Source: a virus
Reading direction: 5' to 3' (one strand)
Virus record (IMG/VR): IMGVR_UViG_3300027836_000031
Span: 1 to 27,947 of that record
DNA: 27,947 nt
The translations under genes and the position numbers were made by a program. Below, in pieces: positions 1 through 27,947 of this stretch (positions are counted from its first letter, which is position 1; every line of letters starts with the position of its first letter). The notes below the pieces were generated by a model that was not told where the DNA came from, made no database searches, and saw only the letters and a program-made list of their open reading frames with translations.

Positions 1-198
1 GTATTCTATGCGCCAGCAGGTGCCGCACTTCGCGCAACATTCATCGTTGATCCAGAAAACGTTATTCAACACGTAACTGTAAACAACTTGAACGTTGGTC
101 GTAGTCCAGAAGAAACACTTCGTGTATTGGATGGTCTTCAAACGAATGAGTTATGTCAGTGTAATAGACAAGTGGGCCAGGAAACACTAGGCAAGTAA
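1..198 (+). CDS. ahpC: Peroxiredoxin AhpC, C-terminal part (5' end outside window)
   Basis: The frame is open from base 1 to a TAA at 196-198 and gives 65 residues that read as the end of a typical 2-Cys peroxiredoxin. Visible motifs are [16 protein letters not shown], then [20 protein letters not shown], then [15 protein letters not shown]. AhpC reduces organic hydroperoxides, H2O2 and peroxynitrite in the cytoplasm. The C-terminal CxC carries the resolving cysteine; the peroxidatic cysteine lies upstream of the window. Many homologues have CPC or CAC here, while this one has CQC. The partner gene ahpD lies at 4520-5026. An HNH endonuclease gene follows directly. The family call is firm; function cannot be judged without the 5' part. 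Confidence 0.9.
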
Positions 199-282
199 AT
201 GGAAGGGTTGGTGATAAATAATAGTGTAGTTCACGGGACGGCAATCCCCAACTACTCTAATGCTACAAAGGAGCAATCAGCA

Positions 283-1101
283 ATGATATTTATCACTAAC
301 CGATACACTCGTATCTACTTTTCTATAATAGAAACTGCTAGAGCAAGAGTGCTACCAAAAGACCAATACAAAGAAACACATCATATAGTTCCTCGTTCAA
401 TGGGCGGTGATAATTCTTCTAACAATCTAGTTGAATTGACTGCTAGGGAACATTTTGTCTGTCATAAACTTCTAGTAAGAATGACCGAAGGTGAATCTAG
501 AGGCAAGATGGCATTTGCGTTAGTATTGATGTCCGGTAAGAGAGGTAGTAAGATTTATGATTCTACTAAAAAACTTTTAGCAGAAAGAGTAAGGCAACTA
601 CATACTGGAAAAAGTCCTATTACTAACGGAATAATAGATAAAAATTTGTTCAAAGACGAAGTAATGCCATCTGGATTTTACTATGGATTTTCTCCAGCAA
701 CTATCAAGAAACACGGCGCTGGGAACAAAGGAAAAAGATGGATTACTGACGGCGAAGTGTCGTATCAAATAAAGCACGATACATTACCAGAAGGATTCTA
801 TTACGGTCAAGCAGATTACCATAAGAAAAAGAATAGCGAAGCATTGAGTGGGTCGGGTAATCCAATGTATGGAAAATTCGGAATAGATCATCCGGCTTAT
901 GGAAATAAACTTACAGACGAAACTAAAAAACTAATGGCAGAAACCAAACTAGGGCCAAAAAATCCTATGTATGGAAAACTCCCGCACAATGCCAAATCTA
1001 TTGAAATCAATGGTGTAGTTTATTCATCAATGTCCGAAGCCAGATTAAAAACTGGCTTGTCAAGAAGAACAGTGGAAAAACTGTATAAGGAAAAGAAATG
1101 A
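283..1101 (+). CDS. HNH endonuclease with NUMOD-type DNA-binding repeats (homing-type)
   Basis: Predicted site-specific DNA endonuclease of the phage homing (free-standing) type, 272 aa. The HNH core is near residues 29-65: THHIVPRSMGGDNSSNNLVE followed by LTAREHFVCHKLL, with the paired HH, the central N and the last H all in place. The C-terminal half carries two NPMYGK repeats (NUMOD3-like) and a final segment SIEINGVVYSSMSEA plus GLSRRTVEKL (NUMOD1-like helix-turn-helix). The frame is open back to an ATG at 199, touching the ahpC stop, but only the ATG at 283 has a good Shine-Dalgarno (AAAGGAG, 9 nt upstream). The gene sits immediately behind ahpC, in a region where ahpC and ahpD have become separated, which is typical for homing genes that settle beside conserved genes. 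Confidence 0.85.
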   Translation: MIFITNRYTRIYFSIIETARARVLPKDQYKETHHIVPRSMGGDNSSNNLVELTAREHFVCHKLLVRMTEGESRGKMAFALVLMSGKRGSKIYDSTKKLLAERVRQLHTGKSPITNGIIDKNLFKDEVMPSGFYYGFSPATIKKHGAGNKGKRWITDGEVSYQIKHDTLPEGFYYGQADYHKKKNSEALSGSGNPMYGKFGIDHPAYGNKLTDETKKLMAETKLGPKNPMYGKLPHNAKSIEINGVVYSSMSEARLKTGLSRRTVEKLYKEKK

Positions 1102-1256
1102 TACACATCACAGAAGAAGGCGGAGTGATCCGTAATGGTTTTAACTTTTATCCACCTAATGATAAAAGTAGCCTTGGATTTAGGTTCCGTTATGGATCAA
1201 AAATCTTTTGGCTACGGTATAGCAAGGTGACTAAACGATTGACTGTTGGTAGTTAA
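1098..1256 (+). CDS. Small hypothetical protein (52 aa)
   Basis: The ATG overlaps the stop of the HNH gene (ATGA), with an AAGGAAAAG purine stretch just upstream, so translation is probably coupled. The protein begins MIHITEEGGVIRNGF and ends near GSKIFWLRYSKVTKRL. The FWLRY string resembles the C-terminal LRW/LRY motif of the small-gene family found at 1811-2412 and 8900-11672, so it may be a diverged member. No known domain was recognised. The first copy of a 23-bp tandem repeat overlaps the stop codon. Confidence 0.55.
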   Translation: MIHITEEGGVIRNGFNFYPPNDKSSLGFRFRYGSKIFWLRYSKVTKRLTVGS

Positions 1257-1300
1257 AAATTTACTTTGGTATTGCCCTAAAATTTACTTTGGTATTGCCC
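1256..1300 (+). repeat. Two tandem copies of a 22-bp sequence (23-bp period)
   Basis: The 22-bp unit (AAAATTTACT followed by TTGGTATTGCCC) occurs at 1256-1277 and again, identically, at 1279-1300 with one base between. It lies between the stop of the small ORF and the promoter of the next operon. Possible roles are a regulator binding site or a recombination scar. Confidence 0.8.
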
Positions 1301-1328
1301 CGGTATAGGTGTAATACTTTTTGCTAAC

Positions 1329-1357
1329 TTGACACAAAATCTATTTGGTTGTATAAT
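1329..1357 (+). promoter_or_regulatory. Sigma70-type promoter of the small-gene/ahpD operon
   Basis: TTGACA at 1329-1334 and TATAAT at 1352-1357 match consensus exactly, with a 17-bp spacer. The predicted start is near 1364, giving a leader of about 20 nt before the ATG at 1384. The downstream string TATAATATACACAT is shared exactly with the promoter at 5088-5116. A host-RNA-polymerase (early-type) promoter is inferred. Confidence 0.85.
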
Positions 1358-1383
1358 ATACACATCAACAAAGAAAGTATTGT

Positions 1384-1653
1384 ATGAACGAACGAATTAA
1401 AGAACTTATGGTTGAACTTAAAAAGACGGTTTCAACCCATCGTGGTGATGAAGTATTGATCGGCTATGATGAGTTGGAAAAGTTCGCCGAGTTGATTGTT
1501 CGGGAATGTATCAACCATGAAGAATTGCTGGGTGCCATTGCCCGAGGTTGGTGTAGTGAAAAGAACTCACACAAAACTATGGATCCAGATTTGGCCGTGG
1601 CTATATTTGATGAAGTAGAACGACAGATTAAACAACAGTTTGGAGTTGAATAA
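1384..1653 (+). CDS. Small HFGVEE-family protein, copy 1 (89 aa)
   Basis: First gene behind the promoter at 1329. It starts MNERIKELMVELKK, has LEKFAELIVRECINHEE in the middle and ends IKQQFGVE. These three blocks recur in the genes at 2640, 2825, 3524, 3730 and 3942, while the intervening residues differ. The protein is short, charged and predicted mostly helical, with no enzyme motif. The codons of its FGVE end contain GGAG seven bases before the next ATG (TAATG overlap), so they act as the ribosome binding site of the next gene. Function is unknown. Confidence 0.8.
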   Translation: MNERIKELMVELKKTVSTHRGDEVLIGYDELEKFAELIVRECINHEELLGAIARGWCSEKNSHKTMDPDLAVAIFDEVERQIKQQFGVE

Positions 1654-1814
1654 TGGGATGGCGATATGAAGTTAATGTATGGGATAGCGCAGTCGATGGG
1701 CCTTACTATTGGCTACAGATTTACGCTGGCCCCAGCGTAATCCGAGCCATCTACAACATGTGGTGGGCAAAACGCAACGGTTGGAAATGTATTAAACTGG
1801 AGTATAGACCGTGA
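1653..1814 (+). CDS. Small hypothetical protein (53 aa), tryptophan/tyrosine-rich
   Basis: ATG at 1653 overlaps the preceding stop (TAATG) and is preceded by GGAG at seven bases. It ends at TGA 1812-1814, overlapping the GTG start of the next gene by 4 bp. The product begins MGWRYEVNVWDSAVDG and contains YNMWWAKRNGWKCIKLEY. It has the length and aromatic content of the cassette genes around it. No known domain was recognised. Confidence 0.6.
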   Translation: MGWRYEVNVWDSAVDGPYYWLQIYAGPSVIRAIYNMWWAKRNGWKCIKLEYRP

Positions 1815-2059
1815 GAGTAGAGTTCAATCAAGGTGTGCCTGAAGGTTGTACCGAATGGTTAAACAAGCATGTGGGCAAGGGCAATATGACTGGCCTCGTT
1901 GACAACTACGATTATGCTTGGTTCTATAAGCGTGAGCGTGTTTATCCCAAACCACATGAAGCGTTTGATCCTCGTGATTTGGGACCAAAATATGTGCCCA
2001 CTATCACAGTCAAAGATCCCAAGTTGGCAACTTGGTTTGCGTTGAGGTGGAGTTCATGA
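1811..2059 (+). CDS. Small LRW-motif protein (82 aa)
   Basis: GTG start overlaps the previous stop (GTGA). The product begins MRVEFNQGVPEGCTEWLNKH and ends VKDPKLATWFALRWSS. The end is the recurring D-x-K-x-A-x-x-F-x-L-R-W motif of the minus-strand cassette array at 8900-11672, so this is a member on the opposite strand. The codons TTG AGG TGG AGT of LRWS form a purine-rich GAGGTGGAG directly before the next ATG (ATGA overlap). Function unknown. Confidence 0.75.
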   Translation: MRVEFNQGVPEGCTEWLNKHVGKGNMTGLVDNYDYAWFYKRERVYPKPHEAFDPRDLGPKYVPTITVKDPKLATWFALRWSS

Positions 2060-2412
2060 GTAGTTCGGAAATCAAAGGGCTATTCTTCTTTCCCTCGGGC
2101 CGTTATATGCCAATGGGGCTCAACATCTTACAAAAACTTTGGTGGCGATTCGTGCCCGGAGTTGTGGTCAATGTAAAGTGGCCCAAAGGGTGGGTAGTGC
2201 TTCATGAAGCACCTGATGGATCATGTGTATCCACAGAGTCAGCGGATCCAAACGATCACTATCGTCCTTGGATGGAACAGCATGTTGGTCGACAAGGTTG
2301 GGACTGGAACTGGGGTATGGCAGATAGAGATGCCACTGACAACAGGTTAACCATAAAGATTAGACAGAAATATGCCAAGTATGCTACAATAGCGGCGATA
2401 AGGTGGAGTTGA
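2056..2412 (+). CDS. Small LRW-motif protein (118 aa)
   Basis: The frame is open from an ATG at 2032, but the ATG at 2056 overlaps the preceding TGA as ATGA and has GAGGTGGAG just upstream, so it is preferred. The protein is tryptophan-rich (ILQKLWWRFVPG, VGRQGWDWNWGMADRD) and ends KYAKYATIAAIRWS, a variant of the LRW C-terminal motif. Its last codons (AGG TGG AGT) again supply a GGAG seven bases before the ATG at 2416. No enzymatic domain was recognised. Confidence 0.75.
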   Translation: MSSSEIKGLFFFPSGRYMPMGLNILQKLWWRFVPGVVVNVKWPKGWVVLHEAPDGSCVSTESADPNDHYRPWMEQHVGRQGWDWNWGMADRDATDNRLTIKIRQKYAKYATIAAIRWS

Positions 2413-2415
2413 AAG

Positions 2416-2643
2416 ATGAAAGTTGAGATTTGTCGGCCAGACGGAACACCATACATCACAATAAGTGATGATAGACTCATGGTGAGTATGCAAATACACG
2501 ACTATGATTTTTTAGGTGAAGCCGTCAAGTTCAACTTTGATCGGCGAACTATCCCTGCCTTAATTGATGCACTCAGCAGACTTCAGCGTGGAGAAGATGA
2601 CTCAACCATTCGCACTCACTACTTTAATCAGGATATAGAATGA
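2416..2643 (+). CDS. Small hypothetical protein (75 aa)
   Basis: Starts MKVEICRPDGTPYITISDDR and contains FNFDRRTIPALIDALSRLQRG, which looks like a small beta-sheet N-half followed by a helix. No family was recognised. The ribosome binding site lies in the end of the previous gene; its own stop overlaps the next ATG (ATGA). It belongs to the translationally coupled run from 1384 to 4507. Confidence 0.65.
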   Translation: MKVEICRPDGTPYITISDDRLMVSMQIHDYDFLGEAVKFNFDRRTIPALIDALSRLQRGEDDSTIRTHYFNQDIE

Positions 2644-2828
2644 AAAAGATACCAATGTTAGAACGATTTGCCGCACAGAGTCTTGTGGAGTATGATGGAG
2701 AACTAATCTTCAGCAAGGAAAAGTTCGCCGTGTTGATTGTTAAGGAATGTATTGCGGTTCATGAAGATGACTATGGTGTTGATATCATAGGCAATGTATT
2801 AAAGAAACATTTCGGAGTTGAAAAATGA
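2640..2828 (+). CDS. Small HFGVEE-family protein, copy 2 (62 aa)
   Basis: Shortest member of the family. The N-terminus differs (MKKIPMLERFAAQSLVEYDG), but the middle block KEKFAVLIVKECIAVHEDDYG and the end NVLKKHFGVEK are conserved. At DNA level the middle block (2718-2750) is nearly identical to those of its siblings. It ends in GGAGTTGAAAA next to the ATG of the following copy, so the two are translationally coupled. Function unknown. Confidence 0.75.
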   Translation: MKKIPMLERFAAQSLVEYDGELIFSKEKFAVLIVKECIAVHEDDYGVDIIGNVLKKHFGVEK

Positions 2829-3079
2829 ACGAACGAATTAAAGAACTTGAACAACAAGCAATGGTTTTTCGTGCTGGCATAAAAATGTTAGACACGGAAA
2901 AGTTCGCCGAGTTGATTGTGCAGGAATGTTTGAGTATTGTGGATAGCAATAACCCTCGTCCACCTGGAACTACAATAATGTATAGTTTAGCCAAGGATGA
3001 ATATTTTGACACAGGCTGGCAAGTGGCAGTGGAAACTAAATCCAACCAGATTAAACAACATTTCGGAGTTGAAGAATGA
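2825..3079 (+). CDS. Small HFGVEE-family protein, copy 3 (84 aa)
   Basis: Starts MNERIKELEQQAMVFRAG, middle block TEKFAELIVQECLSIVD, end SNQIKQHFGVEE. Between the middle block and the end is a member-specific segment (SNNPRPPGTTIMYSLAKDEY). Overlaps both neighbours by ATGA. GGAG in the final codons sits seven bases before the next ATG. Function unknown; probably small and soluble, with no membrane segment. Confidence 0.78.
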   Translation: MNERIKELEQQAMVFRAGIKMLDTEKFAELIVQECLSIVDSNNPRPPGTTIMYSLAKDEYFDTGWQVAVETKSNQIKQHFGVEE

Positions 3080-3300
3080 AGGACAGTGATGTAAACCGAG
3101 AGATTGAGGGTGGTGCCACAGACAACTTTTTCTATGGCACAGAGATTGACGGCACAGTGAGGATTGAACGGCACCGTGGTGCTATTGACTCACTGAGATT
3201 GACAGGACTGGAGTTTGATAGAATGATGGGATCTACTCCGTTCTTTAGACCCTGTGCTTATGATGAACAGGGTGGTGAGCAGGGATGGGCTGAACGATGA
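3076..3300 (+). CDS. Small hypothetical protein (74 aa)
   Basis: Begins MKDSDVNREIEGGATDNFFY and contains GTVRIERHRGAIDSLRLTG; it ends EQGGEQGWAER. No family was recognised. Its ribosome binding site is the GGAG inside the last codons of the preceding HFGVEE gene, so an unrelated gene has been placed behind a coupling end. Its stop overlaps the next ATG. Confidence 0.65.
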   Translation: MKDSDVNREIEGGATDNFFYGTEIDGTVRIERHRGAIDSLRLTGLEFDRMMGSTPFFRPCAYDEQGGEQGWAER

Positions 3301-3524
3301 GTACTCAAAGAGGTCTATCAATAGAGAGCATTGCAACAGACCCTGCAAGAATGAGAGCCAGATGTGAAGCATTAGTTGTGGCAATGGTGGGTCAAGACCT
3401 GGCTGACAAGTGGTGGACTGGCTCGAACAAGGCATTTGGTGGTGATACACCGGAACAGATTTATAGTGTGGCACCCAGTGCTGTGTATGCTTATCTAATG
3501 CGATGTGCAGAAGGAGAATGGTGA
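3297..3524 (+). CDS. Small protein resembling the MbcA/ParS/Xre toxin-binding (DUF2384) domain
   Basis: 75 aa. The second half reads LADKWWTGSNKAFGGDTPEQ followed by IYSVAPSAVYAYLMRCAEGEW. This follows the order of the DUF2384 antitoxin C-terminal domain: W, then an N-x-x-(L/F)-G-G-x-T-P turn, a helix, and a closing G at the end. In bacteria that domain binds RES or MbcT type toxins, usually behind an Xre helix-turn-helix, which is absent here. No toxin gene is adjacent. The match is by motif order only, so the assignment is tentative. The next gene's AAGGAG lies in its final codons. Confidence 0.5.
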   Translation: MSTQRGLSIESIATDPARMRARCEALVVAMVGQDLADKWWTGSNKAFGGDTPEQIYSVAPSAVYAYLMRCAEGEW

Positions 3525-3730
3525 TGAACGAACGAATTCAAAATCTCAAAGATAAAATCTGGACAGAAGAATATTGGACTAATCCTAACACGGATAAACT
3601 TTTGCCAGCACAGTTGAACAGGTTCGCCGAGTTGATTGTTAGGGAATGTGGTCAGATAGCATACTCGGAAGAAAACGATTATGGCAATAAGATTAGATTT
3701 ATGATCCTAGAACATTTTGGAGTGGAATGA
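3524..3730 (+). CDS. Small HFGVEE-family protein, copy 4 (68 aa)
   Basis: The ATG at 3524 overlaps the preceding stop and has AAGGAG seven bases upstream; an in-frame ATG at 3503 would lack both features. It starts MNERIQNLKDKIWTEEYW, middle block LNRFAELIVRECGQIAYSEE, end FMILEHFGVE. Its DNA middle block is 3617-3649. The final codons TTT GGA GTG GAA TGA provide GGAG for the next gene. Function unknown. Confidence 0.78.
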   Translation: MNERIQNLKDKIWTEEYWTNPNTDKLLPAQLNRFAELIVRECGQIAYSEENDYGNKIRFMILEHFGVE

Positions 3731-3945
3731 TGGACGAACGAATTAAACAATTTGAGAAACAATGTTGGGACCATCAAGTCAACCACTTAGATACAGAAAA
3801 ATTTGCCCTGTTAATTATTGAGGAATGTATGCGTATGTGTGATGTTGCGGCTATTGGATATGAATCACACGGGCACATGAAAGAAGCCAATGGGTGTTAT
3901 TCGGCCAAAGAATATATTGAAGAACATTTCGGAGTTGAAGAATGA
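3730..3945 (+). CDS. Small HFGVEE-family protein, copy 5 (71 aa)
   Basis: Two adjacent ATGs exist (3727 and 3730). The second is chosen because it gives the family start M-D-E-R-I and restores the seven-base distance from GGAG seen at every other junction of this family. Middle block DTEKFALLIIEECMRMCDVA, end KEYIEEHFGVEE. It is the most diverged copy at DNA level (3796-3828). Function unknown. Confidence 0.75.
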   Translation: MDERIKQFEKQCWDHQVNHLDTEKFALLIIEECMRMCDVAAIGYESHGHMKEANGCYSAKEYIEEHFGVEE

Positions 3946-4202
3946 ACGAACGAATTAAACAACTTGCTGAACAGGTTCAAGTAAACGAGCAGATTCAACG
4001 CCTTGCTGAACAAGCTGGTTGTACAATTGACCGACTGGGTTACGGTGAAGGCAATCTAGAAAAGTTCGCCGAGTTGATTGTGGCTGAATGTTGTGCCCAG
4101 GTTGAACGACAATACAAGTATGCAACAAAGCAAACTAGCACCTGGTCAATGTCGCAAGACGTACAAGACATGTTGAAGAAACATTTCGGAGTTGAAGAAT
4201 GA
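3942..4202 (+). CDS. Small HFGVEE-family protein, copy 6 (86 aa)
   Basis: Starts MNERIKQLAEQVQVNEQIQR and then repeats LAEQ (LAEQVQVNEQIQRLAEQAG), which looks like a small internal duplication of the N-terminal block. Middle block LEKFAELIVAECCAQVERQ, end VQDMLKKHFGVEE. Last member of the run; its GGAG-containing end drives the unrelated gene at 4199. Function unknown. Confidence 0.78.
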   Translation: MNERIKQLAEQVQVNEQIQRLAEQAGCTIDRLGYGEGNLEKFAELIVAECCAQVERQYKYATKQTSTWSMSQDVQDMLKKHFGVEE

Positions 4203-4507
4203 TCGACTATCACGAAGCCGTTAGAGAAATGCACAAAGGCAATGTAGTCAAGTATGTAGGCACAGTCAACGGCAATGTAATGACTGACACTGGCTGGAGT
4301 TGGTGCATGTGTCGTGGTTGTATTTTTCCATATAACGGTGAGCCAATATGGAAATTATCAGGCCGCATGGTATACGACCCAGACTTCAGATATGAACTTA
4401 CAGGAGAAACAGTTGATCCAAGAGCGTGGAAACCAGAGAAGAATAGAGACCGTAAAGAGATTAAATCTAAGTTGGGTTATTCAAGAATAGGATTAGGAAA
4501 TGTATAA
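4199..4507 (+). CDS. Hypothetical protein (102 aa)
   Basis: Starts MIDYHEAVREMHKGNVVKY with GGAG of the previous gene seven bases upstream. The centre has a short cysteine cluster (WSWCMCRGCIFPYNG, CxCxxC) that could bind a metal; the end is basic (KPEKNRDRKEIKSKLG). The opening helix plus KGNVVKY faintly recalls small DUF2829 proteins, but the rest does not match, so no family is assigned. It precedes ahpD by 12 bp. Confidence 0.65.
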   Translation: MIDYHEAVREMHKGNVVKYVGTVNGNVMTDTGWSWCMCRGCIFPYNGEPIWKLSGRMVYDPDFRYELTGETVDPRAWKPEKNRDRKEIKSKLGYSRIGLGNV

Positions 4508-4519
4508 AGGAGAACAACA

Positions 4520-5026
4520 ATGAGTTTTATTGAAGTAGTTAAACCGGCATTACCAGATTATGCCAAAGATACACGGTTGAACATTGATGCTGTGTTATTG
4601 CGTAGCACACTTGATGCTGATGTAGCAATGGGTTGTGCGGTAGCGGCATTAGCGGCAACAGGAAATGGTAAGTTGTTGAGCATTATGCTTGCGGACAATC
4701 CAGTGTATGCCGAACCGGCGATGACAGCGGCATCAATAATGGCGACCAACAATGTGTGGTATCCATATGTTGAAATGGCAGACGATCCTGCTCTAACAGG
4801 ATTACCAGCTCAGTTGCGTATGAATGCTATTGCTAGTCATGGCGGCACTACAAAGAGTAACTTTGAAGCATTTAGTTTGGCAGCTAGCATCGTTGGCAAG
4901 TGTCACTTCTGTGTTAAGGCGCATTATGAAACACTCAAGACAGAAGGCTATACTGTAGAAAACCTTCGTGACATTGGTCGCATTGCCAGCGTTATGAATA
5001 GTGTTGCCAAAGTGTTGAATAGTTAA
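4520..5026 (+). CDS. ahpD: Alkylhydroperoxidase AhpD
   Basis: 168 aa, normal length for AhpD. The active site CHFCVKAH (C128, C131, H135) gives the CxxCxxxH motif, and E116 in SNFEAFSL is the upstream glutamate of the proton relay. The His that directly precedes the second Cys in the mycobacterial enzyme is Phe here, with a His one residue earlier. The N-terminal LPDYAKDTRLNIDAVL is typical of the family. In mycobacteria AhpD passes electrons from dihydrolipoamide proteins to oxidised AhpC, so it should reactivate the AhpC encoded at the window start. Good ribosome binding site (AAAGGAG, 9 nt upstream). Last gene of the operon, followed by a terminator. Confidence 0.92.
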   Translation: MSFIEVVKPALPDYAKDTRLNIDAVLLRSTLDADVAMGCAVAALAATGNGKLLSIMLADNPVYAEPAMTAASIMATNNVWYPYVEMADDPALTGLPAQLRMNAIASHGGTTKSNFEAFSLAASIVGKCHFCVKAHYETLKTEGYTVENLRDIGRIASVMNSVAKVLNS

Positions 5027-5042
5027 TTAACACTAAGATAAA

Positions 5043-5074
5043 AAACCGTTGTGTAAAAGCAACGGTTTCTTTTT
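5043..5074 (+). terminator. Rho-independent terminator after ahpD
   Basis: Perfect 9-bp stem AAACCGTTG (5043-5051) / CAACGGTTT (5060-5068) with an 8-nt loop, followed by CTTTTT. It separates the 1384-5026 operon from the next promoter. Confidence 0.93.
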
Positions 5075-5087
5075 GGCTAAATTTAGG

Positions 5088-5116
5088 TTGACTTTAGGTA
5101 ATATCAGTGCTATAAT
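5088..5116 (+). promoter_or_regulatory. Sigma70-type promoter of the GIY-YIG/DGQH pair
   Basis: TTGACT (5088-5093), 17-bp spacer, TATAAT (5111-5116). It is followed by ATACACAT as at the 1329 promoter, so the two may be co-regulated. Predicted leader is about 25 nt before the ATG at 5147; AAATAAGGTAG gives a ribosome binding site. Confidence 0.85.
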
Positions 5117-5146
5117 ATACACATGTTAAACAAATAAGGTAGTAAC

Positions 5147-5563
5147 ATGGTCGAGCAAACAATTAACAGTGAACTAGCACATTTTGGCATCACTGCTGAA
5201 ATTATCACTAAACAGTTCAAAATGTACAAGAGCATTCCGTCAAAACATAACGGAGTATACATTGTGTCCGAAGGTGATAATGTAGTATATGTAGGCAAGG
5301 GTTGGGTCCGCGCACGTCAAAGTAAGCATTGGGAAAAGGCATTGGCCGAACTCAAGCATGGTACAAATGATACCAAAGGCTGGCAATGGTTGCGTGAGAA
5401 TTACACTACTTACAATTTGAATCCTGAGAATTGGATAGTACAATATATTATCCTGCACAAGGAAACTGAGCTGACCGCAATGGAAGGCGCATTGATCCAT
5501 CGTTTGCAACCACTTGCTAATGACGAAACATTTAACGACAACGCACGTATTTTGAAAGACTAA
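5147..5563 (+). CDS. GIY-YIG nuclease-fold protein
   Basis: 138 aa. The GIY-YIG signature appears as NGVYIV (residues 35-40) and VVYVGKG (46-52), followed by arginines at 55 and 57 (VRARQSKHW) in the place of the catalytic Arg. E113 in TAMEGALIHRLQPLAND suits the metal-binding Glu, and N125 the closing Asn. GIY-YIG domains cut DNA in homing endonucleases, restriction enzymes and repair nucleases. This is a single-domain protein without an obvious DNA-binding tail, so it is not a classic homing enzyme. It is first in a two-gene unit, 1 base before the DGQH gene, with its own promoter. A nuclease acting with its neighbour is inferred. Confidence 0.75.
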   Translation: MVEQTINSELAHFGITAEIITKQFKMYKSIPSKHNGVYIVSEGDNVVYVGKGWVRARQSKHWEKALAELKHGTNDTKGWQWLRENYTTYNLNPENWIVQYIILHKETELTAMEGALIHRLQPLANDETFNDNARILKD

Positions 5564-5564
5564 G

Positions 5565-6764
5565 ATGACAGCAACTTCCGCAACTTATAAATTGAAACTG
5601 ACAACTGCACAAGTTATCAATGCTCGTTATAATACAAACACATCTGTGTTTGTCAGCGCCAAACAACGTATTGATGAATACTCAAAAGCAGTTCCAGGTG
5701 CTATGGACGAACTGCTACATGCTATTCGCAAGTTTAAAGAGAATAACCCAAAGTTGGTTGCTAGTGACATTAAGTTGGCACGTGCCGCACAAGCGATGCT
5801 GGCTAACATCCGTATTGATGACACAATGAATCGTCCGTTGGATTGGGAACACGTACTTAAAATTATCCGTGACTTTGCAGAAACTCGTGTTTTGGCAATT
5901 AACGTATATGAAGACCCAGCGGCTCCTGGTTGTTTGATTGCTTGGGACGGCCAACATACTACGATTGTGTTGTACATTATCTACTGTATGATTTATGATG
6001 AGAGTGCAAGCAATGTGGTTGTGCCCGTTGTGATTGCTCCGTCAAATGACAAGGCTGCAATTCGTGAGAACTTTATTATCTTGAACACTGACGAAGCTGA
6101 CGGTGGTGGTAAGAAAAGTTTGGACCCATTGGACTTGTACAGCCAAAAAGTGTTTGGTGTACGTATGGATAAGAGTGCAAATTTGGACTGGGCTACGCAA
6201 GAGCGCAAACAACAAATGTTAGAAGCCGCAGATTTGTTCTTGACCAGCACTGCATATCAAAATACAGATGCCGCAGGTGCTATTACACAAGTGGCGGCTA
6301 TCATTGATGAAGATGCACTGATTGTTAATAAATTCTGCAAGTACTGGGTTGAACGTAAGAAGTTTGAAAATCGTCATGTAGAGTCTAAAGAACTTATCAT
6401 GATTAACAACTTCTTCCGTGCATGTGCTGATGAAGAAATTAATGTTGATAACAAGTACATCGAAGACATGACCACAATCTTTTGGAATGCCTTTGAGTGC
6501 GAGTTTACTGGTCAAAAAGGACTTAACAAGTTTTGGCGTAAGTTGGATCTTGCCTACAACAATTGGTACGATAAACTTTATGCAGTGCCAGCGCCAGGAG
6601 ATGATGACACACGACCAAAGCGTTTGGATATGACTAAAAACGGCAAGCATCAGGACACTTACGGTACAACGTTTATGATTGCATTGCTCAAGAAGAAAGG
6701 CTTCAAGCAAATGTTGCCTAAGCCTTTGGTTGACTTCAAACCAGCAAAAGCTGATATTTGGTAA
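5565..6764 (+). CDS. DGQH-motif (ParB/DGQHR-like) protein
   Basis: 399 aa. Residues 111-137 read INVYEDPAAPGCLIAWDGQH followed by TTIVLYI, close to the strand-DGQHR-helix core of ParB/Srx and DGQHR-domain proteins (for example DndB). The usual Arg after H131 is Thr. It is followed by FIILNTDEADGGGKKSLDPL, comparable to the N-T-x-x-K-x-L segment after the core in that group. The C-terminal 200 residues are helical and unassigned. ParB-like domains bind CTP or act as nucleases or regulators; which applies here cannot be told. It starts 1 base after the GIY-YIG stop and ends flush against the converging PAAR gene. Confidence 0.6.
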   Translation: MTATSATYKLKLTTAQVINARYNTNTSVFVSAKQRIDEYSKAVPGAMDELLHAIRKFKENNPKLVASDIKLARAAQAMLANIRIDDTMNRPLDWEHVLKIIRDFAETRVLAINVYEDPAAPGCLIAWDGQHTTIVLYIIYCMIYDESASNVVVPVVIAPSNDKAAIRENFIILNTDEADGGGKKSLDPLDLYSQKVFGVRMDKSANLDWATQERKQQMLEAADLFLTSTAYQNTDAAGAITQVAAIIDEDALIVNKFCKYWVERKKFENRHVESKELIMINNFFRACADEEINVDNKYIEDMTTIFWNAFECEFTGQKGLNKFWRKLDLAYNNWYDKLYAVPAPGDDDTRPKRLDMTKNGKHQDTYGTTFMIALLKKKGFKQMLPKPLVDFKPAKADIW

Positions 6765-7031
6765 TTAGGCGCCTACTTGCACAGTAGGCAATCCAACTGC
6801 AATGGCATCGCCACAACTGGCGATGTCGCCTAATCTTGCTATCGGTCTTCCCATTGCAAGTACAGTAAGTGATCCAGATATAAGAACTGGTGCCGCATGT
6901 GGACCAATCCCGTGTGGCGCCACAATTGACCCTTGTGTTGCAACAGGCATCCCGCCAGCAGTTACAGTCAGTGCTCCGTCAATAATAGCACCTCCTCCAA
7001 CGATATCACCAACTCTTGCAATATCTGGCAT
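6765..7031 (-). CDS. PAAR-domain tail spike tip protein
   Basis: 88 aa, the usual size of a free-standing PAAR protein. It starts MPDIARVGDIVGGGAIIDGA, has VTAGGMPVATQGSIVAPHGI and ends ARLGDIASCGDAIAVGLPTV. Repeated G-D, G-x-P-V-A and H-G turns, with conserved His and Cys that can bind the tip metal, are typical. PAAR proteins form the sharp, metal-bound cone on the VgrG/gp5-like spike and help pierce the outer membrane (T4 gp5.4). Last gene of the minus-strand structural group 7736-6765. Confidence 0.9.
   Translation of the reverse strand: MPDIARVGDIVGGGAIIDGALTVTAGGMPVATQGSIVAPHGIGPHAAPVLISGSLTVLAMGRPIARLGDIASCGDAIAVGLPTVQVGA
6771..6789. other. Hairpin at a convergent gene junction
   Basis: GCCTAC (6771-6776), 7-nt loop, GTAGGC (6784-6789). 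It lies inside the last codons of the PAAR gene, just beyond the end of the opposing gene. There is no T tract on either strand, so it is not a standard terminator, but it is the only obvious structure where two operons collide with no intergenic space. Confidence 0.45.
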
Positions 7032-7032
7032 A

Positions 7033-7392
7033 TTAGATTCCTGGAGGGGTTACTGGTACAGGGAATTGATCCGTTGGCCCAGATAAAGTATTACGTCTTA
7101 TAATAACAGCTTGATTAACTGCAACTGAATTTCCAGCAGTTGCACTTTTAACACCCACTGCTACACCTCTATTAGATAGACTAATTTTAGTTGTGATAGC
7201 TTTCATCTTTAAAGCATTGGCTACAGAAACGGCTGCGGCTGCTCCTACTCCAATTGCAGTGTCAGCTAATGCTAATTGAAGACTAACTACTTCTGCTAGT
7301 ACTAACCCAAATTCTGTTGAGTTATCTGGCACAGCTCCAATAAGAATTGGTGGCAGTCCTGGAACACTTAGGCATGGTAATGGAACTGGCAT
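7033..7392 (-). CDS. Hypothetical tail-associated protein (119 aa)
   Basis: Directly upstream of the PAAR gene (1-base gap). Proline-rich ends (MPVPLPCLSVPGLPPILIGA and QFPVPVTPPGI) frame a hydrophobic, alanine/valine-rich centre with VGVKSATAGNSVAVNQAVI, which may form beta strands. Context suggests a baseplate or spike component. No family was recognised. The start overlaps the previous stop. Confidence 0.65.
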   Translation of the reverse strand: MPVPLPCLSVPGLPPILIGAVPDNSTEFGLVLAEVVSLQLALADTAIGVGAAAAVSVANALKMKAITTKISLSNRGVAVGVKSATAGNSVAVNQAVIIRRNTLSGPTDQFPVPVTPPGI

Positions 7393-7736
7393 TATGTAGT
7401 TGCTCCACCTGTTACTACGATTCCAGATTTGGCCAGCGCAGTCTGTACTAGTGCATCACCAATTACGTCTTCTGGACTCAGTGTTCTAAAATCCCCAGTT
7501 GGGCTTTGTACTGCGGTTATATATGTTTGAAGTATAGTTAAATCAGCACCCATAGAGTTAAGTGAAGTGGATAATAATCCTATTTCTCTATTAATGATAA
7601 TAATCTGTGCTGTGATAGTTTTAACCGCAGCCGCTAGTGCGGTGAGTTCTACTGTATAGTCCACAGTTGGCAGTAATCCTGCACCACCAGTCAAGGGCGG
7701 TACTGTAACTGCTATCGGGGTCGCGGATGCTGCCAT
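7392..7736 (-). CDS. Hypothetical structural-type protein (114 aa)
   Basis: Begins MAASATPIAVTVPPLTGGAG; the centre is a long amphipathic helix (residues about 30-75: ELTALAAAVKTITAQIIIIN, then REIGLLSTSLNSMG), likely coiled coil. A strong ribosome binding site (AAAGAGGAGA) and a late-type box lie upstream. It heads the PAAR unit, so a tail or baseplate role is inferred. Confidence 0.7.
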   Translation of the reverse strand: MAASATPIAVTVPPLTGGAGLLPTVDYTVELTALAAAVKTITAQIIIINREIGLLSTSLNSMGADLTILQTYITAVQSPTGDFRTLSPEDVIGDALVQTALAKSGIVVTGGATT

Positions 7737-7753
7737 ATAAATCTCCTCTTTAG

Positions 7754-7763
7754 AGTATTTATG
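7754..7763 (-). promoter_or_regulatory. T4-late-like promoter box for the PAAR unit
   Basis: Minus strand reads CATAAATACT, close to the T4 late consensus TATAAATA. It overlaps the stop codon of the gene at 7759-8055 (GCA TAA ATA) and lies 18 bases upstream of the ATG at 7736. Confidence 0.5.
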
Positions 7764-8055
7764 CTAGCTTAATTCCGGTAGTGCCTTGTATGTACTGGTC
7801 AGCGGCTTGTTTCATAGTAGGGGTTGTGGACATAACTCTAGTTTTTTCAATTTCTAATACTGCTTCTGGTTCAGCAGTAATAATCCACGGAGTCATACCT
7901 ACGCCTTGTGGGCTATAACTCAAAGTCATTGGGCGATCTAGTTTGTAATGCGTGTCTGTTTCCGCAACTAGCTTGGCTATAACTTCTTCAGCAGAAGCTA
8001 GTTTAAATGTAATAATATCGCCACTTCTGGCTGGTTTCTTAATTAAGAACGTCAT
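7759..8055 (-). CDS. Small Sm/LSm-like phage protein, paralogue A (98 aa)
   Basis: Starts MTFLIKKPARSGDIITFKLA, then SAEEVIAKLVAETDTHYKLD, RPMTLSYSPQGVGM and ends TTGIKLA. The gene at 13893-14189 is a clear paralogue with the same order (GE/DxxTFKLxSxEE, AKLVxET, YKLxRPM, QG, GIKL). The short run of strands with a G-D/E-x-(I/V)-x-(F)-K-L opening recalls Sm/Hfq-type beta barrels, an inference from pattern only. The start overlaps the DHFR stop by 17 bases. Confidence 0.7.
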   Translation of the reverse strand: MTFLIKKPARSGDIITFKLASAEEVIAKLVAETDTHYKLDRPMTLSYSPQGVGMTPWIITAEPEAVLEIEKTRVMSTTPTMKQAADQYIQGTTGIKLA

Positions 8056-8548
8056 CTTTTTCCCATATTTCGTAATGTATTTCTACTTCGTTGTCTACTA
8101 TGCTAGATTCAATATAATCTATCACAAAGTGTCTATCCAAAATTGCTTCTGGAAAACGAGTATCACATTGGTAGTCACCGTGTATGCGTGTAATGTACAC
8201 TGAATTACAAAACGGCAGAAACTGTCTATAAATCTCAGCCCCACCAATAATCCAAATGTCCTCGTCAGTTGCTTGCTTTAGTTTAGTAATTATCGCTTTT
8301 GGGTCACCTGACACTTTGATTGCGAAATCGTCATCTAGTGTTCTACTCACAATGATGTTGTCTCTGTTTGGTAAAGGTCGCTTAGGCAAACTAAGCCAAG
8401 TGTTCTTTCCCATTACAATCATCGATCTGTCAGTGAGCTGTTTAAAGCGTTTTAGGTCTTCTGCTAAATGTGGCCATGGCATTGTGCCATCCTTACCTAT
8501 TCCCCATTGATCATCTACTGCCACGATTGCATTAATTCTTCTAGTCAT
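8039..8548 (-). CDS. folA: Dihydrofolate reductase
   Basis: 169 aa, near the 159 aa of the E. coli enzyme. It reduces dihydrofolate to tetrahydrofolate with NADPH, feeding thymidylate synthesis. Motifs in order: INAIVAVDDQWGIGKDGTMPWP (substrate/NADPH entry), HLAEDLKRFKQLT with the catalytic acid D, MIVMGKNTWLSLP, NIIVSR, IWIIGGAEIYRQFLP, CDTRFPE. The start at 8548 (MTRRINA) overlaps the previous stop; a GTG at 8569 would add seven residues. It fits the phage dNTP set with nrdA, nrdB and glutaredoxin. Confidence 0.95.
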   Translation of the reverse strand: MTRRINAIVAVDDQWGIGKDGTMPWPHLAEDLKRFKQLTDRSMIVMGKNTWLSLPKRPLPNRDNIIVSRTLDDDFAIKVSGDPKAIITKLKQATDEDIWIIGGAEIYRQFLPFCNSVYITRIHGDYQCDTRFPEAILDRHFVIDYIESSIVDNEVEIHYEIWEKDDVLN

Positions 8549-8900
8549 TTTGCTTGAGTGCCTTTTCACCCCATTTTAATAAAAAGTAGGAATAATCCTT
8601 TGCTTTTAGTTTTGCTCTTACTGCGAACATATAGTGATAGTCAAACGGCGTATGTTGTTGATGCCATGAAGGCGTTTCAACTGCATGTTCCATTACCCAC
8701 TTACCTACTTCACTTTGTTGCCATTCCCACAGCGGTTGTGCCGCATACAATTCAGGATCTTCAACATCTCCCATTTTGAATGTGTGTACTGTCACATTGT
8801 GTATTTCGTCAACCCGATTATCTGTAAGCATGTATTGATTTATCACTTTAGTCGGTGTTGGACCTATGAATCCTTTTTCAGGTAATTTCGTTATTGCCAT
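8541..8900 (-). CDS. Hypothetical protein (119 aa)
   Basis: ATG at 8900 forms TAATG with the previous stop and has GGGGGA upstream. It starts MAITKLPEKGFIGPTPTKVI and ends YMFAVRAKLKAKDYSYFLLK followed by WGEKALKQND. The FLLKWG near the end resembles the LRW motif of the neighbouring cassettes, but the protein is longer with an extra tail. No known domain. Confidence 0.7.
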   Translation of the reverse strand: MAITKLPEKGFIGPTPTKVINQYMLTDNRVDEIHNVTVHTFKMGDVEDPELYAAQPLWEWQQSEVGKWVMEHAVETPSWHQQHTPFDYHYMFAVRAKLKAKDYSYFLLKWGEKALKQND

Positions 8901-9088
8901 TATTTCCCCCAAGTCATCAAGAATAATAAATGACTCTTTTCATTATCAAAGTAAATGGTCTGTCCGCCAAAATTACCCTTAAGGAACCAATGACCGTCAC
9001 CTACACGTTCATTTAACCAATCAACAATATGTTGAGGGATTAGATTTCCTTCTATTTCTATACCGTGATATTCTTTGTTAGCAATCAT
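8900..9088 (-). CDS. Small LRW-family protein (62 aa)
   Basis: Starts MIANKEYHGIEIEGNLIPQH, has IVDWLNERVGDGHWFLKG and ends YFDNEKSHLLFLMTWGK. The layout (short N-part, W-containing helix, G-x-W, and a C-terminal F/Y-x-D-x-K-x-x-x-x-F-x-x-x-W) is that of the cassette family. AAGG in the previous gene's end lies 8 bases before the ATG (ATGA overlap). Function unknown. Confidence 0.72.
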   Translation of the reverse strand: MIANKEYHGIEIEGNLIPQHIVDWLNERVGDGHWFLKGNFGGQTIYFDNEKSHLLFLMTWGK

Positions 9089-9309
9089 CTTGCATACCTT
9101 AACGCAAATAATGTAGCATACTTGTCATCATAAAATTTAAACAAGGCATGCTTATTGTCTATCGGGCCATGCCCAGTAACAGGATCGTATGTAGCACGAT
9201 GGTAGGAGAAGTCAAAGTCGCTTCCCTGTACTTGTCCTTGTGCTCGTACTTCACGAACGATATCTAATGTATCGTTCACATCTATGTTATCCAATCTAAT
9301 CTCTTTCAA
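9085..9309 (-). CDS. Small LRW-family protein (74 aa), TTG start
   Basis: No ATG or GTG is available; the only plausible start is TTG at 9309, overlapping the preceding TGA as TTGA. It starts MKEIRLDNIDVNDTLDIVRE and ends LFKFYDDKYATLFALRYAR. The C-terminal motif is a textbook member (FYDDKYATLFALRY). The LRY codons TTA AGG TAT supply AAGG for the next gene. Function unknown. Confidence 0.72.
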   Translation of the reverse strand: MKEIRLDNIDVNDTLDIVREVRAQGQVQGSDFDFSYHRATYDPVTGHGPIDNKHALFKFYDDKYATLFALRYAR

Positions 9310-9704
9310 CTGTACTTTAGCGCAATCATCAATGCGTCCCTGTCATTGTTTGTTGCTACGAATACTTGATCTTGTTCACATCGCATATCGTTGAGATGAA
9401 ACCTACCATCCCACTGATCTCTAAATCCTCTTGCAAAGTAAAACACTGTATTGTCACCCAACTCTCTATTAGGGTACAGGTACTGTTTAAAATCTTCACA
9501 AGGAGTCCATCCAAAAGGTTCGTCAAGATCGAATATATCAGTAGAGACTGGAATGACATGTTTAAAGTGCATAAACATATTTTCAATTGTAGATGCACGA
9601 ACTACAATATTCTCTTGTTTCCACCTTTCCCATAACCGTTCTTGCTTGTCCATACCTGTATGCCAAGTGAGCCACTTGTCTACAATGTACTCTTTAATCT
9701 TCAT
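9306..9704 (-). CDS. LRW-family protein, long form (132 aa)
   Basis: The frame is open from an ATG at 9731, but that ATG falls inside the conserved YAT codons of the upstream gene; the ATG at 9704 next to the upstream stop is preferred. It begins MKIKEYIVDKWLTWHTGMDK and ends CEQDQVFVATNNDRDALMIA followed by LKYS. The middle (FARGFRDQWDGRFHLNDMRC) is specific to this copy. It is the longest member of the run. Function unknown. Confidence 0.7.
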   Translation of the reverse strand: MKIKEYIVDKWLTWHTGMDKQERLWERWKQENIVVRASTIENMFMHFKHVIPVSTDIFDLDEPFGWTPCEDFKQYLYPNRELGDNTVFYFARGFRDQWDGRFHLNDMRCEQDQVFVATNNDRDALMIALKYS

Positions 9705-9969
9705 GTGCCAATATTTCAAATAAGGTTGCATACTGTGTTTCAGGTTCCATGTGAAAGCCAGTGCCCCACACTACCCAAACCTTACGCTTGTATAGTTTTT
9801 GCCAAGCAAGACGTTTACCTGTTATCGTTTTTTTAGGCATAATAACAAAGGTCTCTGTCCACGGGTAGCAGTCTGCTCCGTCCTCAATGATAGTGTATTC
9901 CATTTTACGCTTTTTGTAACCAATCATATCTAAATTCCATCCTATACTCCTGCCCCAAACTATTTTCAT
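9694..9969 (-). CDS. Small LRW-family protein (91 aa), diverged end
   Basis: ATG at 9969 overlaps the preceding TGA; an in-frame ATG at 9975 is the alternative. It starts MKIVWGRSIGWNLDMIGYKK, contains RKVWVVWGTGFHMEP and ends ETQYATLFEILAHED, so the F-x-L-R-W end has become FEILAHED while the preceding YATLF is kept. Function unknown. Confidence 0.68.
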   Translation of the reverse strand: MKIVWGRSIGWNLDMIGYKKRKMEYTIIEDGADCYPWTETFVIMPKKTITGKRLAWQKLYKRKVWVVWGTGFHMEPETQYATLFEILAHED

Positions 9970-10196
9970 GCCCATCTCAATAGAAACATGGTAATTTGTT
10001 TTTTAGTTCTAAACTTAAAAGTATCAAAACTTGTGCGGGTGCCACAGTTGTTAATGGCGCACCATTCCCAAACTTCTTTCATATCTTCTTCAGTTAGAAA
10101 CATTACATAGTTAGGATCGTTAACATCGTACTCATATGGCGCAGTTGCAACTAAATGAAGTTTCTTTGTATCATGCGCTTGCCAGTTGAGCCTCAT
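9966..10196 (-). CDS. Small LRW-family protein (76 aa)
   Basis: ATG at 10196 overlaps the previous stop (ATGA); an ATG two codons earlier is possible. It starts MRLNWQAHDTKKLHLVATAP, contains MKEVWEWCAINNCGTRTSF and ends FKFRTKKQITMFLLRWA. The W-x-W-C helix followed by G-T-R and the closing F-L-L-R-W is shared with neighbours. Codons AGA TGG form part of the next ribosome binding site. Function unknown. Confidence 0.72.
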   Translation of the reverse strand: MRLNWQAHDTKKLHLVATAPYEYDVNDPNYVMFLTEEDMKEVWEWCAINNCGTRTSFDTFKFRTKKQITMFLLRWA

Positions 10197-10360
10197 AACC
10201 ATTTAAGCGCAAACATGAGCGCATCCTTTTCATCTTCAAATTCAATATAACTTAGATGGTGCAAACGCCATCTTCCTTCAACACTGGGTCCACATCGTTC
10301 AACAATCCAATCAAACATTTCATTAACTCTAGGATGTAGACATATATCGAATTGTGTCAT
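10193..10360 (-). CDS. Small LRW-family protein (55 aa)
   Basis: ATG at 10360 overlaps the preceding TGA, with GAGGTGGGT immediately upstream from the previous gene's RW codons; an ATG at 10381 lacks this context. It starts MTQFDICLHPRVNEMFDWIV, contains ERCGPSVEGRWRLHHLSY and ends IEFEDEKDALMFALKWL, the clearest form of the F-E-D-E-K-D-A-x-x-F-A-L-(K/R)-W motif. Function unknown. Confidence 0.72.
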   Translation of the reverse strand: MTQFDICLHPRVNEMFDWIVERCGPSVEGRWRLHHLSYIEFEDEKDALMFALKWL

Positions 10361-10626
10361 ACCCACCTCATCGAGAACCACATAGCATCTTTCTCATCTT
10401 CAAATAAGAAACGATTACTACGGCTTATGTAATGACCTTTACAATTTGCATTGGTCCATTCCTTTATTAGTGCAACTTCCAAAGTTGTTCTATGAGGGTT
10501 AAACTCAATCTCAGTCCATCCTATTTCCTTATACAAGCCTAATAGTACTTGGAAGTCAATTTCGTCAGCCATCTCTTTGGCTGCTCTTTTAACTGCTTCG
10601 TCAATAGCATCATGTTCAAAGCTCAC
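10357..10626 (-). CDS. Small LRW-family protein (89 aa), GTG start
   Basis: GTG at 10626 has GAGG seven bases upstream inside the last codons of the previous gene. The N-terminal half is a charged helix (AIDEAVKRAAKEMADEIDF); the C-terminal half ends FLFEDEKDAMWFSMRWV. An internal ATG at 10572 (MADEIDF, AAAGAG upstream) would give a core-sized product. Function unknown. Confidence 0.7.
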   Translation of the reverse strand: MSFEHDAIDEAVKRAAKEMADEIDFQVLLGLYKEIGWTEIEFNPHRTTLEVALIKEWTNANCKGHYISRSNRFLFEDEKDAMWFSMRWV

Positions 10627-10846
10627 TTGCCCACCTCAATACAAACCAGGTAAAGTGTTTTGGATCTTTAAACGAAAATGTAGTATTACCAAACATACTG
10701 TGTATGGTCCAATTTACCTGCATGCCTTCCCAATCCTTAACTACACGTTCGCTGATCCAGTTGCCTGGACCAAAGCGTGAACTACACCAATTCTGCATCT
10801 CTTGATGCAAATGGTATTGGTCTTTACCAAATGTTATCCAGCTCAT
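10616..10846 (-). CDS. Small LRW-family protein (76 aa)
   Basis: Starts MSWITFGKDQYHLHQEMQNW, has CSSRFGPGNWISERVVKDW and ends FSFKDPKHFTWFVLRWASEL. The G-P-G-N-W turn after a W-C helix and the final F-x-D-P-K-x-x-x-W-F-x-L-R-W are family features. It overlaps the upstream gene by 23 bases. Function unknown. Confidence 0.72.
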   Translation of the reverse strand: MSWITFGKDQYHLHQEMQNWCSSRFGPGNWISERVVKDWEGMQVNWTIHSMFGNTTFSFKDPKHFTWFVLRWASEL

Positions 10847-11096
10847 ATATACTCTTGTTCTCTATGATATATTCACTATATGCAATCCTAAATAGGTATG
10901 CAGCCTTTTTACTTTCAAACTGTATAAGAGGACTAGCATTAGTGTGTGTTGAATGTCTAACATGCCAACGTTCAAATGGGCCTGTTAAAGGATAACGTTC
11001 ACACCATGCCCACATTACATCAGGAATGGATTTAACAATGAATGCATAAGGGAATGACGGATTGTTGTTTCCGCCACCGCCGTAAAAGTATTCCAT
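10824..11096 (-). CDS. Small LRW-family protein (90 aa) with C-terminal extension
   Basis: Starts MEYFYGGGGNNNPSFPYAFI, contains DVMWAWCERYPLTGPFERWH and reaches the family motif at FESKKAAYLFRIAYSEY, after which an extra 16 residues (IIENKSIYELDNIW) follow. The start forms TAATG with the upstream stop. The tail overlaps the next gene by 23 bases, so it may have arisen by loss of the original stop. Function unknown. Confidence 0.7.
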   Translation of the reverse strand: MEYFYGGGGNNNPSFPYAFIVKSIPDVMWAWCERYPLTGPFERWHVRHSTHTNASPLIQFESKKAAYLFRIAYSEYIIENKSIYELDNIW

Positions 11097-11440
11097 TACG
11101 AAAATTTCATCCCCAACATTGTGTATAACTTCTCATCCATATCAAATACAGTGCGAAATGATGATCCGCGAGTAGTGTGTTCGTACCATTGACTTTTATT
11201 CATTGTGCGTAACCAAACGGCAACTCGACTAGCAACTGCAACAGTGTGCCATTTTTTGCCATCAACTAGTGAACTGGCAACAATATTAAACGCAGGCTTC
11301 TTATTGAACAGTTCGTCCCATTGCTGTGCATATTGATAGTACATTGACTTGCCTGTCTGGCGTCCACTAGTCATAATAGTTAACTCGCCAGGCTTGAAGC
11401 CGCCAAACTTAGATATTAAATCTTTCTGAATTGGCATCAT
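11096..11440 (-). CDS. P-loop (terminase-like Walker A) small protein (114 aa)
   Basis: The frame is open from an ATG at 11485, but that start overlaps the upstream gene by 77 bases; ATGs at 11440/11437 fit the spacing of the array better. Residues 11-35 read KFGGFKPGELTIMTSGRQTG followed by KSMYY. KPGEL before a P-loop is common in RecA/DnaB-like ATPases, and GRQTGKS resembles the deviant Walker A of phage large terminases (T4 gp17 type). No Walker B or rest of an ATPase fold is visible. The end RTVFDMDEKLYTMLGMKFS matches the array's C-terminal motif (F-D-x-D-E-K-x-x-x-x-L-x-x-K-F). Seemingly a mononucleotide-binding loop grafted onto a cassette protein. Confidence 0.65.
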   Translation of the reverse strand: MMPIQKDLISKFGGFKPGELTIMTSGRQTGKSMYYQYAQQWDELFNKKPAFNIVASSLVDGKKWHTVAVASRVAVWLRTMNKSQWYEHTTRGSSFRTVFDMDEKLYTMLGMKFS

Positions 11441-11672
11441 CGTTTCCATATCGAAGCAAAAAGAGTGATCGGTATCGTTCGTCATAAAAATCCAAATGAA
11501 CAGTAGTAAATTGTCTAGTCACGCCCGGATCCCATGCAGAATGTTCACGGGTAGTAAACCCAAGTTTGCGTTTCATCTTTTCACGAATCATCCAAACACT
11601 TGGGGGATTATCTCTTTTTATTTTAGAGAGTATATCGTCCCATTCAGACAATGTATAGACAAGGGGCTTCAT
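11409..11672 (-). CDS. Small LRW-family protein (87 aa), first gene of the array
   Basis: Starts MKPLVYTLSEWDDILSKIKR, contains VWMIREKMKRKLGFTTREH and ends LDFYDERYRSLFLLRYGNDD then ANSERFNI. The family motif (FYDERYRSLFLLRY) is followed by a 12-residue extension overlapping the next gene. The promoter at 11679-11707 predicts a transcript start at or within a base of this ATG, so the mRNA may be leaderless. Function unknown. Confidence 0.72.
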   Translation of the reverse strand: MKPLVYTLSEWDDILSKIKRDNPPSVWMIREKMKRKLGFTTREHSAWDPGVTRQFTTVHLDFYDERYRSLFLLRYGNDDANSERFNI

Positions 11673-11678
11673 GTTTTT

Positions 11679-11707
11679 ATTATAACATGTGCCCCTAGAT
11701 AAATCAA
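11679..11707 (-). promoter_or_regulatory. Sigma70-type promoter of the minus-strand small-gene array
   Basis: On the minus strand TTGATT (11702-11707), 17-bp spacer, TATAAT (11679-11684). Only AAAAAC separates the -10 box from the ATG at 11672, so the expected start falls on the start codon. It probably drives 11672 down to 7759. Confidence 0.8.
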
Positions 11708-11725
11708 CTCAGAACGAGCGGATTG

Positions 11726-12166
11726 TTATTCTTCTAATCCGTCAGCTTTCATATATTTGGCACGTTCTTCTTCGGCCTCTTCAGTATGCTTTGCGCACAG
11801 TGTTCGAACCCAACCACCGCCTATACGTTTCCCTGGTGAACCACATTGTTCACAAGTATGAGCACTCATTGTCTCTGCCATTGAAACTAGACCAGAAATA
11901 TACTCGTCGCCACCTTCATAATAGAAACGTAATGTACCAAACTTCTCTTTGACTTGCTTGACTACTACTTGTTTTACTACTTCACTTTCTCTATTCTTCC
12001 AATCAATATGACGTTGAATATTTGAACAGAGTGCGTGTATAACATTGTACCATCCATCGCCATGACTAAACCCCCAACACATGGCAGTTTCGTTCATTGG
12101 CAGATCACGTTCTCCAAATAGTTTTGGAAACTCTTTACAGAGTTGGTCGTCTAGTTCCTTTTTCAT
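11726..12166 (-). CDS. Phage protein with C-terminal zinc-ribbon-like Cys cluster (146 aa)
   Basis: Start at 12166 (MKKELDDQLCKEFPKLFGER) has AAGAGA upstream; an in-frame ATG at 12208 overlaps the previous gene heavily. Sections: an N-terminal helical part with MCWGFSHGDGWYNVIHALCS, a conserved block VKEKFGTLRFYYEGGDEYIS, then MAETMSAHTCEQCGSPGKR and TLCAKHTEEAEEE. Cys-x-x-Cys plus a later Cys-x-x-His can bind one zinc. The function of this phage protein is unknown. It is the last gene of the unit ending here, just before the array promoter. Confidence 0.75.
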   Translation of the reverse strand: MKKELDDQLCKEFPKLFGERDLPMNETAMCWGFSHGDGWYNVIHALCSNIQRHIDWKNRESEVVKQVVVKQVKEKFGTLRFYYEGGDEYISGLVSMAETMSAHTCEQCGSPGKRIGGGWVRTLCAKHTEEAEEERAKYMKADGLEE

Positions 12167-12635
12167 TTTTTCTCTTATAAAATCGTTTAGGTTTCTCTGG
12201 CATTGCACCTATTGTATACATATCTTTCTTCTGACGCTCTGCTCTTTCAACGGCAGCATTAATCTCGTCTGGAGTTGGATCGTATACATCGAGTGTATCT
12301 GTACTTTGGATATCAGTAGTTGTAGCAACGTGCTTTACTTCTGGTGGTACTACAATTCCTACCTTACCCAAGTGTTTTTTGGTTGGGGTATGTTGTTTCA
12401 TGTCTCTATAAGCACCAATTGGACCTTTGGCATCTTGACTAATCTGTTCCCATGTACGCACTTCTAAAAGTGGATCAATCTCTGTTGGAATTTCTATTAG
12501 ATAAAATTCTCTTTCTTTTGGATATCCTGCATGTTCCAAATCAAAGAAATCAATTACATTACCTTTGTGTAGCTTACCGTCTCCAAGATGAATCCATGCT
12601 TCATCTTTCATTTCATATTGTTTTTTAATTTTCAT
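12135..12635 (-). CDS. Hypothetical phage protein (166 aa)
   Basis: Begins MKIKKQYEMKDEAWIHLGDG, a small beta-barrel-like start (HLGDGKLHKGNVIDFFDLEH), then FYLIEIPTEIDPLLEVRTWE. The second half is polar and probably disordered (YDPTPDEINAAVERAERQKK) with a basic tail (KRFYKRKNEKGTRRPTL). No enzyme motif. It overlaps the following gene by 32 bases. A hairpin sits just before its ribosome binding site. Confidence 0.7.
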   Translation of the reverse strand: MKIKKQYEMKDEAWIHLGDGKLHKGNVIDFFDLEHAGYPKEREFYLIEIPTEIDPLLEVRTWEQISQDAKGPIGAYRDMKQHTPTKKHLGKVGIVVPPEVKHVATTTDIQSTDTLDVYDPTPDEINAAVERAERQKKDMYTIGAMPEKPKRFYKRKNEKGTRRPTL

Positions 12636-12644
12636 ATCTTCTCA

Positions 12645-12664
12645 CTTTGATTAAATTATCAAAG
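12645..12664 (-). other. Hairpin between two genes, next to a ribosome binding site
   Basis: Perfect 7-bp inverted repeat CTTTGAT / ATCAAAG with a 6-nt loop. It spans the stop of the DUF3307-type gene and ends 4 bases before the GAGAAG ribosome binding site of the gene at 12635. No T tract follows, so translational control or RNA processing is more likely than termination. Confidence 0.4.
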
Positions 12665-13016
12665 CTATCAATCCTATATAAGTTAAGTAGTGCAATAACT
12701 GATCAATTCCTAACCAGAACCAAAATTCGTTATTTGCCGGAGTATATCCGTAGTGTTTGTTGATATTCATTTTTGCCCAATCAATATGGTAATGAACAAC
12801 AAAATCAATAAATGCTATTACCAGTACAAACATTAAACTGGATAAAAACGGTAATAGTAAAAACGCTGTGAATGCACCATGCACTAGCGAATGGTGTATT
12901 CCACCTTTGGCACCATATGTGCCTTTTTCCATAACCATTGTGTGTGTTTGGAAGACAAAATCAGCCAAAAAATGTTTGACGATTAAGAGAGTAAACAATA
13001 TTAATGTAATTTCCAC
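12651..13016 (-). CDS. DUF3307-type membrane protein
   Basis: 121 aa with a GTG start at 13016. Several hydrophobic segments: MEITLILFTLLIVKHFLADF, FTAFLLLPFLSSLMFVLVIA and LHYLTYIGLIALII. Histidine-rich conserved spots typical of DUF3307 are present: KHFLADFVFQT, GGIHHSLVHG, DFVVHYHIDW and LGIDQLLHYL. The molecular function of the family is not established. A near-consensus promoter lies directly upstream. Confidence 0.8.
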   Translation of the reverse strand: MEITLILFTLLIVKHFLADFVFQTHTMVMEKGTYGAKGGIHHSLVHGAFTAFLLLPFLSSLMFVLVIAFIDFVVHYHIDWAKMNINKHYGYTPANNEFWFWLGIDQLLHYLTYIGLIALII

Positions 13017-13041
13017 AGAGTATCCTAGACTTGTTAATTAC

Positions 13042-13070
13042 ATAATAACAGTATTTCTACACAATGTCAA
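13042..13070 (-). promoter_or_regulatory. Sigma70-type promoter before the DUF3307-type gene
   Basis: Minus strand TTGACA (13065-13070), 17-bp spacer, TATTAT (13042-13047). Leader of about 20 nt to the GTG at 13016. It overlaps the stop codon of the upstream gene. Likely drives 13016 to 11726. Confidence 0.8.
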
Positions 13071-13465
13071 CTATTAAATTCACCTGATTCACCCAATTTA
13101 AGCATTAAGCTATAGTGCTCATATGCTTTTTTTACTGCTGGGTACTTGTCTCGTAGTCTACGCTCGGCTTCTTTTTGTCCCATCAGAGTTTCAAACATAT
13201 TGTAATGTCCTCTTTGTGACATGTTGTTAAAAACTTCTTCTTCAAACTCAGCAATACGATTTAATTCACTTTCAGCAATTTCCAAAGTATACAACGTTTC
13301 AGTTTCAAATGTCATACGATCTTGTAAAAACTTATTATAATCATCTGCATACTGAAATAGACGTGTGTTTACCAGTGTATGTCTGTGTGCTCGTTTGTTG
13401 TCGTCGATTACACGAACAGAATGTCTGTTTATAAACTCTCTAACTTCTTTACTCGGCTTTGTCAT
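13067..13465 (-). CDS. Hypothetical virion-type helical protein (132 aa)
   Basis: The ATG at 13465 has AGGA eight bases upstream (AGGAACCAGATG) and overlaps the previous stop by 17 bases; the frame is open to an ATG at 13489. Almost all helix, with EIAESELNRIAEFEEEVFNN and the end YPAVKKAYEHYSLMLKL. The ending resembles LEHYEALKKAYNHYKMLEAL in the gene upstream, so the two may be related or bind the same partner. No enzyme motif. Confidence 0.7.
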   Translation of the reverse strand: MTKPSKEVREFINRHSVRVIDDNKRAHRHTLVNTRLFQYADDYNKFLQDRMTFETETLYTLEIAESELNRIAEFEEEVFNNMSQRGHYNMFETLMGQKEAERRLRDKYPAVKKAYEHYSLMLKLGESGEFNS

Positions 13466-13883
13466 CTGGTTCCTCGCACAATGCTTCAAGCATTTTATAA
13501 TGATTATATGCCTTTTTTAGTGCTTCGTAATGTTCTAGCTTTTTAGGATTTGGAACAAGTATTGATAGTCTACGTTCAATAGCATCCATCCACTCGGACA
13601 GATCTTTGCCTTTGACTTTGATGTTGCCACTGAACTCTGCATCACCTTGCACACTTATGCCAGGGTTTGCTGTTGTAGTAATATAAGGACTAGAAGTTAT
13701 TGTGCTAACTCCAGTCCCCCATGTACCATTTGCTATTGTATATGTAGAATTTGTAGAAACGGTACTTGGCATTGTATAAGTGTAACTTGACATATCTAAA
13801 TAGTCAACCCCACTGCCGCCGGCGATATGTATGTCACCTAAATCAATTGTTAGATCATCAATTTTAAAATCGTCGTCATTCAT
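13449..13883 (-). CDS. Structural-type phage protein with repeated beta N-part and helical C-part (144 aa)
   Basis: Residues 1-75 are Ser/Thr/Gly/Tyr-rich (YLDMSSYTYTMPSTVSTNST, TANPGISVQ). Then GDAEFSGNIKVKGKDLSEWM and AIERRLSILVPNPKKLEHYE form the beta-turn plus coiled-coil layout seen in many myovirus virion proteins. Good AAGGGA ribosome binding site. Function inferred only as virion component. Confidence 0.7.
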   Translation of the reverse strand: MNDDDFKIDDLTIDLGDIHIAGGSGVDYLDMSSYTYTMPSTVSTNSTYTIANGTWGTGVSTITSSPYITTTANPGISVQGDAEFSGNIKVKGKDLSEWMDAIERRLSILVPNPKKLEHYEALKKAYNHYKMLEALCEEPDDKAE

Positions 13884-13892
13884 ATTAGTCCC

Positions 13893-14189
13893 TTACACTA
13901 ATTTGATACCACTAGTTGATTGTAAAAACTGGTCCGCAAATGTTTTGTCAGTTGCTTCAACTACAGTGATCGCATTCTTTAATAGTTTAACATCTTTGTC
14001 TGGATGTACAGTAAACAAGTAAGGCATTAGCCCTGGACCTTGTGGACCTTGTCCTAATACCATTGGTCTACCTAACTTGTAGTATGTTGGAGTTTCTTCC
14101 ACTAACTTAGCAACGATTTCTTCACCACTGGTTAGTTTAAAAGTTACTACTTCGCCCGCTGTTACGCCTTTATCAATTAACATACTCAT
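13893..14189 (-). CDS. Small Sm/LSm-like phage protein, paralogue B (98 aa)
   Basis: Starts MSMLIDKGVTAGEVVTFKLT, then SGEEIVAKLVEETPTYYKLG, RPMVLGQGPQGPG, and ends QSTSGIKLV. Same length and block order as the gene at 7759-8055, so a duplication within this genome. The ATG overlaps the glutaredoxin stop (ATGA). Fold suggestion (small beta barrel) is an inference; function unknown. Confidence 0.7.
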   Translation of the reverse strand: MSMLIDKGVTAGEVVTFKLTSGEEIVAKLVEETPTYYKLGRPMVLGQGPQGPGLMPYLFTVHPDKDVKLLKNAITVVEATDKTFADQFLQSTSGIKLV

Positions 14190-14410
14190 CCTTGTAATTT
14201 TTGTTTTAGTTCTGTAAATCCGCCAACAAGTTCTTCGCCTAAGAAAATTTGTGGCACTGTACGTGCTGTGGGCACTGCTTCTAATAAATCTTCTTTAGAA
14301 TATCCTTCACCAATTTTCTTCTCTTCAAACTCAATGCCTTTCATTTTCAACAATGCCTTTGCTTGGTCGCAATAAGGGCAGTTGTTCTTACTCCATACTG
14401 TTGCTTTCAT
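14186..14410 (-). CDS. Glutaredoxin
   Basis: 74 aa. Active-site CPYC in WSKNNCPYCDQAKALLKMKG, cis-Pro loop TARTVPQIFLGEELVGG, and a final helix ELKQKLQG. It donates electrons to ribonucleotide reductase and other disulfides; phage glutaredoxins of this size usually serve the phage-encoded NrdAB. Two genes downstream of nrdB in the same direction supports that job. The ribosome binding site AAGGC precedes the ATG. Confidence 0.93.
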   Translation of the reverse strand: MKATVWSKNNCPYCDQAKALLKMKGIEFEEKKIGEGYSKEDLLEAVPTARTVPQIFLGEELVGGFTELKQKLQG

Positions 14411-14411
14411 T

Positions 14412-14597
14412 TTATGCCTTTATTTCTCTCGGTGTGCCCATTACAGCGCCTTTGCCGTATTGGGCTTGTAACAATTTCTTAGCCATGGCAGATGAACTAG
14501 CTTGTACTGTAGTTTTAATTTGTAACATGCTGCCGTTAGATTGCGCCACACGTACAATGCCTTCAAATGTTTTAATGATGTCTGTTGCCTTGACCAT
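14412..14597 (-). CDS. Small hypothetical protein (61 aa)
   Basis: MVKATDIIKTFEGIVRVAQS followed by NGSMLQIKTTVQASSSAMAK and KLLQAQYGKGAVMGTPREIK. A short beta-rich core with an alanine-rich helix. Ribosome binding site AAAGGA. It sits between nrdB and glutaredoxin; no family was recognised. Confidence 0.65.
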   Translation of the reverse strand: MVKATDIIKTFEGIVRVAQSNGSMLQIKTTVQASSSAMAKKLLQAQYGKGAVMGTPREIKA

Positions 14598-14608
14598 ATT
14601 ATATCCTT

Positions 14609-15709
14609 TTACAACGCAGGTAATGCGTCGTAGTCAATACCTTCGCCCATTACACCGATAACATAGTTAGTGCTTTCGTTTTCTTGTAACGCGGTTTGTT
14701 TCTTGCTAGTATCCACATGTTTGTTGAACCATGGGATTGGAGTTGACTTTGGAGCAGGGTTGTTATACTTAATGCCAATCTGCTTCAATGCGTCTACTGC
14801 TGTATAATCTACAAAGTCTTTTAGAATGTTTGCGTTCAATCCAATAACTGGGCCCAACTTAAACAAGTAAGTGGCCCAATCTTTTTCTTCACGAATAACA
14901 TCCATGTACAACGAATACACTTCTGCTTCGCAATCAATCTTAGCTTGAGCAAAGCGTGGGTCTTCTTTGACTACTTGATTAATCAAGTAAGCTGTCCAAC
15001 CTTTGTGTAGTAACTCGTCTTGTAGGATCAAGCTGATGATGTTGCCATTGCCAATAAAGATTTTGTTCTCTACCATTGCTAATGAAGTAGCAAACGATAC
15101 CATGAAACGGAACGCTTCCAAAGCATAGCTAGCATGTAATGCCATCCAAATTGCTTTGATATGATCATATTCAATTACTGCTTCACCTAATTCTTTACGG
15201 CAGTTGATAACGTGTAGTGCATCATAATAACGTCCTACACTAGATGCCATGCCTACAATTTCAGTAGTGTCATGAATAGTGTTAAACACATCTTTTGGCA
15301 CGTTGTAGATGTTGCGAATGATGTGACTGTAGCTCTTACTGTGAATGTTTGTTTCAAAGAAACCCCAGTTGTACATTAGTGCTTCAACTTCAGGCAGTGA
15401 GCATACAGGCGTGAACACTTGTGTTGGACCACGCCCTTGCAAACTGTCTAATGCAGTTTGACGTAATAGGTTACTGGTAAAGATGTGTTTAACTGCATCA
15501 CTAGCTTCTTTAAAATCATTGCTGTCTTTGGTCAAACTTACTTCTTCAGGTTGCCAAAAGAAACCACGTGCAGTAGCTTCAAAGTCTGCAATCTTTTTAT
15601 ATTTTACTTCTTCAAAACGTTGAATAGTAACTGGACCGGCTGGGTCTAGAAACATCTTACGATTAAGATAATCAGTTTTAGTTGTTAGGTTATATTGTTG
15701 TTTGCTCAT
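14609..15709 (-). CDS. nrdB: Class I ribonucleotide reductase, beta subunit
   Basis: 366 aa, usual size for NrdB (R2). It holds the di-iron/tyrosyl radical cofactor needed by NrdA. Visible ligands and radical site: LDSLQGR (first Asp), FFETNIHSKSYSHIIR (Glu, His and the radical Tyr), YALEAFRFMVSFA (Glu), and DELLHKG (Glu-x-x-His). The first Glu and His are four apart (ETNIH), whereas E. coli has ETIH with three. The C-terminus (EGIDYDALPAL) would dock on NrdA. The start overlaps the upstream stop (ATGA). Confidence 0.95.
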   Translation of the reverse strand: MSKQQYNLTTKTDYLNRKMFLDPAGPVTIQRFEEVKYKKIADFEATARGFFWQPEEVSLTKDSNDFKEASDAVKHIFTSNLLRQTALDSLQGRGPTQVFTPVCSLPEVEALMYNWGFFETNIHSKSYSHIIRNIYNVPKDVFNTIHDTTEIVGMASSVGRYYDALHVINCRKELGEAVIEYDHIKAIWMALHASYALEAFRFMVSFATSLAMVENKIFIGNGNIISLILQDELLHKGWTAYLINQVVKEDPRFAQAKIDCEAEVYSLYMDVIREEKDWATYLFKLGPVIGLNANILKDFVDYTAVDALKQIGIKYNNPAPKSTPIPWFNKHVDTSKKQTALQENESTNYVIGVMGEGIDYDALPAL

Positions 15710-15951
15710 TGTTTATCCTGTTTTGTTAATGCTGGATCATTCCAAATATTTCTATTATATACTACTGACTCTTTTAACAAGCGCCAAGTTTTTTCACTAG
15801 CAGTTTCAGTCCATATAAAGTATAATCCGCTTAATGGTGGTCTACCAGTACTCATATCATAAAGATTTTTGTGTTCGTAAAAGTTGTTTAACCAAACTTT
15901 TCTACCACTAGTCATAGTAGTTGGCCACCATGCAAATCTTTTAATTTCCAT
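15706..15951 (-). CDS. Hypothetical protein (81 aa) next to nrdB
   Basis: MEIKRFAWWPTTMTSGRKVW, then NNFYEHKNLYDMSTGRPPLS, GLYFIWTETASEKTWRLLKE and NRNIWNDPALTKQDKQ. Tryptophan/arginine-rich and soluble. It overlaps nrdB by ATGA, so it is translated with it. No known domain. Confidence 0.65.
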   Translation of the reverse strand: MEIKRFAWWPTTMTSGRKVWLNNFYEHKNLYDMSTGRPPLSGLYFIWTETASEKTWRLLKESVVYNRNIWNDPALTKQDKQ

Positions 15952-15962
15952 CTCTTAGAAGT

Positions 15963-16613
15963 TTAATATTTTCCACTTGCAAGTACAATCTTGCAAATGT
16001 GTTCTAATCTTTCTATGTGTTCGTATGCTCGCCATGGTGTTGTATCTATGGCAACGACTCCGTGTCCTTTGATGCCCACAATGTCATAAGCAATATTACC
16101 TTTACTATCTAATTGTAACATCTCATGGCACTGGTCTGCAAGCTCTTGACTAATAGGAGCAACATCACCTACGTTAGGTGCAACTTTAGTATATCGATTG
16201 AGTTCCGGAAACGCATCGCTGATAGTGCTAAGATCAATACCGGCATGCATGGCTGCAATACAGTAAGTAGGATGAACGTGTACAACTACTCGCACTTCAC
16301 CGCTATGTTGCCCCATTTCTCGTTGTAAGCCAAAATGTAACGGCAGTTCTCCACTGGGTGTTAGATTCTTACTGATGTCAGTGTAAGGCAATTCTTTGCT
16401 TGCATGAAACAATCTAGGAGGTTGATCGTAATATCCCTTCTCAATGCCAATCTTTTTAAACTGATCCGGCTGTAGTGTTTGCTTGCGTACACCACTTGGT
16501 GTAATATAAAAATGGTCACGGTCGTGGTGACGAATACTTACGTTGCCATCACGGCTAGTAATCCAATTACGCTTGTAAGCGTCTACCATAATATCACAAA
16601 TCGTTTCTAACAT
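15963..16613 (-). CDS. Class II aldolase/adducin family protein
   Basis: 216 aa, the length of fuculose-phosphate aldolase-type enzymes. Motifs: SRDGNVSIRHHDRDHFYITP then SGVRKQTL (N-terminal phosphate/Gly-Asn part), PSGELPLHFGL with the catalytic Glu, VVVHVHPTYCIAAM with two zinc His, and GIKGHGVVAI with the third. All zinc ligands appear intact, so it should be active as an aldolase, epimerase or dehydratase on a sugar phosphate; the substrate cannot be read. Good GGGAG ribosome binding site; it overlaps sod by 20 bases. Uncommon cargo for a T4-like phage. Confidence 0.88.
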   Translation of the reverse strand: MLETICDIMVDAYKRNWITSRDGNVSIRHHDRDHFYITPSGVRKQTLQPDQFKKIGIEKGYYDQPPRLFHASKELPYTDISKNLTPSGELPLHFGLQREMGQHSGEVRVVVHVHPTYCIAAMHAGIDLSTISDAFPELNRYTKVAPNVGDVAPISQELADQCHEMLQLDSKGNIAYDIVGIKGHGVVAIDTTPWRAYEHIERLEHICKIVLASGKY

Positions 16614-17151
16614 TTATATGCTCCCAGTTCATGATCTTCCATTGATTTTCTAGATACTTCTTTTTGTCTGCCTGATAGTCTAACGCCCAAGCATGTTCCC
16701 ACCAGTCTATTAATATTATAATATCTTTCTTAATCTCGTGGTTCTTGATAGTTTTGATCGTGCCATCTTTTGAAAGATAAGCCCACCCACTACCTTGAAT
16801 TGACATTGCTATCTTAGTAAAAGTTTCTTTAAAATTTTCAAAGGTTTTAAAATGTTTTTCTATAAATTCTTTTATTTTACCTGTAGGTTGATTACTACCT
16901 TTAGGTGCTTGGAACTGTGTAAAATAGATATCGTGTAAGAAAGCACCTGCTTCATTAAAATCAATATCTCCCTCACCGTTATTGTAACGGTCAACATAGG
17001 ACCTATATAATTGCCCATAGTGATAATCAATTGAAGACTTGCTCAGGCTTTTACCCAAAGCATTACGAGCATATGGTAACGTAGTCTGCTTAATAGATTT
17101 AGTCTCTTTAGCTTCCGTTAATAAAGTAACATACTTAATAAAGTTATACAT
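16594..17151 (-). CDS. sod: Fe/Mn superoxide dismutase with phage-type N-terminal leader
   Basis: 185 aa. SOD core: LPYARNAL, IDYHYGQLYRSY with ligand H44 and Y52 (E. coli Tyr34), H73 in FLHDIYF, GSGWAYL, and IDWWEHAWALDY with D149 and H153. All four metal ligands are kept. Gly69 at the -4 position from H73 is the Mn/cambialistic pattern; the usual Gln near KNHEI is His138, seen in some Fe or cambialistic enzymes; E. coli His30 is Leu48. Ahead of the core is an extra leader MYNFIKYVTLLTEAKETK, resembling T4 capsid-targeting peptides with an L-x-E cleavage site before A14. It would convert superoxide to H2O2, which AhpC/AhpD could then remove. Confidence 0.9.
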   Translation of the reverse strand: MYNFIKYVTLLTEAKETKSIKQTTLPYARNALGKSLSKSSIDYHYGQLYRSYVDRYNNGEGDIDFNEAGAFLHDIYFTQFQAPKGSNQPTGKIKEFIEKHFKTFENFKETFTKIAMSIQGSGWAYLSKDGTIKTIKNHEIKKDIIILIDWWEHAWALDYQADKKKYLENQWKIMNWEHINVRNDL

Positions 17152-17275
17152 ATTTTTCTTATAAATATTCAGTCAAGTGGTCAATAGGGCATCCAAGGAT
17201 CCGCAAGCTGAGAATTTTCCCTATTTCTTCTTATAGCACAGCTAATGTAGCTTAACGGCGAATTGGCACTTGACA

Positions 17276-18733
17276 TTATAACTTACAACTTTCACAATCT
17301 TCTTCTTCATCAAAGTTAATTGGTGCCAACCCCATTGCTGGAGCATCTTCAGCTTTCATCTTACTGCCTTGCTTATTAATCAAACTGTAGTAGAACGTCT
17401 TAATACCCCAATAGTGAGCTTGCATCAAGTTCTTAGCAATTAATGTAGTTGGTACTTTACGATCTGCAAAGTGTGCTGGATTGTAGAATGTGTTAGTGCT
17501 AATACTTTGATCAGTATAAGCCGCAATAACCGCGGCTGTTTTAATATAGCCTTCGCAGTCTTTCTGCTCCCACATTAACTGATACTTGTTCTTTAACTTA
17601 TGGTACTCTGGAACAACTTGTACAAAGGAACCTGCTTTGCTTTCCTTAACTGAAATAAGCGACATAGGCATTTCAATGCCATTAGTGCTGTTAATAACAA
17701 CACTGGAACTTTCAACAGGTGCAACAGCTCCATTAGTGGCATTTCTTACTCCATACTGTTTCATTTGTTCGCGCAATGCTTCCCAGTCTAGTTCAGGAGC
17801 AAAGCTGGTTAGATCGTTTACACCTTTAGCACGGTGTTCCCACGGGAATGTACCTTGCCCGTAGCGTGTTTGGTCTGAACCTAGACACTTGCCACGTTCT
17901 TTGGCTAGCTCAACACTCATCTCTGTCAAGTAGAAGCTTTGATGTTCTTGCCAAGTCTTAACTTCAGCAAGTGCGTCTTTCTCCCCATACTTCAAACTAC
18001 GCTTGGCGTGCCAGTATGCTAAGTTAGTGATACCAATGCCTAGTGGACGAATCTCATCGTTGCTCAGTTTACTTTGGATACTTAAAAAGTCTTGATAATC
18101 CAAAATGTTGTTAAGACTACGGTGAAGGATACGGCAAGCACGGCGCATGTCTTCAGGGTTGCGGAATGCGCCCCAGTTGATCGAGCCGAGAGTGCAAAGA
18201 GCAATGCGACCGTCAGCATCATCAAGACGCTTAAAAGATTTTGTAGGAAGGAGAATTTCACAGCAAAGGTTACTCTGGTAAATGGTATGATACTCAGGAT
18301 CAAATGGTCCTTGTTTCATAACGTTGTCAATGAACACTAGATAGATGCGTCCTGTATCAGTGCGCTCTTTCAGTATGCCCGACTTGAATACTTCTTCAGC
18401 ACTCATTGTTTTCTTACGTAAACCTGCTTGCTTTTCGTATTTCACGTACAGTTGCTCAAAGCGTTCTGTATTTTGATAAAACGCTTCGTACAAATCTGGT
18501 ACTTCGTTAGGATCAAAGAATGTTATATCTTCTTTGTTTTTAAATCGTCTCCAGAAGAAGGCGGATAAGACCACACCGTAGTCCATGTGTCGGACACGAG
18601 TTTCTTCTGTACCTTGATTGTTCTTAAGCACAATAAGGTCATCAAACTGGTGATGCCAAATTGGATAAAAGACTGTAGCACTTGCATTACGGATACCACC
18701 TTGTGAACATGAACGTAAATCACCAAACCATTT
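17276..18733 (-). CDS. nrdA: Class I ribonucleotide reductase alpha subunit, C-terminal part (frameshifted)
   Basis: Open frame of 485 codons continuing the NrdA sequence one frame away from the N-terminal part. Visible: GDLRSCSQGG, LIVLKNNQGTEETRVRHMDY, then YQSNLCCEILLP (active-site Asn, thiyl Cys, Glu), GRIALCTLGSINWG (redox Cys partner), SSSVVINSTNGIEMPMS, TFYYSLINKQG (radical-transfer Tyr pair), and the C-terminal shuttle EDCESCKL. All catalytic residues of this half are intact. The only non-ATG start is GTG at 18631 without a ribosome binding site, and it would drop the conserved CSQGG part. So the piece makes sense only as a continuation of 18720-19598, about 773 aa in total (E. coli NrdA 761). 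Confidence 0.88.
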   Translation of the reverse strand, partial: KWFGDLRSCSQGGIRNASATVFYPIWHHQFDDLIVLKNNQGTEETRVRHMDYGVVLSAFFWRRFKNKEDITFFDPNEVPDLYEAFYQNTERFEQLYVKYEKQAGLRKKTMSAEEVFKSGILKERTDTGRIYLVFIDNVMKQGPFDPEYHTIYQSNLCCEILLPTKSFKRLDDADGRIALCTLGSINWGAFRNPEDMRRACRILHRSLNNILDYQDFLSIQSKLSNDEIRPLGIGITNLAYWHAKRSLKYGEKDALAEVKTWQEHQSFYLTEMSVELAKERGKCLGSDQTRYGQGTFPWEHRAKGVNDLTSFAPELDWEALREQMKQYGVRNATNGAVAPVESSSVVINSTNGIEMPMSLISVKESKAGSFVQVVPEYHKLKNKYQLMWEQKDCEGYIKTAAVIAAYTDQSISTNTFYNPAHFADRKVPTTLIAKNLMQAHYWGIKTFYYSLINKQGSKMKAEDAPAMGLAPINFDEEEDCESCKL

Positions 18734-19598
18734 TTAAGAACGGAATCATACCAGTGTGCATAATCTCACCACCACGGATGGGAGCACCTAATGGACGTAA
18801 GCGTCCAATTTCTAATCCAATGCCAGCACGTTTGCTAGCATACTTGGCCATCATTTCCCCAGAAGCAAATATGCTATCCAGATCGTCGTCACTGCGGATA
18901 AGCACACAACTAGAAAACTGTTTAGTAGGAGTGCCAAGCCCAGCCAGCACAGGTGTAGCAAGAGTAAACAAGCCATCGCCTGCCGCGTTGTAATATTCTT
19001 TGATGTAACGCATTCTAGCCGAATTAGGTTCTTCTTTATGAAAAACTGTAGCGGCTGCAACCATGTATCTAACTTGTGGAGTTTCATAAATTTCCTTAGT
19101 GGCACGATTACGAACAAGATACTTTTCAATTAACTGTTCAATGGCTGCGTAAGAATACTGCTCGTCTTTTTCGTGGTCGATGAATTCATTCATCTTATTC
19201 CAGTCATCTTCACTATACCAATTTAATAGTTCAGCTGTATAAAGACCCGTTGCTACATTCTTTTTAACAATTTCATAAAGACTAGGCACTTCATATGAAC
19301 CATATACATCCTTACGTAACATTGACAAACGTTGTTTGCCTGCTACGTATTGATAGTTAGTGTGTCCAACATCTGGGTTTTGTTCTACATCAATTAAATC
19401 AACAATAGCTCGTAGAGTAATGCCGTCGATTTCTTTTGTTGTAATGCCGTCGTAAAAATGAAGCTGAGCTTTAATTTCAATCATTGACTGGCTTACGTCT
19501 GCTATGCCGCTACAGATTTTTGCAATCTGAGCTTGCCACTTTTCAATAGTGAGTGACTCTTTTCTTCCGCTTCTTTTAATTACTGTAATTTTATTCAT
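18720..19598 (-). CDS. nrdA: Class I ribonucleotide reductase alpha subunit, N-terminal part (frameshifted)
   Basis: 292 aa. Starts MNKITVIKRSGRKESLTIEK, an intact ATP-cone for allosteric control, followed by the R1 N-terminal domain: FTLATPVLAGLGTPTKQFSS then CVLIRSDDDLDSI (first redox Cys) and KRAGIGLEIGRLRPLGAPIR. The frame ends ...GMIPFLKMVW and a TGA at 18720-18722. The next frame reads KWFGDLRSCSQGG over the same bases. The shift falls at a run of five A on the minus strand (18731-18735). Removing one A or adding two would restore one frame. Sequencing/assembly error, real mutation and a split gene are all possible. Confidence 0.9.
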   Translation of the reverse strand: MNKITVIKRSGRKESLTIEKWQAQIAKICSGIADVSQSMIEIKAQLHFYDGITTKEIDGITLRAIVDLIDVEQNPDVGHTNYQYVAGKQRLSMLRKDVYGSYEVPSLYEIVKKNVATGLYTAELLNWYSEDDWNKMNEFIDHEKDEQYSYAAIEQLIEKYLVRNRATKEIYETPQVRYMVAAATVFHKEEPNSARMRYIKEYYNAAGDGLFTLATPVLAGLGTPTKQFSSCVLIRSDDDLDSIFASGEMMAKYASKRAGIGLEIGRLRPLGAPIRGGEIMHTGMIPFLKMVW

Positions 19599-19650
19599 TT
19601 TTCTCTACGGTGGTTGTTATATAATTATGCTCGAACAATCTTCTTAGGAA

Positions 19651-19659
19651 GTATTTAGT
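19651..19659 (-). promoter_or_regulatory. Late-type TAAATA box upstream of nrdA
   Basis: Minus strand ACTAAATAC, then CTTCC, about 53 bases before the nrdA ATG. Weak match to T4 late promoters. No convincing sigma70 promoter was seen in this leader. Confidence 0.3.
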
Positions 19660-19737
19660 GGGTCATAGTCGGCCCGAAAAAGTTATTCAAAGACATGGAT
19701 TTACAGCAACTACGCTTGATTTTACCCTGATATTAAC

Positions 19738-19774
19738 TTGACGAGATTATTATCATCTCTACAATGATAATAAT
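19738..19774 (+). promoter_or_regulatory. Possible plus-strand promoter overlapping an 11-bp inverted repeat
   Basis: TTGACG (19738-19743), 16-bp spacer, TACAAT (19760-19765). A perfect inverted repeat ATTATTATCAT (19746-19756) / ATGATAATAAT (19764-19774) covers the spacer and -10. No plus-strand gene follows; transcription would run antisense into the tail spike gene. The rest of the 19599-19807 gap holds only the TAAATA box and the terminator listed separately. Confidence 0.4.
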
Positions 19775-19787
19775 ACACGCATTTAAT

Positions 19788-19815
19788 AAAAAAGTCTACT
19801 CTATTGGTTAGTAGA
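19788..19815 (-). terminator. Rho-independent terminator of the tail spike gene
   Basis: On the minus strand TCTACT (19815-19810), 9-nt loop, AGTAGA (19800-19795), then C and six T (19793-19788). The spike stop codon lies in the stem. Confidence 0.7.
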
Positions 19816-21685
19816 TAGCGGAATATGAGTAAGTGAATTCGGCATTGCTATCGCCGGCTGTGGTATTGCTATACCAAACTACTAGGGTGTCGCGAGCCGC
19901 GCCGTTCAGTGCTGACAGTCTAGCGGAGAAGGTTAGTGAATCGTCTGAGCTTTCTTCTCCTACAAAATCATACTCGTCAGTTAATTGACTAGTTCTATTT
20001 GTAGTATCAACAATGATAGTTAGTGTTCCTCTACGTTTGTGAGTTCCGGAAGTGCTACGATACACATAGTTGATTACATATCCGGCTGCATCTGTGTCAA
20101 TTGGTAACCTGAATGCAGGTGCACCTGGATTGAAAGCTGTGAAAGGAATGTTGGGCGATGCATCAGTAAGTTGCAATATAGTGCCTGCAGGTTTGTCTGT
20201 AATAGTAAACAGTTGTCCGTCAATAACATTCTTAATGTAGTAAGTTTTACCGCCTTCGATGTTGCCAAACGAAAAGCTAAACACAATTGACTGTTCGTCC
20301 GCTAATCCTGTAGTCGATGCCACTGTTAATCTATCAGTTGATGCAGAAGTTGATGTAATTGATCCAGTTACTACCGTTGCTGATACTTCATCTAAGTATG
20401 CTATTTGAGCACCATTTGATTGATAAGCGGCCACTCCACTTACTTCGCCGATGTATGCAGTATCTGGGAACTGCTCCGGGTCGGCCATATCAATTGCACG
20501 ATCAGATATTAAGTTATCAATCATGTTGCCAGGAACGTCAAATTTGATTTGACTATACTTGGCTAATTCATTACTGCCACCGTCATTGCCCACTCCAATA
20601 AAACGAGTCTTGCTGAAGATGTTGCCGTAACCCTTGTAAATAAATGCTGCCTGTCGTTTGATTTCAGTGAAGATACAGTTAGTGAATGTGTTATTGCGTG
20701 GTCCGTATATTTCACCAGTTACGTTAATAGCGTTCTTACCAAATGCTGCACCAATGTAGGCTGTGCTGAATATACAAGTTTCAAATGTGTTGAGTAGAAT
20801 GTCTTGCTTAGAGTATACACAGAAAGTAAATCCACTAACTGTTACATTTCTAAACAAGTTACGCTGACAAGTAACTAATGCACTCTTTGCATTAAATTGC
20901 AGACCGCCTTGGGCACTTGTGCTAATGTCGATCGGAGTTGAGTTTCCAACTGCATACATGTCGCCAGTGATGTCCAAGTCTTCAAATACACTGTCACGGA
21001 CAGCATCTAACTTAAACACACTCTTGTTTGAAGTTGCAGAATGAATAGTCATTCCTTTGATTGTGATGTTACGTGGCTGTGTTAGGTATTCAGAATTATT
21101 AATAGCTGTTGCGCTATCATTAATGAATACAAATGCAGTTTCTGCACCAATGTATTCAATAAATGTTTTGTTCTTGCCGTGGCCGATTAGAGTAACGTTG
21201 CTAGGCACATAGATAGTATCTGAAATCTTATAGGTGCCTGCTGGAATTTCTAAAACAATGCGGCTAGCTGTGCTGGTAATTGTTGCAGGGTTGTTGAAGA
21301 TCTGATCAATTGCCTGTTGAAGAATTACTGTTACATCATCTACACCAGTATTATCTAAACCGAAGCTAAGAATACTTAGACGCTCATCAAGTCGCTCTTG
21401 CAAAGAACGAACTACAGGGTGCGTTGCATCTACACCTGTTTGAATATGCTCGTCTTGTCTACGATATTGATACTGACCTGCAAGGTCTAGTAAGCTGTCG
21501 TGCTCAGTTAGAATCTTTGTATTGTTAACTTCGGGTGCGCCTTCGCTAACAGACCCGTTACCAATATAAAGTTCCTGGGTATCTATTGCCCATGCAATTT
21601 CACCCGATGCTAGTTGTGGAAGCCCTGTTCCAGCATTTTTCTTGCCTCTACGGACTTGAATTCTCGAAATTTGAACGACAGCCAT
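19808..21685 (-). CDS. Tail spike/fibre with pectin-lyase-type beta-helix
   Basis: 625 aa. Residues about 4-45 (ISRIQVRRGKKNAGTGLPQL, then ASGEIAWAIDTQELYIGNG) match the N-terminal phage-fibre domain with R-R-G, L-x-x-G-E-I-A and L-Y-I-G-N-G, used for attachment to the virion. Residues about 110-400 form a right-handed beta-helix: VLEIPAGTYKISDTIYVPSN followed by VTLIGHG, then many N-T-F, F-x-x-x-x-I-x-x turns (FRNVTVSGF, NTFTNCIF). The C-terminal 190 residues are Ser/Thr-rich beta structure. It probably binds or cuts host surface polysaccharide; a catalytic site cannot be placed. Strong AGAGGAT ribosome binding site and a late box upstream, terminator downstream. Confidence 0.88.
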   Translation of the reverse strand: MAVVQISRIQVRRGKKNAGTGLPQLASGEIAWAIDTQELYIGNGSVSEGAPEVNNTKILTEHDSLLDLAGQYQYRRQDEHIQTGVDATHPVVRSLQERLDERLSILSFGLDNTGVDDVTVILQQAIDQIFNNPATITSTASRIVLEIPAGTYKISDTIYVPSNVTLIGHGKNKTFIEYIGAETAFVFINDSATAINNSEYLTQPRNITIKGMTIHSATSNKSVFKLDAVRDSVFEDLDITGDMYAVGNSTPIDISTSAQGGLQFNAKSALVTCQRNLFRNVTVSGFTFCVYSKQDILLNTFETCIFSTAYIGAAFGKNAINVTGEIYGPRNNTFTNCIFTEIKRQAAFIYKGYGNIFSKTRFIGVGNDGGSNELAKYSQIKFDVPGNMIDNLISDRAIDMADPEQFPDTAYIGEVSGVAAYQSNGAQIAYLDEVSATVVTGSITSTSASTDRLTVASTTGLADEQSIVFSFSFGNIEGGKTYYIKNVIDGQLFTITDKPAGTILQLTDASPNIPFTAFNPGAPAFRLPIDTDAAGYVINYVYRSTSGTHKRRGTLTIIVDTTNRTSQLTDEYDFVGEESSDDSLTFSARLSALNGAARDTLVVWYSNTTAGDSNAEFTYSYSAIY

Positions 21686-21703
21686 GTAAATATCCTCTTA
21701 TGT

Positions 21704-21713
21704 GATATTTATC
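21704..21713 (-). promoter_or_regulatory. T4-late-like promoter box for the tail spike
   Basis: Minus strand GATAAATATC, close to TATAAATA, 18 bases upstream of the ATG at 21685. It overlaps the stop of the exonuclease gene (TGA TAA ATA). Confidence 0.5.
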
Positions 21714-22428
21714 AGTTCATTCGGTAGTATTCTTCCACTCGCTTGCACCAGCGTTCTGTCCAGTAGTCAAAGTCTTCTGGTTTAAGAATAAACTCTTGAT
21801 ACTGCGGATCTCCCCAGACTCCTGGGCTAATTTCCGGGGGTTTAACGCACATTAGAATAACACCTTTGCGTATGTTAGTGCCGTGAACTTCATTATGTGC
21901 CATTGCGTATGCAGTAAGCTGAATGAAGTAGTCGTCAATATATTCTAACTTTTTAGGCTTATTTGTTTGTTTATAATCTAGTATGCTTTCGTCACCGTCA
22001 TGCACACCTACACAGTCAGTAGTTCCAGCATATAGCTCTGGAAAGTAAAGGGGAACTTCACTGCCCCACACTTCTGTAATTTTACCAAACCCTTCTTGTA
22101 TTACTTTCTTAGCCATAACAAGGCTTTGATTAGCATACGGGTTAGTAACTGTTTCTTTTAGTGTTTCACCCTTGACATAGTCTTCGAGATACTTGTGCAT
22201 ACGTGTTCCGCGATTGGCGGCTTCTGTAGTAATCTCTGTGGCCTTCTTTTCGCCCACTGCTTTTCTCCAGTTGGCTAACGCAATACGTGATTCAGCAGGC
22301 TTAGTCTTGTCCAAAATGGTTGTAACACTTGGAACTTTGTGACCTTCAGGTGTTGCGTATAAACGCTTACCTGAAGACTCGTCACGGGTTAATTTGGAAT
22401 ATTGGAACTTTTCGATTAATAGAGTCAT
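21712..22428 (-). CDS. PD-(D/E)XK exonuclease (MGME1/RecB-Cas4-like)
   Basis: 238 aa. Motifs in order: NRGTRMHKYLEDYVKG (G-x-x-x-H-x-x-x-E), SEVPLYFPELYAGTTDCVGV with the metal-binding Asp, DESILDYKQTNKPKK (the D-Y-K part of the PD-(D/E)XK site), and YIDDYFIQLTAYAMAHN with the QxxxY motif. This order fits the mitochondrial genome maintenance exonuclease 1 and RecB/Cas4 nuclease group found in many marine myoviruses. It likely trims single-stranded DNA ends in replication or recombination. A perfect sigma70 promoter places the transcript start at the ATG. Confidence 0.88.
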   Translation of the reverse strand: MTLLIEKFQYSKLTRDESSGKRLYATPEGHKVPSVTTILDKTKPAESRIALANWRKAVGEKKATEITTEAANRGTRMHKYLEDYVKGETLKETVTNPYANQSLVMAKKVIQEGFGKITEVWGSEVPLYFPELYAGTTDCVGVHDGDESILDYKQTNKPKKLEYIDDYFIQLTAYAMAHNEVHGTNIRKGVILMCVKPPEISPGVWGDPQYQEFILKPEDFDYWTERWCKRVEEYYRMN

Positions 22429-22435
22429 AGCATGT

Positions 22436-22464
22436 ATTATACAACAACTCTACTAACATGTCAA
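22436..22464 (-). promoter_or_regulatory. Perfect sigma70-type promoter of the exonuclease gene
   Basis: Minus strand TTGACA (22459-22464), 17-bp spacer, TATAAT (22436-22441). Seven bases (ACATGCT) lie between TATAAT and the ATG at 22428, so a leaderless mRNA is expected. The TGA of TTGACA is also the stop of the upstream ORF. Confidence 0.85.
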
Positions 22465-22781
22465 CCTAATTCTTTGCTGGCTGCTCGTTTTGCCATTGCC
22501 TGTATACGACTTGTTTTAGGTTCGCCTTTTGGCTGCTCGTTTTCTTTTTCGTGGGTCTTAATAACAACACCATTACCGTCAAAGCTCTTTACTAGATTTC
22601 TAAGAATTTGTTGGTCCGGTGACTTGCCTTCTTCCGCATCCCATAGTGCTGCAAATCGATCATAGTCGATTGCTGGAGATCCGTTGTCACGAGTAAGACT
22701 ATTCAATGCCCTGTATGTAAGGGCATTGGTTTCATCTTTAAAATTTGAGTTTGATTGAATACTTTGAAGAGCACTGACCAA
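22461..22781 (-). CDS. Downstream ORF, probably expressed as a -1 frameshift extension
   Basis: 106 aa from a TTG at 22781: MVSALQSIQSNSNFKDETNA, then IDYDRFAALWDAEEG and ILRNLVKSFDGNGVVIKTHE, ending in a basic tail (TSRIQAMAKRAASKELG). There is no ATG or GTG at the 5' end; the only purine stretch (GAAGG) is 10 bases before the TTG and inside a stem-loop. The frame is open further upstream through KKKVIEGIDPL into the end of the gene at 22799-23785, at a dnaX-type slippery site. A fusion of about 441 aa is therefore likely; ATT or TTG initiation is the alternative. Family not recognised. Confidence 0.65.
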   Translation of the reverse strand: MVSALQSIQSNSNFKDETNALTYRALNSLTRDNGSPAIDYDRFAALWDAEEGKSPDQQILRNLVKSFDGNGVVIKTHEKENEQPKGEPKTSRIQAMAKRAASKELG

Positions 22782-22811
22782 CGGGTCAATGCCTTCAATT
22801 ACTTTTTTTTT
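22766..22811 (-). promoter_or_regulatory. Candidate programmed -1 ribosomal frameshift signal
   Basis: Minus strand: a run of nine A then G, ending in the heptamer A AAA AAG (22808-22802) just before the TAA stop (22801-22799). Five bases after the heptamer a stem-loop begins: GAAG (22796-22793) with CTTC (22769-22766), and CATTGACC (22791-22784) with GGTCAGTG (22779-22772) around a CGTT loop. A -1 slip reads directly into the 22461 ORF. Confidence 0.65.
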
Positions 22812-23785
22812 GATCCGGCAAGCATGATACCTAGCTTGCGGCTATAGTCAACGCTTTCACGCTTTTCACGCCCAGCTGCGCCGCCGGCTGCTGGCTCTTC
22901 GATGCCTAAGTCAGCACTCATGTCGCTACCCATGTCTGCCATTTCGCCTTCTGCTCCACCTGCTGCTGCTACATCGCCAGGGGCTGCACCCATTGTTGGA
23001 GCTTCACCGCCTGATACAATTGCCAATGCGCCTGATAGTCCTTGACGGCTTGTTTCTAGTGCTGTGTAAATTGCTTCTAATGCTGGTTTGACAGCATCGC
23101 TATATTGTTGCGACACATCACTTCCTGAAGTTTCTCTTATAGAGTCTAATAGTTCTAGTAAGGATTCTGCTTTCATGGTAGCTACGTCTTCTAGCCATCC
23201 AGTAATACGATCTACCATGTCCTTAGTTGCCATGATAATAGCTGCTTTGTCTTCTTCGCCTTCGTGTAGAATATGATACACTTGTGATTCTGTTAGTTCG
23301 TAACGAATAGTTAATTCATTGCCTAGTTCTTCTTTGTCTGATTCACCTAGGTGCATTCTTTTGATTGCGCTTTCAATCCAGCTGTTAGGAACTGACATCT
23401 CTTTAGCACGACCGATCATGCCTGCATAGCGTGTTAGGCTTTCTGGGGTTTTCTTTTTCATTTTCTTTTTATCCTGTTCTTCGTGGTCATCACATTTGCA
23501 AGGGTCACAATGGCAGTCACTGCATTTACCCTCTTCACGTTCCATGATCTCTTGGTTAATCACATCTAGGAACATGCGAGTTTTTTGGTAATCGTGACTT
23601 TCATGGACAGAATCAAAACTCTCAGATAGTTCAAATTGACTGATCTTTGTGCGTAGTTTGTTACGTGCGTCTTCTAATTGCACGTCACTAAAGTTCTCTA
23701 GTTGTAGTTTGTAACCAAACTTTGCGGCTGCATTTTCGTTTAGTTGCTTACTAGTAACTGGCTTTGATAATTCTCTGATCTGCAT
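22799..23785 (-). CDS. Conserved myovirus virion/scaffold-type protein (328 aa)
   Basis: Starts MQIRELSKPVTSKQLNENAA, then FSDVQLEDARNKLRTKISQF. A cysteine cluster at about residues 88-98 (GKCSDCHCDPCKCDD, C-x2-C-x-C-x2-C-x-C) looks like an inserted metal-binding loop before a lysine-rich stretch (KKKMKKKTPESL). The centre AAIIMATKDMVDRITGWLED and TMKAESLLELLDSIRETSG is long helix; the C-part is Ala/Gly-rich (GAAPGDVAAAGGAEGEM) and ends RKLGIMLAGSKKK. The order helix, acidic low-complexity, basic end suggests a scaffold or head component; the exact role is not known. The stop sits on a slippery A run. Ribosome binding site AGGA, late box upstream. Confidence 0.75.
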   Translation of the reverse strand: MQIRELSKPVTSKQLNENAAAKFGYKLQLENFSDVQLEDARNKLRTKISQFELSESFDSVHESHDYQKTRMFLDVINQEIMEREEGKCSDCHCDPCKCDDHEEQDKKKMKKKTPESLTRYAGMIGRAKEMSVPNSWIESAIKRMHLGESDKEELGNELTIRYELTESQVYHILHEGEEDKAAIIMATKDMVDRITGWLEDVATMKAESLLELLDSIRETSGSDVSQQYSDAVKPALEAIYTALETSRQGLSGALAIVSGGEAPTMGAAPGDVAAAGGAEGEMADMGSDMSADLGIEEPAAGGAAGREKRESVDYSRKLGIMLAGSKKK

Positions 23786-23806
23786 GATGAATTCCTAGGA
23801 TATGAA

Positions 23807-23817
23807 TATATTTATGC
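23807..23817 (-). promoter_or_regulatory. T4-late-like box for the 23785 gene
   Basis: Minus strand GCATAAATATA, 22 bases upstream of the ATG, overlapping the stop of the upstream gene (GCA TAA). Confidence 0.5.
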
Positions 23818-24285
23818 GAATGCGTTGTGAAACATAGCTGTGATTTTCTTCTTATACTGCTCTGTTTTAATAACACTTTCTTCTAATTTATTTAATAGTA
23901 TTATATATCTATCAAACTCTTTAGCGGTTTTGATGTTCTTCTGGTAAACTTGGTGCTCCATGAAGCTGGCCTGGTAATGCGTATCAAGATCCTTAATTTC
24001 AAAGAACTTGGCTATTTGAGTAGCGTTATACGATTTTGCCGCCATAAGCGCACAAGTTTTTAAATTGTATTCACCTACGGAATCACGCAGATTATTCATG
24101 TTGTAAACTGCCCATCGACCTACGGTAGTTTGCTTGATGATAAAAGTTTTATAACCTATTGCACCGCCCTTTAACATTGTAATGGGCAGATTCTTATCAA
24201 GAGTTGTGCCAAACGAGTCGACTAACTCTTTTACCTTAGCTTTAGCCAAGGGTTGTTTCTTTTTAGGTTTATATGTTTTTTTCAT
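23812..24285 (-). CDS. Hypothetical phage protein (157 aa)
   Basis: ATG at 24285 (MKKTYKPKKKQPLAKAKVKE); a TTG two codons upstream is possible. A basic N-terminus is followed by a beta-rich centre (GGAIGYKTFIIKQTTVGRWA, VYNMNNLRD) and helical end with FMEHQVYQKNIKTAKEFDRY. The ATG overlaps the previous gene by 17 bases. No enzyme motif. Conserved-looking structural or packaging gene, role unknown. Confidence 0.72.
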   Translation of the reverse strand: MKKTYKPKKKQPLAKAKVKELVDSFGTTLDKNLPITMLKGGAIGYKTFIIKQTTVGRWAVYNMNNLRDSVGEYNLKTCALMAAKSYNATQIAKFFEIKDLDTHYQASFMEHQVYQKNIKTAKEFDRYIILLNKLEESVIKTEQYKKKITAMFHNAFA

Positions 24286-24523
24286 TTGCAACTACACTAG
24301 GATCATTGTGTCCTATCTTAGTTATCAAACTCTTGCGTATCATGGCCTGCACTCTGAACTGATCGTGCTCGCTTAGGTTGCTAATTTTAACAGGTTCTTT
24401 GAGCTTTGATAACAGTTCTTTTTCTTCGTTTGTAATCCATACTTCAAAGCCATCTAACATATTGTAGACAGCTTCGTTTTTAGGACTGTGTTCAAAGCCC
24501 GCGAGCAGTTCGCTTATTTTCAT
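24269..24523 (-). CDS. Small hypothetical protein (84 aa)
   Basis: MKISELLAGFEHSPKNEAVY then NMLDGFEVWITNEEKELLSK and LSEHDQFRVQAMIRKSLITK. The second half looks like a winged-helix or helix-turn-helix fold (EEKELLSKL...FRVQAMIRKSL), without a firm match. The N-terminal MKISEL shares the M-x-I/L/V-x-E/D pattern with the neighbouring genes. The start overlaps the previous stop. Confidence 0.68.
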   Translation of the reverse strand: MKISELLAGFEHSPKNEAVYNMLDGFEVWITNEEKELLSKLKEPVKISNLSEHDQFRVQAMIRKSLITKIGHNDPSVVANEKNI

Positions 24524-25662
24524 CTTAGGCCTGCGATCTTTAACATGGCTGTAAGTTCAGCTGATTCAGAAACACCTGCTTGTTTTTTAAATTGAGCAAA
24601 CTTAGTTGGATCAACACCCTTACGACTTGCACTTGCATCGACACTACTAATAGCATCAGCGTTGACGCCTTGAGCAGTTAGGGTTTTAACTCCAATCGGG
24701 TTCTGTTGCATTCTAGCAGTGGTATCGCCAAGGGTTGCAGTCATGTCTGAAGAACCGTCTTTGTTCTGTCGCATACTCAACGGACCCTGGTTATAGCTTG
24801 TATCACCGTTGTCGTGTTGTGTTACACCGAACGCAGTTGTATCTTCTTGTGTCGGAGTATCATGCACTTGGATAGATGAAGAAAGTGAATAGGCAACATC
24901 ATCGTCTCGCTGTATACTGGCTAATATACGTTGAGCAGTTGCAAGATCTTTAATGCCGGTTTGCGGTGCAGGGATGTCGTTTTCTGCCGGTGTTCCCGAG
25001 GCAGCAAGTGGAGGCCGATTATAAGTTACTGTATAAGTGCCATCCGGTGCTTGAGAAATACTTGCTGGGCCTTTAGATGGGGCACTTGCACTTTCTGGAG
25101 ATTGAGGGCTAACAGGACGTGGACTCACTCCTGATAACTCTTGAATACGTGCTAGCTCTGGGTTTGCAGACTGCTGTGCTTCTGCTTTCTTAACTAATGC
25201 ATCGAGGTCGGCAAGCATCTGTTTAAATTCCGGGCTCTGAAATACCTGTGCAGCCTTTTGCATAGTTGCCATAATGTCAACTTCACCGTTAGGTGCTAGG
25301 ACCATTTGCTTTTTAACAGCTTCTGCTTCTGGTGCATCCATACCGTTTTCAGCAGCGGCTGCATAAATGCCTTTAACATAATCAGCAGTTGGCATAGTTG
25401 ACAAGTCATCCGATACTGCTTCAGCTGTTTTAATTTCTACGTTAGCACCTACTGCTGGGCCTGTGGGTTGTGCGCCCGATGATGATGCAACTGCTTGTGG
25501 GTTTAAATCATACTCGCCTGGCTTTTCAGGATCGGGCATTAGTGCTGCTGCTTTGTCTGCAGGCAGTGTAGTTTTTACACCATCGTCTGCTGTGATTTCT
25601 ACGCCGCTGCCGTCACTCTTAGTAATTTTAGCGTCTTCACGCACGATATCTCTAACCTTCAT
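24520..25662 (-). CDS. Low-complexity virion-associated-type protein (380 aa)
   Basis: Starts MKVRDIVREDAKITKSDGSG. Rich in Ala, Pro, Ser, Thr and Asp (GAQPTGPAVGANVEIKTAEA, SPQSPESASAPSKGPASIS), likely largely disordered. Two short leucine-type motifs recur: ELARIQELSGV (centre) and ELTAMLKIAGLR (C-terminus), which may bind the same partner. No catalytic motif. Position between structural genes and the leader-like N-terminus suggest a head-internal or scaffold protein, not proven. Confidence 0.7.
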   Translation of the reverse strand: MKVRDIVREDAKITKSDGSGVEITADDGVKTTLPADKAAALMPDPEKPGEYDLNPQAVASSSGAQPTGPAVGANVEIKTAEAVSDDLSTMPTADYVKGIYAAAAENGMDAPEAEAVKKQMVLAPNGEVDIMATMQKAAQVFQSPEFKQMLADLDALVKKAEAQQSANPELARIQELSGVSPRPVSPQSPESASAPSKGPASISQAPDGTYTVTYNRPPLAASGTPAENDIPAPQTGIKDLATAQRILASIQRDDDVAYSLSSSIQVHDTPTQEDTTAFGVTQHDNGDTSYNQGPLSMRQNKDGSSDMTATLGDTTARMQQNPIGVKTLTAQGVNADAISSVDASASRKGVDPTKFAQFKKQAGVSESAELTAMLKIAGLR

Positions 25663-26347
25663 ATTGATCCTCTAGGCTTAATTCAGCACTTTGTAATTTG
25701 TCTATATATTTACGCAATTTGTTAATCTGTCCACGATCTCTTAGCAGCTTGAATGCTAGGTTTTCTACGCTGAATTCTCCACTAGCTTCTAGTCCTGCTT
25801 TGCGTAGTCGATAGATATGTTCCATTGTTTCTTCGCATTTAGCTAGATTGTTACTTCGTAGAGCTTGATTAATCTGCCCTGCATAACTGCGGGCCTTGCT
25901 TCTAACTTCACGCTCGCTAACTACAGGAGCATTGTGTTTGGGTTTACTTAACCATTGATCATTAAGTAATGAATAGATACCAGCACTGTGGTGCGTCTGG
26001 GCAGCGTCTTGCACATACAACTCTACTGGGATTCCAGCAATTTTAAGATCGTATGTAAAGTTATACTGATTCTTTTTAGCAGTAAACAACTCAGCTTGAT
26101 CAGCTGCACCTTCTACAACTAAGTGCAAGTCGATGTCACTAAACTCGCTGTATCCGTAGCCTGCATTACTACCGCTAATGGTAATGTCTTTTAAGTTTAG
26201 TTTGCTCACCTTAAGAAAGTTAGCAAAGTGACGAGCTATCATTAGTAGTTTGTAGCGGACTTCGGTGATCAGTTGCCCGTTGTCCCACAATGATGGGTTA
26301 AGGGTATCATGATATGGTGCAACTTGTGCTAATTCTTGTAGGCGCAT
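25652..26347 (-). CDS. Nucleotidyltransferase-fold protein (pol beta superfamily)
   Basis: 231 aa. Residues 57-78 (ISGSNAGYGYSEFSDIDLHL then VV) give the G-S-x(10)-D-x-D signature of the polymerase-beta-type nucleotidyltransferases (G59, S60, D71, D73). E109 in AGIPVELYVQD fits the third metal-binding acid. The C-terminal half is helical (REVRSKARSYAGQINQALRS). Such enzymes transfer NMP to proteins, RNA or small molecules; the target is unknown. It lies among structural genes and starts with the shared MRLQEL leader. It overlaps the following gene by 11 bases. Confidence 0.8.
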   Translation of the reverse strand: MRLQELAQVAPYHDTLNPSLWDNGQLITEVRYKLLMIARHFANFLKVSKLNLKDITISGSNAGYGYSEFSDIDLHLVVEGAADQAELFTAKKNQYNFTYDLKIAGIPVELYVQDAAQTHHSAGIYSLLNDQWLSKPKHNAPVVSEREVRSKARSYAGQINQALRSNNLAKCEETMEHIYRLRKAGLEASGEFSVENLAFKLLRDRGQINKLRKYIDKLQSAELSLEDQYEG

Positions 26348-26350
26348 GTT

Positions 26351-26360
26351 AGTATTTATT
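26351..26360 (-). promoter_or_regulatory. Late-type AATAAATACT box before the nucleotidyltransferase
   Basis: Minus strand AATAAATACT, made by the stop of the upstream gene (GAA TAA), only 3 bases before the ATG at 26347. If used, the transcript would begin inside the gene, so it may be coincidental or serve downstream genes. Confidence 0.3.
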
Positions 26361-26760
26361 CGCGTAATTCGAATACAATATTACAGTCCTTGCCTTGAGT
26401 TTTGAAAGCTGCGTGGCTAACCGTCAGTGCTTCGTCTAAGTTTGTAATAAACGGAACATACTCAAAGTCCTTGCGCAACAATGCTAGCTGATCGTCTTCT
26501 TCGAGCCAGATATCGCTAGCATCAGTTGACCAATCAAATGTCCACACCAGCATTGTTTCGTTAAATGAAAAGCCTAGCTCTTGTGTATTGCGGTGTGCAA
26601 CTTCTGGTTTCTTTCTAAAGTTCACATTGGATCGCATTCCAATAGTCTGTAAGATTGTATTGAAGTTTTGCTCTTGAAACTTTTCTTTTTCGTATCCGGG
26701 CTCATTACGAAACCGTCCGGTATTGGTAATGTCAACTAGGGTGTGTAATCTATAATCCAT
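26356..26760 (-). CDS. Hypothetical phage protein (134 aa)
   Basis: MDYRLHTLVDITNTGRFRNE, then KFQEQNFNTILQTIGMRSNV, ELGFSFNETMLVWTFDWSTD and FVPFITNLDEALTV-like region (EYVPFITNLDEALTVSHAAF). Mixed alpha/beta, no enzyme motif. The order and style fit conserved myovirus proteins of unknown role. A terminator lies upstream and a TTAAATAC box just before the ATG. Confidence 0.7.
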   Translation of the reverse strand: MDYRLHTLVDITNTGRFRNEPGYEKEKFQEQNFNTILQTIGMRSNVNFRKKPEVAHRNTQELGFSFNETMLVWTFDWSTDASDIWLEEDDQLALLRKDFEYVPFITNLDEALTVSHAAFKTQGKDCNIVFELRE

Positions 26761-26765
26761 GGCAT

Positions 26766-26774
26766 GTATTTAAC
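26766..26774 (-). promoter_or_regulatory. Late-type TTAAATAC box
   Basis: Minus strand GTTAAATAC ends 5 bases before the ATG at 26760, close behind the upstream terminator. A matching start would give a leaderless or internal transcript. Confidence 0.3.
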
Positions 26775-26780
26775 AGCCAC

Positions 26781-26807
26781 AAAAAAAGCCCTAGTTAAAC
26801 TAGAGCT
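26781..26807 (-). terminator. Rho-independent terminator after the coiled-coil/TM gene
   Basis: Minus strand stem AGCTCTAG / CTAGGGCT (26807-26787; one G-T pair, small TTTAA loop) followed by seven T (26787-26781). Confidence 0.85.
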
Positions 26808-26814
26808 GATTTAA

Positions 26815-27216
26815 TTATAATCCTAGGAACTTGAGTATCTGTGGAAGATGCACTGAGTTTAACCAGCCAGTGCCCGCAGCAAATGCTAGGCCAACCATAG
26901 CATACGTTGTGTATTTGTTTTTGACTTTTTCTAGCTCGCCAATCTTGCCGGCTAGTTCGTTATGTTGAGCACTTTGTTGCTCATTTAATTTATTGGCGTG
27001 TTCATAATAGCTTGCAGCATTAGTGCGATACTCGTCTGTCATTTTATCTAACTGTGCCAACACAGTGTCGCGAGTGTTGTCTAAACAATCATGCATGTCT
27101 TTGATATCAACTTTGATATCGTCAACTTTTTCGTTAAGATGTTCTACTCTAGTTTCTACTATGCCTACACGCTCTGGTAACATAGCTAACTGTGATTGCG
27201 CTTCTTTCGTGGCCAT
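26815..27216 (-). CDS. Coiled-coil protein with C-terminal transmembrane segment (133 aa)
   Basis: Residues about 10-95 form a long coiled coil (RVEHLNEKVDDIKVDIKDMH, KLNEQQSAQHNELAGKIGEL), then one membrane segment (YTTYAMVGLAFAAGTGWL) and a short tail (QILKFLGL). The layout resembles XhlA/antiholin-like or spanin-like small membrane proteins, and also tail-membrane proteins. No lysis gene is visible beside it. GGAGAG ribosome binding site at 7 bases. It is a one-gene unit between two terminators. Confidence 0.75.
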   Translation of the reverse strand: MATKEAQSQLAMLPERVGIVETRVEHLNEKVDDIKVDIKDMHDCLDNTRDTVLAQLDKMTDEYRTNAASYYEHANKLNEQQSAQHNELAGKIGELEKVKNKYTTYAMVGLAFAAGTGWLNSVHLPQILKFLGL

Positions 27217-27318
27217 TTAGGGCTCTCCAATGTGATAAGTCAAGTGCTCGCTCCGAGCCATGTGCCTAGTGTATGATTGAATGCCTAAGTGCCTATTAAG
27301 TATATGATTATACTAGAA

Positions 27319-27328
27319 GTATTTATCA
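27319..27328 (-). promoter_or_regulatory. T4-late-like box for the coiled-coil/TM gene
   Basis: Minus strand TGATAAATAC, about 100 bases upstream of the ATG at 27216, right after the terminator of the upstream gene. The leader between contains three TAGGCA repeats. Confidence 0.45.
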
Positions 27329-27335
27329 CAGCCGT

Positions 27336-27359
27336 AAAAAAGCACCCCGAAGGGTGCTT
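27336..27359 (-). terminator. Rho-independent terminator with UUCG tetraloop
   Basis: Minus strand AAGCACCC (27359-27352), loop TTCG, GGGTGCTT (27347-27340), then a run of T (27341-27336). Closes the gene at 27381-27731. Confidence 0.93.
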
Positions 27360-27380
27360 AGTCTTCCCATCCCTTGGAAA

Positions 27381-27731
27381 TTAGGCTACTGTGAAAGTTG
27401 TTCCGATTGCAACTGTTGATACAGATGCAGTTCCTAACTTACCAGCTACTACGTTACGAACGCGATCTTGTAGAACGGCTGCGTCAACAGCGTGGCCGTC
27501 GATAATTGCATAGATAACGCCTGAAGCATCAGATACTGTGTAATACATTAATGGCTGAACTTCTTTAACTACTAAGCTAACTAGCTCATCCACGTCGTCG
27601 TCTAAAGACTGTAGGTCAACTGCGTTAGCAGCACCTTTAACTGTGATTACGATTGCTTTTTGTTGATAAACGCTAACTAGTGCGCCTGTAGCGAAAAAGC
27701 CATCGCCATTTACTCTTGTTGTTGCTGACAT
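27381..27731 (-). CDS. Small virion-type protein (116 aa)
   Basis: MSATTRVNGDGFFATGALVS, then VYQQKAIVITVKGAANAVDL, LDDDVDELVSLVVKEVQPLM, SGVIYAIIDGHAVDAAVL, ending SVSTVAIGTTFTVA. Repeated beta strands with a central helix. Strong CGAGGAGAAA ribosome binding site, own late box and terminator point to high late expression, hence a structural protein. No family name assigned. Confidence 0.72.
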   Translation of the reverse strand: MSATTRVNGDGFFATGALVSVYQQKAIVITVKGAANAVDLQSLDDDVDELVSLVVKEVQPLMYYTVSDASGVIYAIIDGHAVDAAVLQDRVRNVVAGKLGTASVSTVAIGTTFTVA

Positions 27732-27780
27732 AATATTTTCTCCTCGATATGTCGGACCACCCTCTGTAGTCCATTGTAAT

Positions 27781-27790
27781 ATTATTTAGC
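27781..27790 (-). promoter_or_regulatory. Late-type GCTAAATAAT box
   Basis: Minus strand GCTAAATAAT, about 50 bases upstream of the ATG at 27731, in the gap after the partial gene. Confidence 0.4.
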
Positions 27791-27795
27791 CAAAG

Positions 27796-27820
27796 AATAA
27801 AAAACGGGCTGTTATAGGCC
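27796..27820 (-). terminator. Weak terminator after the partial gene
   Basis: Minus strand GGC/GCC short stem (around CTATAACA) followed by CG and six T. The stem is only 3-4 bp, so this is uncertain. Confidence 0.35.
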
Positions 27821-27946
27821 AATTTTATTAGATATTGCCGTAAACCAGTCTGTAGTGCCAACTAGCAGGCTTTCTTTAACTTGCTCGGGAGCAACGTAGT
27901 TTTGATCAGCACCTAGCTTGTCTAAGTAGTGCTGTGCGTGTGGGCC
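27812..27946 (-). CDS. Partial CDS, C-terminal 44 residues (5' end outside window)
   Basis: Open frame from the window edge to TAA at 27814-27812: GPHAQHYLDKLGADQNYVAP then EQVKESLLVGTTDWFTAISN and KIGL. It looks like the helical end of a longer soluble protein. No family assigned. Confidence 0.6.
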   Translation of the reverse strand, partial: GPHAQHYLDKLGADQNYVAPEQVKESLLVGTTDWFTAISNKIGL

Positions 27947-27947
27947 C

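Follow-up and report, generated by a model that had tools for sequence, protein, structure and literature searches.

The window, i.e., the whole stretch of 27,947 nucleotides analyzed here (IMG/VR virus record IMGVR_UViG_3300027836_000031), carries on its minus strand a gene for a 328-aa protein whose 3' end reads GGA TCA AAA AAA AAG TAA, the same codons, with their A AAA AAG, that an earlier note on this DNA had described. The run is A9, two or more residues longer than A AAA AAG requires, a point that bears on the mechanism, and is followed by a G at 22802. The -1 frame is open from GTA (22802) to the codon at 22466-22464, with a stop at 22463-22461 (minus strand), giving 113 codons and predicted products of 328 aa in the 0 frame and 441 aa upon fusion into the -1 frame; by these coordinates the earlier estimate of a fusion of about 441 aa stands. 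The absence of an ATG or GTG start from this second ORF, likewise claimed before, was also borne out: the first such codon occurs only at about codon 102-103, and the sole early start codon in the frame is a TTG at 22781, which lies inside the downstream hairpin and past the conserved D-P residues. That hairpin had been described as an 8-bp stem with a CGTT loop and a 4-bp outer stem, beginning five bases on; it is indeed present, but really has 15 bp and starts 3 nt after the AAG. It reads TTGAAG GCATTGACC / CGTT / GGTCAGTGC T CTTCAA, the 5' arm through the loop being TTGAAGGCATTGACC CGTT, followed by GGTCAGTGC T CTTCAA. A scan of the window returned no Rfam match and no tRNA.

Table 1. Features of the candidate frameshift site and its gene neighborhood (positions in the window)
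Feature	Position	Strand	Remarks
Downstream neighbor, PD-(D/E)XK exonuclease	21712..22428	-	Same neighbor in 121Q, RaK2, GAP32, XbC2 and SCTP-2
-1 frame extension, 113 codons + stop	22461..22802	-	Small domain, winged-helix-like predicted fold; homologous to stand-alone outgroup genes by sequence comparison
Hairpin, 15 bp with one bulged T, CGTT loop, 3-nt spacer after AAG	22764..22798	-	-20.9 kcal/mol; z = -4.1 vs synonymous recodings; counterparts in relatives covary
0-frame stop TAA	22799..22801	-	Immediately 3' of the slippery stretch
0-frame gene, 328 aa	22799..23785	-	Probable virion structural protein (phrog_14154 match, gene order)
In-frame heptamer A AAA AAG	22808-22802	-	
In-frame heptamer A AAA AAA	22811-22805	-	
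A9 run, slippery stretch (A9G with the next base)	22803..22811	-	A9 or A10 in 58/58 distinct clade-1 loci, also in clade 2
Upstream neighbor, 84 aa	24269..24523	-	Occupies the place of 121Q gp25; matches phrog_16215 (virion structural protein) weakly

The 328-aa protein is helical: a long coiled coil spans residues 177-257, residues 261-308 form an acidic, disordered linker, and the tail, GREKRESVDYSRKLG...SKKK, is conserved. Its AlphaFold2 model (mean pLDDT 69) shows long helices, the disordered linker and a C-terminal helix before the SKKK. An hmmscan search matches residues 169-262 to phrog_14154, a virion structural protein family (E 9.5e-08), and direct tblastn similarity to the Asteriusvirus/RaK2-type gp27 family reaches only E 0.7. 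We consider the product probably to be a virion structural protein, on the strength of the profile match and the gene order. Further, the element GAC TCT ATA AGA in the middle of the gene (23135-23146, minus strand) shows strong synonymous conservation in both clades of relatives defined below, second only to the A-run, and is perhaps a promoter or some other DNA or RNA signal. About 25 nt upstream of the gene lies CATAAATA (23809-23816, minus strand), with GTATAAATA in the relative L001, both of which we take to resemble the T4 late promoter. Elsewhere in the window, positions 1384-4202 of the plus strand hold small ORFs, related to one another and lying in a row (MNERIKEL...FAELIVRECI...IKQHFGVE), that appear to be a family expanded in tandem.

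With the 328-aa protein as query, 80 loci were recovered from viral contigs, most of them 52-74% identical to it, and merging of identical copies left 58 distinct loci, the window included (clade 1). A further search, seeded with a more distant member, yielded 18 distinct loci, which together with the intermediate L323 make up the 19 loci of clade 2; between the two clades, the first protein is about 42-45% identical. Every clade-1 locus has TCA or CCA, then A9G (49 loci), A10 (5) or A9C (4), and then TAA, and clade 2 is arranged likewise, with A10, A9C and a TAG stop among its variants. The A9 or A10 run, the stop directly after it and the -1 ORF are thus found in 77/77 distinct loci of the two clades, the ORF comprising 100-122 codons in 58/58 and 19/19 of them, respectively, and one of the heptamers A AAA AAG, A AAA AAA or A AAA AAC lies in phase at all of them. 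Loci met in further searches match the pattern. Locus L078 ran off its contig end, and L081, entertained as an exception, has its frame break elsewhere in the assembled gene, its own site being A9G TAA like the others. The A that closes the preceding Ser or Pro codon never changed, and the base after the run changed at least 10 times on the tree (7 times in the case of A9C and 3 times in that of A10). A collection of bacterial genomes contained no relatives, and hence provided no hint as to the host.

The A-run at this site is not there by chance. Within 608,250 bases (about 608 kb) of the same 58 loci, A or T runs of at least nine residues occur nowhere else; runs of eight number 23. A9 runs are scarce in the 1.22 Mb of six large related records, with 4 of the 6 places besides the present site being the second such site discussed below; in the clade-2 records they are somewhat commoner. 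As a control, we considered 22 other gene pairs from the same loci with an open -1 frame past the stop: no A9 run was present among the 20 of these 22 that were listed, many of which are ordinary ATGA overlaps. This conservation also bears on the exceedingly improbable explanation that the two ORFs are a single gene broken by a homopolymer sequencing or assembly error. The same contig does display an apparent one-base frame break in an nrdA-like gene near 18,710; nevertheless, the break at the A-run recurs across many assemblies, in 77 distinct loci, always with the stop immediately behind the run; the A9C and A10 variants preserve the phase, and the hairpin is under selection. Assembly error at the A-run was rejected on the basis of conservation. 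The nrdA-like gene itself (about 18540-18860, minus strand) is split between two frames at that point, probably by a one-base sequencing or assembly error.

Additionally, the RNA structure 3' of the run is under selection. When the first 25 codons of the -1 ORF were recoded synonymously in clade 1, the native structure was stronger in 48/58 loci (p < 0.05, mean z -3.1), and with 20 codons recoded in clade 2 it was stronger in 19/19 (mean z -4.5). A scan along the gene detected the structure signal only in windows starting 3-15 nt past the site (mean z -4.8 and -4.7), with values near zero elsewhere. One subclade, which on an early impression lacked the hairpin, proved to have a weaker one (mean z -2.3). 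In both clades, the double-sided changes and the covariation score exceed those of all 500 shuffles (0/500), which leave relatedness in place, and slid controls are also much lower in paired cells and covariation score; in clade 2, 96% of the alignment cells in the hairpin are paired. Codon usage is likewise skewed, AGG accounting for 40/60 Arg codons in the stem region as opposed to 6/1179 elsewhere. The hairpin varies by lineage in both sequence and position, with different lineages having unrelated sequences. Its spacer from the run is 2-6 nt in clade 2, 1-31 nt and mostly 10-16 nt in clade 1, and 3 nt by full fold in the window; for -1 signals in general the usual spacer is 5-9 nt, with longer examples known (PMC5009743).

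The earlier note had proposed an alignment of relatives as a check on its reading, and the retention of the run at every distinct locus, along with covarying stem changes in both clades, is what such an alignment displays. The conservation, the selection on the hairpin and the covariation strongly support its central claim, a programmed shift to the -1 frame with a longer minor product. A -1 fusion is almost certainly made, be it by ribosomal frameshifting or by transcriptional slippage, and we put the probability that ribosomal -1 frameshifting is the main route at roughly 70%. Ribosomal frameshifting is the best mechanism on account of the hairpin: lying 3' of the run, it would still be untranscribed while RNA polymerase is on the run, and hence selection on it points to ribosomes. 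Under this mechanism, most ribosomes would halt at the TAA and release the 328-aa protein, while some would slip back by one base on AAA-AAA-AAG, with tRNA-Lys re-pairing; the nearby 3' hairpin would assist, as would, probably, a stop codon that is decoded slowly. The shifted ribosomes would continue for 113 codons to produce the 441-aa form with its extra C-terminal domain. We infer both that the shift takes place on the ribosome and how often it does so, and likewise that the two forms enter the virion in a fixed ratio.

The more specific claim, that this is a ribosomal signal of the dnaX type, fares less evenly. It is made likely by the hairpin, and the spacers of clade 2 and of the window, being near the usual range, were counted in favor of ribosomes; it is nonetheless unproven, as the invariant element is not A AAA AAG but A9 or A10, a run on which transcription could slip as well. 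Several features argue against a plain dnaX-type signal, namely the length of the run, the invariant A closing the Ser or Pro codon, which A AAA AAG does not need, the changes in the next base, the clade-1 spacing, mostly outside the usual range, and the subclade with weak hairpins. In E. coli, A_AAA_AAG is much the more shift-prone heptamer (PMC5009743). The overlapping heptamer A AAA AAA at TCA-AAA-AAA could account ribosomally for the A9 length, the invariant A and the next-base changes.

The same features invite the view that transcriptional slippage is the main route, which we regard as unlikely though the strongest competitor to ribosomal frameshifting. Here RNA polymerase would stutter on the A9-A10 stretch, and mRNAs with one extra A would join the two ORFs and yield the fusion by normal translation, the hairpin having another role or acting jointly. 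This would fit a run of at least nine A residues in every distinct locus, whatever the next base (G, A or C), and the lack of any other A or T run of that length in 608 kb of the same loci. Many bacterial RNA polymerases are prone to slip on runs of nine, selection against slippage becomes visible at that length in many bacterial genomes, and the A9 run of Thermus dnaX slips such that half of the product is altered (PMC1088944). A multisubunit RNA polymerase (PF00562) was not found in the six large related records, and hence a host-type enzyme is likely. However, transcriptional slippage leaves unexplained a strong, covarying hairpin located only just 3' of the run, and in some relatives the second site has no more than A8G. 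Joint action of ribosomal and transcriptional slippage is quite possible.

The -1 ORF encodes a protein conserved from its first codons (E3, P7 and L12 are invariant in 19 members), and in 46/58 loci no ATG, GTG or TTG occurs between the upstream stop and the conserved motif. It is very improbable that ribosomes instead translate this second ORF on its own, re-initiating at the stop or close to it, from the TAATG of some members or from a non-AUG start such as ATT. In ten of the 77 distinct loci the second -1 codon is indeed ATG and overlaps the stop (TAATG), and the second gene has its own ATG in the outgroup loci L330-L333 and in isolates. Against this, the second -1 codon varies (ATT, AAT, ATA, ACT, ATC, AGT, ACG, ACA, GTA), no Shine-Dalgarno-like sequence precedes it, and the invariant A-run would be left without explanation.

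AlphaFold2 predicts the extension to be a compact domain of the winged-helix type (mean pLDDT 77, about 90 over residues 11-80). Structural matches of the model are weak, the best having a Z of 4.5, with PhoB/NsrR-type domains among the tied ones. Pfam contains no family for the extension, only stray single-member matches, and used alone as a query it finds one relative in the viral contigs and none among phage isolates. Going by the models, a fraction of the copies would, through the fusion, carry a small domain at the end of a flexible tail, much as the T7 gene 10B extension is borne by a fraction of the capsid protein.

Cultured phages and more distant relatives illuminate the origin of this arrangement. 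In E. coli phage 121Q, gp27 (210 aa) is followed by gp28 (111 aa) and the exonuclease gp29, and nrdA and nrdB lie farther along; both gp27 and gp28 carry the annotation of structural protein, and the second of them starts at an ATG of its own, preceded by AAGGA. PBECO4, GAP32 and RaK2 have the same arrangement, with both genes annotated "virion structural protein", and XbC2, XaC1, Munch and SCTP-2 share the gene order of 121Q. The isolates 121Q, RaK2 and GAP32 do not use the A-run, and their second gene stands alone. The suggestion in the earlier note that two structural genes are joined thus agrees with gene order and annotation in isolates, though this is known from them and not from the window phage itself. 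The viral outgroup loci L330-L333, with 37-43% identity to a clade-2 query in the first protein, likewise lack the A-run and have the ATG of ORF2 right after the stop (TAATATG or TGATATG). Their ORF2 matches the extension of a clade-2 member by BLASTP (E 3e-11) and the extension profile (E 8.8e-12); the same pairwise BLASTP test returned no match with the window's own extension. Comparison to gp28 by hhalign gave E 4.6e-4 (probability 33%) for the extension and E 1.3e-4 (probability 53%) for the outgroup ORF2, both weak links that rest partly on gene order. By profile and pairwise comparison, then, the extension is homologous to the stand-alone outgroup gene. Since the outgroups and isolates without the A-run have a separate second gene, parsimony suggests that the two genes were originally separate and that the frameshift fusion arose afterwards, in which case the extension would be a former downstream gene that lost its own start. 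The earlier note had held relatives with a normal ATG and no A-run to count against the signal; such relatives occur in the outgroups only, where they mark the ancestral arrangement and leave the signal intact.

A second conserved A-run was observed outside the window, in L340-L343 and L346-L360, near the 3' end of a gene of about 355-460 codons encoding a membrane and coiled-coil protein; in the four large records compared it lies about 13-14 kb downstream of the first. It mostly reads TCA AAA AAA AAG, after which the 0 frame continues for 20 codons and the -1 frame holds a conserved ORF about 112 codons long. Its variants are A8G (L358, L359), A10 (L354), A11 (L349) and A10G (L355), the last of which places both ORFs in one frame and is either a natural variant or a homopolymer error. 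This looks like a further programmed frameshift of the same type.

Among known systems, E. coli dnaX is alike in decoding A AAA AAG as Lys-Lys, in the hairpin a few bases 3' of it and in the shift to -1. In dnaX, however, the shift soon meets a stop and results in a shorter product, whereas here a stop is bypassed and the product is longer; moreover, the present run comprises A9-A10, and an upstream Shine-Dalgarno-like stimulator was not seen. T7/T3 gene 10 (10A/10B) and the Listeria phage capsid also shift at the end of a structural gene to produce a minor C-terminally extended product, but they differ in slippery site and protein family, and the extension here is homologous to a stand-alone gene of relatives. 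As in lambda G/GT, a -1 frameshift near the end of a morphogenesis gene would join the next ORF; unlike it, the present locus bears no sign of a tail-assembly chaperone, matches a jumbo-phage virion structural protein and adjoins an exonuclease gene. An A9 slippery stretch is shared with IS elements and Thermus thermophilus dnaX, in which the slippage is transcriptional; here an added conserved 3' hairpin suggests ribosomes. Finally, the pairs 121Q gp27/gp28, RaK2 gp400/gp399 and GAP32_293/294 have the same order of first protein, second protein of about 111 aa and exonuclease, both proteins being annotated as virion structural proteins; they differ in being separate, unfused genes with an ATG for the second (preceded by AAGGA in 121Q). 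The device is of a known type, but in a new gene, in a large group of uncultured jumbo phages; in the open-access literature, subscription papers aside, we found no report of the present frameshift.

We tentatively consider a two-level shift, wherein the A9 run slips RNA polymerase and, in conjunction with the hairpin, ribosomes, both leading to the same -1 fusion, with the A-run device deployed in at least two genes of this phage group and a separate gene turned into a frameshift-dependent extension. The natural variants (a run followed by G, A or C, and a hairpin 1-31 nt away) could serve to separate the ribosomal and transcriptional shares. In practical terms, gene-prediction programs applied to these phages split the second product or overlook it. 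More generally, the programmed frameshifts of the tail chaperone and major capsid protein families are joined here by a widely conserved one in another gene family, and the locus shows a possible route from two adjacent genes to a frameshift fusion.
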